Below, piece by piece: positions 1-64,000 of a stretch of 64,000 nucleotides of DNA (positions are counted from its first letter, which is position 1; each line of letters begins with the position of its first letter). Where the stretch lies: NCBI RefSeq assembly GCF_005405885.1, contig NZ_BJFL01000002.1:124001-188000 (forward strand). Reading direction: 5' to 3'. The notes under the pieces were generated by a model that was not told the origin of the DNA, did no database searches, and was given only the letters and a program-made list of their open reading frames with translations. The stretch comes from Gandjariella thermophila. Its GTDB lineage: Bacteria > Actinomycetota > Actinomycetes > Mycobacteriales > Pseudonocardiaceae. Made by a program: the position numbers and the translations under genes.

Positions 1-7
1 AAGCGGC

Positions 8-2008
8 ATGGCCAGCAGAAGGACCGCGCGGCGGGGGGAGCGGACACCGGCCGCGACCCTGCCCGTGGCCCGGGTCTGCGTCGACGTGCCGCTGGCCCAC
101 CTGGACCGCGCGTTCGACTACCACGTGCCCGAGCACCTGGACGCCGAGGCGGTGCCCGGTTGCCGGGTCCGGGTGCGGTTCGGCGGCCAACTGGTCGACG
201 GGTTCCTGCTCGAGCGGGTGGCCACCTCCGAGCACCCGGGCCGGCTCGCCTTCCTGGATCGGGTGATCTCCGCCGAACCGGTGCTCGCCGCCGAGATCGC
301 CGCGCTGGCCAGGGCGGTCGCCGACCGCTACGCCGGCACCCTGACCGACGTGCTCCGGCTGGCCGTGCCGCCCCGGCATGCCCGGGTGGAGGCCGAGCCA
401 TCCGGCGAGGCGGCCGAACCGCCGCGGCGACCCGCCGCCGACGGCTGGCGCCGCTACCCGCGTGGCCCCGCCTTCCTGGACGCGTTGCACGAGCGCCGGC
501 CCGCGCACGCGGTGTGGCAGGCACTGCCCGGCGAGGACTGGCCGGCCCGGCTGGCCGAGGCCGCCGCGGTGGTCGCCGCCACGGGACGCGGCGCCGTGCT
601 GGTGGTGCCCGATCACCGGGACGTCGCCCGGCTGCACGCGGCGTGCGCGGCGCTGCTCGGCGGGCACGGCGTGGTGGCGCTGTCCGCCGACCTCGGCCCG
701 GCCGAGCGGTACCGCCGCTGGCTGGCGGTGCGCCGCGGCGTGGTCCGGGTGGTGGTCGGCACCCGCGCCGCGGCGTTCGCCCCGGTCGCCGACCCCGGTC
801 TGCTGGTGGTCTGGGACGACGGCGACGACCTGCACGCCGACCCGCACGCGCCGTACCCGCACATGCGGGACGTGCTGATGCTCCGCGCCCACTCCTCCGG
901 GGCGGCGCTGCTGCTCGCCGGGTTCGCCCGCACCGCCGAGGCACAACTGCTGCTGGACAGCGGGTGGGCGCACGGCGTGGTGGCCGACCGGGACACGGTG
1001 CGCGCCGCCGCGCCCCGGGTCACCGCGATCGGCGAGCACGAATCCCAACTCGCCCGCGACCCGGCGGCGCGGGCGGCCCGGCTGCCCTCGGTGGCCTTCG
1101 ACGCGGCCCGCTCCGCGCTCTCTGCCGGGGCACCGGTGCTGGTGCAGGTGCCGCGCCGCGGTTACGTGCCGCTGCTGGCCTGCGCCAACTGCCGGGCGCC
1201 CGCCCGGTGCCGGCGCTGCGCCGGCCCGCTCGGGCTCGCCGCCGGGGCGGACGGCGAGGCGCCCCGCCCGCCCGCCTGCCGTTGGTGCGGCGCCACCGAG
1301 GCGGCCTTCCGGTGCGCGGCCTGCGGCTCCCGGCGGCTGCGCGCCGTGGTGGTCGGCTCCCGGCGCACCGCCGAGGAGTTGGGCCGGGCCTTCCCCGGCG
1401 TCGCGGTCCGCACCTCCGGTGGCGGCGAGGTGTTGGCCGCCGTGCCCGCCCGGCCGCAACTGGTGGTCGCCACGCCCGGCGCCGAGCCGCTCGCCGAGGG
1501 CGGTTACGGGGCCGCGCTGCTGCTCGACGGCTGGGCCCTGCTCGGCCGGGCCGACCTGCGCGCGGCCGAGGAGACGCTGCGCCGCTGGATGACCGCCGCC
1601 GCGCTGGTCCGCCCCGCCGGCGAGGGCGGCCGGGTGGTGGTGGCGGCGGACTCCTCGCTCGCCGCGGTGCAGGCGCTCATCCGCTGGGACCCGGCCTGGC
1701 ACGCCGGCCAGGAACTGGCCGCCCGCGCCGAGCTGGGCTTCCCGCCCGCGGTGCGGATGGCCGCCGTGGACGGCTCGCCCGCCGCGGTCGCCGACCTGCT
1801 CGACGGGGTGAACCTGCCCGGCTCGGCCGAGGTGCTCGGCCCGGTACCGCTGGAGCGGGCGGACGGCGCCGAGCGTGCCCTGGTGCGGGTGCGCCGCGCC
1901 GAGGGCAGGGCGCTGGCTGCCGCGCTGCGTGCCGCGGTCGCGGTGCGCACCGCCCGCAAGGATCCCGACCTGGCCCGGGTCCGGCTGGACCCGGTGGAAC
2001 TCCTCTGA
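8..2008 (+). CDS. priA: PriA-like primosomal protein N' (helicase motifs degenerate)
   Basis: Replication-restart primosome protein of 666 residues. Eight cysteines in four CxxC pairs (about residues 392-439: CANC, CRRC, CRWC, CAAC) form the zinc-binding region typical of PriA. The N-terminal 3'-DNA-binding domain is recognisable (about residues 20-110). Where E. coli PriA has Walker A, this protein has an unrelated stretch ending in LPGEDW, and the DEAH box is replaced by DDGDD. It is therefore unlikely to be an active ATP-dependent helicase. That loss is known for actinobacterial PriA. The start ATG lies 7 bases from the window edge, so its ribosome-binding site cannot be judged. It is followed by def on the same strand. 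Confidence 0.9.
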   Translation: MASRRTARRGERTPAATLPVARVCVDVPLAHLDRAFDYHVPEHLDAEAVPGCRVRVRFGGQLVDGFLLERVATSEHPGRLAFLDRVISAEPVLAAEIAALARAVADRYAGTLTDVLRLAVPPRHARVEAEPSGEAAEPPRRPAADGWRRYPRGPAFLDALHERRPAHAVWQALPGEDWPARLAEAAAVVAATGRGAVLVVPDHRDVARLHAACAALLGGHGVVALSADLGPAERYRRWLAVRRGVVRVVVGTRAAAFAPVADPGLLVVWDDGDDLHADPHAPYPHMRDVLMLRAHSSGAALLLAGFARTAEAQLLLDSGWAHGVVADRDTVRAAAPRVTAIGEHESQLARDPAARAARLPSVAFDAARSALSAGAPVLVQVPRRGYVPLLACANCRAPARCRRCAGPLGLAAGADGEAPRPPACRWCGATEAAFRCAACGSRRLRAVVVGSRRTAEELGRAFPGVAVRTSGGGEVLAAVPARPQLVVATPGAEPLAEGGYGAALLLDGWALLGRADLRAAEETLRRWMTAAALVRPAGEGGRVVVAADSSLAAVQALIRWDPAWHAGQELAARAELGFPPAVRMAAVDGSPAAVADLLDGVNLPGSAEVLGPVPLERADGAERALVRVRRAEGRALAAALRAAVAVRTARKDPDLARVRLDPVELL

Positions 2009-2033
2009 TCCCGGGCGGGCCGCCGGGTTCTCC

Positions 2034-2039
2034 TAGACT
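2034..2039 (+). promoter_or_regulatory. candidate -10 box for def
   Basis: TAGACT lies 36 nt before the def GTG. No convincing -35 element is seen. A start site near 2046 would give a leader of about 30 nt that includes the GAGGTGA ribosome-binding site. Confidence 0.4.
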
Positions 2040-2075
2040 GGATCGGTAGTCCCGTCCGCGTCCCGAGGTGAGCCC

Positions 2076-2624
2076 GTGACCGTCCAACCGATCCGGCTGT
2101 TCGGCGATCCGGTGTTGCGCAGCCGCGCCACCGAGGTGGTCGACTTCGACAAGGAACTCCGGATCCTGGTCAAGGACCTGTGGGACACCATGCAGGACGC
2201 CGGAGGTGCCGGTCTGGCCGCGCCGCAACTCGGCGTCGGGCTCCGCGTCTTCACCTACCACTGCGACGGTTTCGCCGGGCACCTGGTGAACCCGTCCTTC
2301 GACGTGGTGGGCGAGGAGTACCAGGAAGGGCCGGAAGGCTGCCTGTCCATTCCCGGGATGTCCTGGGACTGCCGGCGGCACCTGCACGTCGTGGCCAAGG
2401 GACAGAACCTGCACGGCGAGCCGATCCGGGTGGAGGGCACCCAGCTGCTCGCCCGGTGCATCCAGCACGAGACCGACCACCTCGACGGGGTGCTGTTCGT
2501 CGACCGGCTGGACCCGGAGACCCGCAAGGCGGCGCTCAGGGCGATCCGCGAGGCGGACTGGTTCGACGGGAGAGTGCCCACCATCAAGCAGAGCCCGCAC
2601 CCGCTGTTCGGGCAGGCCCGGTAA
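2076..2624 (+). CDS. def: peptide deformylase
   Basis: Removes the N-terminal formyl group from nascent proteins; cytoplasmic metalloenzyme of 182 residues. All three family motifs are present: GLAAPQ (about residue 46), EGCLS (about 87, Cys metal ligand) and HETDH (about 131, the HExxH metal and catalytic site). The GTG start is preceded by GAGGTGAGCCC, a reasonable ribosome-binding site. The TAA stop overlaps the fmt ATG by one base, so deformylase and methionyl-tRNA formyltransferase are coupled, as is common in bacteria. Confidence 0.97.
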
Positions 2625-3550
2625 TGCGGCTGGTGTTCGCGGGCACGCCGGACGCCGCGGTGCCCTCGCTGCGCGCCCTGATCGACTCGGCACGGCACGA
2701 GGTGGTCGCCGTGGTCACCCGCCCCGACGCCCCGGCCGGCCGGGGCCGCCACCTGGTCCGCTCCCCGGTGGGCGCGGTCGCCGACGAGCACGGCGTCGAG
2801 GTGCTCACCCCGCGCCGGGCCGGCGCCCCGGACTTCCTCGCCCGGCTGCGCGAGCTGGCCCCGGACTGCTGCCCGGTGGTCGCCTACGGCGCGCTGCTGC
2901 CCGAGCCGACGCTGGAGATCCCCAAGCACGGCTGGGTCAACCTGCACTTCTCGGTGCTGCCCGCGTGGCGGGGCGCGGCGCCGGTGCAGGCCGCCATCCG
3001 GCACGGCGACGAGATCACCGGGGCGAGCACCTTCCGGATCGTCCCCGAACTCGACGCCGGACCGGTGTTCGGCACACTCACCGAGCCGATCCGGGACACC
3101 GACACCGCGGGCGAGTTGCTGGACCGGCTGGCCGTGGCCGGGGCGCGACTGCTGCTGTCCACTCTGGACGGTATCGAGGACGGCACGGTGCGCGCGGTGG
3201 AGCAGCCCGCCGAGGGAGTCAGCTACGCGCCCAAGGTCACCGTGGACGACGCCCGGGTCACGTTCACCGAGCCGGCACTCGCGGTGGACCGCCTGATCCG
3301 GTCGGTCACCCCGGACCCCGGCGCGTGGACCACCTTCCGCGGCGAGCGCCTGAAGCTCGGGCCGGTACGGCCCACCGACGAGGACACGCTCGCCCCGGGA
3401 GAGCTGCGGGTCGATCGGAACGCGGTGCTGGTCGGCACCGCGACCAGGGCCGTGCGGCTGGGCGAGGTGCAGGCGCAGGGCAAGAAGCGGATGGCGGCCG
3501 CCGACTGGGCCCGCGGCGCCCGGGTCGAGCCAGGGGAGCGGGTCCGGTGA
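2624..3550 (+). CDS. fmt: methionyl-tRNA formyltransferase
   Basis: Transfers a formyl group from 10-formyl-tetrahydrofolate to initiator Met-tRNA. The protein has 308 residues, normal for the family. The N-terminus [10 protein letters not shown] and the catalytic region around residues 104-122 (NLHFSVLP followed by [11 protein letters not shown]) match the formyltransferase fold. The C-terminal domain reads through to [10 protein letters not shown], as in other Fmt proteins. Its TGA overlaps the rsmB GTG (GTGA), giving a tight def-fmt-rsmB translation unit. Confidence 0.97.
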
Positions 3551-4974
3551 CCGGGCGGGAGCGCCGCCCGGCCCGGCCGCGCGGGCAGCGCCCGCCGAAG
3601 CGCCGCCTGGGCCCCCGCCGGCCGCCCGCGCAGGACCCGCCCCGCCAGGCCGCCCTGGACACGCTTCGCGCGGTGCGGGAACGCGACGCCTACGCCAACC
3701 TGGTGCTGCCCGCGCTGCTGCGGGAACGCCGGATCACCGGGCGGGACGCCGCGCTGGCCACCGAACTCGCCTACGGCGCCGCCCGGGCGCAGGGGCTGCT
3801 GGACGCGGTGCTCGCCGCCTGCACCGACCGCCCGCTGTCCGAAGTGGACGGAACGGTGCTGGACGCGCTGCGGCTGGGCTGCTACCAGTTGCTGCGCACC
3901 CGGGTGCCGCCGCACGCCGCCGTCGCGTCCACAGTGGACCTCGTCAGGGCGGAGGCGGGATCCGGCCCGGCGGGGTTCGTCAACGCGGTGCTGCGCCGGG
4001 TCGCCGCGCAGGACGAGGCGGCCTGGCTGGAACGGCTCGCCCCGGCCGCCGCCGAGGACCCGATCGGCCATCTCGCCTTCACCCATGCCCACCCGCGCTG
4101 GATCGCGCAGGCCTTCGCCGACGCGCTCGGCAGCACCGGTGCACCACTCGCCGCGCTGCTGCGCGCCGACGACGACCGCCCCGCCGTGCACCTGGCCGCC
4201 CGGCCCGGCGAGGTGAGCGCCGCCGAGCTTGCCGCGATGACCGGCGGGGACGTCGCCCCGTACTCGCCGTACGGGGTGCGGCTGGAGCCCGGTGCCGGCG
4301 ACCCCGGCGACCTCGACCCGGTGCGCGAGCACCTGGCGGTGGTCCAGGACGAGGGCAGCCAACTGTGCGCGCTGGCGCTGACCCGCGCGCCGCTGGCTGG
4401 CGGTGACAAGCGCTGGCTAGATCTGTGCGCCGGCCCCGGCGGCAAGGCCGCGCTGCTCGGCGCGCTGGCCGGTCTCTCCGGCGGAACGCTGGACGCGGTG
4501 GAGAAGGCGCCGCACCGCGCGAAGCTGGTCGGCGAGGCCACCGAGGGTCTCCCGGTGACCGTCCACGTCGCGGACGGCCGGGACCCCGGCCTGCCGGAGT
4601 CCCGCTACGACCGGGTGCTGGTGGACGCGCCGTGCACCGGCCTGGGCGCGCTGCGCCGGCGACCCGAGGCTCGGTGGCGGCGGCAGCCCGCCAACGTGCC
4701 CGGCCTGACCCGGTTGCAGCGTGAGCTGCTCACCTCCGCGCTGCGCCTGGTGCGCCCGGGAGGCGTGGTCGGGTACGTGGTGTGCTCGCCGCACCTCCCG
4801 GAGACCGTCGGCGTGCTGGCCGACGTGGTCCGCCGCACCGGGGTGGAGCAGCTCGACACCAGGCGGTGCTTCCCCGGCGTACCGGACCTGGGCGCCGGTC
4901 CGCACGTGCAGCTGTGGCCGCACGTGCACGGCACCGACGCCATGTTCTGCGCGCTGCTGCGCCGCCCCGGATAG
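3547..4974 (+). CDS. rsmB: 16S rRNA (cytosine-967-C5)-methyltransferase
   Basis: RsmB/Sun/NOL1-type SAM-dependent m5C methyltransferase of 475 residues. An Arg/Pro-rich N-terminal tail precedes the NusB-like domain (about residues 35-170). The methyltransferase domain shows motif [10 protein letters not shown] (about 293), motif [10 protein letters not shown] (about 360, Cys for product release) and motif VI VVCSPH (about 412, Cys nucleophile). The GTG start at 3547 is chosen because it overlaps the fmt stop and begins the first plausible coding region; in-frame upstream sequence lies inside fmt. It closes the def-fmt-rsmB cluster. Confidence 0.93.
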
Positions 4975-5067
4975 CCGCCCGCGCGCGGCTTGAGCATCAT
5001 CGCCCCGGCGCGGGTAACGCTGCACCCGACCGCGTGGCCGCGGTGACCCACGGGGCTGATGGTGCGG

Positions 5068-5096
5068 TTGTGGCGCACAACACGCCTGCCTAGCGT
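5068..5096 (+). promoter_or_regulatory. promoter of the Rpf-like gene (leaderless)
   Basis: TTGTGG (5068-5073), a 17-nt spacer and TAGCGT (5091-5096) form a good sigma70-class promoter. The predicted start point falls at or next to the ATG at 5104, only 7 nt beyond the -10 box, so the mRNA is probably leaderless. Confidence 0.6.
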
Positions 5097-5103
5097 CCGC
5101 GCC

Positions 5104-5463
5104 ATGAACGAATCCCGAACACGCGTGCTGCGTGCGCTGGGCGTTTCGGCGTTGACCCTGCTGATCGCCGGCGGCGCGCAGCTTGCCGTTTCCGTGCCCG
5201 CCTCCGCCGCTCCGGGGGCCTCCGCGTGGGCCCGCCTGCGCCGCTGCGAATCCGGAAACCGGTACTCCCTCAACACCGGTAACGGCTACTACGGCGCCTA
5301 CCAGTTCAGCCTCCGCACCTGGCGCGCGGTCGGCGGTCGCGGCTACCCGCACCGCGCGGTCCCGGCCGAGCAGGACCGCCGCGCGCTCGATCTCTACCGG
5401 AAGCGTGGCTGGCGGCCGTGGGCCGGCTGCGCCCGCCGGCTCGGCCTGATCGACGACGACTAG
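5104..5463 (+). CDS. secreted Rpf/transglycosylase-like protein
   Basis: Small exported protein of 119 residues. Residues 1-36 form a signal peptide: Arg-rich start, a hydrophobic stretch, then cleavage after ASA. The mature part is a single resuscitation-promoting-factor-type domain, with the family signature W-x5-[16 protein letters not shown] and a later TW and GG. Glu49 in CESGN corresponds to the catalytic glutamate of lysozyme-like peptidoglycan cleavage, and Cys48 probably pairs with the Cys in WAGC near residue 110. No LysM or other wall-anchoring domain follows, so it is close to the minimal size for the family. It stands alone between rsmB and rpe with its own promoter. Confidence 0.88.
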
Positions 5464-5610
5464 GGAACGTCTCACGGTGGCGCATGACGTTGCCGGGGGC
5501 CGAGGCGCGCGCCGACCAGCATGGCCCAGCGCGCGGATGCCGCGGTGGCCCGGTCCACCCGCGGGCGGGCCGGGCCACCGGCCGGCGGCAGGGCCGGCCG
5601 GGGCGAGCCC

Positions 5611-5616
5611 TAGACT
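5611..5616 (+). promoter_or_regulatory. -10 box for rpe (leaderless)
   Basis: TAGACT ends 8 nt before the GTG at 5625. This supports that GTG as both transcription and translation start. No clear -35 box is seen. Confidence 0.5.
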
Positions 5617-5624
5617 GGGCTGCC

Positions 5625-6320
5625 GTGCCAGCGCAGCCGATGATTGCCCCCAGCATCCTGTCCGCGGACTTCGCCCGGTTGGCCGAGGAGGCGGCGGTCG
5701 TCGCCGGACCGCCCGGTGAGGGCGCCGACTGGCTGCATGTCGACGTGATGGACGCGCACTTCGTGCCCAACCTCACCATCGGCCTGCCGGTGGTGCAGTC
5801 GCTGCGCAAGGCCACCGACATCCCGCTGGACTGCCACCTGATGATCGAGGACCCGGACCGCTGGGCGATCGGCTACGCGGAGACCGGGGCGTACAACGTG
5901 ACCGTGCACGTGGAGGCGGCGAAGGACCCGGTGGCCCTGGCCAAGAACCTGCGCGCGGCGGGAGCGAAGGCCGGACTGTCGATCAAGCCGGGCACCCCGC
6001 TGGAGCCGCACGTCGAGGTGCTCAAGCACTACGACACCCTGCTGGTGATGTCGGTGGAGCCGGGCTTCGGCGGGCAGAAGTTCATCCCCGAGGTGCTGGA
6101 CAAGGTGCGCACCGCGCGCAGCCTGGTGGACACCGGGCACCTGCGGCTGCTGGTGGAGATCGACGGCGGGATCAACGCCGACACCATCGAGGCGGCCGCC
6201 GAGGCGGGCGTGGACTGCTTCGTCGCCGGCTCCGCCGTGTACGCGGCCGACGACCCGGGCAGGGCGGTGCGCGCGCTGCGGGAGCAGGCGGCCAAGGTGT
6301 CGGCGCACCGCACCGGCTGA
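5625..6320 (+). CDS. rpe: ribulose-phosphate 3-epimerase
   Basis: Interconverts ribulose 5-phosphate and xylulose 5-phosphate in the pentose phosphate pathway. It is a TIM-barrel protein of 231 residues. Visible motifs are [14 protein letters not shown] at the N-terminus, [12 protein letters not shown] with its metal-binding His/Asp, [21 protein letters not shown], and EIDGGIN followed by AGSAVY at the phosphate-binding end. GTG 5625 is preferred over ATG 5640 because TAGACT lies 8 nt upstream. The gene supplies or drains ribulose 5-phosphate, the substrate of RibBA encoded just downstream. Confidence 0.95.
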
Positions 6321-6321
6321 G

Positions 6322-6344
6322 CCGCCGCCGGGCCCGGGCGGCGG
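6322..6344 (+). terminator. GC-rich hairpin after rpe
   Basis: CCGCCG pairs with CGGCGG around a CCGGG-type inner stem, with one internal G-G mismatch. There is no T tract, as is usual for actinobacterial terminator hairpins. Confidence 0.45.
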
Positions 6345-6515
6345 GAACAGCGCCACCCGGGCATCCGTTGCGCGAGCCACCGACCCTGGGCCTCCGGCCG
6401 GGGGGATCCGCGGTTCGGAAAGGCGTGGGATCCGGCGGACCCGGCGCCGACCGGCCTGAAAGACTGGGCCGGAAGGCGAAAGCGGTTCGGACACGTTCGG
6501 ATGGGGGAGGCGGCG

Positions 6516-7562
6516 GTGCGCACGGTCGAGGACCCGGCGTTGCGGGCCGCGATGCTGCGCGCCCTCGCCGCCAGCGCCGAGGTGCACGGCACCACCAGCC
6601 CCAACCCGCCGGTGGCCTGCGTGGTGCTGGACGCGGCCGGCGAGGTGGCCGGCGTCGGAGCCACCCGGCCGCCGGGTGGACCACACGCCGAGGTGGTCGC
6701 GCTGCGCGAGGCGGGAGCCAGGGCGGGCGGCGGCACCGCGGTGGTCACCCTGGAACCGTGCTCGCACCACGGCCGCACCCCGCCGTGCACGGACGCGCTG
6801 ATCGCCGCGGGCGTGCGCCGCGTGGTGTACGGGGTGGCCGACCCCAGCCCGCCGGCCGCGGGCGGCGCCGAGGTGCTCCGCGCGGCCGGTGTCGAGGTCC
6901 TCGGCGGCGTCGCCGCCACCGAGGTGGCCCGCGGCCCGCTGCGCGCCTGGCTGCACACCGCACGCACCGGCCTACCGCACGTGACGTGGAAGTTCGCCGC
7001 CACCCTCGACGGCAGGTCGGCGGCAGCGGACGGCACCAGCCAGTGGATCAGCTCGCCGGCGTCGCGGGCCGAGGTGCACCGGCTGCGCCGCACCGTGGAC
7101 GCGATCGTGGTCGGCCGGGGCACCGTGCTCGCCGACGATCCGTGGCTCACCGTGCGCGGCGAGGGCGGCGCCCCGCTGGACCGGCAGCCGCTGCGGGTGG
7201 TGGTGGGCACCGGCGACCTGCCGGCGGGCGCGCGAGTCCGCGACGGCGCCGCGCCCACCCTGCACCTGCGCACCCGCGACCCCCGCGAGGTGCTGGCCGT
7301 GCTGGCCGAGCGGGACATGGTGGACGTGCTGCTGGAAGGCGGCCCCCGGCTGGCCGGCGCCTTCCTCGCCGCCGGTTGCGTGCACCGGGTGCTCGGCTAT
7401 CTCGCGCCGAAGCTGCTCGGCGCCGGCCCGGCCGCGCTGGCCGACGCGGGCGTGGCGACCGTCACCGAAGCGCTGTGCCTGGACCTGGAAGAGGTCACCA
7501 TGAGCGGACCCGATGTGCGGATCTCCGCGGTGCCGGTGCCGCGCGGCGGGAGGACAGCTTAG
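6516..7562 (+). CDS. ribD: bifunctional riboflavin biosynthesis deaminase/reductase
   Basis: Deaminates the pyrimidine intermediate and then reduces its ribosyl side chain. The N-terminal CDA-type deaminase has HAEVVAL (about residue 57) and PCSHHGRTPPC (about 84) for zinc. The C-terminal reductase domain begins near WKFAATLDGRSA (about 150). The length of 348 residues is normal. GTG 6516 is chosen because GGGGGAGG lies 5 nt upstream. An ATG at 6501 is in frame but would put that ribosome-binding site inside the gene. First gene of ribD-ribE-ribBA-ribH; no FMN riboswitch is seen in the upstream 180 bp. Confidence 0.94.
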   Translation: MRTVEDPALRAAMLRALAASAEVHGTTSPNPPVACVVLDAAGEVAGVGATRPPGGPHAEVVALREAGARAGGGTAVVTLEPCSHHGRTPPCTDALIAAGVRRVVYGVADPSPPAAGGAEVLRAAGVEVLGGVAATEVARGPLRAWLHTARTGLPHVTWKFAATLDGRSAAADGTSQWISSPASRAEVHRLRRTVDAIVVGRGTVLADDPWLTVRGEGGAPLDRQPLRVVVGTGDLPAGARVRDGAAPTLHLRTRDPREVLAVLAERDMVDVLLEGGPRLAGAFLAAGCVHRVLGYLAPKLLGAGPAALADAGVATVTEALCLDLEEVTMSGPDVRISAVPVPRGGRTA

Positions 7563-7572
7563 GAGGAGCGGA

Positions 7573-8210
7573 GTGTTCACCGGGATCGTCGAGGAAGTGG
7601 GGGAGGTCGTCGCCGTCGATCACCGCCCGGATCTGGCGCGGATCGACGTGCGCGGCCCGGTGGTCGTGGCCGACGCGCGGCACGGGGACTCGATCGCGGT
7701 GAACGGAGTGTGCCTCACCGTCGTATCCGTGTCAGGTGACACGTTCACCGTCGACGTGGTGCACGAGACGCTGCGCCGCAGCAGCCTGGCCAAGGTGCAG
7801 GTGGGGGATCGGGTGAACCTGGAACGCGCCGCCGCGGTGGGTCAGCGGCTCGGTGGCCACGTGGTGCAGGGCCACGTGGACGGCACCGGCGTGCTGCTCT
7901 CCCGGGCCGAGTCAGGGCTGACCCGGTTCGCCGTCCCGCGCGCGTTGGCCCGCTACGTCGTGCAGAAGGGCTCGATCGCGGTCGACGGCGTGTCGCTGAC
8001 CGTGGTGGAGGCCGGCGAGGAGGAGTTCAGCGTGGCACTCATCCCCACCACGCTGGCCGACACGACCCTGGGGATCCGCGAACCGGGTGACATCGTCAAC
8101 CTGGAGGTCGATGTGCTGGCCAAGTATGTCGAGCGGCTCACTGTGCCGTACCTCGCAGGGTCGCGGGCCGCCCGTTCGGAGGACAATGGGGTCCGAAGCG
8201 AGGAGGGCCG

Positions 8211-8214
<4 letters not shown>
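7573..8214 (+). CDS. ribE: riboflavin synthase, alpha subunit
   Basis: Dismutates two molecules of 6,7-dimethyl-8-ribityllumazine to riboflavin. The 213-residue protein consists of two lumazine-binding repeats. The first starts at FTGIVEEVG; the second begins near [10 protein letters not shown] (about residue 95). The GTG start is 6 nt after a perfect AGGAGG at 7561-7566. The TGA stop overlaps the ribBA GTG by four bases. Confidence 0.96.
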
Positions 8215-10560
<2,346 letters not shown>

Positions 10561-10568
10561 CCCGCGCC

Positions 10569-10586
10569 CCCGGGGGCTCCCCCGGG
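10569..10586. terminator. hairpin between convergent genes
   Basis: CCCGGGGG and CCCCCGGG form a near-perfect inverted repeat between the end of the rib operon and the end of the SLOG-like gene on the other strand. It probably serves both. Confidence 0.55.
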
Positions 10587-10594
10587 ATCGTCGC

Positions 10595-11101
10595 TCACCC
10601 GTCCCGCCGGGCGCCGGACGGCCATACCACCCGGACCGGTACGCCGCGCTCGCGGGCACGCGCCACCACGCCCGCGGTGCTGCCCGGCCGGCCACCCGGC
10701 TGGCCGTCCCACACCGCGACCACGCCCTGCACCGAGGAGACCACCTCGTCACCGGCCGCCTGGTACGCCGGGCGGCCGGAGCGCGCGAACGGCAGCACAC
10801 GCACCTCGGCCGCGGCGGCCACCAACTCGTCGAACTCCGCGCGCCGCGCCGGGTCGAGGCTGGCTCGGTAGTCCTTCGCGGGCAGCACCACCTCGACCCG
10901 GCCGCCCAGCTCCAGCACGACGCGGGCGAACAGCTGGTCCGCCCCGGGGGCGAGGCAGGTCACCCCGGTGAGGTCGACCCCGCCCGCGCGGCCGGCCAAC
11001 TCGGCACGCATCTCCTCGACGGCCTCCCGCAACGCGTCGGTGACCAGCGGCACACTCGGCCGGGTCAGGTTGGAATGCCCCGTCACGCCGATCCGGGTCA
11101 T
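10595..11101 (-). CDS. SLOG/LOG-like nucleotide-binding-fold protein
   Basis: 168-residue cytoplasmic protein. The N-terminus IGVTGHSNLT, a central GADQLFARVVLELGG and a later AGDEVVSSVQGVVAVWDG followed by GTAGVV-like residues (here GSTAGVVARARERG) fit the Rossmann-like SLOG/LOG group that binds nucleotide-derived ligands or phosphoribosyl compounds. The assignment rests on motif appearance only. It sits 19 bp after the stop of the XRE/TPR regulator on the same strand, with GAGGGGTGA as ribosome-binding site, so the two probably form an operon. Confidence 0.6.
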   Translation of the reverse strand: MTRIGVTGHSNLTRPSVPLVTDALREAVEEMRAELAGRAGGVDLTGVTCLAPGADQLFARVVLELGGRVEVVLPAKDYRASLDPARRAEFDELVAAAAEVRVLPFARSGRPAYQAAGDEVVSSVQGVVAVWDGQPGGRPGSTAGVVARARERGVPVRVVWPSGARRDG

Positions 11102-11120
11102 GACTCACCCCTCGAGTGGG

Positions 11121-12674
11121 TCAGGCGGAGCGCAGGGTGCGGATCGCGTCCAGGGTCTCCCGGACCGCCGGGAGCTGCCGGTATCCCGCGGACTCCCGGG
11201 CGAAGTCCTGGAGCCTGCGCAGCACCCGGCCGGAGCCGAGCTTCACGGCCGTGGGCAGCACGCCGCGGATCAGCTCGCAGGCGGCCTCCGGCTCCCCGGT
11301 GACCACCCTGGTGCGGGCCAGCCCGATCACGTCGAACACGCGGTTGCGCAGCTTGGACGGGTGCCGCAGGGTCAACGCCCGCTGGATGTGCTGCTCGGCG
11401 TAGCGGGCCTGCCTGGGGTCGTGCCGGGCCAGGTCACGCAGCCGGGCGCCGAGTACCCCTTCCAGTTCGGCCTCGTCGAAGGTGGCCAGCCAGTGCGGCT
11501 CGCCGACCGTGTCGCGCGCGGCGAAGCACTCCCGGGCCATCCCGACCGCCCTCTGGAACTCCTGTGACCGTCCCATCTGCGCGTACGCCCACGCCTCCCG
11601 GGTGTAGAGCACCGCGCGCAGCGTCGGCGTCGCGGTGCGCCGCGTGCCGTACTGGGCGAGCTGCACCAGTTCCAACCCGTCCTCGGGGCGGCCCAGGTCG
11701 AACATCTGCCGTGCCATGCCGGCCAGGCAGGCCGCGGCGAACGGGTCGTTGCGCCCCGCCTTGGCCATCCGCACCGCCAGCACGTAGTACCGCTGGGCGG
11801 TGTCGTGCAGCCCCGCGTCCCAGGACATGGTCGCCGCCACCTTGGACAGCTCCGCCCCGGCGAAGAAGGCGCGTTCCGTGGTCGGCCCGGGCGGTGCCCG
11901 GTGCAGCCGCTCGGCCAACTCGTTGAGCTGGCCGAGCACCGCCTTGCGGGCCAACCCCGCACCGGGACGGCTGCCCCAGTCCCGCAGGCCGTCCGTCACC
12001 TGCCGCAGCGCGGTCAGTTCGTCCTCGCTGATCGCCGTGCCACCCGACCACCTGGCCAGCGGCTGCAGCGGGCTGAGCCAGTGCTGCAGCGGTTCCACCA
12101 GGGCCGGCCCTACTGCCACCGCGGCCACTCCGCCGAGCGCCGCTCGTCTGCTGATCGCCAAGTCAGTCCTCGTCGTTTCCTCGGCCGAACGGGCAATACT
12201 CGGCGCGTCCCACGGCGCTCCGAGCACATCCTGGGCGGACCCGGCACCGGTCTGCGGCGGCTGTGCCGGCCCACGACGGTCGAACCACAACCGCTCCGGC
12301 GGGATGCCGAGCACGGCGGCGAAGTGCCGCAGCCGGTCCATCCGGTCGATCGGGTTCTCCCCGTTCTCGTACCGGCTGAGCTGTGCCTGGCTGATGCCCA
12401 GCCAGGTGGCCATGCGGTCCTGGGTGATCCGGTTGACGTGTTGCGGATGGTGTCGGTAGGCGGCGAGCAACGCCCCCATGTCGCGGTCGGCGAACGCCGA
12501 GGCGAACACCGGGTGATCCCAGAAGGATTCCGGTACCTCGGGCGGGCCGAAGACCTCCGACCTGGCGCTCCGGCGGCAGCGGTGGCACAGCCGGTCGGGA
12601 TTGTCGGCGGCGATCAACGCTCCGCACGGGCAGGCACGCCTTGCCTTGGACCTCGTTAATCCGATCGATCCCAT
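11121..12674 (-). CDS. XRE-family regulator with TPR-like C-terminal region
   Basis: 517 residues. A small Cys cluster (Cys15, 17, 30, 33, a possible zinc ribbon) precedes a Cro/C1-type helix-turn-helix (about residues 78-130, with TQDRMATWLGISQAQLSRYE). A short hydrophobic stretch SRRAALGGVAAVAV follows, then about 330 residues of alpha-helical repeats rich in Ala/Leu/Arg that look like TPRs. This architecture is common in actinomycete regulators of unknown ligand. ATG 12674 is chosen because a TACAAT box (12705-12710) lies about 30 nt upstream; longer in-frame versions would start inside or before that box. The gene is followed by the SLOG-like gene and is divergent from the 12917 gene. Confidence 0.8.
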   Translation of the reverse strand: MGSIGLTRSKARRACPCGALIAADNPDRLCHRCRRSARSEVFGPPEVPESFWDHPVFASAFADRDMGALLAAYRHHPQHVNRITQDRMATWLGISQAQLSRYENGENPIDRMDRLRHFAAVLGIPPERLWFDRRGPAQPPQTGAGSAQDVLGAPWDAPSIARSAEETTRTDLAISRRAALGGVAAVAVGPALVEPLQHWLSPLQPLARWSGGTAISEDELTALRQVTDGLRDWGSRPGAGLARKAVLGQLNELAERLHRAPPGPTTERAFFAGAELSKVAATMSWDAGLHDTAQRYYVLAVRMAKAGRNDPFAAACLAGMARQMFDLGRPEDGLELVQLAQYGTRRTATPTLRAVLYTREAWAYAQMGRSQEFQRAVGMARECFAARDTVGEPHWLATFDEAELEGVLGARLRDLARHDPRQARYAEQHIQRALTLRHPSKLRNRVFDVIGLARTRVVTGEPEAACELIRGVLPTAVKLGSGRVLRRLQDFARESAGYRQLPAVRETLDAIRTLRSA

Positions 12675-12704
12675 GGCATCGCCCCCGTCACTGAGCGTAA
12701 CTTT

Positions 12705-12710
12705 ATTGTA
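12705..12710 (-). promoter_or_regulatory. -10 box of the XRE/TPR gene
   Basis: TACAAT on the minus strand sits in an unusually AT-rich patch (12697-12713) of an otherwise GC-rich region. The start site would be near 12698, giving a leader of about 25 nt before ATG 12674. Confidence 0.5.
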
Positions 12711-12916
12711 ATCGCCGGTGACGGAAAGTCCATGCATCCCGTGCATAAAGGCCGGCCCGATCGGGTTATTCGCAATGCGCCGACCGGATCGCCCGCACCC
12801 GTCCCGCGCGTGGTAGCCAAGGCGGTGCGTAGCGGAAGCTGCACGCACGGTCGCCGCGAAGACCTCACCGGCGATCCGTACCGCACACCCGACCACCGAC
12901 GGGGGAGGGCTCCGCG

Positions 12917-13396
12917 ATGGGAAGCACGCAGAGTTCAACGGACAGCGCCGTGGCCGCCGCCGATCGCGGTTTCGACCGGGCGCTGGGCAGCGCCGCCGCC
13001 GGTTACCGGCTGCTCGGCTGGTCCGTGGTCGTCGCCGAGCACGGCATCTTCCTGGAACTCGGACCTACCGCGATCGCGGTGGCCATGCCGGGCAGGGCCG
13101 GCTCCCGGGTGCTCGCCGACCTGAAGTCCCGCATGCTGGCCGGGCCCACCCTGGTCATTCCGGGTCCGCAGGAGCGGTGGGTGTTCCTGGCCGAGCTGGT
13201 CGCGCTGCTGCCCACCCAGTTGCAGGCGCCCGCGGACGTGCAGCTTGTCCGGCCGCCGCACCGGGTGGTGCTGCCACCGACGCTGACCCAGCACGGGCCG
13301 GTGCGCTGGGCCAATCCGCCGTCCGCGGCGCGGCACTGGCTGCCCCCGTTCACCGCGGTGATCGCGCTGGCCAGGGCGATGGCGTCGGGCGATTAG
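12917..13396 (+). CDS. conserved-looking hypothetical protein
   Basis: 159 residues, no signal peptide or clear membrane helix, not recognised. The ATG is preceded by GGGGGAGGG (12901-12909), a strong ribosome-binding site, and codon use is like the neighbours. The region around residues 20-75 (YRLLGWSVVVAEHGIFLEL then AIAVAMPG) looks like an alpha/beta domain. It ends with RWANPPSAARHWLPPF. It is divergent from the XRE/TPR regulator, which may control it. Confidence 0.65.
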   Translation: MGSTQSSTDSAVAAADRGFDRALGSAAAGYRLLGWSVVVAEHGIFLELGPTAIAVAMPGRAGSRVLADLKSRMLAGPTLVIPGPQERWVFLAELVALLPTQLQAPADVQLVRPPHRVVLPPTLTQHGPVRWANPPSAARHWLPPFTAVIALARAMASGD

Positions 13397-13494
13397 CCGC
13401 GGGCACCAACCTCGTTGCCGGAGCCCGTGCCGGTGGCGGCGCCGAGGCGCGTGCCCGGCCGACCGCACGGCGCGGGCGCTGCGACACTCCCCGC

Positions 13495-13821
13495 ATGGCC
13501 GTTGTCCTGTTGCTGGGCGCGATCGTCGCGGAGGTGGTCGGCACGCTGTCGCTGCGCGCCTCCTCCGGGTTCAGCCGGCTGTGGCCGAGCGTGGTGACCG
13601 TGGTCGGCTACGCGGTCGCCTTCGTGCTGCTCGCCAGGACGTTGCGCACGCTCAACGTCGGACCCGTCTACGCGATCTGGTCCGGGCTGGGCACCACGGG
13701 GGCGTTCATCGGCGGCGCCATCCTGTACGGCGAGCCGGTGCGCCCGCTCACCGTGATCGGTGCCGTGCTCGTGGTCGGCGGCGTGGCGCTGATCTACCTG
13801 GGCGGCGGAACGACGCATTGA
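13495..13821 (+). CDS. small multidrug resistance (SMR) family transporter
   Basis: 108 residues with four predicted membrane helices, the exact SMR architecture. The conserved membrane glutamate lies in the first helix (AEVVGTLSLRAS, about residue 11). Helix 4 ends in VGGVALIYLGGG. EmrE-type proteins export cationic compounds by proton antiport as dimers. Only one subunit gene is present, so it probably forms a homodimer. A hairpin terminator follows. Confidence 0.92.
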   Translation: MAVVLLLGAIVAEVVGTLSLRASSGFSRLWPSVVTVVGYAVAFVLLARTLRTLNVGPVYAIWSGLGTTGAFIGGAILYGEPVRPLTVIGAVLVVGGVALIYLGGGTTH

Positions 13822-13838
13822 CCGCGCCCGGTACCGCA

Positions 13839-13856
13839 CGGAAGGCTGCCCTTCCG
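13839..13856 (+). terminator. terminator after the SMR gene
   Basis: Perfect 7-bp stem CGGAAGG / CCTTCCG with a CTGC loop, 17 nt after the SMR stop codon. Confidence 0.6.
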
Positions 13857-13862
13857 AACGAG

Positions 13863-13878
13863 TGTGATCTAGCGCACT
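13863..13878 (+). promoter_or_regulatory. candidate CRP/FNR-type operator
   Basis: TGTGATCTAGCGCACT resembles the actinobacterial CRP/GlxR consensus TGTGA-N6-TCACA: the left half-site is exact, three of five positions match on the right, and the centre reads ATCTAGC. It lies about 85-100 nt before the Rieske lipoprotein start and about 30 nt upstream of a possible TTGAAC -35 element (13898-13903). Confidence 0.45.
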
Positions 13879-13962
13879 GTGCCGCGCATTCGGGTGATTG
13901 AACCGCTCGCGCCTCCCAAACGAGATACAGGTGACGTCATCCGTTCGTCCCAGGGAGGCACG

Positions 13963-14487
13963 TTGAGCACCCCGGAGTCCACGGAGTCCACCAGCCCCGC
14001 CGCGTCCCGGCGCCAGGTGTTGTGCGGTGTCGCCATCGGCCTGCTCGCGCCCGGCGCGCTCGTCGCCTGCAGTTCCCGCGAAGGCGGAGCATCCGGCCAG
14101 ACATCCGGCCAGAGCGGCGGCGGCTCGTCCGCGTCCGGCGGTTCCACCGGTCAGTCCGGCCAGTCCGGCGCGCCCGGCGGCGCGGCGGCGGGCGGGGCCC
14201 TCGCCAAGCTCGCCGACGTGCCGGTCGGCGGCGGCAAGGTGGTCAACCAGGCCGACGGCAGCAAGGTGCTGATCGTGCGGCCGGCCGCGAACGAGGTCAA
14301 GGCGTTCAACGCGGCATGCCCGCACGTCGGCATCACCGTCAACCCGCCGCAGGGCAAGACGATCACCTGTCCCGGGCACGGCAGCCAGTTCGACACCGCC
14401 ACCGGATCGCTGAAGAAGGGCCCCGCGACGCGGGGGCTGACCGCGATCCCGGTGAAGATCGAGGGCCAGGAGATCGTGACGGCCTGA
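13963..14487 (+). CDS. Tat-exported Rieske [2Fe-2S] lipoprotein
   Basis: 174 residues. The N-terminal [10 protein letters not shown] with a hydrophobic stretch and the lipobox LVAC (Cys36) predict Tat export and lipid anchoring. A Ser/Gly linker follows (about residues 37-75), then a compact Rieske domain with CPH (Cys119, His121) and CPGH (Cys136, His139) as cluster ligands. It is probably an electron carrier or redox sensor on the outer face of the membrane; the partner is unknown. TTG 13963 is chosen because GGGAGG ends 4 nt upstream and the Tat motif then sits at the right distance. Earlier in-frame ATG 13879 has no ribosome-binding site. Confidence 0.85.
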
Positions 14488-14523
14488 CAGCCTGACGGCC
14501 GCCGACGCCCCGACGTACGGCGC

Positions 14524-14576
14524 TCAGCGCGCCCGACGCCCGGCCCGCGACAGGCCCCAGGCGCCGGGCGCGCTGA
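14524..14576. terminator. long hairpin between the Rieske gene and uvrC
   Basis: TCAGCGCGCCCG (14524-14535) is perfectly complementary to CGGGCGCGCTGA (14565-14576). Four further pairs form after one mismatch. A 12-bp GC stem is a strong terminator candidate. Confidence 0.65.
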
Positions 14577-14661
14577 ACGCCGCCCGGCACCGGACGGCGG
14601 GACCGTCCGCCGGCTCCGCGGGGGAGCACCCGCCACCGATCGAGATGACGGTGCCGCGCCG

Positions 14662-14667
14662 TACGCT
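14662..14667 (+). promoter_or_regulatory. -10 box for uvrC (leaderless)
   Basis: TACGCT ends 7 nt before GTG 14675. This supports that GTG, not the in-frame ATG 14645, as the uvrC start on a leaderless mRNA. Confidence 0.5.
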
Positions 14668-14674
14668 TGCGAAC

Positions 14675-16732
14675 GTGGCCGATCCGTCCACCTACCGCCC
14701 CGCACCCGGCACCATCCCGGACGCCCCTGGCGTGTACCGATTCCGCGACGCGGGCGGCCGGGTGATCTACGTCGGCAAGGCGAAGAGCCTGCGCAGCCGC
14801 CTGTCGTCGTACTTCGCCGACCTCGCCACCCTGCACCCGCGCACCCGGCAGATGGTGACCACGGCGGCCGGCGTCGAGTGGACCGTGGTGACCACCGAGG
14901 TCGAGGCGCTGCAGCTGGAGTACTCCTGGATCAAGGAGTTCAACCCCCGGTTCAACGTGCGGTACCGGGACGACAAGTCCTACCCGGTGCTCGCGGTCAC
15001 GCTGCATGAGGAGATCCCGCGGCTGCATGTCTACCGGGGCCCGCGTCGCAGGGGCGTGCGCTACTTCGGCCCGTACGCGCACGCCTGGGCCATCCGGGAG
15101 ACCCTCGATCTGCTGCTCCGGGTGTTCCCCGCGCGCACCTGCTCCACCGGCGTCTACCGGCGGCACCAGCAGATCGGCCGGCCCTGCCTGCTCGGCTACA
15201 TCGACAAGTGTTCCGCGCCGTGTGTCGGCCGGGTCAGCGCCGAGGAGCACCGGCGCATCGTCGAGGACTTCTGCGACTTCCTTTCCGGCCGCACCGACGC
15301 CATGGTGCGCCGGCTGGAGCGGGAGATGACCGAGGCCTCCGAGCGGTTGGAGTTCGAGCGGGCCGCGCGGCTGCGGGACGATCTGGGCGCGCTGCGCCGG
15401 GCGATGGAGAAGCAGGCCGTGGTGCTCGGCGACGGCACCGACGCGGACGTGGTCGCCTTCGCCCAGGACGAGCTGGAGGCCGCGGTCCAGGTGTTCCACG
15501 TGCGCGGCGGCCGGGTGCGCGGCCAGCGTGGCTGGGTGATCGACAAGGTGGAGGACGTCGACGTGGCCGGGCTGGTCGCGCAGTTCCTCACCCAGTTCTA
15601 CGGCGAGCAGGCCGACCTGGCCGCGCAGTCCGAGCACGCGGGCGGCGGTTCCCCGGTGCCGCGCGAGGTGCTCGTCCCGGAACTGCCCGAGGACACCGAC
15701 ACGCTCAGCGACTGGCTGTCCGAGCTGCGCGGGTCCCGGGTGCGGCTGCGGGTGCCGCAGCGTGGCGACAAGCGGGCGCTGATGGAGACCGTGGAGCGCA
15801 ACGCCAAGGAGGCGTTCGCCCAGCACAAGCTGCGCCGTGCCGGGGACCTCACCGCCCGCTCCGCCGCGTTGCAGGAGCTGCAGGACTCCCTCGGCCTGGC
15901 CACCGCCCCGCTGCGGATCGAGTGCGTCGACGTCAGCCACGTGCAGGGCAGCGACGTGGTCGCCTCCCTGGTGGTCTTCGAGGACGGGCTGCCGCGCAAG
16001 TCGGAGTACCGCCGGTTCGCCATCCGGGAGGGCGCGCAGCGCGGCGACGTCGGCTCGGTCGCCGAGGTAGTACGCCGCCGGTTCACCGCCTACCTGCGGG
16101 AGACCGGCCGCGCCGGCCACGGGAACGGCAACGGCTCGACCCCACCGCAGGGCCACGGCGCCGCCGAGCAGCGGGCCGGGATCGATCCGGAGACCGGCCG
16201 CCCGCGCAAGTTCGCCTACCCGCCGAACCTGCTGGTGATCGACGGAGGCGCGGCACAGGTGGCAGCCGCCGACGAGGTGCTCGCCGAACTGGGCGTCACC
16301 GACGTGGCCGTGGCGGGGCTGGCCAAGCGGCTGGAGGAGGTGTGGCTGCCCGCGGAACCCGAGCCGATGATCCTGCCGCGCACCAGCGAGGCGCTCTACC
16401 TGCTGCAGCGGGTGCGGGACGAGGCGCACCGCTTCGCCATCAGCTACCACCGGCAGAAGCGGTCGCGGCGGCTGACCAGCTCCGCGCTGGACGACGTGCC
16501 CGGGCTCGGGCAGACCCGCAAGGCCGCACTGCTCAAGCACTTCGGGTCGCTGCGCCGGTTGCGCGAGGCTAGCGTCGAGGAGATCAGCGAGGTGCCGGGG
16601 GTGGGCCGGCGCACCGCCGAGGTCGTGCACGCCAGCCTGGCGGGTGGGGCCGCCGGGCGGACGGGGGACGACGGAGGAGAGTTCAATGAGCCTGTCCAGT
16701 CGCGGCACCGCGGTGACCACGGCGCACGCTGA
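14675..16732 (+). CDS. uvrC: excinuclease ABC subunit C
   Basis: Nucleotide-excision-repair nuclease that makes both incisions once loaded by UvrAB. The 685 residues show a GIY-YIG domain (PDAPGVYRF then [14 protein letters not shown], about residues 12-40), a UVR motif ([15 protein letters not shown], about 223-240), the RNase H-like UvrC endonuclease domain ([16 protein letters not shown], about 415) and C-terminal helix-hairpin-helix motifs ([18 protein letters not shown]). GTG 14675 gives the expected N-terminus [11 protein letters not shown]. It heads the conserved uvrC-rapZ-yvcK-whiA block. Confidence 0.95.
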
Positions 16733-16849
16733 CGCCGTCAGGCTCGCGGCCGGGGGCGGCGGGGGCGGCTCCCGCTGACGTGACCGAGCGCGTGTGGCGC
16801 TCCGGCTGACACGGTCGCGGTGCGCGCACGCGGGGAGAGGGAGAGCGAC

Positions 16850-17755
16850 GTGAGCAACAGCGCCGAGGCGCAGAGATCCGGTACCGGCAAGTCCGGCATC
16901 GAGGTCGCCGTGGTCACCGGCCTGTCCGGCGCCGGCCGCAGCACCGCGGCCAAGTGCCTGGAGGACCTGGGCTGGTTCGTGGTGGACAACCTGCCGCCCG
17001 AGCTGATCGCCACCATGGTGGAACTCGGCGCCCAGGCCCGCGGCGTGATCACGCGGGTGGCGGTGGTGATGGATGTGCGCAGCCGGGCGTTCACCGACGA
17101 CCTGGCCTCGGTGATCAAGGATCTGGACGCCCGGGGCTACAAGCCCAGGGTGCTGTTCCTGGAGGCCACCGACGAGGTGCTGGTCCGCCGGTTCGAGCAG
17201 GTGCGGCGCAGCCACCCGCTGCAGGGCGACGGCCGGCTGGTGGACGGCATCAAGGCGGAGCGGCACCTGCTCGGGCCGCTGCGCGAGCACGCCGACCTGG
17301 TGCTGGACACCACCGGGCTGTCCGTGCACCAGCTGCGCGCCAAGATCGAGGACGCGTTCGGCACCGAGACCTCCGCGCGGACCCGCGTCACCGTGCTGTC
17401 CTTCGGCTACAAGTACGGCCTGCCGATGGACGCCGACCTGGTGATGGACGTGCGGTTCCTGCCCAACCCGTTCTGGATCCCGGAGCTGCGCGAGCAGACC
17501 GGGCTGGACAGCGACGTGCGCAACTACGTGCTTGGGCAGGAGGGCGCCGAGGAGTTCCTGGACCGCTACCACGATCTGCTGCGCCTGATCGGCACCGGGT
17601 ACCGCCGGGAGGGCAAGCGGTACCTCACGCTCGCGGTGGGCTGCACCGGCGGCAAGCATCGCAGCGTGGCGATCTCCGAGGAACTGGCCGGGCGGTTGGC
17701 CAACGAGGACGGCATGGCGGTGAAGGTCGTCCACCGGGACCTGGGGCGCGAGTGA
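16850..17755 (+). CDS. rapZ: RapZ-family nucleotide-binding protein
   Basis: 301 residues with a P-loop GLSGAGRS near residue 24 and the C-terminal RapZ signature CTGGKHRSV (about 264). In E. coli RapZ controls glucosamine-6-phosphate synthase RNA decay. In Gram-positive bacteria the homologue (YvcJ) is a nucleotide-binding protein of less certain function, so the role here is inferred. GTG 16850 has a GGGGAGAGGGAGAG ribosome-binding region. The stop overlaps the yvcK start (GTGA). Confidence 0.92.
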   Translation: MSNSAEAQRSGTGKSGIEVAVVTGLSGAGRSTAAKCLEDLGWFVVDNLPPELIATMVELGAQARGVITRVAVVMDVRSRAFTDDLASVIKDLDARGYKPRVLFLEATDEVLVRRFEQVRRSHPLQGDGRLVDGIKAERHLLGPLREHADLVLDTTGLSVHQLRAKIEDAFGTETSARTRVTVLSFGYKYGLPMDADLVMDVRFLPNPFWIPELREQTGLDSDVRNYVLGQEGAEEFLDRYHDLLRLIGTGYRREGKRYLTLAVGCTGGKHRSVAISEELAGRLANEDGMAVKVVHRDLGRE

Positions 17756-18813
17756 CGGAGACGAAGGAACGGCCCGCCGGGGAACGCCCGCTGCGCGCGG
17801 TCGCCCTCGGCGGCGGGCACGGACTGCAGGCGACGCTCGGCGCGCTGCGCCGGATCACTTCGGACGTCACCGCGGTGGTCACCGTGGCCGACGACGGCGG
17901 CTCCTCCGGCCGGCTGCGCCGGGAACTGGGTCTGCTGCCGCCCGGCGACCTGCGCAAGGCGCTCGCCGCGCTGGCCGACGGCGCCGGTGACGGGCTGTGG
18001 ACCAGGCTGTTCGAGCACCGCTTCGGCGGCACCGGCGCGCTGGCCGGGCACGCGATCGGCAACCTGGTGCTGGCCGGGCTGCTGGAGGTGCTCGGCGACC
18101 CGGTGGCCGTGCTGGCCGAGGCCGCCCGCCTGCTCGGCGTGCGCGGGCGGGTACTGCCAATGTGCCTGGAACCGCTGGACATCGAGGCGGACGTGGTCGG
18201 CCTGGACGAGGATCCCTCGGCGGTGCGCCGGATCCGCGGCCAGGTCGCGGTGGCGACCACCCCCGGGCGGGTGAAAAGGATCAGAGTGCACACCACCGGG
18301 TGGCCCGGCGAACCGCCGACCGCGTGTCCGGAGGCGGTCCGGGCGGTGCTGGACGCCGACGTGGTATTGCTGGGACCCGGCTCGTGGTTCACCAGCGTGC
18401 TCCCGCACCTGCTGGTTCCCGAGCTGCACGAGGCGATCGTGAAGACCTCGGCCCGCCGGGTCGTGGTGCTCAACCTCGTACCGCAACCCGGGGAGACGGC
18501 CGGCTTCTCCCCCGAGCGGCACCTGGACGTACTCTGCGAGCACGCACCGCACCTGCGGGTGGAGGCGGTCGTCGCCGACGTCGACTCGGTGCCCACCCCG
18601 GACCGGCTCCGGAGGGCCGCCGAGGCGCTCGGCGCCCGGGCGCACCTGGCCAGGATCGCGGCGCGAGGGGCCCCGGAGCGGCACGATCCGGACGCGCTCG
18701 CGGACTGCCTGCGCCGCGCGCTCGGTGCGCCGCGCGGCCGGGACGGCGAGGTGGGCACCGGAACGCCCACCAGCACTGAATGGGAAGGGGGAGGCGAGCA
18801 ACCGTGGCGATGA
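17752..18813 (+). CDS. yvcK: gluconeogenesis factor YvcK/CuvA-like
   Basis: 353-residue member of the CofD/YvcK family. The N-terminal [13 protein letters not shown] and [14 protein letters not shown] bind UDP-sugars in characterised homologues, which are needed for growth on gluconeogenic carbon and for cell-wall precursor balance. [10 protein letters not shown] and [16 protein letters not shown] also match the family. It is coupled to rapZ by a GTGA overlap and overlaps the whiA start by 10 nt, the conserved actinobacterial arrangement. Confidence 0.92.
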
Positions 18814-19790
18814 CCGCGGCGGTCAAGGACGAGCTCAGTCGCCTGACCGTGTCGAAGACCTGCTGCCGCCGGGCTGAGGTCGCCTCGCTGCTCCGGTTCG
18901 CCGGCGGCCTGCACATCGTGGCGGGCAAGGTCGTGGTCGAGGCCGAGGTGGACACCGGCTCGGCCGCGCGCCGGCTGCGCAAGGAGATCCACGAGCTGTT
19001 CGGCCACCACTCGGACGTGCACCTGATCACCTCGGGCGGGCTGCGCAAAGGCACCCGCTACGTGGTCCGGGTGGTCCGCGACGGCGAGGGCCTGGCCCGG
19101 CAGACCGGTCTGCTGGACCCGAGAGGCCGGCCGGTGCGCGGACTACCCGCCCCGGTCGTCTCCGGCGGGGTGTGCGACGCCGAGGCCGCGTGGCGCGGCG
19201 CGTTCCTCGCGCACGGCTCGCTCACCGAGCCCGGCCGGTCGTCGTCCCTGGAGGTCACCTGCCCCGGTCCCGAGGCGGCGCTGGCGCTGGTCGGCGCGGC
19301 CCGCCGGATGGGCATCCAGGCCAAGTCCCGCGAGGTGCGCGGCGCCGACCGGGTGGTGGTCCGGGACGGTGACGCGATCGGCGCGATGCTCACCCGCCTC
19401 GGCGCCCACTCCAGCGTGCTGGCCTGGGAGGAGCGCCGGATGCGCCGCGAGGTGCGGGCCACCGCCAACCGGTTGGCCAACTTCGACGACGCCAACCTGC
19501 GCCGCTCCGCGCGCGCCGCGGTGGCCGCCGCGGCCCGGGTGGAGCGCGCCCTGGAGATCCTCGGCGCGGACGCCCCCGAGCATCTCTCCGCCGCCGGCCG
19601 GCTCCGGCTCACTCACCGCCAGGCGTCCCTGGAGGAACTCGGCCAGCTCGCCGAGCCGCAGATGACCAAGGATGCGGTGGCCGGCCGGATCCGCCGGCTG
19701 CTCGCCATGGCGGACAAGCGGGCCCGGGAGTTGGGCGTGCCGGACACCGAGTCCGCCGTCACCGCCGAGATGCTCGAAGCGGAGGCCTGA
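18804..19790 (+). CDS. whiA: WhiA sporulation/division regulator
   Basis: 328-residue DNA-binding protein. It has an N-terminal LAGLIDADG-like fold ([29 protein letters not shown]) and a C-terminal helix-turn-helix ([28 protein letters not shown] split over about residues 270-300). In Streptomyces WhiA co-activates division genes with WhiB; it is conserved even in non-sporulating actinobacteria. GTG 18804 has GGGGGAGGCGAG about 6 nt upstream; ATG 18810, overlapping the yvcK stop, is an equal alternative. Confidence 0.94.
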
Positions 19791-19862
19791 GCAGCAGCCC
19801 GTGTCGCCGTCGCGTGCGACCAGGCGGGAGCCTGCCGCCCCACCACCGGCGACGCGTGCCGA

Positions 19863-19881
19863 CCGCCCGGCTACCGGGCGG
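19863..19881 (+). terminator. hairpin after whiA
   Basis: CCGCCCGG-CTA-CCGGGCGG is a perfect 8-bp stem with a 3-nt loop, 72 nt after the whiA stop. Confidence 0.6.
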
Positions 19882-20040
19882 CGACGGCGGCCCGAGAGGC
19901 GGCCCACGCGGCGGCCGCGGACCGCGAGCGCCCGGCGGGCCGGCTGGCCACCGAACGTGGCAGGACGCGGCCGGGGAAGGTCCGTTCGGCGGCACCGGAC
20001 CGGGCGCTGACCTGGTTCGATTCAGGAAACCGTCGGCCCC

Positions 20041-21152
<1,112 letters not shown>

Positions 21153-21187
21153 GCGGCCTCGGCGACGTTGGTGGGGAGTAGGACACC

Positions 21188-22393
21188 GTGAAGACGCTCG
21201 ACGACCTGCTGTCGGACGGCGTTCGGGGTCGGCGCGTGCTGGTACGCGCCGACCTCAACGTCCCGCTGGACGGCACGACGATCACCGATGACGGCCGGGT
21301 GCGCGCCTCGCTGCCCACCCTGAAGGCGCTCACCGAGGCGGGCGCCCGGGTGGTGGTGGCCGCGCACCTCGGCCGGCCCAAGGGGGAGCACGACGCGCGC
21401 TACTCCCTGGGGCCAGTGGCCGCCCGGCTGGGTGAGCTGCTCGGCGCCCCGGTCACGCTGGCCAGCGACGTGGTCGGCAGCTCGGCCCGAACCACCGTCG
21501 GCGCCCAGGACGAGGGCTCGGTGGTGCTGCTGGAGAACGTCCGCTTCGACCCTCGGGAGACCAGCAAGGACGGCGCCGAGCGAGGCGAGCTGGCGGACGA
21601 GCTTGCCGCGCTGGTCGGCCGGGACGGCGCGTTCGTCTCCGACGGCTTCGGCGTGGTGCACCGCAAGCAGGCATCCGTCTACGACGTTGCCCACCGGCTG
21701 CCCCGGTACGCCGGCCGGCTGGTGCTCGCCGAGGTCGAGGTGCTCCGGACGCTCACCGGCGACCCGAAGCGGCCCTACGTGGTGGTGCTCGGCGGCGCCA
21801 AGGTGTCCGACAAGCTCGGCGTGATCGCCAACCTGCTGACCAAGGTGGACCGGTTGCTCATCGGCGGCGGCATGGCCTACACCTTCCTCAAGGCCAAGGG
21901 CTACGAGGTCGGGAAGTCGCTGCTGCAATCCGACCAGCTCGACCAGGTTGCCGGGTTCCTCGCCGAGGCGGAGAAGCGCGGCGTCGAGCTGGTGCTGCCG
22001 GTCGACGTGCTGGCGGCCACCGAGTTCGCCGCGGACGCCCCGCACGAGGTGGTCGCGGTGGACGCCATCCCGGCCGACCGGCAGGGCCTGGACATCGGCC
22101 CGGACACCCGCAAGCTGTTCGCGGACAAGCTGGCCGACGCGGCCACGGTGTTCTGGAACGGCCCGATGGGCGTGTTCGAGTTCGCCGCGTTCGCCGGCGG
22201 CACCAGGGCGGTCGCCGAGGCCATCCTGGCCTCCCCGGCGTTCAGCGTGGTCGGCGGAGGCGACTCGGCCGCCGCGGTGCGCGCGCTGGGCCTGCCCGAG
22301 GACCGCTTCTCGCACATCTCCACCGGCGGTGGCGCGTCCCTGGAGTTCCTGGAGGGCAAGGACCTGCCCGGCGTCACGGTGCTGGAGTCCTGA
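21188..22393 (+). CDS. pgk: phosphoglycerate kinase
   Basis: Makes ATP from 1,3-bisphosphoglycerate. It has 401 residues, two Rossmann-like lobes. Motifs are [13 protein letters not shown] (about residue 18), [16 protein letters not shown] and the nucleotide-binding [10 protein letters not shown] (about 198), with [11 protein letters not shown] near the C-terminus. The GTG start follows GGGGAGTAGG. It is co-transcribed with gap and tpiA. Confidence 0.97.
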
Positions 22394-22421
22394 CCGCCCG
22401 CGTACCACGGAAGGAGCCCCG

Positions 22422-23207
22422 ATGGCCCGCCGCCCGCTGATCGCCGGCAACTGGAAGATGAACCTCAACCACCTCGAGGCGATCGCGCTGGTGCAGAAGA
22501 TCGCCTTCGCGCTGCCGGAGAAGTACTTCGACAAGGTGGACGTCTCCGTGCTGCCGCCGTTCACCGACATCCGCAGCGTGCAGACGCTGGTCGACGGGGA
22601 CAAGCTGCTGCTCAGCTACGGTGCGCAGGACCTGTCCCCGCACGACTCCGGCGCCTACACCGGGGACGTCTCCGGGGCGATGCTGGCCAAGCTCGGCTGC
22701 ACGTTCGTGGTGGTCGGCCACTCCGAGCGCCGGGAGTACCACGCCGAGGACGACGCGCTGGTCAACCGCAAGGTGAAGGCCGCGCTCAAGCACGGCCTGG
22801 TCCCGATCCTGTGCGTCGGCGAGAAGGTCGAGGTCCGCGAGCAGGGCGGCCACGTCGAGCACTGCACCGCTTCGCTGATCGCCGGCCTGAAGGGGCTGAA
22901 GGCCGAGCAGGTGCGGGACGTGGTGGTGGCCTACGAGCCGGTGTGGGCGATCGGCACCGGCCGCGTGGCCACGCCCGCGGACGCCCAGGAGGTGTGCGCC
23001 GCGCTGCGCGCCACGCTCACCGAGAAGTACGGCGCCGACGTGGCCGGCGCGGTGCGGATTCTCTACGGTGGGTCGGTGAAGTCGGGCAACATCAGCGAGC
23101 TGGTGGCCCAGGACGACGTGGACGGCGCCCTGGTCGGCGGCGCCAGCCTGGACGGTGACGAGTTCGCCAAGCTGTGCGCCCTGGCCGCCGGCGGGCCCCT
23201 GCCCTGA
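22422..23207 (+). CDS. tpiA: triosephosphate isomerase
   Basis: Interconverts dihydroxyacetone phosphate and glyceraldehyde 3-phosphate; 261-residue TIM barrel. It has GNWKMN (catalytic Lys), GHSERR (catalytic His), [11 protein letters not shown] (catalytic Glu and flexible loop) and [10 protein letters not shown] (phosphate binding). The ATG has GGAAGGAG upstream. Last of the gap-pgk-tpiA operon. Confidence 0.97.
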
Positions 23208-23275
23208 CCTGACTGCCCACCCACGGTGGCCGACCGGGTAACCTGTGTTGCCAACCGGCCGACAGTGAGGAAGAG

Positions 23276-23509
23276 ATGAAGCTCGCTCTGCAGATCCTGC
23301 TGATCCTCTCCAGCGTGCTGCTCGTGCTGCTCGTGCTGCTGCACCGCGGCCGTGGCGGGGGGCTCTCCTCGCTCTTCGGTGGCGGCATGCAGTCAAGCCT
23401 CGCCGGCTCCAGCGTGGTGGAGAAGAACCTCGATCGGCTGACCTTGTTCGTCGGCCTGGTGTGGCTGATCTCGCTGGTCGGGATCGGCCTGCTCGTCAAG
23501 ATCGGCTAG
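23276..23509 (+). CDS. secG: protein translocase subunit SecG
   Basis: 77 residues with two membrane helices (about 2-22 and 56-75) separated by the Gly/Ser loop LFGGGMQSSLAGS typical of SecG, the small subunit of the SecYEG channel. GAGGAAGAG lies just before the ATG. The tpiA-secG order is conserved in actinobacteria. A possible TAACCT -10 box is present in the 68-bp gap. Confidence 0.93.
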   Translation: MKLALQILLILSSVLLVLLVLLHRGRGGGLSSLFGGGMQSSLAGSSVVEKNLDRLTLFVGLVWLISLVGIGLLVKIG

Positions 23510-23511
23510 TA

Positions 23512-23525
23512 CCCCCACGAGGGGG
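23512..23525 (+). terminator. short hairpin after secG
   Basis: CCCCC-ACGA-GGGGG, 3 nt after the secG stop. The stem is short, so it may only attenuate. Confidence 0.4.
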
Positions 23526-23589
23526 CGTCCGATCGATCGAACTCCGTGGTTCGTGGTCAACCTCTGTTGTGGTGGGGGTGTGAGGGTCG

Positions 23590-23934
23590 ATGGCTGGTGG
23601 TAACGCGATCCGCGGTACCCGGGTGGGCGCTGGCCCGATGGGTGAGGCCGAGCGCGGCGAGTCGGCGCCGCGCCGGCGTGTCTCGTACTGGTGCGCGAAC
23701 GGGCACGAGTCGCGCCCGGCGTTCGTGCTGGACGCCGAGGAGCCGGAGGTGTGGGACTGCCCCCGGTGCGGGCTGCCCGCGGGCCGGGACGAGAAGCACC
23801 CGCCGGCTCCGCCCCGGAACGAGCCGTACAAGACCCACCTGGCGTACGTGAAGGAGCGGCGCAGCGACGCCGACGGCGAGGCCATCCTGGCCGAGGCGCT
23901 GAACCGGCTGCGCTCGCAGCGCGGCGAGGGCTGA
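23590..23934 (+). CDS. rbpA: RNA polymerase-binding protein RbpA
   Basis: Actinobacteria-specific activator that binds group 1/2 sigma factors and the polymerase clamp. The 114 residues include the N-terminal tail GGNAIRGTRVGAGPMGE, the core with YWCANGHE and WDCPRCG, a basic linker and the C-terminal sigma-interaction helix (KTHLAYVKERRSD, EAILAEALNRLR). Its usual place downstream of secG is conserved. I found no clear sigmaR-type GGAAT/GTT promoter upstream. Confidence 0.95.
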   Translation: MAGGNAIRGTRVGAGPMGEAERGESAPRRRVSYWCANGHESRPAFVLDAEEPEVWDCPRCGLPAGRDEKHPPAPPRNEPYKTHLAYVKERRSDADGEAILAEALNRLRSQRGEG

Positions 23935-23995
23935 GCGCCGCGCCGGCCCACCGGCCGCTTCGACCCGCGCCCGTGGTTCCGGCGATCGGCGCCGG

Positions 23996-25333
23996 TCAGC
24001 CCTTCCCGCCCGGGAGCGGCAGCCGCACGCGGACCAGGAAGCCGCCGTCCTCGGTGGGGCGGGCCTGGCACGTCCCACCCAGTAGGGCGGCGCGTTCCCG
24101 CAGGCCCATCAGACCGTGCCCGCCCGAGGGCAGGGGCGCGGCCGGTGCCCGGTGCGGGGCGGTGTTGCGCACCTCGACCAGCAGCCACCCGTCCTCGGCA
24201 CGCACCAGCACGGTGGCCGAGGCGCACGGCGCGTGCTTGCGCACGTTGGTGAGCGCCTCCTGCACCGTGCGGTAACCGGCGGCGGACACCGCCGGCGGTA
24301 GCTGCTCGACGGCGACCTCCACGCGCACCGACACCTCGGTGTCGCAGCCACGCACCAGGTCGCCGAGCCGGTCCAGGCCCGGCGACTCGCCGTCCTCGGC
24401 GGGCGATGTGCGGAGCACGCCGACAAGCTGGCGCAGCTCGTCCAGCGTTCGGGTGGAGAGGTCCCGGATCGTGCGCGCCGCGTGCCGGGTGTCCTCGTCC
24501 CGGGCGGCCACCTGCAGCCCGCCCGCCTGCATCGCGATCAGCGTGACCTGGTGGGAGACCAGGTCGTGCATCTCCCGGGCCAGCCGGGCCCGTTCCTCGG
24601 CCCGGACAGCCTGGGCGTGCAGTTGCTGCTCCCGTTCCCGGCTGGCGGCCAGCTCGCGGATGCGGCTGGACAGCTCCTGCCGTGCGGCCAGCAGCAGCCC
24701 GAGGGCCACCGGCATGCCGGCGACGATGCACCCGTAGATGAGGTTGAGCAGGTGCTGGCGCCACTCGAGCTGGACGAACTCCGCCGGTGGCCAGCGCATG
24801 AATCGGCAGAACGCGACGAGCACCGCGCCCACCGCGGTCTGCCAGCCCCACAGTCGGCGTCGGGCCAGCGTGCCGAGCGCGATCATCGCGGCCAGCTCCG
24901 ACCAGCCGGTGAGGAAGCCGGGCACGGTGGCCAGGGTGACCGCGAACGGAAACCGCCGGCGCAGCACCAGGGCGACACAGGCCAGCCCGGAGAGCACATG
25001 CATGTACGGCTCGGCCTCGCGCGGCGGGTTGAGGAACACATCCAGCATCGCGCCGAGAACGAAACCCAGGTCCAGGGCCGGTCCACGGAGGCGGGACAGG
25101 TCTCTCGGGGGGCGTCGACCCGCCGACCGCTCCGCCGCGGCGGCGACCGGCCGGCCATTGACCGTCAGGCCCCGCATGGCCAGTGCCGAACCGGCCACCT
25201 TCGGAGCGACCCGGGGGACAGCGGACGGCGTGAGGGAAGAACTCGTCATCGCTTCGGCGGGGTGGACGAGCGACCGCGGTAACCCGCGGTACCTCCGGTG
25301 ATCTCCTGCCGGCGGAGGGGCCTGGTGCGGCAC
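23996..25333 (-). CDS. orphan NarL-type sensor histidine kinase
   Basis: 445 residues: a poorly conserved N-terminus, four to five membrane helices (about residues 95-240), a coiled coil, then HisKA_3 dimerisation (REMHDLVSHQV with the phospho-acceptor His) and an HATPase_c domain (QEALTNVRKHA N-box, GGHGLMGLRERA G-box). GTG 25333 is chosen for AGGGAGG 8 nt upstream. ATG 25249, giving 417 residues, lacks a ribosome-binding site but is also possible. No response regulator gene lies beside it, which is unusual because this class normally pairs with a NarL-type regulator. Confidence 0.85.
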   Translation of the reverse strand: MPHQAPPPAGDHRRYRGLPRSLVHPAEAMTSSSLTPSAVPRVAPKVAGSALAMRGLTVNGRPVAAAAERSAGRRPPRDLSRLRGPALDLGFVLGAMLDVFLNPPREAEPYMHVLSGLACVALVLRRRFPFAVTLATVPGFLTGWSELAAMIALGTLARRRLWGWQTAVGAVLVAFCRFMRWPPAEFVQLEWRQHLLNLIYGCIVAGMPVALGLLLAARQELSSRIRELAASREREQQLHAQAVRAEERARLAREMHDLVSHQVTLIAMQAGGLQVAARDEDTRHAARTIRDLSTRTLDELRQLVGVLRTSPAEDGESPGLDRLGDLVRGCDTEVSVRVEVAVEQLPPAVSAAGYRTVQEALTNVRKHAPCASATVLVRAEDGWLLVEVRNTAPHRAPAAPLPSGGHGLMGLRERAALLGGTCQARPTEDGGFLVRVRLPLPGGKG

Positions 25334-25594
25334 GGCGTGACCTCCCTCGAGTCCGGACAACTCTTTCAGGGTTGACGCGCGGGAAGCCGAATAGGAGCTG
25401 TCCTTTTTCAGGAAATGTGCAGGAGCACACACGCGCGCGCGACCGCCGACCCGGCGCTTGTTTGGTCAGCCACTCGGCCTATCCGCGCTGAACTCGGCAA
25501 AGCCGATCCGCCGCGCCGGAAGCCGAAGCACACAGAAATCCTTCGATCACGGTGGGCCACCGACGTGCGGGAACGCGTGTCGACCGGTCATCCG

Positions 25595-26245
25595 TCACCC
25601 CGTCCAGAGCTGCGGCGCGAAACGCTCGACGGCGGTCCTGATCTTTCTGGAGAGGCCGGCGAACGGCATCAGCTGGACGCGGAGCCGCAGGCGTGACGGG
25701 TTGGTGAGCGGGCCACCCTCGGGGATCAGGCTCACGTACCCCCGGGCACGTTTCAGGTCCGGGTATCGGGCCACGATGTGCGGGTCGGCGAAGTAGATGC
25801 TGATGTAGTTGGCCACCGAGGTGGTTCCGCCCGGCTGCCCTGACCGGGTCGCCCGAGCCGCGCTGCCGCCGACTGAGCGGATCTCCTGCCACGGGATCTG
25901 GTACAGCACATTCTCACTCTTGTCGCGCCACCAGAAGCCGCGCTCGTCAACCGCCAACCCGAAGTACTTCCTCGTGATGGAGGGAATAACGAGCACGCCG
26001 ATGAGGCCGACCAGGAGGAACACCACCGCGAAGAAGCCGGCTAGCACCCGCTCGATCGTGCTGGCGTGACCGCCGACTGCCACGGTCTCGGGCGCGATGA
26101 CGTAGGCGAGCGCGGAGCCGCCGAAGAAGAAGCCGGTTCCGCCGGCGACGAACACCGAGCGCCAGCCGAGCCGGCCAAAGTCGTAGACCACCGCGTCCGG
26201 CGCGGGACCCTGGGCAACACCGTCGAACACGTAGGGGCGAGGCAC
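25595..26245 (-). CDS. membrane protein with PH-like cytoplasmic domain
   Basis: 216 residues, not assigned to a named family. Two membrane helices (about residues 25-50 and 62-88) precede a domain with FGLAVDERGFWWRD and QIPWQEIRSVG, the pattern of bacterial PH-like domains. GTG 26245 is preceded by TACGGT 6 nt upstream, which fits a leaderless start; an upstream start in the same frame cannot be excluded. It is divergent from the type VII substrate genes across 198 bp, so it may be functionally linked to them, for example as a membrane partner or protective protein. That is inference. Confidence 0.65.
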   Translation of the reverse strand: MPRPYVFDGVAQGPAPDAVVYDFGRLGWRSVFVAGGTGFFFGGSALAYVIAPETVAVGGHASTIERVLAGFFAVVFLLVGLIGVLVIPSITRKYFGLAVDERGFWWRDKSENVLYQIPWQEIRSVGGSAARATRSGQPGGTTSVANYISIYFADPHIVARYPDLKRARGYVSLIPEGGPLTNPSRLRLRVQLMPFAGLSRKIRTAVERFAPQLWTG

Positions 26246-26251
26246 GGCGTA

Positions 26252-26257
26252 ACCGTA
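26252..26257 (-). promoter_or_regulatory. -10 box of the PH-like membrane protein gene
   Basis: TACGGT on the minus strand ends 6 nt before GTG 26245. Confidence 0.35.
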
Positions 26258-26408
26258 CTGAACGATGCTTCCGACGCGGCCACGGTCCCAGCAGTCGACC
26301 CCAGATGTCTCGTTGCCCCAAGAAATTCCGCTATGTCCTTTTTGGTCGACAGGACGTCGAAAGGCGTGGGAACCAAACGAACCCACCGAGCGTCGCAGCG
26401 GTGCCGGA

Positions 26409-26414
26409 TAAGGT
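26409..26414 (+). promoter_or_regulatory. -10 box of the type VII substrate operon
   Basis: TAAGGT lies about 18 nt before GGGAGGAG (26432-26439) and the ATG at 26444. The intergenic region upstream contains CCTTT / AAAGG and CGAC / GTCG inverted repeats (about 26337-26363) that could be an operator. Confidence 0.35.
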
Positions 26415-26443
26415 AGGCCGCACGCTCGGCAGGGAGGAGCCGC

Positions 26444-26869
26444 ATGGACGCCAACACGTGGCTGCGGGAATACCAACAGGAAGCGCAGGAGCGGCTCGGC
26501 CGCGCCCAGGAGGCCCAGCAACGGATCCGGGAGGCGACCGCGGCCGCGCAGAGTCCGGACGGCGCCGTGCGGGTCACGGTGGGACCGACGGGTGCGTTGA
26601 AGAACCTGGAGATCACGCCCCGAGCCGGGCAACTCACGCATGCCCAGCTTGCCCAGGTGATCCTCCGCACAGCGCAGGAGGCACACCGGCAGGTCGCCCA
26701 GCAGATGGCGCAGGCGGTGAAGCCGCTGATCGGGGACAGCGAGGCGATGGCCTTCCTGGAAAGCCAGATTCCGGCGGCCGATCAGGGTTCCGCTGCCGGG
26801 CATTCGGGACCGCCTCCCCGACGGCCATCGGCGGGCGAAGAGGACGAACCCGGTTCGATTCTGAGGTGA
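26444..26869 (+). CDS. YbaB/EbfC-family protein (type VII context)
   Basis: 141 residues. The N-terminal coiled coil (QQEAQERLGRAQEAQQRI), central beta segment VRVTVGPTGALKNLEI and following helices match the YbaB/EbfC nucleoid-associated fold. Stand-alone YbaB is about 110 residues; here an acidic/Pro-rich tail follows. YbaB-like proteins are regularly encoded beside EspC and WXG100 substrates in actinobacteria. It starts a three-gene operon; the next start is 6 nt away. Confidence 0.8.
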   Translation: MDANTWLREYQQEAQERLGRAQEAQQRIREATAAAQSPDGAVRVTVGPTGALKNLEITPRAGQLTHAQLAQVILRTAQEAHRQVAQQMAQAVKPLIGDSEAMAFLESQIPAADQGSAAGHSGPPPRRPSAGEEDEPGSILR

Positions 26870-26875
26870 TCGCTG

Positions 26876-27181
26876 ATGACTGACATCAAAGTGGTGGTGG
26901 AGGAACTGCACAACCACGCCGGTAACGTCGGCCGGCTCGCGGATCGGGTGCAGAACTGCCAGCGGTTCGGGAGCGAGGTCGACTTCGGCCTGCATACCTT
27001 CGGAATAGTCGGGCAGGCGTTCGCGCTCGGCTGCCGTCAGGAGTCGCAGAACATGGCGCAAACCCTCGGCAAAGCCGCCGAGTCGGTCCGGGACGTGAGC
27101 AAGGGGCTGCAGGAGACGGGCGATACCTACCACGGGACCGAGACCGACAACACCAACCTGTTCGCCGGGGGTGACGACTGA
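26876..27181 (+). CDS. EspC-type ESX secretion-associated protein
   Basis: 101 residues, helical, WXG100-sized, with no signal peptide. The pattern VVVEELHNHAGNVGRLADRV and later ESVRDVSKGLQETGDTYHGTE resembles the T7SS EspC/secretion-target family, which forms helical hairpins secreted by ESX systems. It lies between the YbaB-like and WXG genes. Its TGA stop overlaps the next ATG by one base, so it is probably co-expressed and co-secreted with the large substrate. Confidence 0.78.
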   Translation: MTDIKVVVEELHNHAGNVGRLADRVQNCQRFGSEVDFGLHTFGIVGQAFALGCRQESQNMAQTLGKAAESVRDVSKGLQETGDTYHGTETDNTNLFAGGDD

Positions 27182-28335
27182 TGGGCGCCGAGACCCTGCC
27201 CGACCTGAAGGGCGAAGCACCGCCGTCGAGTTGGACGTCCAACTTCGACGGCTCCGGCATCGTCTCCGACATCGCGAACACCACGAAGTCCATCGAGGAC
27301 GGTGACGGCCTCGGAGTCGGGATGAACGGTGTGGCGGTCGCCTTCGACGCGTTGTCGCTCGCCGAGGACCCGCTCGGCGGGTTGCTGGCGGCCGGCGTCG
27401 GATGGCTGATCGAACACCTCTCCTTTCTCCGTAAGCCGCTCGACATCCTGGCCGGTGACCCCGGGGCGGTCCAGGCTCAGGCGAACACGTGGACCAACAT
27501 CGGCGCGGAGCTGAAGAAGTGCGCGGAGGACTACGAGAACTCGCTCAAGAGTGACATCCCGCGGTGGGAGGGCCAGGCCGCGGAGAGCTACCGCAAGCAG
27601 GGCGAGGAACTGATCAAGGAAATCGGCGGCTTCGCCGAGGCCGCCAGCGGAGTCGCCGGCGGGATCACCATCGCCGGCGTCCTCGTGGGCACCGAGCGCG
27701 GCATTATTCGCGATCTCATTTCGACGTTCATCGGGAAGATGATCGAGCGGGCGCTGATCGCCGCCGCGGGCGCCATCGAGACCCTCGGCGGCTCGGTGGC
27801 AGCGTTCATCGCGGACGCCGTCGCGGAAGGCAGCATCCTCGCCGGCAGGTGCGCCAGCCGGATCGCCAAGGTGCTGGAGAAGTTGGGCACCCTGCTCGGC
27901 AAGCTCTCCAAGCTCGGGCACGGCGTCGGGGAGCTTGCCGCCAAGCTGTCCCGGTTCGCCAAGGTCACAGGCGTCAAGGTGGACCAGTTCGCAGGCCGGG
28001 CCGGCAGGTTCGCGGGCAGGGTCAAGGGCGGCAGAGAGGGGTGGATCCATGCCGGGGACGACCTCAGCCACTCACTGGGCAGCAAGATCAAGAACGCGGT
28101 CCCAAAGGAAGTGCGGGAGCACGCCGAGGACCCGTGGGGCGAATACATGAAGTGGGCTGCCAAGGATGGGTTGAACGAGCAGTTCAACATGCACGGCACC
28201 GGTGACCACCTACCACCGGCCGGTGGGGTGGAGTTGGGGCGGCAGGGCCACGAGGCCGTGGAGAAGAACAAGGAGGGCCACGAGCAGGCCGAGAAGCGGG
28301 TCGAGGGCCCGAAGAGCGGCGCGCACGCGGAGTGA
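27181..28335 (+). CDS. large WXG-domain type VII secretion substrate
   Basis: 384 residues. The region around residues 95-160 is a WXG100-like helical hairpin: Trp129 in the turn sequence RWEGQAAESYRKQGEEL. A Gly/Ala-rich hydrophobic segment (about 155-235) follows, then Lys-rich helices and a hydrophilic C-terminus with WGEYMKWAAKDGLNEQFNMHG. It looks like a long PPE/EspB-like or LXG-like effector rather than a small chaperone. No toxin motif is recognised at the C-terminus and no immunity gene follows. Expression is coupled to the EspC-like gene. Confidence 0.75.
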   Translation: MGAETLPDLKGEAPPSSWTSNFDGSGIVSDIANTTKSIEDGDGLGVGMNGVAVAFDALSLAEDPLGGLLAAGVGWLIEHLSFLRKPLDILAGDPGAVQAQANTWTNIGAELKKCAEDYENSLKSDIPRWEGQAAESYRKQGEELIKEIGGFAEAASGVAGGITIAGVLVGTERGIIRDLISTFIGKMIERALIAAAGAIETLGGSVAAFIADAVAEGSILAGRCASRIAKVLEKLGTLLGKLSKLGHGVGELAAKLSRFAKVTGVKVDQFAGRAGRFAGRVKGGREGWIHAGDDLSHSLGSKIKNAVPKEVREHAEDPWGEYMKWAAKDGLNEQFNMHGTGDHLPPAGGVELGRQGHEAVEKNKEGHEQAEKRVEGPKSGAHAE

Positions 28336-28340
28336 GTCCG

Positions 28341-28373
28341 GGTGGGGCGCGCCGGCAATCGGCCCGCCCCACC
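28341..28373. terminator. bidirectional terminator between the WXG gene and pgl
   Basis: GGTGGGGCG (28341-28349) and CGCCCCACC (28365-28373) form a perfect 9-bp stem. After one mismatch, an inner GCCG-GCAAT-CGGC stem-loop continues. It sits 5 nt after the WXG stop and 9 nt after the pgl stop on the other strand. Confidence 0.75.
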
Positions 28374-28382
28374 AGCGGGTGG

Positions 28383-29162
28383 TCAGGCGAGCGGCGGCAC
28401 CAGCGTCTTGGGGACCTTGGCGGCGGCCGCCCGGTCCAGCAACCACAGCGTGCGGCGCTGGCCACGGGCCCCGGCGGCGGGGATCTGCACCTCACCGGCG
28501 CCACCGAGGGCCATGGCGACCGCGGCCGCCTTGGACTCGCCGGTGGTCATCAGCCACACCTCGGCCGAGCGGCGGATCGCCGGCAGGGTGAGGCTGACCC
28601 GGGTCGGCGGCGGCTTGGGGCAGTTGCGCACCGCCACCACCGACCGCTCGGTCTCGTACACCGCCGGGGACGCGGGGAACACCGACGCGGTGTGCCCCTC
28701 CTCGCCGACGCCGAGCAGACAGACGTCGAACGACGGCACCGAGCCGTGGTCCTCCGGCCGGGCCGCGTCGGCGAGGACCCGGGCGTAGTCGGCCGCGGCC
28801 GCCTCCGGGTCGTCGCCGAACTCCCCGTCGGAGGCGGCCATCACCCGCACCCGCCCGGGGTCGACGGCGACGTGGTCCAGCAGTGCCTCGCGGGCCTGGG
28901 TCTCGTTGCGGTCGGGGTGGCCGGTCGGCAGGAACCGCTCATCGCCCCAGTACAGGTCCACCCGGGACCAGTCGACCGCGCCCATCGCCGGAGCCGTCCG
29001 CAACTGCTCCAGCACGGCGATGCCGGTGCGGCCGCCGGTGAGCACCAGGGAGGCCGAACCGCGCGCGGCCTGCGCGTCGACCAGCCGGGTAACCAACCGC
29101 GCGGCCACCGCGGCGGCGAGCAACTCGCCGGTGGCGTGCACGATCACCTGTGGCTTGCTCAC
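28383..29162 (-). CDS. pgl: 6-phosphogluconolactonase
   Basis: Hydrolyses 6-phosphogluconolactone in the oxidative pentose phosphate pathway; 259 residues, DevB/SOL family. Conserved features include LVLTGGRTG, the region VDLYWGDERFLP (about 90-101) and LLGVGEEGHTASVFP (about 150). The GTG start overlaps the opcA stop by four bases. It is the last gene of the tkt-tal-pgi-zwf-opcA-pgl operon and ends at a bidirectional terminator. Confidence 0.95.
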   Translation of the reverse strand: MSKPQVIVHATGELLAAAVAARLVTRLVDAQAARGSASLVLTGGRTGIAVLEQLRTAPAMGAVDWSRVDLYWGDERFLPTGHPDRNETQAREALLDHVAVDPGRVRVMAASDGEFGDDPEAAAADYARVLADAARPEDHGSVPSFDVCLLGVGEEGHTASVFPASPAVYETERSVVAVRNCPKPPPTRVSLTLPAIRRSAEVWLMTTGESKAAAVAMALGGAGEVQIPAAGARGQRRTLWLLDRAAAAKVPKTLVPPLA

Positions 29163-30436
29163 GACGTGGCACCCGCCTCCGATTCCGCCAGCCGCCTGCT
29201 CGCCCGTCGCGCGGGCTTGGGTGCAGGGTGCCTGCCGTTGGCCTGCGCCGCATCCGCACCGGCCGAACTCGACGCCTCCGAGCGGTTCGCCGACTTGCCG
29301 GCGACCTTGGCCTTCGCCTTGGGTTTGGTCTTGCCGCCGTTTTTCTTACCGCCCTTGCCGGGCTCGGCGCCGGACTTCGCCGCCGCCCCGGCGGTGGTCC
29401 TCCCGGTGGACTGCCCGGTGGACTCGGCCGGGTTCCTCGCGGCGGTCTTCGGGTCGGATCCGCCGCTCCCGGTGGACTTCTCGGCGGCCTTGGCGGTCGA
29501 CCGGGACGCGGAGGCCCGGGCCCGGACGACGCGGCCGAGTCCCTGCAGCGTGGTCTCGTAGATCACGTCTGGCTCCAGCCGGCGCAGCTCCTCGGCCAGG
29601 CAGTCGCGTACCTGGCGGCGCTGCAACGCGACCCGACGGTCCGGCTGCCCCGGCTGGGTCAGCGTCCCGATGCGACCGTCCGGGCGAACCAGCTCGATCG
29701 GCCCGGACTTCCGTTCCAGGCGTACCGTCACGATGCCCTCGCCGAAGGTCGCCTTGGCCCGGCTCACCCGGATCCCCAGGCACGTCGCCAGCCACGCGGC
29801 GAGCAGGTCGGTGGACGGCGAGTCGGCCTCGCCGGTGACCGACGCGCCGGTGACCCGGTCGTGCGGCGGCAGGTCCAGCGCGGCCGCGAGCACCGCGCGC
29901 CAGGTGGTCAGCCGGGTCCAGGCCAGGTCGGTGTCGCCCTCGGCGTAGGACTTCCGGCGCTGCTCCAGCGCCTTGATCGGATTCCGCTCGGCGGCCGAGT
30001 CGGTGATCCGCCGGGTGGCGAGCTGACCGATCGGGTCCTGGGAGGGCACCGACGGCCCGTCGAACGGCCACCAGGCCACCACCGGGGCGTCCGGCAGCAG
30101 CAGCGGCACCACGCAGCTCGCGCCTTCGTCGGCCAGCGGCCCGTAGAGGCGCAGCACGATCACCTCGCTGGCCCCGGCGTCACCGCCGACCCGGATTTGC
30201 GCGTCCAGCCGGGGCGCCGCCTTCTTGGTGCCGCGGGCGACCACGATCACCCGGCACGGGTGCTCGCGGCTGGCGTCGTTGGCCGCGTCGATGGCCTCCT
30301 CGGTGCGGAACCCGTCGTCGGTGACGATGACCAGGGTGAGCACCCGGCCGAGCGCTACGGCGCCGCCGGATTCGCGCAGTTCCACGAGCTTGCGGTTGAC
30401 CTGAGAGGTCGTCGTGGACGGCAGATCGAGGATCAC
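29159..30436 (-). CDS. opcA: glucose-6-phosphate dehydrogenase assembly protein OpcA
   Basis: Actinobacterial/cyanobacterial partner of Zwf, thought to promote its oligomerisation or redox control. Residues 1 to about 300 carry the family features: the N-terminus DLPSTTTSQVNRKLVELR and the central PDAPVVAWWPFDGPS. A tail of about 120 residues rich in Ala, Lys, Ser and Gly follows (KAAEKSTGSGGSDP, GKGGKKNGGKTKPKAKAK). From memory, the M. tuberculosis protein is about 303 residues and lacks this. GTG 30436 overlaps the stop of a 72-codon upstream ORF; its stop overlaps pgl. Confidence 0.93.
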   Translation of the reverse strand: MILDLPSTTTSQVNRKLVELRESGGAVALGRVLTLVIVTDDGFRTEEAIDAANDASREHPCRVIVVARGTKKAAPRLDAQIRVGGDAGASEVIVLRLYGPLADEGASCVVPLLLPDAPVVAWWPFDGPSVPSQDPIGQLATRRITDSAAERNPIKALEQRRKSYAEGDTDLAWTRLTTWRAVLAAALDLPPHDRVTGASVTGEADSPSTDLLAAWLATCLGIRVSRAKATFGEGIVTVRLERKSGPIELVRPDGRIGTLTQPGQPDRRVALQRRQVRDCLAEELRRLEPDVIYETTLQGLGRVVRARASASRSTAKAAEKSTGSGGSDPKTAARNPAESTGQSTGRTTAGAAAKSGAEPGKGGKKNGGKTKPKAKAKVAGKSANRSEASSSAGADAAQANGRHPAPKPARRASRRLAESEAGATS

Positions 30437-30592
30437 TGTGTCGACTCCCTTGCGCGCGCCGGGACGGACAGGAGCGGCCGATCACTCACGATTGATTCCC
30501 TTGATCGAGCGGGGTGGGGAAGTGCGGACCGATCGCTCACGGTGTTGACTCGAATCGTTCGCGCCGGCCAGGGAGGGACGGGCCGATCGCTC
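30427..30592 (-). repeat. 51-54-bp tandem repeat upstream of and including the opcA start
   Basis: Units begin (plus strand) with CCGATC at 30478, 30529 and, truncated, 30583. A diverged unit covers the opcA start at 30427-30477. On the minus strand each carries a G-rich stretch, a GA(A/G)TC motif and a GTG followed by a GAT codon. In the 72-codon ORF they translate to SDR-x3-P-x-PAR repeats. Confidence 0.75.
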
Positions 30593-30651
30593 GGCCGGGC
30601 CTGGCGGCCCGACGTCGCTGGATCGGCGTCTGCGGCGCGGCGGGCGCTCAC
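30433..30651 (-). CDS. 72-codon repeat ORF coupled between zwf and opcA
   Basis: Not recognised. The GTG start overlaps the zwf stop (GTGA), with GGAGG 5 nt upstream inside the last zwf codons. Its TGA overlaps the opcA GTG (GTGA). Residues about 20-72 consist of three 17-18-residue repeats with the pattern SDR-x3-P-x-PAR-x-R (SDRPVPPWPAR, SDRSALPHPAR, SDRPLLSVPAR). Perfect coupling at both ends supports real translation, but the peptide may matter only for moving ribosomes to opcA. Each repeat carries its own GTG, so internal initiation is also possible. Confidence 0.5.
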   Translation of the reverse strand: MSARRAADADPATSGRQARPSDRPVPPWPARTIRVNTVSDRSALPHPARSRESIVSDRPLLSVPARARESTQ

Positions 30652-32180
30652 GGCCGCCTCCAGTGCCGGCCGGTGCGGGCCATCATCGCGTCAGCCGACT
30701 CCGGACCCCACGTGCCGGAGTGGTACGGCTCGGGCTTGCCGTTGTTCTCCCAGTGCTTGATCACCGGGTCGAGGATCTCCCAGGACTGCTCGACCTCCTC
30801 GTTCACCGGGAACAGCGAGGGCTCGCCGAGCAGCACGTCGAGCAGCAGCCGCTCGTAGGCCTCCGGCGAGGACTCGGTGAACGCGTGCCCGTAGCCGAAG
30901 TCCATGGTGACGTCCCGGACCTCCATCGCGGTGCCCGGGACCTTGGAGCCGAACCGCATGGTCACGCCCTCGTCCGGCTGCACCCGGATCACCAGGGCGT
31001 TCTGCCCCAGCTCGGCGGTGGCGGTGGAGTCGAACGGCAGGTGCGGCGCCCGCTTGAACACCACCGCGATCTCGGTCACCCTGCGGCCCAGCCGCTTGCC
31101 GGTGCGCAGGTAGAACGGCACCCCGGCCCAGCGGCGGGTGTTCACCTCGAGGGTGATCGCGGCGAATGTCTCGGTGATCGAGTCCGCGGCGATGCCCTCC
31201 TCGTCGAGGTAGCCGCGCACCTTCTGGCCGCCCTGCCAGCCGCCCAGGTACTGGCCGCGGGCGGTGGTCTCGTCGAACGGCCCGACCGGGGTGGTCGCGG
31301 ACAGCACCTTGGTCTTCTCGGTGCGCAGCGCCCTCGGGTGGAACGACACCGGCTCCTCCATCGCGGTCAGCGCGAGGAGCTGGAGCAGGTGGTTCTGGAT
31401 CACGTCCCGGGCCGCGCCGATGCCGTCGTAGTAGCCCGCGCGACCGCCGATGCCGATGTCTTCGGCCATGGTGATCTGCACGTGGTCCACGAAGTTCGAG
31501 TTCCAGATCGGCTCGAACAACTGGTTGGCGAAGCGCAGCGCCAGGATGTTCTGCACGGTCTCCTTGCCGAGGTAGTGGTCGATGCGGAACACCGACTCCT
31601 CGGGGAAGACCTCGTTGACGATCTGGTTCAGGCTCTTCGCGCTGGCCAGGTCGTGCCCGAACGGCTTCTCGATGACCACCCGCCGCCACTGGTCCGGGTT
31701 CTGCGCGGACAGCCCGGAGCGGGCCAACTGCTGGCACACCACCGGGAACGCGCCCGGCGGGATGGACAGGTAGAAGGCGTGGTTACCACCGGTGCCGCGG
31801 ACCCGGTCCAGGTCCTCGATGGTGCTCACCAGGTTCTCGAAGGCAGTGTTGTCGTCGAAGCTGCCCTGCACGAACCGGATGCCCTCGGACAGGCTCTGCC
31901 ACACCGACTCGCGGAACGGGGTGCGGGCGTGCTCCCGCACCGCCTCGTACACGATCTTGCCGAAGTCCTCGTCCGCCCAGTCGCGCCGGGCGAAGCCGGT
32001 GAGCGCGAAACCCGGCGGCAGCAGGCCCCGGTTGGCCAGGTCGTAGATGGCGGGCATCAGCTTCTTGCGGGACAGGTCACCGGTGACACCGAAGATCACC
32101 AGGCTGCACGGTCCCGCGATGCGCGGCAGCCGCTTGTCCCGCTCGTCCCGCAGCGGGTTGCGCCATACCTGCGTGGTCAC
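30648..32180 (-). CDS. zwf: glucose-6-phosphate 1-dehydrogenase
   Basis: First enzyme of the oxidative pentose phosphate pathway; 510 residues. FGVTGDLSRKKL (about residue 30) is the coenzyme-binding motif and RIDHYLGKETVQN (about 198) carries the substrate and catalytic His/Lys residues. The GTG start overlaps the stop of a 32-codon ORF by four bases, and its own stop overlaps the start of the 72-codon ORF. OpcA, its assembly partner, is encoded downstream. Confidence 0.97.
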   Translation of the reverse strand: MTTQVWRNPLRDERDKRLPRIAGPCSLVIFGVTGDLSRKKLMPAIYDLANRGLLPPGFALTGFARRDWADEDFGKIVYEAVREHARTPFRESVWQSLSEGIRFVQGSFDDNTAFENLVSTIEDLDRVRGTGGNHAFYLSIPPGAFPVVCQQLARSGLSAQNPDQWRRVVIEKPFGHDLASAKSLNQIVNEVFPEESVFRIDHYLGKETVQNILALRFANQLFEPIWNSNFVDHVQITMAEDIGIGGRAGYYDGIGAARDVIQNHLLQLLALTAMEEPVSFHPRALRTEKTKVLSATTPVGPFDETTARGQYLGGWQGGQKVRGYLDEEGIAADSITETFAAITLEVNTRRWAGVPFYLRTGKRLGRRVTEIAVVFKRAPHLPFDSTATAELGQNALVIRVQPDEGVTMRFGSKVPGTAMEVRDVTMDFGYGHAFTESSPEAYERLLLDVLLGEPSLFPVNEEVEQSWEILDPVIKHWENNGKPEPYHSGTWGPESADAMMARTGRHWRRP

Positions 32181-32275
32181 GGGGTTTCCCCCTTCTCCGC
32201 GAGTTCGAGCGCGACCGCCATCGGGTCGGGAAGTGCCGCGGTGTCGTCGGGGGTGCCACGACTGGGCACGGTCAT
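32177..32275 (-). CDS. 32-residue ORF coupled to zwf
   Basis: Small ORF starting MTVPSRGTPDD and ending ELAEKGETP. The ATG has GAGGAG 5 nt upstream (minus strand over 32281-32286). The TGA overlaps the zwf GTG (GTGA). No family is recognised. It occupies most of the pgi-zwf gap. It may be a real small protein or a coupling leader that sets zwf translation. Confidence 0.5.
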   Translation of the reverse strand: MTVPSRGTPDDTAALPDPMAVALELAEKGETP

Positions 32276-32307
32276 GGAAACTCCTCGTCGCTTGTGGCTT
32301 TCGATGC

Positions 32308-33201
32308 TCAGGAAAGCTCCTGCACCGCCTTCACGAGGTGAGCGAGCCCGGCCAGCCGGTCGGTGAGGTGCACCCGCAGCACCGGTCGGCCGCGGCCGGC
32401 GCCGCAACCACCGGTGTCGGCGAACACCACCTTGTCCGCGCCCTCCGCGTGTGCCGCGGCGAGCGCGGCGGCCAGCCGCAGCGCCGGGTTGCTCGGGCTG
32501 TCCTCGGCCAGGTCGCCGGCCACCGCGGCCGCCTCGTCCAGCAGGGCGGCCGCGTCCGCGCCGGCCAGCCCGGCGGGCACCAGCCCGAACGCGGCGAGCG
32601 CCGAGTACCGGCCCCCGGCGTGCGGGTCGGCCAGGAACACCCGGCGGTACCCGGCCTCGCGGGCGGTCGCCTCCAGCGGCGAGCCGGGGTCGGTGACCAC
32701 CACGATCCGGCTGGCCGGGTCGACGCCGGCCGCGGCGAAGGCCCGCTCGAAGATCCGCCGGTGGCTGTCGGTCTCCACGGTCGACCCGGACTTGGACGAC
32801 ACCACCAGTACGGTGCGGGTCAGGTCACCGGCCAGCGCGTCGGCCACCTGACCGGGATCGGTGGTGTCCAGCACCACCAGCGGCGCACCCGCGGTGGCGC
32901 AGATCACCTCGGGGGCCAGGGCGGAACCACCCATGCCGGCCAGCACGACCCGGTCGACGCCGTCCGCGGCCAGTTCCGCGCGCAGCGCCTCGATCTCCGC
33001 GAACAGCGGCCGGGACGTCTTGTGCAGGGTGGTCCAGGACAACCGGATGCCGGCCTCGTCCCGGGCGGGCGGACCCCACAGCGTGGGGTCCGCCGCCGCC
33101 AGCCGGGTGGCCACCCGGTCGGCGACCAGGGCGTCGACCAGCGGCGCTGCCTCGGCGTCCAGCCGAGAACTGGCGATGTCGACGGTCGCCTTCAGGGCCA
33201 T
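32308..33201 (-). pseudogene. pgi: internally deleted glucose-6-phosphate isomerase
   Basis: The 297-codon frame matches the N-terminal half of long actinobacterial Pgi: VVLAGMGGSALAPEVI, SSKSGSTVETDSHRR and FLADPHAGGRYSALAAFGL in the first SIS domain. After VVFADTG it jumps (GCGAGRGRP) directly to what looks like the extreme C-terminus, PVLRVHLTDRLAGLAHL. Full-length relatives have about 540-550 residues, so roughly 250 are missing, including most of the second SIS domain and the catalytic residues near the C-terminal half. The frame is intact and the start (ATG 33201) is 4 nt from the tal stop. Assembly collapse is an alternative to a real deletion. Confidence 0.75.
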
Positions 33202-33205
33202 CCAG

Positions 33206-34324
33206 TCAGCCCTTCGCCTGGTCCAGTGCGGTGCGGACGGTGTCGAGCAGCTCGTCCCAGGACTTGACGAACTTGTCAACGCCCTCGTCCTCCAGCACGC
33301 GGAACACGTCCGGCACGTCCACGCCGACCCGGGTCAGCCCGTCGAAGACCTGCTGGGCCTCGCCGGCGCGGCCGATGACCGTGTCGCCCTCGATCCGGGC
33401 GTGGTCCTCCACGGCCAGGATGGTCTTCTCCGGCATGGTGTTCACCACGTCCCGGGCGACCAGCTGGTCGACGTAGCGGGTGTCGGAGTACTCCGGGTTC
33501 TTCACCCCGGTGGACGCCCACAGCGGCCGCTGCGGGTTCGCCCCGGCCTCGGCCAGCTTCCGCCACCGCTCGGAGCCGAACACCTCCTGGTAGGCGGCGT
33601 AGGCCAGGCGGGCGTTGGCGATCGCCGCCTCGCCGCGCAGCGCGAGCGCCTCATCGGTGCCGATCGCCGTCAGCCGCTTGTCCACCTCGGTGTCCACCCG
33701 GGACACGAAGAACGAGGCCACCGAGTGGATCTCGGCGAGGTTGTGGCCGTTTTCGCTGGCCTGCTCCAGGCCGGCCAGGTAGGCGTCCATCACCGCGCGG
33801 TACCGCTCCACCGAGAAGATCAGCGTGACGTTCACGCTGACACCCTCGGCGATGGCGCGGGTGATCGCCGGCAGGCCCGCCACCGTGGCCGGAATCTTGA
33901 TCAGCAGGTTCGGCCGGTCCACCGTCTTCCACAGGTCCAGCGCCTCGGCCACGGTGCGCTCGGTCTCGTGCGCCAGCCGGGGATCGACCTCGATGGACAC
34001 CCGGCCGTCCAGGTGGTTGGTGCGCTCGTAGATGTCCCGGAACAGGTCGCAGCCGTTGCGGATGTCGGTCGTGGTGACCTCGCGCACCGCGGCGTCCACC
34101 GACGCGCCCCGCGCGGCCAGCTCACGCAACTGGTCGGTGTAGGACTCCCCGTGCGCCAGCGCCGCGGCGAAGATCGTCGGGTTGCTGGTCACGCCGACGA
34201 CGTGCTTGTCCCGGACCAGTTCGGCGAGGTTGCCGGAGTTCAGCCGCTGCCGGGAGATGTCGTCCAGCCAGATCGACACGCCGGCATCGGACAGCGCGGC
34301 GAGCGGGTTGTGCTGCGTCGTCAC
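33206..34324 (-). CDS. tal: transaldolase
   Basis: Transfers a dihydroxyacetone unit between sugar phosphates; 372 residues, the long actinobacterial type. GVTSNPTIF lies near residue 44 and LLIKIPAT near 140 carries the Schiff-base Lys. [12 protein letters not shown] and [13 protein letters not shown] are also typical. The GTG start overlaps the tkt stop by four bases. A pgi remnant follows. Confidence 0.96.
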
Positions 34325-36420
34325 TTGGATCCCTCCAGACGGGACAGGCTGCGCCGGGCCGCGTCCGCAACGGCCTCGGCGGTGAAGCCGAACTCGCGGA
34401 ACAGAGTCTTGTAGTCCGCGGAGGCGCCGAAGTGTTCAATCGAGACGATCTCGCCGGCGTCGCCCACGAACCGGTGCCAGGGCTGCGCGATGCCCGCCTC
34501 GACGGCCACCCGCGCCCGCACCGACGGCGGGATCACCCGCTGCCGGTAGGCCTCGTCCTGCGCGTCGAACCACTCCATGCACGGCATCGAGACCACACGC
34601 GTGGCAACGCCCTCGGCCTCGAGAACCTTCCTGGCCTCGACCGCGTACTGCACCTCGGACCCGGTGGCGACGATCACCACCTCCGGCTGCCCGTTGGTGG
34701 CGTCCTGCAGCACGTAGCCGCCGCGGGCGACGCCGTCCGCGTCGGTGCCCTCCAGCACCGGCACGCCCTGCCGGGTAAGCGCGAGACCGGCCGGACCGTC
34801 CGGGGACTGCAGGATCGCCTTCCACGCCGCGGCGGTCTCGTTCGCGTCGGCCGGGCGGACCATGGCCAGCCCGGGGATGGCGCGCAGCGTGGCGAGGTGC
34901 TCGATCGGCTGGTGGGTCGGGCCGTCCTCGCCCAGGCCGATCGAGTCGTGCGTCCACACATAGACCACGGGTACCCGCATCAGCGCGGCGAGCCGCACCG
35001 CCGGCCGCATGTAGTCGCTGAAGACGAGGAACGTGCCGCCGTAGGGGCGGGTCGGGCCGTGCAGCACGATGCCGTTGAGGATCGAGCCCATGGCGTGCTC
35101 GCGCACACCGAAGTGCAGGGTGCGGCCGTACGGGTTGGCCGCCCACATCGTGGTGGAGATGTCGGTCGGGCCGAACGAGGCCGCGCCCTTGATGGTGGTG
35201 TTGTTGCTCTCCGCCAGGTCGGCCGAGCCGCCCCACAGCTCCGGCAGCACCTCGCCGACCGCGGCGAGCACCTCACCGGACGCCTTGCGGGTGGCCACGT
35301 CCTTGGACCCGGGCTCCCAGGTCGGCAGCTTCTCCGCCCAGCCGTCCGGCAACTCGTAGCGGGACGTCCGGTCCAGCAGCGCCTTGTGCTCCGGGTTGGC
35401 CTGCGCCCACGCGTCGAAGGCCCGCTGCCACTCCTCGTGCGCCGCCCTCCCTCGCTCGGCGACCTTGCGGGTGTGCGCCAGCACCTCGGGCTCCACCTGG
35501 AAGCGCTGGTCCGGATCGAAGCCGAGGATCCGCTTCACCTCGGCGACCTCGTCCTCGCCGAGCGCGGCGCCGTGCGCCTTGCCGGTGTTCATCTTGTTCG
35601 GCGCCGGGTAGCCGATCACCGTGCGCAGCACGATCAGCGAGGGCCGCGTCGTCTCGGCCTTGGCCGCCTCGATCGCGGCGAGGAAGTCCCTGACGTTCTC
35701 CCCGCCCTCGACGTACTGCACGTGCCAGCCGTAGGCCTCGTACCGCTTGGCGGTGTCCTCGGACAGCGCGATACCGGTGTCGTCCTCGATGGAGATCTTG
35801 TTGTCGTCGTAGATCACCACCAGGTTGCCCAGCCGCTGGTGGCCGGCCAGCGACGACGCCTCCGAGGTGACCCCCTCCTCGATGTCGCCGTCCGAGGCGA
35901 TCACGTAGATGAAGTGGTCGAACGGGCTCTCGCCCGGCGCGGCGTCCGGGTCGAACAGGCCGCGCTCGTAGCGGGCCGCCATCGCCATGCCCACCGCGTT
36001 GGCCAGACCCTGGCCGAGCGGACCGGTGGTGGTCTCCACGCCGGGGGTGTGGCCGTACTCGGGGTGGCCCGGCGTCTTGGAGCCCCAGGTGCGCAGCGCC
36101 TTGATGTCCTCCAGCTCCAACCCGTAGCCGGACAGGTAGAGCTGGAGGTAGAGGGTCAGGCTGGAGTGGCCCGCGGACAGCACGAACCGGTCCCGGCCGA
36201 TCCAGTCCGGGTCGGCCGGGTCGTGCCGCATGACCCGCTGGTAGAGCGCGTAGGCGACGGGCGCCAGGCTCATCGCCGTGCCGGGGTGGCCGCTGCCCAC
36301 CTTCTGCACGGCGTCCGCGGCGAGCACCCGGATCGTGTCGACCGCGCGCTTGTCCAGCTCGGTCCAGTCGTCGGGCACGTTGGGTTGCGTCAGTCGGGTG
36401 AGGTCGTCGGTGACGGACAC
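34321..36420 (-). CDS. tkt: transketolase
   Basis: Thiamine-diphosphate enzyme of the pentose phosphate pathway; 699 residues. [13 protein letters not shown] near residue 35, the ThDP motif [13 protein letters not shown] to [10 protein letters not shown] (about 160-195), the pyrimidine-domain stretch [20 protein letters not shown] (about 475) and a C-terminal domain are all present. GTG 36420 (SVTDDLTRL) is preferred; GTG 36435 is in frame, but both lack a strong ribosome-binding site. First gene of the minus-strand pentose-phosphate operon. Confidence 0.95.
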
Positions 36421-36709
36421 GGACTCGAGCTCCACTCTGGTCGTCGGTTGTGCGTTGTGTGGCCGGACGGTCAGCGTCGGGCACGACGTTCTCAATCGAT
36501 CCGGAAACAGTGTGCCCCACCGGCCCGTCCCGCGTGGTCTCCCTCGTGCGCGCGCCAGCCTAGTCGGCGCGCCGGAGAAGGTGTGGCCTCGGCTGATCGA
36601 CCCCCTGCGACGGGTGGGCGGCGTCACGCGTCTAGCATCGAGAAGGCCCGGTGTCCAGGGTTCCCAGACCCGGGCGGGAACGAATCCGACTCCGGAGTTG
36701 AGGAGCGAA
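36421..36709. other. tkt-ctaB divergent intergenic region
   Basis: About 290 bp, 320 bp counting the ctaB leader ORF. It must contain the promoters of the pentose-phosphate operon and of ctaB. A TAGCAT box at 36633-36638 is a candidate -10 for ctaB. For tkt no convincing pair is seen; an AT-richer patch at 36491-36515 (TCTCAATCGATCC, AAACAG) is the likeliest location. No gene is supported. Confidence 0.5.
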
Positions 36710-36745
36710 ATGTCGCCGGTGACCGCTGCGCGGTGCGAGCCGTGA
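36710..36745 (+). CDS. 11-residue leader ORF coupled to ctaB
   Basis: ATG 36710 is preceded by GAGGAG (36700-36705), the best ribosome-binding site in the region. The ORF ([11 protein letters not shown]) ends in a TGA that overlaps the ctaB GTG at 36742 (GTGA). ctaB itself has no good ribosome-binding site, so it is probably translated by coupling to this leader. Confidence 0.42.
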
Positions 36746-37674
36746 GCACCACCGTCGACCGTGCCACACCCTCGACGCGTCGCCGTCGTGACGTGCTACG
36801 GGCCTATGTCGCGCTGACCAAGCCGCGGATCATCGAGCTGCTGCTGGTGACCACGGTGCCGGCCATGCTGCTGGCCCAGCGCGGCATTCCGTCGCCGTGG
36901 CTGGTGCTGGCCACGATGGTCGGCGGAACGATGGCCGCGGGCAGCGCCAACGCGCTGAACTGCGTGGCCGACGCCGACATCGACGCGGTGATGAAGCGCA
37001 CCAAGCGGCGGCCGCTGGCCCGGCACGAGGTGCCGACCCGCAACGCGCTGGTGTTCGGCCTGGCACTGGGCGCCGCGTCGTTCGGCTGGCTGTGGCTGAC
37101 CACGAACCTGCTGGCCGCGCTGCTGTCCGTGGGCGCGATCCTCTTCTACGTCCTCGTCTACACGATGCTGCTCAAGCGGCGCACCGCCCAGAACATCGTG
37201 TGGGGCGGCGCCGCGGGCTGCATGCCGGTGGTGATCGGCTGGGCCGCGGTGAAGGGCACGATCGGCTGGCCGGCGCTGGTGATGTTCGGGGTGATCTTCT
37301 TCTGGACCCCGCCGCACTTCTGGGCGCTGGCCATGCGCTTCCGCGACGACTACGAGCGGGCCGGGGTGCCCATGTTGCCGGTGATCGCCACGCCGCAGCA
37401 GGTGTCCCGGCAGATCGTCGTGTACTCGTGGGTGATGGTGGCCTGGACGCTGCTGCTCGCTCCGGCGACGAGCTGGCTGTACGCGGGGCTCGCGGTGCTG
37501 GCGGGGGCGTGGTTCCTGGCCATGGCGCACCGGCTGCACGCGGCGGTGCGCCGCGGCGAGCACGGCAACCCGATGCGCCTGTTCCACCTGTCCAACTCCT
37601 ACCTGACCGCGGTGTTCGTCGCGCTGGCCGTGGACTCGGTGATCGGCTGGCCGGTGATCGGCTTGCCGTTCTAG
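36742..37674 (+). CDS. ctaB: protohaem IX farnesyltransferase (haem O synthase)
   Basis: UbiA-family membrane prenyltransferase that makes haem O for cytochrome aa3; 310 residues, about eight to nine membrane helices. Asp-rich motifs are N-x2-D-x3-D ([12 protein letters not shown], about residue 72) and the second loop near [10 protein letters not shown] (about 200). [17 protein letters not shown] at the start is diagnostic. The start GTG 36742 overlaps the leader ORF stop. CtaA, encoded on the other strand at 44 kb, converts the product to haem A. Confidence 0.95.
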
Positions 37675-37714
37675 GTCGCACCGGGTGTGACGCAGGCCGA
37701 TCCCGGCTCATCCG

Positions 37715-37720
37715 TAGGCT
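37715..37720 (+). promoter_or_regulatory. -10 box of the FKBP gene (leaderless)
   Basis: TAGGCT ends 8 nt before ATG 37729. Confidence 0.5.
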
Positions 37721-37728
37721 CAGCGACC

Positions 37729-38286
37729 ATGCGCATACCGGTAAGAGTCGCGTTCCTGACCGCGGCCGTCGCGCTGGCCGTGTCCACCGCGGCCTGCAGC
37801 AACAGTGAGCGGGACGCCCCCGCCTCGGCATCGACCCAGTCGGCCCCGGTCGTCCCCGCCGGCGGCCGGCAGTGCACCGTGGACGACATCACGGTGTCCG
37901 GGCCGGTGGGTCAGAAGCCGACCATCAACATCCCCGCCGACTGCTCGCCACCGAGCCAGCTGGTGGAGAAGGACCTGGCCGGCGGCACCGGCCCGGCGGT
38001 GAAGCCGGGTGACCACGTCGAGGTCAACTACGACCTGGTCAGCTGGTCGGACCGGACCGAGCAGGACTCCTCGTGGCAGGGTGGTACGGCGAAACCGCTG
38101 TCCGTCGACAACATCGGCCAGGCCAAGCTGATCGCGGGCTGGAACGAGGGCCTGATCGGCGCCAAGCAGGGCGGCCGGCGGCTGCTGGTGGTGCCGCCGG
38201 GCAAGGGCTACCCGAACGGCAGCGGCCCGATCAAGCCGGGGGAGACGCTGGTCTTCGTGATCGACGTGGTGAAGACCGGCAGGTGA
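37729..38286 (+). CDS. FKBP-type peptidyl-prolyl isomerase lipoprotein
   Basis: 185 residues. A signal peptide with lipobox STAAC (Cys23) predicts membrane anchoring outside the cell. The C-terminal half is an FKBP domain: HVEVNYDLVSW, QDSSWQGGT, LIAGWNEGLIGAKQGGRRL and VPPGKGYPNGSGPIKPGETL. A linker region (about residues 24-85) has two further cysteines. It probably assists folding of exported proteins. A strong hairpin follows. Confidence 0.9.
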   Translation: MRIPVRVAFLTAAVALAVSTAACSNSERDAPASASTQSAPVVPAGGRQCTVDDITVSGPVGQKPTINIPADCSPPSQLVEKDLAGGTGPAVKPGDHVEVNYDLVSWSDRTEQDSSWQGGTAKPLSVDNIGQAKLIAGWNEGLIGAKQGGRRLLVVPPGKGYPNGSGPIKPGETLVFVIDVVKTGR

Positions 38287-38292
38287 CGTCGC

Positions 38293-38340
38293 CGGCCCCG
38301 GGACGCGCCAGGTGACGGCGGGTGGCGCATCCCGGGGCCG
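38293..38340. terminator. bidirectional terminator between the FKBP gene and qor
   Basis: CGGCCCCGGGA (38293-38303) pairs with TCCCGGGGCCG (38330-38340). After one mismatch GCGCCA pairs with TGGCGC, leaving a 12-nt loop. It serves two convergent genes. Confidence 0.72.
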
Positions 38341-38348
38341 ACACGCGG

Positions 38349-39323
38349 TCAGCGGGGCAGCAGCACGAGTTTCCCGGTGGTGCGGCGGGCCTGCAGGTCC
38401 TCGTGCGCGCGGGCGGCTTCGACGAGCGGGTAGCGGCCGCCGATCCGGATGGTCAGCTGGTTCCGGGTGATCGCGTCGAACACCTCACCCGCCCGCCAGG
38501 TCAGCTCCTCCCGGGTCGCGGTGTAGTGGCCCAGCGAGGGTCGCGTGACGAACAGCGACCCGGCCGTGTTCAGCCGCTGCAGGTCGAAGGGCGGCACCGG
38601 GCCGCTGGACGCGCCGAACAGCGCGAGCAGGCCGCGCGGTCGCAGGCTGGCCAGGCTCGCGTCGAAGGTGCTGGCCCCGACGCCGTCGTAGACCACCGCG
38701 ACGCCCTCGCCGCCGGTGAGCCGGCGCACCTCGGCCGCCAGGTCCGCCACCTCGGTGTAGCGGATGATCTCGTCCGCACCAGCCTGCCTGGCCAGCTTCT
38801 CCTTCTCCTCGGTGGACACCGTGCCGATCACCCGGGCACCCTTCGCGCTGGCCATCTGGGTGAGCAGCAGGCCCATCCCGCCGGCCGCGGCGTGCACCAG
38901 CACCGCCTCGCCCTCCCGCACCGCGTGCGTGGAGTTGACCAGGTAGTGCGCGGTCATGCCCTGCAGCAGCGCGCCGCCGGCCACCTCGTCGTCCACCCCG
39001 ACCGGGACCGCCACCGCCCGCTCGGCCGGCACCACGGCACGTTCCGCGTAGGAACCCAGGACGGACGCCCACGCCACCCGGTCGCCAACGGAGAACTCCC
39101 GCACCCCCTCGCCGACCTCGCGGACCGTGCCGGCGCCCTCCGAACCCAGGACGAACGGCAGCGGGATCGGGTAGACGCCGCTGCGCTGGTAGGTGTCGAT
39201 GTAGTTCACGCCGGCGGCGGCCACGTCCACGAGCAGTTCCCCGGGGCCCGGCCGGGGATCATCGACCTCGCTCGCCTCCAGCACCTCCGGCCCGCCGTTG
39301 CTCCGCACCCGGATCGCGCGCAT
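38349..39323 (-). CDS. qor: NADPH:quinone oxidoreductase (zeta-crystallin type)
   Basis: 324-residue member of the medium-chain dehydrogenase/reductase superfamily. GVNYIDTYQRSGVYP (about 38) and LVHAAAGGMGLLLTQMA (about 141, cofactor-binding glycine motif) are typical of Qor. No zinc-ligand cysteines are present, as expected. It occupies the same relative position as qor (Rv1454c) in M. tuberculosis. Ends facing the FKBP gene. Confidence 0.9.
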   Translation of the reverse strand: MRAIRVRSNGGPEVLEASEVDDPRPGPGELLVDVAAAGVNYIDTYQRSGVYPIPLPFVLGSEGAGTVREVGEGVREFSVGDRVAWASVLGSYAERAVVPAERAVAVPVGVDDEVAGGALLQGMTAHYLVNSTHAVREGEAVLVHAAAGGMGLLLTQMASAKGARVIGTVSTEEKEKLARQAGADEIIRYTEVADLAAEVRRLTGGEGVAVVYDGVGASTFDASLASLRPRGLLALFGASSGPVPPFDLQRLNTAGSLFVTRPSLGHYTATREELTWRAGEVFDAITRNQLTIRIGGRYPLVEAARAHEDLQARRTTGKLVLLPR

Positions 39324-39400
39324 GCCTTCCTCCTCCCAAGCGGCTCAACACCCCGGCCAACATCCGGCCGCCGCGACCGTGTTCCCCAGTGACCGGAACC

Positions 39401-41035
39401 TCAGTCCTCCATGACCACGCGCCGGGCCAGGCCCAGGGGCAGCGCGCCGGACCCGGCCAGCGTGTCGTGGAAGGTGCGCAGATCGCCGCGGCCCGCGGCA
39501 AGGTAGTCGGCCCGGATACGTTCGATCTCCAGCGCGCCGGTGAAATACGACGGTGCCTGCGTGGGCCAGGCGCAGTAGCGGTTCACCTCGCCGGCGGCGG
39601 TGCCCGCGGTCAGCGAGGTGTGCGTGGTCATGAACTCCTCGGCCTGCTCGATGGTCATGTCTCCGCAGTGCAGCGCGGTGTCCACCACGATCCGGGCGGC
39701 CCGGAAGATACGCGCCTCCAGGTGCGCCAACTCGTGCGCGGGCTCGGCGAAGTACCCGTGCTCGCGCAGCAGCCGCTCCGCGTACAGCGCCCACCCCTCG
39801 GCGAAGTACGGGGTACGGAACACCTTGCGCACCCGGCGCGGGTTGCCGGCCAGCCAGGACAGGTGCCAGTGGTGTCCGGGGTAGGCCTCGTGCACCGCGA
39901 TGGTCGGCATCTGTGCCCTGGCATTGGTGCGCAGCCGCTGCTCCACCTGCTCCGCGGTGAAGTCGTCGGGGGTGTACGGCGTGAAGAAGTGGCCGACCCG
40001 AGACGCGGTGAGCGGGGGAGGGGCGATGTAGAACGCGACGGACAGCACCGGCCGCTGGAACGTCGGGGAGGGCACCACCCGGCAGTCCTCGCCGTCGGCG
40101 AAGCTGACCAGCTGGTGCTCGGCGAGGAACGCCCTGGCGCGGGCGGTCTCCGCGGCGTACTCCTCGCGCATCGCCTCCAGCGTGGGCGGGTGGTCGTTCT
40201 GCAGCCGCGCCATCACCGCCCGCCAGTCCGGGGAACCGTCGCGCACCCGCTGCGCCAGTTCCCGCATCTGCGCGTCCAGCTCGTCGTACGCGGCCCGGCC
40301 GCGCTCGTGCAGCTCGGCGGCGTCGTAGCCGAGCAGCTCCTGCTCGGTCAGCAGCGTGGAGTACAGCTTCTCGCCCATCCGCCATTCGCCCTGGGCCCGC
40401 TCGGCGAACTCGGCCAGGAATCCGGCGAGGTTGTCGAACGCCGCGGCGGCCGGCTCCGCGGCCGCGGCGAGCCTGGCGCGCAGCCCGTCGTCGCCGACCT
40501 CGGCGGGCAGCGCGGTGGTGAGGAAGGTGCGCGCGGTCCGCACCTGGCCCAGCGCGCGGCGCACCAGCAGCGGTGAGGACAGCTCCGGGTCCAGGTTGGC
40601 CCGGCACGCGTCGAGCACGGAGGGCACCTCGGCCAGCCGCGCCTCCACCGACCGGACCAGCTCCGGCTCGGGGCGCAGCCGGTGCAGGAAAGCGGCGAAC
40701 AGGCCGCTCAGCACGGGGGCGACATAGTGCGCGGGATCACGCCGCCAGACCGGCCAGCTCGCCCGGGCCTGCATGCCGCGCAACACCGCGACCAGCAGGT
40801 CGCGATCCACCCGCGCCGGCACGTCCAGCCCGGTGACATCGGCCTCCAGCAGCCGGGCCAGCCACTCGCCGGCCTCCCGCTCCTGCGCGGTCAGCGAGGT
40901 GGCGGAGAAGTCGCCGAGGGCGTGGTCGTGGTTGAGCGAGCCGAGCAGGGCGGCGTGGATCGGGTTGCGGTCCAGGTACCAGGCGAGCACCCGGTCCACG
41001 AGCGCGGGCACGGAGGTGGTGTTCTTCACGTCCAC
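39401..41035 (-). CDS. DUF885 family putative metallopeptidase
   Basis: 544 residues. The DUF885 signature HEAYPGHHWH lies around residue 377, with EGWALYAE about 30 residues later. These are likely metal ligands of an M3/M32-like zinc peptidase fold, though no substrate is known for this subfamily. No signal peptide is seen, so it is probably cytoplasmic. GTG 41035 is chosen because TACTAG lies 5 nt upstream and the in-frame GTG 41053 would leave no room for a promoter. Confidence 0.82.
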   Translation of the reverse strand: MDVKNTTSVPALVDRVLAWYLDRNPIHAALLGSLNHDHALGDFSATSLTAQEREAGEWLARLLEADVTGLDVPARVDRDLLVAVLRGMQARASWPVWRRDPAHYVAPVLSGLFAAFLHRLRPEPELVRSVEARLAEVPSVLDACRANLDPELSSPLLVRRALGQVRTARTFLTTALPAEVGDDGLRARLAAAAEPAAAAFDNLAGFLAEFAERAQGEWRMGEKLYSTLLTEQELLGYDAAELHERGRAAYDELDAQMRELAQRVRDGSPDWRAVMARLQNDHPPTLEAMREEYAAETARARAFLAEHQLVSFADGEDCRVVPSPTFQRPVLSVAFYIAPPPLTASRVGHFFTPYTPDDFTAEQVEQRLRTNARAQMPTIAVHEAYPGHHWHLSWLAGNPRRVRKVFRTPYFAEGWALYAERLLREHGYFAEPAHELAHLEARIFRAARIVVDTALHCGDMTIEQAEEFMTTHTSLTAGTAAGEVNRYCAWPTQAPSYFTGALEIERIRADYLAAGRGDLRTFHDTLAGSGALPLGLARRVVMED

Positions 41036-41040
41036 CGAAC

Positions 41041-41060
41041 CTAGTACCTCCACGTAGGCT
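41041..41060. promoter_or_regulatory. back-to-back -10 boxes for two divergent leaderless genes
   Basis: TACTAG on the minus strand (41041-41046) ends 5 nt before GTG 41035. TAGGCT on the plus strand (41055-41060) ends 7 nt before GTG 41068. The whole intergenic region is 32 bp, so each promoter's -35 region must lie inside the other gene. Confidence 0.5.
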
Positions 41061-41067
41061 GCCCCTC

Positions 41068-41379
41068 GTGGTTGACCAGAGTTCCCCCGTGGCCGCCCCC
41101 CGCCGCGCTGTGCGGGCCGCCCACGCCTTCGTCGCCGCGCACGGCAAGCCGTCCCGGGCCGTCGTGGAGCCGCTCGGCCGGGCAGGCGCCCGGGTCGTGC
41201 TGGTCGGCGCGGACGGCGCGCTCGGCGACGTGATCGTGCCCGACATGGCCGCCGGCACCGCGGTGTGCGACGCCGTGGCCGACCTCGAGGCGGCCGAGTG
41301 GGACCGGGACACCACGGCCGCCGTCACCATCGGCGCGGCGCACCGGCGCCGGATGGCGGGTCCGCGGGCCAGGCGGTGA
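41068..41379 (+). CDS. conserved-looking small hypothetical protein
   Basis: 103 residues, not assigned to a family. It reads as one alpha/beta domain: a basic helix RRAVRAAHAFVAAHG, a beta segment ARVVLVGADGALGDVIVPD and an acidic helix with WDRD. No membrane helix or signal peptide. The TGA overlaps the GTG of the ATP-grasp gene, so the two may act together. Confidence 0.7.
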   Translation: MVDQSSPVAAPRRAVRAAHAFVAAHGKPSRAVVEPLGRAGARVVLVGADGALGDVIVPDMAAGTAVCDAVADLEAAEWDRDTTAAVTIGAAHRRRMAGPRARR

Positions 41380-42314
41380 CCGCCCGGCCGCGCGTGTGGC
41401 TGGCGGCGTGCGCGGACCTGCCCCGCGGTGACGGGGACGACAGCGCCCTGCCGGCCGCTCTCGACGCGGTGGGGGTGGACGCCCGCTGGGTGGTGTGGGA
41501 CGACCCGAGCCTTGACCCCGCCGACGCCGACCTGGTGGTGCTCCGCGCCACCTGGGACTACACCGACCGCCGGGACGACTTCCTCGCGTGGTGCGAATCC
41601 GTGCCGCGGCTGGCCAACCCGGCCGGCGTGGTGCGGTGGAACACCGACAAGGCCTACCTGCTGGACCTGGCCGAGGCCGGGGTCGCCGTGGTGCCCACCG
41701 AACTGGTCCCGCCCGGCGGCGCACCCCGCTGGCCGGACGCCGAGTTCGTGGTCAAACCCACCGTCGGCGCCGGCTCGCGCGGCGCCGCCCGGTTCGCCGC
41801 CAGCGAGGTGGCCGCCGCCGAGGCGCACCTGGCCCGGCTGCACGCGGCCGGACACACCGCGCTGCTCCAGCCCTACCAGCCGGCGGTGGACGCGGAGGGG
41901 GAGACGGAACTGGTGTTCTTCGCCGGCGTCTTCTCGCACGCCCGTGTCAAGGGCCCGATGCTGACCGGCGCGGCCACGGACACCTGCGGGCTGTTCGTGA
42001 CGGAACGGCTGTGGCCGGCCGAGCCGGATCCCGCGCGGCGCCGGCTCGCCGAGGACGCCCTGGACGCGGCGAGCGACCTGCTCGGCCTGGACCGCGCCGC
42101 GCTGCTCTATGCCCGGGTGGACGTGATCCGCGCCGAGCGCGGCCAGCCGGCCGTGCTGGAGTTGGAACTCGCCGAGCCGTCGCTGGGTTTCCGGCAGGCC
42201 GATCCGGGCGCCCCGCTGCGGTTCGCCTCCGCCACCCGCGCGGTGCTGCGCTCGCGCGAGCGGCTCACAGCTTCTCGGCCAGCAGCGGTACCTGCATCGC
42301 GGCCCACGGGCTGA
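41376..42314 (+). CDS. ATP-grasp domain protein (RimK/glutathione-synthetase-like)
   Basis: 312 residues. The order of elements fits ATP-grasp ligases: a pre-ATP-grasp region with RATWDYTDRRDDF (about 53), NTDKAYLLDLAEAG (about 92), the ATP-binding FVVKPTVGAGSRGAARF (about 122) and a C-terminal metal site VLELELAEPSLGF (about 262). The substrate is unknown; such proteins ligate a carboxylate to an amine. The start overlaps the stop of the 103-residue gene. The last 50 bp overlap the 3' end of idi on the other strand. Confidence 0.85.
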   Translation: MTARPRVWLAACADLPRGDGDDSALPAALDAVGVDARWVVWDDPSLDPADADLVVLRATWDYTDRRDDFLAWCESVPRLANPAGVVRWNTDKAYLLDLAEAGVAVVPTELVPPGGAPRWPDAEFVVKPTVGAGSRGAARFAASEVAAAEAHLARLHAAGHTALLQPYQPAVDAEGETELVFFAGVFSHARVKGPMLTGAATDTCGLFVTERLWPAEPDPARRRLAEDALDAASDLLGLDRAALLYARVDVIRAERGQPAVLELELAEPSLGFRQADPGAPLRFASATRAVLRSRERLTASRPAAVPASRPTG

Positions 42315-42849
42315 CCGCCCACGGCGCCACGGTGGCCAGGGTGACGAACCGGTCCCACTCCACCCAGTGCCACTCCATCACCTCGTCCGGGTCCGGCTGC
42401 GGCTGCTGGTCGGTGCGGGCCACGTGCACCGGGCAGAACTCGTTCTCCACGGTGCCGTCCGCGGCGACCGCGCGGTAGGCGAAGTCGGGCAGCACCACAC
42501 CGAGGTCGGTCAGCTCGATGCCCAGTTCCTGGCGGACCCGCCGGTGCACCGCGTCGGTCGGGTCCTCGTCCGGTGCCGGATGACCGCAGCAGGAGTTGGT
42601 CCACACGCCCGGCCAGGTGCGCTTCGCCAGCGACCGCCTGGTTACCAGCAGCCGGCCGGCGTCGTCGAAGACGTAGCAGGAGAACGCCAGGTGCAGCGGC
42701 GTGTCCTCGTGGTGAACCCCCAGCTTGTCCGCCGTCCCGACGGGCCGGTAGTCATCGTCCAGCAGCACGACCAGCTCCGGGGCCCGCGCCGCCGTCGCGT
42801 TGACGGCCGGGGACGGGGCATGTGCGAGGCGTTCGTCGGTGTGGCTCAC
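42265..42849 (-). CDS. idi: isopentenyl-diphosphate delta-isomerase, type 1
   Basis: Nudix-fold enzyme interconverting IPP and DMAPP; 194 residues. Catalytic Cys is in TNSCCGHP (about residue 86), followed by the helix with RRVRQELGIEL and the catalytic Glu region NEFCPVH. HLAFSCYVFD and LLVTRRSLAKRTWPGVW are typical. GTG 42849 gives the usual length; ATG 42918 adds 23 residues. Together with the lycopene cyclase at the window end it shows isoprenoid/carotenoid capacity, although the two are not clustered. Confidence 0.93.
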   Translation of the reverse strand: MSHTDERLAHAPSPAVNATAARAPELVVLLDDDYRPVGTADKLGVHHEDTPLHLAFSCYVFDDAGRLLVTRRSLAKRTWPGVWTNSCCGHPAPDEDPTDAVHRRVRQELGIELTDLGVVLPDFAYRAVAADGTVENEFCPVHVARTDQQPQPDPDEVMEWHWVEWDRFVTLATVAPWAVSPWAAMQVPLLAEKL

Positions 42850-43089
42850 GGTGGGTTCACGGCTCCCGGTGGAGTAGCGGTCGACCTGGCCCGCACAGCA
42901 TGGCCCATTCGGGTGCACGATGCCCGTCGGTCGGCCGGCGCGTTGTGGCGATCTTCCTCTCCTCCCCGGCGCGGCTCCGCGGCGTTCGGGCCGGTCCGGG
43001 CAGGTGATGGAGATCCTCCGCTGGACACTTCCGAGGTTGGCACTATACCTTCAGTTCTCACCGAAGTTGATCCGAGTCGGGGGTGGAGC

Positions 43090-43554
43090 GTGACGGTCGA
43101 GCGGGAGCCGCGGCTGGCGGTGTGGATCGAACGGCTCGCGGCGCGGTTCGCCGACGACGGCCTGCCGCTGATCGCCGGCCGCATCATGGGCTACCTGCTG
43201 GTCTGCGACCCGCCGGAGTGCACCGCGGCGGACCTGTCCCGGGCCCTGGAGGCGAGCAGCGGATCGATCAGCACGAACGTCCGGCTGCTGATGAACATGG
43301 GTCTGGTAACCAAGAAGACCCGCCGGGGCCGGCAGGCCGCGCTGTACCGGATCGACGAGAAGCACTGGGCCGACATGGTGCAGCGGCGGATGGACGCGCT
43401 GGTCGGCATCCGGGACCTGACCAGGGAGGGCATGCGGCTGCTCAGCGGCGACCCGCACCGGGCGCACCGGCTGCGCACCGTGCACGAGCTGTACGCGTGG
43501 CTGGCCGACGAACTGCCCCAGGTGTGGGAACGCCGGCCGCAGCCGCCCCGCTGA
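43090..43554 (+). CDS. MarR/GbsR-type winged-helix regulator
   Basis: 154 residues. The winged helix-turn-helix spans about 35-90 (AGRIMGYLLVCDPPECTA, LSRALEASSGSISTNVRLL and the wing KTRRGRQAALYRI). Pattern and length match the GbsR/MarR family, often linked to osmoprotectant or efflux genes; no such target is adjacent. GTG 43090 follows GGGTGGAGC. The stop codon lies inside a 23-bp repeat that recurs inverted beyond ctaA. Confidence 0.82.
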   Translation: MTVEREPRLAVWIERLAARFADDGLPLIAGRIMGYLLVCDPPECTAADLSRALEASSGSISTNVRLLMNMGLVTKKTRRGRQAALYRIDEKHWADMVQRRMDALVGIRDLTREGMRLLSGDPHRAHRLRTVHELYAWLADELPQVWERRPQPPR

Positions 43555-43573
43555 CAGCCTGTTCCGGAACCGG
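43551..43573 (+). repeat. 23-bp inverted repeat, left copy
   Basis: Starts CTGACAGCCTGTTCC and ends GGAACCGG; contains the palindrome GTTCCGGAAC. It is the exact reverse complement of 44799-44821. It overlaps the stop codon of the GbsR-like gene and lies between it and the end of ctaA. Confidence 0.85.
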
Positions 43574-43593
43574 CACCGCGAATCCGCCGGCGG

Positions 43594-44583
43594 TCACGCG
43601 GAGACCGGGACGTCCGCCTTACGGGACGCGGTCGCGCCGGCGGCCGGCTCCGACGGCGGCTCGGCCGGCATCGGGCCGTGGTCGCGGGAGGCGCACCACA
43701 GCGCCGCAGTGGCCACGGTGACCAGCGCCGCGCCCAGCACGTGCATGGCCACCAGCGCCTCGGGCACGCCCAGCCAGTACTGCACCATGCCCAGCGCGCC
43801 CTGCGCGGTCACCGCGACGAGCAGCAGCCCGTAGCGCCGCCACAGCAGCGCCGGTGCGCTCGCCGCGCGCAGCGCGAAACCGAGTGCCACGAGCATGCCC
43901 AGGAACAGGAACAGCAGGTCGGCGTGGCCCTGGACCAGCGAGGCCACCGGGAGGTCCAGCCGCGGCGTCCGCAGGTCGCCCGCGTGCGGGCCGGCCGCCG
44001 TCACCAGCGTGCCGGCCGCCAGTAGCGCGCCGAGCACCACCGCCAGGACGACCTGCAGCCGCAGCAGTGGCCGAGGCACGTGGGGCCGGGCCGGCTGGTC
44101 ACCCTCGCCGACCGCGTGCACCAGCAGCACGGCCAGCCAGACCAGCACCATCGAGGCCAGGAAGTGCACCGACACCGTCCACCAGGCCAGGCCGGTGAGG
44201 ACGGTGATGCCGCCGATCACCGCCTGGGCCACCACACCCAGCGGCATGCTCAGGGCAAGCGCCAGCAGCCGGCGACGCCGCGGCCGCACCAGCAGGGCGT
44301 TGACCACGCACAGCGCGGCCACCGCGGCGACCAGCCCGGTGAGCATGCGGTTGCCGAACTCCACCCACTGGTGCGCCTGCCCGAGCTCCGGGTGGGCGAC
44401 CGGGACCAGGCTGCCCGGCGCGCACTGCGGCCAGGTCGGGCAGCCCAGGCCGGAGCCGGTGACGCGAACGACCGAGCCGGTAACCGCGATCCCGGCCTGG
44501 GCGACCACGGCGGCCACGGCACACCCGCGCTGCATCGCGAGGCTGGGCGCGGGCAGCCGGGAGATCCAGGAAAGAGCTGGCAC
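43594..44583 (-). CDS. ctaA: haem A synthase (COX15/CtaA)
   Basis: Converts haem O to haem A in the membrane; 329 residues with eight predicted helices. GSGLGCPTWPQCAPGS (about residue 43, cysteine pair), the His-bearing segments QAHQWVEFGNRML and TVSVHFLASM, and later VQGHADLLF and VAMHVLGAA supply the expected histidines. GTG 44583 has TACCAT 6 nt upstream. It is flanked by 23-bp inverted repeats. Works after CtaB. Confidence 0.93.
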   Translation of the reverse strand: MPALSWISRLPAPSLAMQRGCAVAAVVAQAGIAVTGSVVRVTGSGLGCPTWPQCAPGSLVPVAHPELGQAHQWVEFGNRMLTGLVAAVAALCVVNALLVRPRRRRLLALALSMPLGVVAQAVIGGITVLTGLAWWTVSVHFLASMVLVWLAVLLVHAVGEGDQPARPHVPRPLLRLQVVLAVVLGALLAAGTLVTAAGPHAGDLRTPRLDLPVASLVQGHADLLFLFLGMLVALGFALRAASAPALLWRRYGLLLVAVTAQGALGMVQYWLGVPEALVAMHVLGAALVTVATAALWCASRDHGPMPAEPPSEPAAGATASRKADVPVSA

Positions 44584-44589
44584 GCACCG

Positions 44590-44595
44590 ATGGTA
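44590..44595 (-). promoter_or_regulatory. -10 box of ctaA (leaderless)
   Basis: TACCAT on the minus strand ends 6 nt before GTG 44583. Confidence 0.45.
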
Positions 44596-44859
44596 GGTCG
44601 CCGCCGGAGGACGACCGCGCGCGCCCACCGCGCGCAGTGGCGCCGATCTCAGTGCTTGTTCCTGAACGCGCGCCGCGATCGCGTCGCCGGGGCGCGATCG
44701 TGACCCGGCACTCCGGTCGTGCCTGATAGGGCGCCCCGCACCCGCGATCGCGGGGCTTCGCCCTGGCGCGTTCCCATACTCGTCATCGCAGGGTCGGTCC
44801 GGTTCCGGAACAGGCTGTCAGGCTGGTGCCGCAACGCGCGCCGCGCCGCGCGTGGGCGG
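44596..44859. other. ctaA-permease intergenic region with nested inverted repeats
   Basis: 264 bp without a supported gene. It contains several CGCGATCG palindromes (near 44685, 44695 and CCCGCGATCGCGGGG at 44741-44755), a diverged GTTCCTGAAC copy (about 44658-44667) and the right copy of the 23-bp repeat. The 44650-44821 segment, bounded by imperfect inverted ends, could be a small non-coding element. Confidence 0.5.
44799..44821 (-). repeat. 23-bp inverted repeat, right copy
   Basis: Exact reverse complement of 43551-43573. It lies 39 bp after the stop of the ABC permease gene and, like the left copy, reads downstream of a gene's 3' end. Confidence 0.85.
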
Positions 44860-45657
44860 TCAGGTCAGCCGGGTGGTCCGCGCGGCGAGCAGGCCGCCGA
44901 CCACGCCCCAGCCGAGCAGCACGGCGACCGGTTGGACGCCGGGCGCGGCGCCGTCCACCAGGGCCGCGCGCAGCGACTCGGCCAGCGCACCGGACGGCAG
45001 GAAGGTGACCACCTCGGCCAGCCCGGCCGGCAGCGATCCCGGCGGCAGGGCGATCCCGCCGGCCAGCAGCAGCACGAACCACACGACGTTGGCCACCGCG
45101 AGCACCAGTTCGGCGCGCAGCGCCCCGCCGAGCAGCACGCCCAGCGCGCCGAACGCGAACGTGCCGAGCAGCACCAGCAGCAGCGCCCAGCCGAGCCCGG
45201 CCGCCGCCGGGTGCCAGCCCAGCAGCGCGGCCACCACGCCGAGCACCACGAGCTGGACCACCACCACGGCGAGCGCGGCGACCACCCGGCCGGCCGCCAG
45301 CAGCCAGCGGGGCAGCGCGGTCGCGGCCAGCCGCTTGATCACCCCGTAGCGCCGGTCGAAGCCCAGCGCGATGGCCTGCCCGGTGAACGCCGAGGACATC
45401 ACCGCCAGTGCGAGCACCCGGGGCGTGACGAAGTCCACCCGCGGCCCGGGCATCGGCACGATACGCAGCGTGGTGAGGCCGACCAGTAGGGCCAGCGGGA
45501 TGAGCAGGGTGAGCAGCACCTGCTCGCCGTTGCGCAGCGCCAGCGCGGTCTCCGTGCGGGCCTGGGCGGCGAGCATGCGGCCGAGCCGCCCCCGCCCCGG
45601 CGCGGGCCGGAACGTCCCCGGCGCGAACCTGTCCTGCGTGGCGTCCGGCGCGGTCAC
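44860..45657 (-). CDS. ABC-2 type exporter permease
   Basis: 265 residues, six predicted membrane helices, GTG start overlapping the stop of the ATPase gene by four bases. The short loop GFDRRYGVIKRLAATALPR after helix 2 is typical of ABC-2 permeases of DrrB or daunorubicin-type exporters. It presumably forms a dimer with the ATPase. Position matches the Rv1457c/Rv1458c pair. Substrate unknown. Confidence 0.88.
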   Translation of the reverse strand: MTAPDATQDRFAPGTFRPAPGRGRLGRMLAAQARTETALALRNGEQVLLTLLIPLALLVGLTTLRIVPMPGPRVDFVTPRVLALAVMSSAFTGQAIALGFDRRYGVIKRLAATALPRWLLAAGRVVAALAVVVVQLVVLGVVAALLGWHPAAAGLGWALLLVLLGTFAFGALGVLLGGALRAELVLAVANVVWFVLLLAGGIALPPGSLPAGLAEVVTFLPSGALAESLRAALVDGAAPGVQPVAVLLGWGVVGGLLAARTTRLT

Positions 45658-46592
45658 GAGCGCAACTCCCGTCCGGTCAGGTCAAGGAACACGTCCTCCA
45701 GGCTGCGCCGGGCTACCTGCAGTTCCTGGGCGAGCACACCCTGCTGCGCGCACCAGGCGGTGACCGTGGACACCACCTGCGGGTCGATCCGCCCCTGCAC
45801 CAGGTAGGCGCCGGGCGCGGCCTCGTGCACCTGGCAGTGCTCGGGCAGCGCGGCCCGCAGCAGCGTCATGTCCAGCCCTGGCGTGGCCCGGAAGCGCAAC
45901 TGCTGCTCGTCGGCGTCCGCCGAGGTCAGCTCGTGCGGCGTGCCCTCGGCGACGACCCGGCCGTGGTCGATGATCACCACGTGGTCGGCGAGCGCCTCCG
46001 CCTCGTCCATCAGGTGCGTGGTGAGCAGCACTGCCACGCCGTCCCGGCGAAGCGCGCCGACCAGCTCCCACACCAGCCGGCGCGCCTGCGGATCCATTCC
46101 GGCGGTCGGCTCGTCCAGGAACAGCAGTTCCGGCCGGCCGACCAGGGCGCACGCCAGGGACAGCCGCTGCTGCTGGCCGCCGGAGAGCCGCTTGTACGGG
46201 GTGCGCCGCGCGGCCGCCAGGCCGAGCACGTCCAGCAGCCAGTCCGGGTCCAGCGGGTTCGCCGCGCACGCCGCGACCAGCCGCAGCATCTCGGCGGCCC
46301 GCACGCCGGGGTAGGCGCCGCCGCCCTGCGGCATGACACCCACCCGCGGCCGCAGCCGGGCACCATCGGTGGCCGGGTCGAGGCCGAGCACCCGGACCCG
46401 GCCGGCGTCCGGGCGCAGGAACCCCTCGCACACCTCGACCGTGGTGGTCTTGCCGGCCCCGTTCGGGCCGAGCAGCGCCAGCACCGAGCCGCGCGCCACG
46501 CGCATTCCGAGCCCGTCCACCGCCACGGTGTCGCCGTACCGCTTGACCAGCCCCGACACCTCGACGGCGGGGCTATCCAGGTTCGGGCTCAC
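45654..46592 (-). CDS. ABC-2 exporter ATP-binding protein
   Basis: 312 residues. Walker A GPNGAGKTTT (about 37), Q-loop VMPQGGGAYP, signature LSGGQQQR (about 134), Walker B ELLFLDEP (about 153) and switch His TTHLMDEAEAL are all intact. The C-terminal extension of about 90 residues is usual for DrrA-like proteins. GTG 46592 is chosen for a TAGGCT box 8 nt upstream, which implies a leaderless start. Co-translated with the permease. Confidence 0.9.
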   Translation of the reverse strand: MSPNLDSPAVEVSGLVKRYGDTVAVDGLGMRVARGSVLALLGPNGAGKTTTVEVCEGFLRPDAGRVRVLGLDPATDGARLRPRVGVMPQGGGAYPGVRAAEMLRLVAACAANPLDPDWLLDVLGLAAARRTPYKRLSGGQQQRLSLACALVGRPELLFLDEPTAGMDPQARRLVWELVGALRRDGVAVLLTTHLMDEAEALADHVVIIDHGRVVAEGTPHELTSADADEQQLRFRATPGLDMTLLRAALPEHCQVHEAAPGAYLVQGRIDPQVVSTVTAWCAQQGVLAQELQVARRSLEDVFLDLTGRELRS

Positions 46593-46600
46593 GACCGAAG

Positions 46601-46606
46601 AGCCTA
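46601..46606 (-). promoter_or_regulatory. -10 box of the ABC exporter operon (leaderless)
   Basis: TAGGCT on the minus strand ends 8 nt before GTG 46592. Confidence 0.5.
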
Positions 46607-46663
46607 TGCCGTGTCGGCCACCACACGCGCTCCGGCCCTGGCCGGCGCCGATCACCGCGGAGA

Positions 46664-48355
46664 TCAGGTTCGCGGCGCGGACACCCGCAGCTCGCGCAGC
46701 ACGGTGCCGACCGAGGGCAGCCGGCCGCGCAGCGCGAACAGCACGGTCAGCACGACTAGCGCGGCGGCCAGGTAGGCCTGGGGCAGCACGTAGGCGCGGC
46801 CGTCGAAGGCGGTGCCGGTCGGCGGCACCAGCACGGCGACCACGGCGCTCACCCCGGCCGCCCAGGTGCGGAACCGGGACGTGCCGGCGGCGGTGGCCAG
46901 CACGATCACCGCCCACAGCAGGTACCAGGGCTGCACCACCGGGCCGAGCACGAGCATCGCGCCCAGGCCCGCGCCGAGGCCGATCATCGGCACCATCCGG
47001 CCGCGGAAGGTCTGCCACAGCAGCCGCAGCGAGATCAGCCCGCCGGCGGCGGTGCCCACCACCCGGCTCAGAGTGATCAGCCGGTCGGTGTGGTTGCCCA
47101 GGTCGAACAGCAGGGCCAGGGTGGCCCCGAGGAAGCCGACCCCGGTGGCCGGCGACAGCCAGCTGCGGATCTTGCCCGGTGTACCCAGCGTCGTGAGCCA
47201 GCCGAAGCCGAGGCGGCTGCCCACACAGATCAGCACGATCATGGCGAGGGACACCGCTCCCACCAGCAGGATGGCGCGCCCCAGGTCGGCCGCCCGGCCG
47301 CCCCAGCGGCGGGCGACGATCACGACGAGGAAGCCGAGCGCGAGCACCGCGGGGATCTTCACCATCGCGCCGGCGCTGATGCCGACCGCGCCGAGCACCA
47401 CGCCGGTGATCTCCCCGGGTTGCCGTGGCGGCACCGGTTCGCCGGGCAGCACCGCCGGCAGCCGGCGCAGCGCGAGTTCCAGGCCGGTGAGCATCAGCCC
47501 GATGGCCAGCGTGTCGTTGTGCGCGCCGACCACCACGTGGAACAGCACCAGCGGGTTGGCCGCGCCCAGCCACAGCGCGCTCACCGGCTGCACGCCGAAC
47601 CGCCGGGCCAGCCGGGGCAGCGCCCACACCACCATGGCCAGCCCCACCAGCTCCACCACCCGCTGCAGCAGCACGCCGCTCACCACGTGGTCGCCGGTGA
47701 CCTGGGTGAGCGCCCGGCCGATGCTGAGGAACAGCGGCCCGTACGGCGCCGGGGTGTCCCGCCAGATGTTCGGCACGCCGCGGGTCAGCGGGTGGTCCAC
47801 GCCCAGCGCCTGCGCCGGCCCCAGCAGGTAGGGGTCCAGCCCCTTCGCGGCGATGTCGGACTGCGCCAGGTAGCTGTAGACGTCCCGGGAGAACATCGGC
47901 GGCACGGCGAACAGCGGCACCGTCCACATCACCAGGGTGCGGTCCATCTGGCTGCGCGAGACCAGCCTCGGCCGCCCGGGGCGGACCAGCCGGCCCAGGT
48001 ACAGCCAGGCCAGGATGACCAGGAACATGCCGGTGAACGCGCAGGCCATGGCCGCCGTGGGGATGCGGGCGAACAGGCCCAGCACGGGCACGCTGGGTAG
48101 CGGGTTGTACACCGGCGCGGCTCCCGCGCCCAGCGAGCCTGCGGCCATCAGTAGCGCGCCGACCGTGCCGATCCGGCGCAGCAGGTCGAGCAGCCGGTCC
48201 TCGGCGGCGTTCAGCGGGGCCGGCTCGGCGGTCGCCGAGCCGGTGCTCGGCGGCTCGTCGCGCGCCGCGGCCGGCGCGCCGCCACCGGTCACGTCCCCGG
48301 CGAGGTCGACACGGGTGCCGTCGTCCTTCCGTCGCTCGACTGGGCCCACCGCCAC
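46664..48355 (-). CDS. mptB: MptB-like polyprenyl-phosphomannose-dependent mannosyltransferase
   Basis: 563 residues with about 13 membrane helices, GT-C fold. MFSRDVYSYLAQSDIAAKGLDPY (split about residues 160-182) contains the acidic first-loop motif of these enzymes. FHVVVGAHNDTLAIGL and PVVQPWYLLWAV also match. MptB adds alpha-1,6-mannose in lipomannan/lipoarabinomannan assembly. The position upstream of sufR on the other strand is that of Rv1459c. GTG 48355 has TACCCT 6 nt upstream. Confidence 0.88.
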   Translation of the reverse strand: MAVGPVERRKDDGTRVDLAGDVTGGGAPAAARDEPPSTGSATAEPAPLNAAEDRLLDLLRRIGTVGALLMAAGSLGAGAAPVYNPLPSVPVLGLFARIPTAAMACAFTGMFLVILAWLYLGRLVRPGRPRLVSRSQMDRTLVMWTVPLFAVPPMFSRDVYSYLAQSDIAAKGLDPYLLGPAQALGVDHPLTRGVPNIWRDTPAPYGPLFLSIGRALTQVTGDHVVSGVLLQRVVELVGLAMVVWALPRLARRFGVQPVSALWLGAANPLVLFHVVVGAHNDTLAIGLMLTGLELALRRLPAVLPGEPVPPRQPGEITGVVLGAVGISAGAMVKIPAVLALGFLVVIVARRWGGRAADLGRAILLVGAVSLAMIVLICVGSRLGFGWLTTLGTPGKIRSWLSPATGVGFLGATLALLFDLGNHTDRLITLSRVVGTAAGGLISLRLLWQTFRGRMVPMIGLGAGLGAMLVLGPVVQPWYLLWAVIVLATAAGTSRFRTWAAGVSAVVAVLVPPTGTAFDGRAYVLPQAYLAAALVVLTVLFALRGRLPSVGTVLRELRVSAPRT

Positions 48356-48361
48356 CGGCGC

Positions 48362-48367
48362 AGGGTA
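48362..48367 (-). promoter_or_regulatory. -10 box of the mptB-like gene (leaderless)
   Basis: TACCCT on the minus strand ends 6 nt before GTG 48355. Confidence 0.4.
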
Positions 48368-48465
48368 CCGAGCGGTGACTCGCGGTGGGCACCGCCCGCC
48401 GAACGGGCGACCGAACGTGAGCCCGATCACCACAGGCGGCCCCACCTTTGCCGCATCCGGGGAAA

Positions 48466-48483
48466 TAGGCAACACTTGTGTTG
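48466..48483 (+). promoter_or_regulatory. sufR promoter with overlapping SufR operator
   Basis: CAACACTTGTGTTG (48470-48483) is an exact CAAC-N6-GTTG, the consensus described for SufR in cyanobacteria. It overlaps a TAGGCA -10 candidate (48466-48471), the expected start site and the first base of the sufR GTG. Bound SufR would block transcription of the whole suf operon. Confidence 0.68.
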
Positions 48484-49457
48484 TGAAAAACGCCGGGACC
48501 GGTCCGCAGCTCGTGGACGCCTCCGCCCGCACCGGCGGGCACGAGGCGTCGACGCAGCACGCCGACGGCCGGACCCGGCACGGCGTGGCCCGGCTGCTGC
48601 TGGAGCGGGGGCCGGTGACCGCCACCGTGGTGGCCGAGGCGCTCGGCCTCAGCCCGACGGCGGTACGCCGCCACCTCGACGCGCTCGTGGTGGACGGCGA
48701 GGTGTGCACCCGGGACGCGCCGCGCCGGGGACGGCGGGGCCGGGGCCGCCCGGCCAAGCTGTTCATGCTCACCGAGGCGGGCCGGGCCCGGTTCGGCCAC
48801 GCCTACGACGACCTCGCCGTGGCGGCGCTGCGGTTCCTCGCCGAGCAGGGCGGGGACGAGGCGGTGCGGGCGTTCGCTGAGCGCCGGGTCGGCCTGCTGG
48901 TGGACCGGCACCGGGCCGCGGTGATGGCCCGGCGGGGTCCGGCGGACCGCGCCCAGGCCCTCGCCGCCGCGCTGACCCGCGAGGGTTACGCTGCGTCGAC
49001 CCGCCGGGTGGGGGCGGGTGAGCAGCTGTGCCAGCACCACTGCCCGGTCGCGCACGTCGCCGCGGAGTTCCCGCAGCTCTGCGAGACCGAGACGGCGGCG
49101 TTCGCGGAACTGCTCGGCACCCACGTGCAGCGCCTGGCAACGATCGCCCGCGGTGACGCGGCGTGCACCACGCACGTGCCGCTCGCGCCGCGGTCGGACG
49201 ACCCCACCGGTGCCGGTGCCTCCACCGGCGCCACCCCGCCGGCGCCCGGCGGGGAGCAGAACCAGCAAGCAACCCCGGACGCCCCGGCAAGCCGGCCGGA
49301 GGGCCCGGGAGAAACCACCAACACCGCACGGATCCCAGCGCGAGGCCCGCTCGCGGGATCGAGCCAGCGACCGCGAGATCCGCTTGCCGGATCGAGCCGT
49401 CAGCACCGCGACCCGCTCGCGGGACCAAGCCATCAGCAGGGAGGGGAATCCGCATGA
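48483..49457 (+). CDS. sufR: SufR, Fe-S-sensing repressor of the suf operon
   Basis: 324 residues. The N-terminal winged helix (about 35-85, [20 protein letters not shown]) and three clustered cysteines in the C-terminal half ([12 protein letters not shown], then FPQLCETE) match SufR, which holds a 4Fe-4S cluster and represses suf when clusters are sufficient. The tail beyond about residue 235 is unusual: Pro/Ala/Gly-rich and ending in three 11-residue repeats. GTG 48483 overlaps the operator. The TGA overlaps the sufB ATG. Confidence 0.9.
49341..49439 (+). repeat. 33-bp tandem repeat at the 3' end of sufR
   Basis: Three in-frame 33-bp units (49341-49373, 49374-49406, 49407-49439) encode [22 protein letters not shown] and [11 protein letters not shown]. 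Confidence 0.85.
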
Positions 49458-50908
49458 CTGCCGCTGCGGAGCAGCGCACACCCACGACGGGGCAGGAGCC
49501 GCTGTCCCAGGAGGAGGCCCTGGCCACACTCGGTCGCTACGAGTACGGCTGGGCCGACCCGGACACCGCGGGCGCCTCGGCCCGCCGCGGCCTGGACGAG
49601 GACGTCGTCCGCGACATCTCGGCGAAGAAGGGCGAGCCCGAGTGGATGCTGGAGGCGCGGCTCAAGGCGCTCCGGCTGTTCCAGCGCAAGCCCATGCCCA
49701 CCTGGGGTGCCGACCTGTCGGGGATCGACTTCGACCAGATCAAGTACTTCGTGCGCTCCACCGAGAAGCAGGCGGCGACCTGGGACGACCTGCCCGCTGA
49801 CATCAGGAACACCTACGACAAGCTGGGCATCCCCGAGGCGGAGAAGCAGCGGCTGATCGCCGGCGTGGCCGCGCAGTACGAGTCCGAGGTCGTGTACCAC
49901 AAGATCCGCGAGGACCTGGAGTCCCAGGGCGTGATCTTCCTGGACACCGACACCGGCCTGCGCGAGCACCCGGAACTGTTCGAGGAGTACTTCGGCTCCG
50001 TCATCCCGGCCGGCGACAACAAGTTCTCCGCGCTGAACACCGCGGTGTGGTCCGGCGGCTCGTTCATCTACGTGCCGAAGGGCGTGCACGTGGACATCCC
50101 GCTGCAGGCCTACTTCCGGATCAACACCGAGAACATGGGCCAGTTCGAGCGGACGCTGATCATCGTCGACGAGGGTGCCTACGTGCACTACGTCGAGGGC
50201 TGCACGGCGCCGATCTACAAGTCGGACTCGCTGCACTCGGCGGTGGTCGAGATCGTCGTCAAGAAGAACGCCCGCTGCCGGTATACGACCATCCAGAACT
50301 GGTCGAACAACGTCTACAACCTGGTCACCAAGCGCGCCAAGGCGGAAGAGGGCGCGACCATGGAGTGGATCGACGGCAACCTCGGCTCCAAGGTGACCAT
50401 GAAGTACCCGTCGGTGTTCCTGATGGGCGAGCACGCCAAGGGCGAGGTGCTGTCCGTGGCGTTCGCCGGCGAGGGCCAGCACCAGGACGCCGGGGCGAAG
50501 ATGGTGCACCTGGCGCCGCACACGTCGTCCACCATCGTGTCCAAGTCGGTGGCCCGCGGCGGCGGCCGCACCTCCTACCGCGGCCTGGTGCGGGTGAACA
50601 AGGGCTCCCACCACTCGAAGTCCACGGTGAAGTGCGACGCGCTGCTGGTGGACACGGTCAGCCGCAGCGACACCTACCCGTACGTGGACATCCGCGAGGA
50701 CGACGTGGCCATGGGCCACGAGGCCACGGTCTCCAAGGTCAGCGAGGACCAGCTCTTCTACCTGATGTCCCGCGGCCTGACCGAGGACGAGGCGATGGCC
50801 ATGGTGGTGCGCGGGTTCGTCGAGCCAATCGCCCGCGAGCTGCCCATGGAGTACGCGCTGGAGCTGAACCGGCTGATCGAGCTGCAGATGGAAGGGGCCG
50901 TCGGCTGA
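49454..50908 (+). CDS. sufB: Fe-S cluster scaffold SufB
   Basis: 484 residues, beta-helix scaffold of the SufBC2D complex on which clusters are built. [39 protein letters not shown] (the conserved Cys region near 254) and [13 protein letters not shown] match SufB. No intein is present, unlike in some mycobacteria. The ATG overlaps the sufR stop; GGAGGGG lies upstream. sufD begins 2 bp after its stop. Confidence 0.97.
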
Positions 50909-50909
50909 G

Positions 50910-52094
50910 ATGACGACCACGGAGAAGCCGGCTCAGCACGGGCTCGGGGAGCACTCGCACGCAGGCGGTCGGGTGATCCCCGAGTCCTCCCGGGGCGAGC
51001 GGTTCGCGTCCTTCGAGGCCGACGCCTTCGAGGTGCCGCGCGGCCGCGAGGAGAACTGGCGGTTCACCCCGCTGCGCCGGCTGCGCGGCCTGCACGAGTC
51101 GGCGGAGGCGACCGGCGAGGTCGACGTCGAGGTGTCCGGCGCGGCCGACGTGCTGGTGGAGCAGGTCACCCGGGATGACGAACGGCTCGGCGTGGCCGGC
51201 ACACCGGGCGACCGGGTGGCCGCGCGGGCCTGGCAGTCCTTCCCCAAGGCGACGCTGGTCACCGTGCCGAAGGAGACCAAGCCCGCCGAGCCGGTCACGG
51301 TGACCGTGACCGGGCCCGGCGCGGGCAAGATCGCCTACGGGCACGTGCAGTTGCGCGCGGAGCGGTTCGCCGAGGCGGTCGCGGTGCTCGACTGCCGAGG
51401 TTCCGGCACCCTCGCGGACAACGTCGAGTTCGTCGTGGCGGAGGGCGCCCAGCTCACCGTGGTGACCATCCACGACTGGGCGGACGACGCGGTGCACGTC
51501 TCCGCGCACCACGCGAAGCTGGCCAAGGACGCCGTGCTGCGGCACACCGTGATCACCCTCGGCGGCGAGCTCGTCCGGGTCAGCCCCACGGTCACCTTCA
51601 CCGACCGCGGCGGGGACGCCGAGCTGCTCGGCGTGTACTTCGCCGACGCCGGCCAGCATCTGGAGCACCGGCTGTTCGTGGACCACGCGGTGCCGAACTG
51701 CCGCAGCAACGTGGCCTACAAGGGCGCGCTGCAGGGCGACGGCGCGCACACCGTGTGGATCGGCGACGTGCTGATCCGGGCCGCGGCCGAGGGCACGGAC
51801 ACCTTCGAGCTGAACCGCAACCTGGTGCTCTCCGACGGGGCGCGCGCCGACTCGGTGCCCAACCTGGAGATCGAGACCGGGGAGATCGCCGGCGCCGGGC
51901 ACGCCAGCGCGACCGGCCGGTTCGACGACGAGCAGCTGTTCTACCTGCAGTCCCGGGGCATTCCCGAGGACCAGGCGCGGCGGCTGGTGGTCCGCGGCTT
52001 CTTCCACGAGGTGCTGCAGAAGATCACCGTCCCGGACATCCGGGAGCGGCTGGAGGCGGCGATCGAGGCCGAACTCGAGGCGGTGGGAGCATGA
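50910..52094 (+). CDS. sufD: Fe-S cluster assembly protein SufD
   Basis: 394 residues, paralogue and partner of SufB. ENWRFTPLRRLRGL (about residue 47), FVDHAVPNCRSNVAYKGALQ (about 256) and the C-terminal FYLQSRGIPEDQARRLVVRGF are family features. It forms the heterodimer core with SufB and binds SufC. The TGA overlaps the ATG of a 14-codon ORF (52091-52135) that precedes sufC. Confidence 0.95.
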   Translation: MTTTEKPAQHGLGEHSHAGGRVIPESSRGERFASFEADAFEVPRGREENWRFTPLRRLRGLHESAEATGEVDVEVSGAADVLVEQVTRDDERLGVAGTPGDRVAARAWQSFPKATLVTVPKETKPAEPVTVTVTGPGAGKIAYGHVQLRAERFAEAVAVLDCRGSGTLADNVEFVVAEGAQLTVVTIHDWADDAVHVSAHHAKLAKDAVLRHTVITLGGELVRVSPTVTFTDRGGDAELLGVYFADAGQHLEHRLFVDHAVPNCRSNVAYKGALQGDGAHTVWIGDVLIRAAAEGTDTFELNRNLVLSDGARADSVPNLEIETGEIAGAGHASATGRFDDEQLFYLQSRGIPEDQARRLVVRGFFHEVLQKITVPDIRERLEAAIEAELEAVGA

Positions 52095-52161
52095 CCGGCC
52101 TCATCGACCCCGTTCCCACCCTGACGAAGAACTAGCCACCCGCTGGAGAAACGAAGGACCG

Positions 52162-54263
<2,102 letters not shown>

Positions 54264-54277
54264 AGGGGGAGGTGGCC

Positions 54278-54787
54278 GTGCAGCTGGAGCAGATGTACCA
54301 GGAGATCATCCTGGACCACTACAAGAACCCGCGTCGGCGCGGCCTGCGTGACCCGTACGACGCCGAGTCCTACCAGGTCAACCCGACCTGCGGGGACGAG
54401 GTCACGCTGCGGGTGCACCTGGACGGCGGCGGCCGGGACGCCAAGGTGTCCGACGTCTCCTACGAGGGCCAGGGCTGCTCGATCAGCCAGGCCGCCACGT
54501 CGGTGCTCACCGACCTCGTCGTCGGCCGCACGGTGGGCGAGGCGTTTGCGACCATGGACGCCTTCGTGGAACTTCTGCATGGCCGTGGCCAGGTCGAGCC
54601 GGACGAGGACGTGCTGGAGGACGGCATCGCCTTCGCGGGCGTGGCAAAGTACCCGATGCGGGTGAAGTGCGCGCTGCTGGGCTGGATGGCGTTCAAGGAC
54701 GCGGTGGCGCGCGTGACCGACACGGCCGGCGGCGCCGAGGGCGACGGGGCCGCCGCAGCGCACAGCGACGAGGTGGGAACGCGATGA
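54278..54787 (+). CDS. sufU: SufU-type sulfur acceptor
   Basis: 169 residues. Zinc-binding Cys38 (PTCGDEV), Cys67 (QGCSISQA) and Cys131 (RVKCALLGW) are at SufU positions. SufU accepts persulfide from SufS and transfers it to SufBCD in Gram-positive bacteria. GTG 54278 is 5 nt after GGGGGAGG; GTG 54272 lies within that site. The last 20 residues form an acidic Ala/Gly tail. The stop overlaps the next ATG. Confidence 0.94.
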   Translation: MQLEQMYQEIILDHYKNPRRRGLRDPYDAESYQVNPTCGDEVTLRVHLDGGGRDAKVSDVSYEGQGCSISQAATSVLTDLVVGRTVGEAFATMDAFVELLHGRGQVEPDEDVLEDGIAFAGVAKYPMRVKCALLGWMAFKDAVARVTDTAGGAEGDGAAAAHSDEVGTR

Positions 54788-55194
54788 CGGAGTTCTCCGC
54801 GGCCGAGACCGAGCAGGTGCGGCGCGGCGCCGAGGGCATGCCCGAGCCGCCGCCCACGCCGAACGCCGACGTGGCCTCCATCGAGGACATCGAGGAGGCG
54901 ATGCGTGACGTGGTCGACCCCGAACTGGGCATCAACGTGGTCGACCTCGGGCTGGTCTACGACATCCGGGTGGGCGAGGACAACGTGGCCACCCTGGACA
55001 TGACGCTGACCTCCGCGGCCTGCCCGCTCACCGACGTGATCGAGGACCAGACCCGGTCCGTGCTGACCAGCGGCCCGAGCGGGGCGCTGGTCAAGGACTT
55101 CCGGATCAACTGGGTGTGGATGCCGCCGTGGGGTCCGGAACGGATCACCGAGGAGGGCCGCGAACAACTCCGTGCCCTCGGCTTCACGGTCTGA
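54784..55194 (+). CDS. sufT: SufT/DUF59 Fe-S maturation factor
   Basis: 136 residues: an N-terminal low-complexity stretch and a MIP18/DUF59 domain (EAMRDVVDPELGINVVDLGLVY, split about 39-60; TSAACPLTDVIEDQ with the conserved Cys; RINWVWMPPWGPERIT). Family members help deliver Fe-S clusters to target proteins. Last gene of sufRBDCSUT, coupled to sufU by an ATGA overlap. Confidence 0.92.
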   Translation: MTEFSAAETEQVRRGAEGMPEPPPTPNADVASIEDIEEAMRDVVDPELGINVVDLGLVYDIRVGEDNVATLDMTLTSAACPLTDVIEDQTRSVLTSGPSGALVKDFRINWVWMPPWGPERITEEGREQLRALGFTV

Positions 55195-55247
55195 TCCGGC
55201 GACGACTTCACCCCCGCCGGGTGAGGTAACCGCATGACCCGCCGCCC

Positions 55248-55253
55248 TAGCGT
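55248..55253 (+). promoter_or_regulatory. -10 box of the ferredoxin-reductase fusion gene (leaderless)
   Basis: TAGCGT ends 6 nt before ATG 55260. Confidence 0.5.
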
Positions 55254-55259
55254 CGGGGC

Positions 55260-56846
55260 ATGCGGCTGGTCGTCGACCTCAACCGGTGCCAGGGGTACGG
55301 GCAGTGCGCCTTCGCCGCGCCGGGCGTCTTCCGGATGCGCGGCAACGAGGGGTTGACCTACGACCCCAACCCCGGCGACGACCAGCGACGAAAGGTGCTC
55401 CGGGCGGCGGCGGCCTGCCCGGTGCGGGCGATCGTACTGGAACATCGGGCGCGCGGGCCCGTCGTGGCCACGCCGCCGGCCGCCGCAGCGCCCGACGGGG
55501 TTGAGCGGATCGTCATCGTCGGCGCGTCACTGGCCGGCCTGCGCGCCGCGTACGCCCTCCGCCGGGAGGGCTTCGCCGGGTCGCTGACGATGATCGGCGA
55601 CGAGCCCTACGAACCGTACGACCGGGTACCGCTGTCCAAGCAGGCGCTGGAGGGATGGGTACCGGCGCAGCGGACGGCGCTGCCGCGTGGCCGCGCGCTC
55701 GACGCGGACTGGCGGCTGGGCCAGCCGGCGGTCGGGCTCGACCGGCGCGACAAGCGGGTGCTGCTCGCCGACGGCGAGCGGGTCCCCTTCGACCGGCTGC
55801 TGATCGCCACCGGCGTGCGCGCCCAGCCCTGGCCGAACCGGGACGAGGCGGCACTGGACGGGGTGTACACCGTGCGCGACCGGGACGACGCCGTCGGCCT
55901 GCGGGAGCGGCTGGCCGCCACCCCGGGACACGTGCTGGTGATCGGGGCCGGGTTCATCGGCTCCGAGGTCGCCTCCGTCTGCCGTGAGCTGGGCCTCCCC
56001 GTCACGGTGGTGGACCGGGGGCCAGCGCCCCTGGCCGGCGCGCTGGGCGCCGCCATCGGCCGGATCGCGGCCGAGATGCACCGGGACGCCGGCGTTGACC
56101 TCCGCTGCGAGACGTCGGTGCACGCGCTGGAAGGCGACGCGCACGGTCACCTCCGCCGGGCGCGGCTGTCGGACGGCAGCACGCTCGACGTCGACGTGGC
56201 CGTCGCCGCCCTGGGGTCCAGGCGCAACGTCGAGTGGCTGGAGGGGTCCGGCCTGGCCGCCGGGCGGTGGGGCGTGGCCTGCGACTCCGGCTGCCGCGCG
56301 TTCGACGTCAACGGCCTGGTCACCGACGACATCTTCGTCGCAGGTGACGTGGCGCGGTTCCCGCACCCGGTCTACGACTACCAACTGATGGCCCTGGAGC
56401 ACTGGGGCAACGCGGTGGACCAGGCCGGGATCGCGGCGCACAACATGATCAGCCTCGCGCCGGACCGCTGGCCGCACCTCACCCTGCCGGTGTTCTGGTC
56501 CACCCAGTTCGGCACCGAGATCAAGTCGATCGGGGTGCCCACGTTCGCCGACGAGATCGTGGTCACGCAGGGCTCGACGGCGGACCGCCGGTTCGTGGCC
56601 GCGTACGGCCGCCACGGGCGGATCACCGCCGCGGTCACCTTCGACCACGGCATGTGGCTGGAGTTCTACGGCCGGCTGATCGAGCGGGCCGCGCCGTTCC
56701 CGCCGCGGCTGCGCACCGTCGACGAACCGCCGACCCGGCAGCCGGTACCCGCCGAGATACGGGAGGCGCCGCCCATCCACGCCACGGTCGCGCTCACCGG
56801 CCACGAGCCCAGCGAGCGCCGCGCCGTGCTGCTGCATGGCGGCTGA
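55260..56846 (+). CDS. ferredoxin/ferredoxin-reductase fusion
   Basis: 528 residues. Residues 1-65 form a small 3Fe-4S-type ferredoxin (Cys10, Cys16 and Cys53 before Pro; the pattern C-x5-C...CP). Residues about 80-480 are a FAD/NAD(P)H-dependent reductase with IVGASLAGLRAAYAL, LLIATGVRAQPW, VLVIGAGFIGSEVA and the FAD-binding VAGDVARFPH. It would pass electrons from NAD(P)H through FAD to its own iron-sulfur cluster and then to the P450 encoded 21 bp downstream. Such components are normally separate proteins. Confidence 0.9.
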   Translation: MRLVVDLNRCQGYGQCAFAAPGVFRMRGNEGLTYDPNPGDDQRRKVLRAAAACPVRAIVLEHRARGPVVATPPAAAAPDGVERIVIVGASLAGLRAAYALRREGFAGSLTMIGDEPYEPYDRVPLSKQALEGWVPAQRTALPRGRALDADWRLGQPAVGLDRRDKRVLLADGERVPFDRLLIATGVRAQPWPNRDEAALDGVYTVRDRDDAVGLRERLAATPGHVLVIGAGFIGSEVASVCRELGLPVTVVDRGPAPLAGALGAAIGRIAAEMHRDAGVDLRCETSVHALEGDAHGHLRRARLSDGSTLDVDVAVAALGSRRNVEWLEGSGLAAGRWGVACDSGCRAFDVNGLVTDDIFVAGDVARFPHPVYDYQLMALEHWGNAVDQAGIAAHNMISLAPDRWPHLTLPVFWSTQFGTEIKSIGVPTFADEIVVTQGSTADRRFVAAYGRHGRITAAVTFDHGMWLEFYGRLIERAAPFPPRLRTVDEPPTRQPVPAEIREAPPIHATVALTGHEPSERRAVLLHGG

Positions 56847-56867
56847 CCAACGGGAAGGGAGCCGTCA

Positions 56868-58136
56868 ATGGCAGCGGCCAGCGTTTTCGAGCGCGTCCTG
56901 GACTACGCCAACCGGGCCGATCCTTATCCGCTTTACCGGGAGTTGCGTGAGAAGCCGGTATGGCGGGAGGCCGACGGCAGCTACGTGGTCAGCCGGTACC
57001 GGGACATCGTCGCCCTGCTGCACGACCCGCGGCTCAGTTCGCGGAACGTGGGCCTGGGCGGCTTCATCCACCAGGACCCGCCGGAGCACGACCGCATTCG
57101 GCGAATACTCGATCGGCACTACGGCCCGCCGGAGACGCCCGACCGGATCGACCGCATGGAACCGGATCTGCTGGAGATCGTCACCGGATTGATCGACGGT
57201 TTCACCGGCAGGACCGAGATCGATCTCGTGGACGACTTCTCCTACCCGCTGCCGGTGACCGCGATCTGCCGGCTGCTCGGCGTACCGCTGGAGGACGAGC
57301 CCCGGTTCCACGCCTGGGCCGACGCCGTGATCGACGGCCTCGGCCCCCCAGCTCACACACCGGAACAGGCACGGCGCAAGGCCACGGACGCACTGGCCGA
57401 GATGGGCGAGTACTTCGCCATCCTGATCGACGCCCACCGCGCGGTCGTCGGCGAGGATCTGCTCTCGGCGATCGTCGCCGACGCCTCGACCCGGGAAGGC
57501 ATGTCACGCGCCGAGTTGACGGCCAACGCCGCCCTGCTGCTGATCGCCGGGCACGAGACCACCGTCAACCTCATCACCAACGGGATGCTCACCCTGCTGC
57601 GGCACCCGGACATGCTCGACCGGGTCCGCCGGGAACCCGAATTCGTCATCCGCACGGTCGAGGAACTTCTCCGCTACGAACCACCGGTCCACTTCCTGCT
57701 TCGGGTTGCCCTGGACGACGTCGACATCGCCGGCACGACGATCCCCGCCGACGCCACGATCCACCTGGCCGTCGCCTCCGGCAGCCGCGATCCCCACCAC
57801 GTGCCCGATCCGGACCGGTTCGATCCCGACCGGCACGATCTCGAACGCATCGACGTCGACGCGCGGGAAAGCCAGCACCTCGGCTTCGGCGGCGGTGTCC
57901 ACCACTGCTTCGGCGCACCGCTCGCGCGGCTGGAGACGCAGCTCGCGCTCACCGAGCTGGCACTCCGGCTGGAGAACCCCCGCCTGCTCGCCGACCCGCC
58001 GCCGTACCGGCCCAACCCCGTGCTCCGCGGCCCACGGCATCTGCGCATCGGGTTCGACCGTGTCCGCCCGGCCGAGGAGATCGGCATTCCACGCAGCCGC
58101 GAGGCCGCCGACGAGGCCGCCCGGCAACTCGGATAG
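56868..58136 (+). CDS. cytochrome P450
   Basis: 422-residue soluble bacterial P450. I-helix AGHETT (about 227-232), K-helix ExxR in EELLRY (about 265) and the haem-binding FGGGVHHCFGAPLARLE with axial Cys347 are intact. HQDPPEHDRIRRIL is the usual C-helix region. GGAAGGGAG precedes the ATG. The substrate cannot be told from sequence. The partner reductase is the upstream gene, with no terminator between. Confidence 0.95.
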   Translation: MAAASVFERVLDYANRADPYPLYRELREKPVWREADGSYVVSRYRDIVALLHDPRLSSRNVGLGGFIHQDPPEHDRIRRILDRHYGPPETPDRIDRMEPDLLEIVTGLIDGFTGRTEIDLVDDFSYPLPVTAICRLLGVPLEDEPRFHAWADAVIDGLGPPAHTPEQARRKATDALAEMGEYFAILIDAHRAVVGEDLLSAIVADASTREGMSRAELTANAALLLIAGHETTVNLITNGMLTLLRHPDMLDRVRREPEFVIRTVEELLRYEPPVHFLLRVALDDVDIAGTTIPADATIHLAVASGSRDPHHVPDPDRFDPDRHDLERIDVDARESQHLGFGGGVHHCFGAPLARLETQLALTELALRLENPRLLADPPPYRPNPVLRGPRHLRIGFDRVRPAEEIGIPRSREAADEAARQLG

Positions 58137-58389
58137 CCCCGGGCTCATGTCGCTGGGCTTGATCAGCGTCGAAGGTAGCCGCGGGGCGTGGTCGGCGGAG
58201 AGGGTGGCCGCGCTACGCCTCGGGTAGGCATGGCAGGCGTGGCGGGGTGACGGCGGGGAACCGTAACGAATGCGTCGTCGCGGGCGAATCCCAGGCAAGA
58301 ACGTGGCGACGATCACAGCCGGTCGTCGTCGTTGATCATCCCGCGGGTGAACGGCGTCCGTGGGACCGACCATGGGGGCAGGTCCGCCG
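58137..58389. other. region after the P450 gene without a supported gene
   Basis: 253 bp. Short frames on both strands, none with a ribosome-binding site and plausible composition. No strong hairpin noticed. Confidence 0.4.
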
Positions 58390-58578
58390 ATGGCCCGAAG
58401 AGGTAACGCCAAGACACAGCTCCAGCGTCAGGCCTTTCTGCAGGAGGCCAAGCGGCAACGCAAGCAGCGCCGCCAGTGGCGGCAGTTGATCGAGCAGGAA
58501 CGGGCGGAGCGTGTCGCCTCCCGGGTCTCGGTGCGGACGGTCTCGGGTGGGCTGCCCACGCTCGGTAGGAAACACTGA
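58390..58578 (+). CDS. possible small basic protein
   Basis: 62 residues beginning MARRGNAKTQLQRQAF and ending VSGGLPTLGRKH. It is very basic and predicted helical (QEAKRQRKQRRQWRQLIEQ). The ATG has only a weak GGGGGCAGG upstream. It is not recognised and might be spurious, but Gln/Lys content differs from shadow frames in this GC-rich DNA. Confidence 0.4.
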   Translation: MARRGNAKTQLQRQAFLQEAKRQRKQRRQWRQLIEQERAERVASRVSVRTVSGGLPTLGRKH

Positions 58579-58759
58579 GCGTTCCCCCGGCGCCGACGGG
58601 AGTCACCAGCGGCAGCCGCAGACCTGCTGCCTTTCGCCGCCGGCTGGCGTGCGGCCGATGCCGGCCCATCCGGAGCCCCGGCAGTACCGGCACGCCGCGC
58701 GCACCCCGGTGGCGGGTGACCGATCGGGTGCCGCTCGTTGGTCGTGCTGGGTCACGCGT

Positions 58760-59113
58760 TCACGCCTCCGGTTCGGGCAGGGACAGCAGTAGCGGGATCA
58801 CGACACCGGGCGGGCCCTGGTGCTTGAGGACGAAGTCACCGGCGCGGGGACCGGTCAGCCAGGCACGGGCGACCACCACGCTGGTGTGCGACAGGATGCG
58901 CACGACGTCCAGGTAGCGGTCCGGCCAGACGCGCACCCCCTGGACGGCCACCACCTCGCCCTGGCAATTCCGTTTGTGCACGAACCGCCATCCGGTGTCC
59001 ACCCGCTCGCACATCGCCAGCAGCGGTTCCAGCACCGGGTACTCGCGCACCGCCGCGTACGGATCAAGAGGCCATCCGTCCGGCGGCTCTGCCATACTCT
59101 GATCACCCGCCAT
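58760..59113 (-). CDS. hypothetical protein next to the XRE/DUF397 module
   Basis: 117 residues, not recognised. The ATG has GGAAGGA 6 nt upstream. A WPLDPYAAVREYPVLEPLL start and a central GWRFVHKRNCQGEVVAVQGVRVW (split) suggest a small alpha/beta domain with one cysteine. It is divergent from the XRE regulator across 122 bp, a common arrangement around such regulators in actinomycetes. Confidence 0.65.
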   Translation of the reverse strand: MAGDQSMAEPPDGWPLDPYAAVREYPVLEPLLAMCERVDTGWRFVHKRNCQGEVVAVQGVRVWPDRYLDVVRILSHTSVVVARAWLTGPRAGDFVLKHQGPPGVVIPLLLSLPEPEA

Positions 59114-59235
59114 GCAGCGTCCTTCCGGGGTGTCGGTGGTTCGCGGAACTCCTCATCGGCTGCCAGCAGATCTGGTAGCGCTTCCGCTCCACCAGTGCCC
59201 CAGTCAGGTGCTACGTGCCCGGGAGGATGAGTGAC

Positions 59236-60087
59236 ATGGCCGCTACCCCAGGAACGCCACGGGCCAGGGCGTTATCCGCCGCGCTGCGCGAGGCGCGCAA
59301 GGCCAGCGGGTTCGGCGTCCGGGAACTCGCTCGGAGGCTTTCGCTGGGCCACGTGCAGATCTCCCAATGGGAATCGGGTCACCGAGTGCCCAGGCTCGAA
59401 GCCGTGGCGATGATCCTCGCCGTGATCGGCACGCCTCGCGACGAACGGGAACGCATTCTCGGCCTGGCCCGCAACGTAAACGAGCCGAACTGGCTGACCG
59501 TGGGAGTCAACGGCATCCCGCAGCAACTCGCTGGCGTGGTCGAGTGCGAGCGGACGGCCTCGGCGATCACTGCATGGTCGCCGCTGTTGATTCCCGGACT
59601 GTTGCAGACCGTCGACTACGTGCGGGTGATCCAGCAGAACGGCGGGCGATTGTCCGCGTCGGACGTCGAGCTGCGGGTCATGCTCAAGGCGAGCCGCAGC
59701 GAGGTGATCTCCCGGCGTATCGCCCCGGTGCGCTTCACCGCGCTGATCGGGGAGTGGGCGCTCCGCGAACCGATCGGCCCGCCCGCGGTCATGGTGGACC
59801 AACTGAACCACCTGCTCGCCATGGCCACCCGGCCCAACGTCACGCTGCGGGTGGTGCCGAGGCACGTGGGCTGGCACCCCGGATTGATGGGACCGTTTAT
59901 GCTTTTCGACTTTCCCGACGCGCCGCCCGTGCTCTATCTCGAACACCATTCGTCCGGGGCGTTCATTCCCACCGAGCACGACGTCGCGGCGTACCGGAAG
60001 GCCATGGCATGGCTCGGCGAGTTGGCCTTGGGGCCGGACGAGTCGGCGGCCCTCATCGCCACACTGATCGAGGAGGCGGCGACATGA
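59236..60087 (+). CDS. XRE-family regulator with DUF5753 (Scr1-like)
   Basis: 283 residues. The N-terminal helix-turn-helix (about 18-70, GFGVRELARRLSLGHVQISQ) is followed by the DUF5753 domain (AWSPLLIPGLLQTVDYVR, FTALIGEWALREPIG, HLLAMATRPNVTLRVVP, EHHSSGAFI). This pairing with a downstream DUF397 gene is a large actinomycete family proposed to act as regulator/antagonist or toxin-antitoxin-like pairs. ATG 59236 is 9 nt after GGGAGG; ATG 59227 abuts it. Confidence 0.88.
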   Translation: MAATPGTPRARALSAALREARKASGFGVRELARRLSLGHVQISQWESGHRVPRLEAVAMILAVIGTPRDERERILGLARNVNEPNWLTVGVNGIPQQLAGVVECERTASAITAWSPLLIPGLLQTVDYVRVIQQNGGRLSASDVELRVMLKASRSEVISRRIAPVRFTALIGEWALREPIGPPAVMVDQLNHLLAMATRPNVTLRVVPRHVGWHPGLMGPFMLFDFPDAPPVLYLEHHSSGAFIPTEHDVAAYRKAMAWLGELALGPDESAALIATLIEEAAT

Positions 60088-60254
60088 ACCGCTGGCGCAA
60101 GTCCAGCCGGTCCGACGGGCAGAACGGCTGCGTCCAGGTGAGTGGCACGCTGGACGCGGTGCGGGACTCGAAGAATCCCTCGGGCCCCGTCCTGTACGGC
60201 GTCGACGTGCGTGCGCTGGTGGCTGCGGCGAAGGAGGGCACGCTGGACCGCTGA
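60084..60254 (+). CDS. DUF397 protein
   Basis: 56 residues: WRKSSRSDGQNGCVQV at the start and VRDSKNPSGPVL, then VRALVAAAKEG, is the DUF397 pattern. The ATG overlaps the stop of the XRE gene (ATGA), so the pair is translationally coupled. Such proteins are thought to interact with their XRE partner; direct function unproven. Confidence 0.9.
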   Translation: MNRWRKSSRSDGQNGCVQVSGTLDAVRDSKNPSGPVLYGVDVRALVAAAKEGTLDR

Positions 60255-60295
60255 ATCGCGGTCTGCTCGTGGTCACCTGGGCTGCGGCGCGCTAG

Positions 60296-61462
60296 CTAGG
60301 TCAGCGCGGTGGCACCGGCGGTCTGGGCGGTGAGCAGGTCCACCACGTCGGTGAGCCGCTGCCGGCGGCAGAACGCGCGGCGCTGGCGGGCCGCGCCGGA
60401 GTTGCGGCGCAGCACCGCGTCCAGCAGTTCGGTGCACACCGCGAGGTCACCGGTGGCCTCCAGCGCCGGGCGGGCATGCTCGACCAGCCGCTGCGTCAGC
60501 TCCCGCATCGGCAGCACCTCGCGCTCAACCGCGTCCACCCCCATGCCCTCCAGGCCGTCCCGGGCCGAGCGCCACAGCGCGGCGCGCAGGGCGTGCTGCG
60601 GGATCGCCGGCGCCGGTTCCGTGGCGGCCAGCGCGGTGGCCACCAACGCCCGGGTGAGCAGGGCGAGCAGCAGCGCCTCGTCGACCGTGGCCGGCGCGTC
60701 GCACACCCGCACCTCGATCGTCGGGTGCACCGCGGACAGCCGGATGTCCCAGTACGTCATGCCCGCGTCCAGCGCCGCGCCGGTGTGCAGCAGGGTGCGC
60801 ACGGCCGAGTCGTAGTGCGCGGGCGAGGCGAACCGCGGCGGCGGGCCCGCGCTGGGCCACCGGCTCCACAGCAGGTAACGCCAGCTCGCGTGGCCGGTAT
60901 CCCGCTCGTCCCAGAACGGTGAGTTGGCGCTGATCGCCAGCAGCACCGGCAGCCAGGGCCGCAGGTGGTTGCTCACCTGCACGGCGTACTCCCGCCCCGG
61001 CATGCCGACGTGCACGTGGTAGCCGCACAGGCTGAGCGCGTCGGCGAGCGCCCCGTACTGGCCGATCAGCGCCTCATACCTGGGGTGGTCGGTGAGCGGC
61101 GGCGGTGTCACCCGGCCGAGCACCGGGCTGCCGGTGGCCGCCAGTCGCAGGCCGTGCTCCCGGGCCACCGCGGTCAGCGTGCCCCGCGCGGTGCGAAGCT
61201 GCCGGTGCAGTTCCTCGGCGGTGCGGCAGGTCGCGGTGGCCACCTCGAGCTGGAAGCGGGTGAGCTCCGGGCGTAGCCCGGGCAACCGGTCGGCGGCCGC
61301 GGCGAGCACCGAGGGCGCCTGGCTGGCCACCCGCCTGGTCCTCGCGTTGACCAGGAGAAACTCCTCTTCGACGCCGACCGTCAGGCCGTCGGGATCGAGC
61401 CCGTGCGGCATCGGCCGGGGAGCGGGTAAGGCTTCGTCGACGGCGACGTCGGGTTCGTTCAT
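60296..61462 (-). CDS. YbdK-type carboxylate-amine ligase (GCS2 family)
   Basis: 388 residues. TVGVEEEFLLVNARTRR near residue 28 is the glutamate-cysteine-ligase type 2 signature, with CGYHVHVGMP (about 150), ISANSPFWDERDTGHASWRY and HPTIEVRVCDAP following. Members form weak gamma-glutamyl-cysteine ligase activity or other amide bonds; the physiological substrate is uncertain in organisms that make mycothiol. ATG 61462 has GGGGGTCGC upstream. The gene stands alone. Confidence 0.88.
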   Translation of the reverse strand: MNEPDVAVDEALPAPRPMPHGLDPDGLTVGVEEEFLLVNARTRRVASQAPSVLAAAADRLPGLRPELTRFQLEVATATCRTAEELHRQLRTARGTLTAVAREHGLRLAATGSPVLGRVTPPPLTDHPRYEALIGQYGALADALSLCGYHVHVGMPGREYAVQVSNHLRPWLPVLLAISANSPFWDERDTGHASWRYLLWSRWPSAGPPPRFASPAHYDSAVRTLLHTGAALDAGMTYWDIRLSAVHPTIEVRVCDAPATVDEALLLALLTRALVATALAATEPAPAIPQHALRAALWRSARDGLEGMGVDAVEREVLPMRELTQRLVEHARPALEATGDLAVCTELLDAVLRRNSGAARQRRAFCRRQRLTDVVDLLTAQTAGATALT

Positions 61463-61630
61463 GCGACCCCCATGGTCCGGGTCGCACCGGCGCGGCAAGC
61501 ATGGCGCGCTCAGTGGCTTGCCCGATACTATGAGTAGTCGAACATCATTCGCATGCTGCCAGCGGGGGAAAAGCTGGCGCGGCAGGCTGAAAAAGGCGCG
61601 CGGGGCGGTTCGGTGCGGCGGAACGGCCGG
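61463..61630. other. intergenic region with hairpin and promoter-like patch
   Basis: 168 bp. GCCAGC-GGGGGAAAA-GCTGGC (61558-61578) is a terminator-like hairpin for the minus-strand EAL/GGDEF gene. A TAGTAT box on the minus strand (near 61527-61533) could be a -10 for the YbdK-type gene, about 65 nt from its ATG. Confidence 0.4.
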
Positions 61631-63361
61631 TCAGCGGTGCTCGACGGCGGCGTTGCGGCGAGCGGGCTGGCGCGGCGGCACGTCCGGCCCGCGCGTGCCG
61701 CGCAGCACGTCCACCCGGTCCGAGCCCGGGCGGCCCAGCACCCAACTCGACCCGCGCAGCGCCTTGGCGTGCTGCTTGAGCGGGGCGAGTAACCGGGACA
61801 CCTCCCGGTAGCCGGTCACCGACCCGGACGCGCAGACCAGGGTGGCCAGCGACAGGCTCACCGCCAGCCCTCCGGCCGAGCGCGGCGTGTCGAGCAGCGC
61901 GTTGGCCAGCGGGACCAGGTCGTCCAGGCCGGTGACGAACAGGAAGTCGTCGCCGCCGACGTGGCCGACGCGCACGCTGGACAGGGTGGCGGCGGCGTCG
62001 GTGAGGCCTCGACCGATGGTGCGGATCAGGTCGTCGCCGGCGGCGAACCCGGCGCTGTCGTTGACCGTCTTGAACCCGTCGATGTCCAGCCAGCCGACCG
62101 CGAAGATCTCCCCGGCGGCGATGCGCCGCTCGATCTCCTGGCCTACCTGGTCGCTGCCGGGCAGCCGGGTGAGCGGGTTCAGCGCGGCCGCCTCCTCGAC
62201 CTTCATCTCCGCGATGCCCCGAACCACGTCGGTCACCCGCACCACGCCGAGGCAGTGGAACGCCTCGTCCACCACGACCACGTCGTCGTTGATCCGGTTA
62301 CGCTCCACCCCGGCGAGGGTGTCCAGCAGCTCCAGCGCGGTGGTGTCGGTGCGGACCAGGTGCGGCCGGTCGGCCAGCCGGGCGGCGTCGCGCTTGGCGT
62401 GCAACGCGTGGCCGTACGGGCCGGTCACGGCGAGCAGGAAGCGGTTGCGGTCCAGCGTCCACCGCGGCCGGCTCTCCTCGTCCACCAGCACGACGCTGCT
62501 CACCATCGGCTGGTTGGCCAGCACCGAGCGCACCTCCTCGGAGGTGGCGTCCGCGCGCAGCATGGTCGCCGGATGCAGGAAGTCGCTCACCCGCGGCCCT
62601 GCGTTGCGGCGCCCCGGCAGGGTGGCGTCCGGGTCGGCCAGTTCGGTTGCGGCCGGCGGGATGGAGACCGTGGTGAGCGGCCGGCGGCTGGGTTGGGTGA
62701 GCAGGTTGCCCTGGGCCAGGTGGACGCCCAGCCGGCGGAGCGTGGCGAGCTGCGCGTCGGTCTCCACGCCCACCGCGGCCAGTTGCGCGCCGATCCCCTC
62801 GGCCAGCCGTATCAGGGACTCCAGCAGCGCGGTGCATCCGGGTTCGTCGGGCAGCCCGGAGATCACGCCACGGTCCACCTTCAGCAGTTCCGGGTTGGTC
62901 TCGGCGAGCAGGGACAGCGGAGTGTCAGCGTCACCGAGGCCATCCAGGGCGATCCGGAAACCGGCGCGGCGGAGCATGGCCAGGCCCTCGATCAGCCCGC
63001 CCCGGGGCACCCGGCCGAACGGGCCACCGAGCTCCAGCACGATGTCCCGGGCCCGGCGACCGGTGTCCCGGAGCGCGTCGATGACCGGGTCGATCACCTC
63101 CGGCGGGCCGGCCGCGGTGATCGCCAGCAGGTTGACGTGCAGCGGAAGCAGCGTCTCGTGCTCGGCCGCGGCCCGGATGGCGCTGGCGGCCAGCGAGATG
63201 TCGGTCTCTACCAGGCGCCCGGCCCGCCCCGCGTCCCGGAAGACGTCGTGCACCGTTCTCGCGGTGGGCCGGGCGAGGGCCTCCACCGCGACAATGCCGC
63301 CGGTGTGCAGGTTGAACAGCGGCTGATATGCAAAGCGGACGTCGCCCAGCGGTGCAGCCAC
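61631..63361 (-). CDS. EAL-CBS-GGDEF domain protein (degenerate active sites)
   Basis: 576 residues with an unusual order: EAL domain (about 8-245), paired CBS-like region (about 265-395) and GGDEF domain (about 410-550). In the EAL part EALARP, the Asn of VNL and a Lys (LLKVDR) remain. The DDFG motif is DGLG and the EGVE motif is VGVE, so two catalytic acids are missing. The GGDEF motif is GGDDF. The protein may bind cyclic di-GMP or nucleotides rather than turn them over. GTG start; no ribosome-binding site seen. Confidence 0.85.
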   Translation of the reverse strand: MAAPLGDVRFAYQPLFNLHTGGIVAVEALARPTARTVHDVFRDAGRAGRLVETDISLAASAIRAAAEHETLLPLHVNLLAITAAGPPEVIDPVIDALRDTGRRARDIVLELGGPFGRVPRGGLIEGLAMLRRAGFRIALDGLGDADTPLSLLAETNPELLKVDRGVISGLPDEPGCTALLESLIRLAEGIGAQLAAVGVETDAQLATLRRLGVHLAQGNLLTQPSRRPLTTVSIPPAATELADPDATLPGRRNAGPRVSDFLHPATMLRADATSEEVRSVLANQPMVSSVVLVDEESRPRWTLDRNRFLLAVTGPYGHALHAKRDAARLADRPHLVRTDTTALELLDTLAGVERNRINDDVVVVDEAFHCLGVVRVTDVVRGIAEMKVEEAAALNPLTRLPGSDQVGQEIERRIAAGEIFAVGWLDIDGFKTVNDSAGFAAGDDLIRTIGRGLTDAAATLSSVRVGHVGGDDFLFVTGLDDLVPLANALLDTPRSAGGLAVSLSLATLVCASGSVTGYREVSRLLAPLKQHAKALRGSSWVLGRPGSDRVDVLRGTRGPDVPPRQPARRNAAVEHR

Positions 63362-63437
63362 GCACCGATACTGCCCGTAGACACTGGCCCTTGCCGAGGG
63401 GCTTCACCAGGTGTTCACGCTGATGCGGCCGGAATCA

Positions 63438-63454
63438 CCGCGCCCAAGGCGCGG
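63438..63454 (-). terminator. hairpin downstream of the lycopene cyclase gene
   Basis: CCGCGCC-CAA-GGCGCGG, a perfect 7-bp stem about 100 nt after the minus-strand stop at 63552. It is followed on the plus strand by an AT-richer patch. Confidence 0.45.
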
Positions 63455-63551
63455 CGTCAAACATCAAAATGGCTCAACCGCAAGGAGTAAGCGCTTTCCC
63501 GATGATCGTTCCACGATGTGGGAGAGATGTCGCCGTGGTGTTGTTCGCCGG

Positions 63552-64000
63552 TCATCGGTGGGTGCGGTGCGGGCCCGGCCAGGCCAGCCGGCCGCGCAGC
63601 GGCCACCCGGCAGCGGCGAACAGCGCGGCCATCGCGCCCGCGGTGCCGGCCAGGTCGGTGCGCCCGGACAGGTAGGCCCGCTGATGGTCCTCGGCCAGCC
63701 GGAAGAACAGCTCGAAGAACGCGGGCACCTCCCGGGGCGGCACGGCGAGCAGCGCGGCCAGCCCTCGCCGGCGCAGCGCGTGCACCGCCAGCGCCGCCGG
63801 TGGCCACACCGCGTGCCAGGCCACGCGTGCCGCGGCCGCCGGGCCGTGCCGCAGCCCGGTGGCGACCGCCGCCGCCACCGCGGGCGCGGTGCGCAGCGCC
63901 GAGGCCACGTGGTAGCCGGTGGCCGGATGCACCATCCCGGCCGCCACGCCGAACGGCACCGCCCGGCCCGGCCGGGGAAGCGGCAGGTCCAGCGGGATGC
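63552..64000 (-). CDS. lycopene cyclase family protein (5' part beyond the window)
   Basis: Only the C-terminal ~149 residues are in the window; the start lies beyond 64000. VPFGVAAGMVHPATGYHVASALRTAP matches (as two adjoining segments) the conserved FAD-family motif of CrtY/CrtL lycopene cyclases. The tail with FFELFFRLAEDHQRAYLSGR is also typical. The enzyme cyclises lycopene ends to beta-ionone rings. No other carotenoid gene is visible inside the window. Confidence 0.82.
   Translation of the reverse strand, partial: IPLDLPLPRPGRAVPFGVAAGMVHPATGYHVASALRTAPAVAAAVATGLRHGPAAAARVAWHAVWPPAALAVHALRRRGLAALLAVPPREVPAFFELFFRLAEDHQRAYLSGRTDLAGTAGAMAALFAAAGWPLRGRLAWPGPHRTHR

Follow-up and report, generated by a model that had tools for sequence, protein, structure and literature searches.

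Operon-type and canonical glucose-6-phosphate isomerases

Glucose-6-phosphate isomerase (Pgi, EC 5.3.1.9) has two SIS domains, with an active site located between domains and a glutamate and a lysine as catalytic residues. The canonical enzyme is described by PF00342. In this actinobacterial order, a second, long form is encoded in the pentose phosphate operon between the transaldolase gene tal and the glucose-6-phosphate dehydrogenase gene zwf, and its nearest model is PRK09533/NF007080, the C-terminal half of a bifunctional transaldolase/Pgi. A full-length member of this form scored 435 bits against NF007080, indicating that the long operon Pgi is a relative of the transaldolase/Pgi fusion class and not a canonical Pgi.

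Here, we analyzed a 64,000-nucleotide stretch (the window) of one 6.1-Mb draft genome in 131 contigs, the sole member of its genus in the collection. The operon, on the minus strand, has the order tkt-tal-pgi-zwf-opcA-pgl and is otherwise ordinary. The transketolase ORF tkt (34321-36627) is intact, and its true start probably lies within the ORF. The pgi gene (32308-33201) is flanked by an intact tal upstream (33206-34324) and an intact zwf downstream (30648-32180), as expected from the original prediction of an operon that continues normally on both sides. Two further genes, which we take from family knowledge to be opcA (29159-30436), encoding the glucose-6-phosphate dehydrogenase assembly protein, and pgl (28383-29162), encoding 6-phosphogluconolactonase, complete the operon. 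Elsewhere in the same genome, on contig C4, we observed a second zwf-like gene (L237:4224-5570) with 35-37% identity to the operon zwf.

The operon pgi lacks its catalytic half

Translation showed that the frame is uninterrupted over the whole minus-strand coding sequence from 33201 to 32308, which encodes 297 amino acids and a stop. We aligned this protein to 97 distinct full-length relatives, mostly from Pseudonocardiaceae genera (Saccharopolyspora, Saccharothrix, Amycolatopsis, Kutzneria, Streptoalloteichus, and others), and found that approximately 244 amino acids are absent in frame between its residues 264 and 271, close to the 250 or so that had been predicted. In the assembly, the deletion size is about 730-750 bp. 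The same short protein with proven activity in close relatives had been named as an observation that would speak against this interpretation; all of the relatives (97/97) encode 534-554 amino acids, and no close relative shares the deletion. An open frame alone is weak evidence, since one net loss in three would preserve the frame by chance.

The retained gene consists of two parts and a join. Residues 1-264 (32410-33201), the N-terminal part that carries the first SIS domain (SIS1), are kept, including the phosphate-binding loop SSKSGSTVETD and the GGR motif (GGRYS). The C-terminal tail (residues 271-297, GRPVLRVHLTDRLAGLAHLVKAVQELS, 32311-32391) is also kept and, in alignments and predicted models, corresponds to the final strand and helix of the C-terminal domain that was otherwise lost. 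Between them lies a filler of about 18 nucleotides (32392-32409, peptide GCGAGR) that aligns with neither side. Thus both ends that the original prediction had recognized are present, but they are not joined directly. The filler is unique within the window and the genome, which rejects its copying from elsewhere. A 94% inverted match of 16 nucleotides connects the join (32389-32404) with 32721-32736, 316 nucleotides apart in the same gene; it could have served as the filler template and is also compatible with chance in such GC-rich DNA.

The lost part comprises SIS domain 2 and nearly all of the C-terminal domain, and both catalytic positions fall inside it, in agreement with the predicted absence of the catalytic half. 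These are the glutamate of AESTGK, aligned to E285 of the Bacillus stearothermophilus Pgi, and the lysine of signature 2 (FDQPDVEAAK), aligned to K420, with numbering counted from the alignment. A search for the missing block across the 6.1-Mb assembly gave only a best E value of 0.155, to a canonical Pgi, which rules out relocation to another genomic site.

Family models support this assignment. PF00342 matches only the middle of the window protein (94-255 of 486) with 23.8 bits against a cut-off of 22, and SIS1 is the only SIS domain found. The closest NCBIfam model is NF007080, with 192 bits against a cut-off of 712. The protein is therefore nearer to the long operon-type Pgi than to the canonical Pgi, and its gene occupies the same position between tal and zwf. 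The best explanation for these features is that the window protein would be unable to isomerize glucose-6-phosphate.

A canonical Pgi is encoded elsewhere in the genome

The original prediction had offered two consequences of the deletion: the cell has a second Pgi, or it has separated glycolysis from the pentose phosphate branch. We found one canonical Pgi in the genome, a 542-amino-acid protein on contig C30 (G000:C30:11939-13390) with a full PF00342 match of 720 bits, which bears out the first. Since this second Pgi is complete by sequence, the separation is not supported.

The gene, pgi2, belongs to a cluster with the order tkt2-tal2-pgi2-gnd. The surrounding sugar cluster (L236:3752-13592) also contains genes that we presume, from reading the sequence without a family search, to encode a ROK-type glucokinase, a HAD-like protein, and a GH65-like phosphorylase. 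The pgi2 gene is closest (81%) to a copy in G111, where the order tkt2-tal2-pgi2-gnd is the same, suggesting that the cluster may have been transferred.

Loss of the operon Pgi accompanies the canonical Pgi

Full canonical Pgi was found in five of 60 family genomes (G000, which is the genome studied here, G003, G004, G038, and G049), and in 66 of 390 family genomes from 7 of 46 genera when the survey was extended. Most relatives rely on the operon Pgi alone; having a second Pgi is therefore uncommon, and it is what would allow the loss to be tolerated. A frequent second P0001 match in family genomes was rejected as a second Pgi, because PF00342 shows one Pgi in most of them.

We then compared the 390 genomes, scoring an intact operon Pgi by a strong match to the SIS2 block. 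The operon Pgi was lost or strongly diverged in 58 genomes with canonical Pgi and intact in 8; without canonical Pgi, it was intact in 320 and lost in 4. The latter four, which have neither Pgi (G027, G354, G365, and G370), are fragmented or incomplete assemblies. A p-value for the whole table is not meaningful because most of the 58 belong to one Pseudonocardia-like genus (g5). Without g5, the counts are 3 (canonical, lost), 8 (canonical, intact), 1 (no canonical, lost), and 316 (no canonical, intact), with a Fisher p of 1e-4, in a count that ignores shared ancestry. Within g5, four genomes retain an intact operon Pgi with about 70% identity and all motifs, and none of the four has the canonical Pgi. 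These data show that genomes with a damaged, divergent, or missing operon Pgi are almost exclusively those that also carry a canonical Pgi.

Individual genomes illustrate how far the loss can go. In G079 (genus g3; L231), the operon pgi between tal and zwf has been cut down to its C-terminal ~88 residues, and canonical Pgi is present; this truncation is an independent parallel to the window. G191 has a clean 4-bp gap between tal and zwf, and G180, G103, and G368 have 168-285 bp there without a match. In G111, both the operon pgi and the operon zwf are gone, and the genome carries tkt2-tal2-pgi2-gnd-zwf2.

We propose that a single internal deletion occurred in the long operon-type Pgi and was sealed with a short filler, and that the loss would be tolerated because the complete canonical Pgi of tkt2-tal2-pgi2-gnd, presumably expressed and active, supplies the reaction. 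More generally, the presence of a canonical Pgi would release the operon Pgi from catalysis, after which it may be deleted, truncated, or made into a non-catalytic protein. The window would be one case of this recurrent retirement, with several independent cases among the relatives. We regard this account as a whole as likely.

Is the deletion an assembly artefact?

The main alternative is that the operon pgi is full length in the organism and lost ~730 bp only during assembly or gap filling. The draft state of the assembly with its 131 contigs is consistent with this possibility, as are the well-conserved tail and the normal evolutionary rate of the remaining fragment. In the relatives, the closest sequences to the SIS part are from Streptoalloteichus (79-82% identity), and in a three-gene tree the window adjoins Goodfellowiella and Crossiella. 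Compared to tal and zwf, the retained SIS part has a relative terminal branch ratio of 0.90 (rank 39 of 63), so that no relaxed constraint is seen over the remnant as a whole. This lack of acceleration indicates that the deletion is recent, or that the fragment is still constrained, or that the deletion is not real. The only signs of relaxation, and weak ones, are the substitutions S94A, V195A, and E256D at columns invariant in 97/97 relatives. Pairwise omega between the window and its neighbors is unreliable because synonymous sites are saturated.

However, the break itself does not resemble an assembly collapse. No direct repeat longer than 9 nucleotides was found at the two break regions in the relatives, which rules out repeat-mediated collapse, and the join carries filler, unlike the repeat collapse of an assembler. 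No other contig carries the lost block. Furthermore, canonical Pgi occurs in only 11 of 328 family genomes outside g5, so a random error would coincide with a backup Pgi in about 3% of cases. Taken together, an artefact is unlikely, and a genuine deletion, reflecting the tolerated loss of a redundant enzyme, is probable.

The operon Pgi is conserved without an active site in other lineages

Among the g5 genomes that carry canonical Pgi, 43 encode, between tal and zwf (L175-L230), a protein of ~400-680 amino acids with 33-46% identity to the operon Pgi. In this pseudo-Pgi, the phosphate loop, GGRYS, AESTGK, DQPDVEAAK, and HSTGQYHKGG are lost completely or nearly so. Pairwise codon models gave omega values of 0.033-0.127 in 17 of 18 pairs (the remaining pair was saturated), not far from those of tal (0.02-0.08), with likelihood ratios above 100 against neutrality. 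This demonstrates that the g5 pseudo-Pgi is under purifying selection. The protein is most enzyme-like at residues 391-456 and 511-540 of the C-terminal domain and in the SIS1 framework.

The same association with canonical Pgi holds in other families of the order, for which we examined the loci between tal and zwf (L238-L245, L250, and L252). In genus g60 of family f15, the motifs are lost in five genomes with canonical Pgi, and the pairs tested have omega values of 0.16-0.21, compared to 0.02-0.04 for zwf. Degraded operon Pgi together with canonical Pgi was also found in G423 (f13) and G465 (f16). Two intermediates, G464 (catalytic Glu changed to Gly) and G458 (Lys lost), have a partly degraded operon Pgi, and in G476 both Pgis are nearly intact. 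Five genomes without canonical Pgi (G424, G482, G446, G452, and G399) keep all motifs. These 15 other-family genomes were chosen partly for weak scores and thus illustrate the pattern rather than forming a random sample.

That a Pgi devoid of an active site has been kept repeatedly beside glucose-6-phosphate dehydrogenase and OpcA suggests that its role in the oxidative pentose phosphate pathway is structural or regulatory. The operon Pgi would then have a second, non-catalytic role and be kept repeatedly as a pseudoenzyme under purifying selection once catalysis has passed to the canonical Pgi, in two lineages or more (g5; g60 of f15) and probably also in f13 and f16, with the window as an independent, more drastic case; we consider the chances of this proposal to be evenly balanced. 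More interesting than the deletion itself is this wider pattern, in which the operon Pgi recurrently turns into a conserved protein lacking an active site once a canonical Pgi has appeared. We found no description of such a pseudo-Pgi in the open-access literature searched, where absence is not proof.

The window protein is probably a decaying remnant

Alternatively, selection may maintain the 297-amino-acid protein as a non-catalytic SIS protein comparable to the g5 pseudo-Pgis; it might, for instance, sense sugar phosphates or act together with glucose-6-phosphate dehydrogenase. A sensor function of the surviving SIS domain had been part of the original prediction. SIS1 and its phosphate loop are indeed intact, and the rate is not elevated. 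In addition, the pseudo-Pgis elsewhere are under purifying selection and conserve the SIS1 framework residues and the same C-terminal tail. But two features set the pseudo-Pgis apart: their conserved part of the C-terminal domain, residues 391-456, is absent from the window protein, and the phosphate loop, which the window protein keeps, is lost from them. Predicted structures point in the same direction. The models of the window protein and of a full-length relative both match Pgi structures in the PDB, and the SIS1 core of the former is confident. Its substrate loops (residues 92-104 and 197-213) and residues 264-297 are below pLDDT 50, and its tail is unpacked at 34-38, whereas in the full-length relative this tail is ordered (80-89), forming the strand and helix with which the extra C-terminal domain ends; the low values are suggestive only, because the alignments were shallow (28-29 sequences). 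The phosphate loop is still present in the sequence, but the active site of a Pgi is located between domains, and the case for a sensor is weak; a selected SIS protein is improbable.

A working Pgi of compact or split form, despite the retained GGRYS and phosphate loop, is almost certainly excluded, since the catalytic Glu and Lys positions and the whole SIS2 are gone and no operon-type piece is encoded elsewhere. We prefer the reading that the window protein is probably an inactive remnant, which would be decaying rather than doing new work.

In the window, a central-metabolism enzyme would be in the late phase of being replaced by another version of itself. The genomes compared form a graded series: operon Pgi alone, both Pgis intact, a fading active site, a truncated gene, a conserved protein without an active site, and a deleted gene. 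For genes of this operon, the annotation glucose-6-phosphate isomerase may be wrong, and such misannotation would mislead metabolic models of antibiotic-producing actinobacteria.

Comparison with known systems

The window protein shares residues 1-264 and 271-297 and the tal/zwf location with the long operon-type Pgi, but is without ~244 residues, among them SIS2, both catalytic residues, and the greater part of the C-terminal domain. With the canonical Pgi (PF00342, ~550 amino acids), it has the SIS1 fold in common; the canonical pgi2 is complete and located in a separate cluster, with 720 bits compared to 23.8 bits for the window protein. The pseudo-Pgis of g5, f15, f13, and f16 resemble the window in their place between tal and zwf, in the loss of catalytic motifs, and in the co-occurrence of canonical Pgi. 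However, they keep 400-680 amino acids and lost the motifs by substitution under purifying selection, whereas the window shows one deletion and a kept phosphate loop. The G079 remnant is also a truncated operon pgi between tal and zwf with the tail present and canonical Pgi elsewhere; it consists of the C-terminal ~88 residues only, without SIS1, whereas the window protein keeps SIS1.
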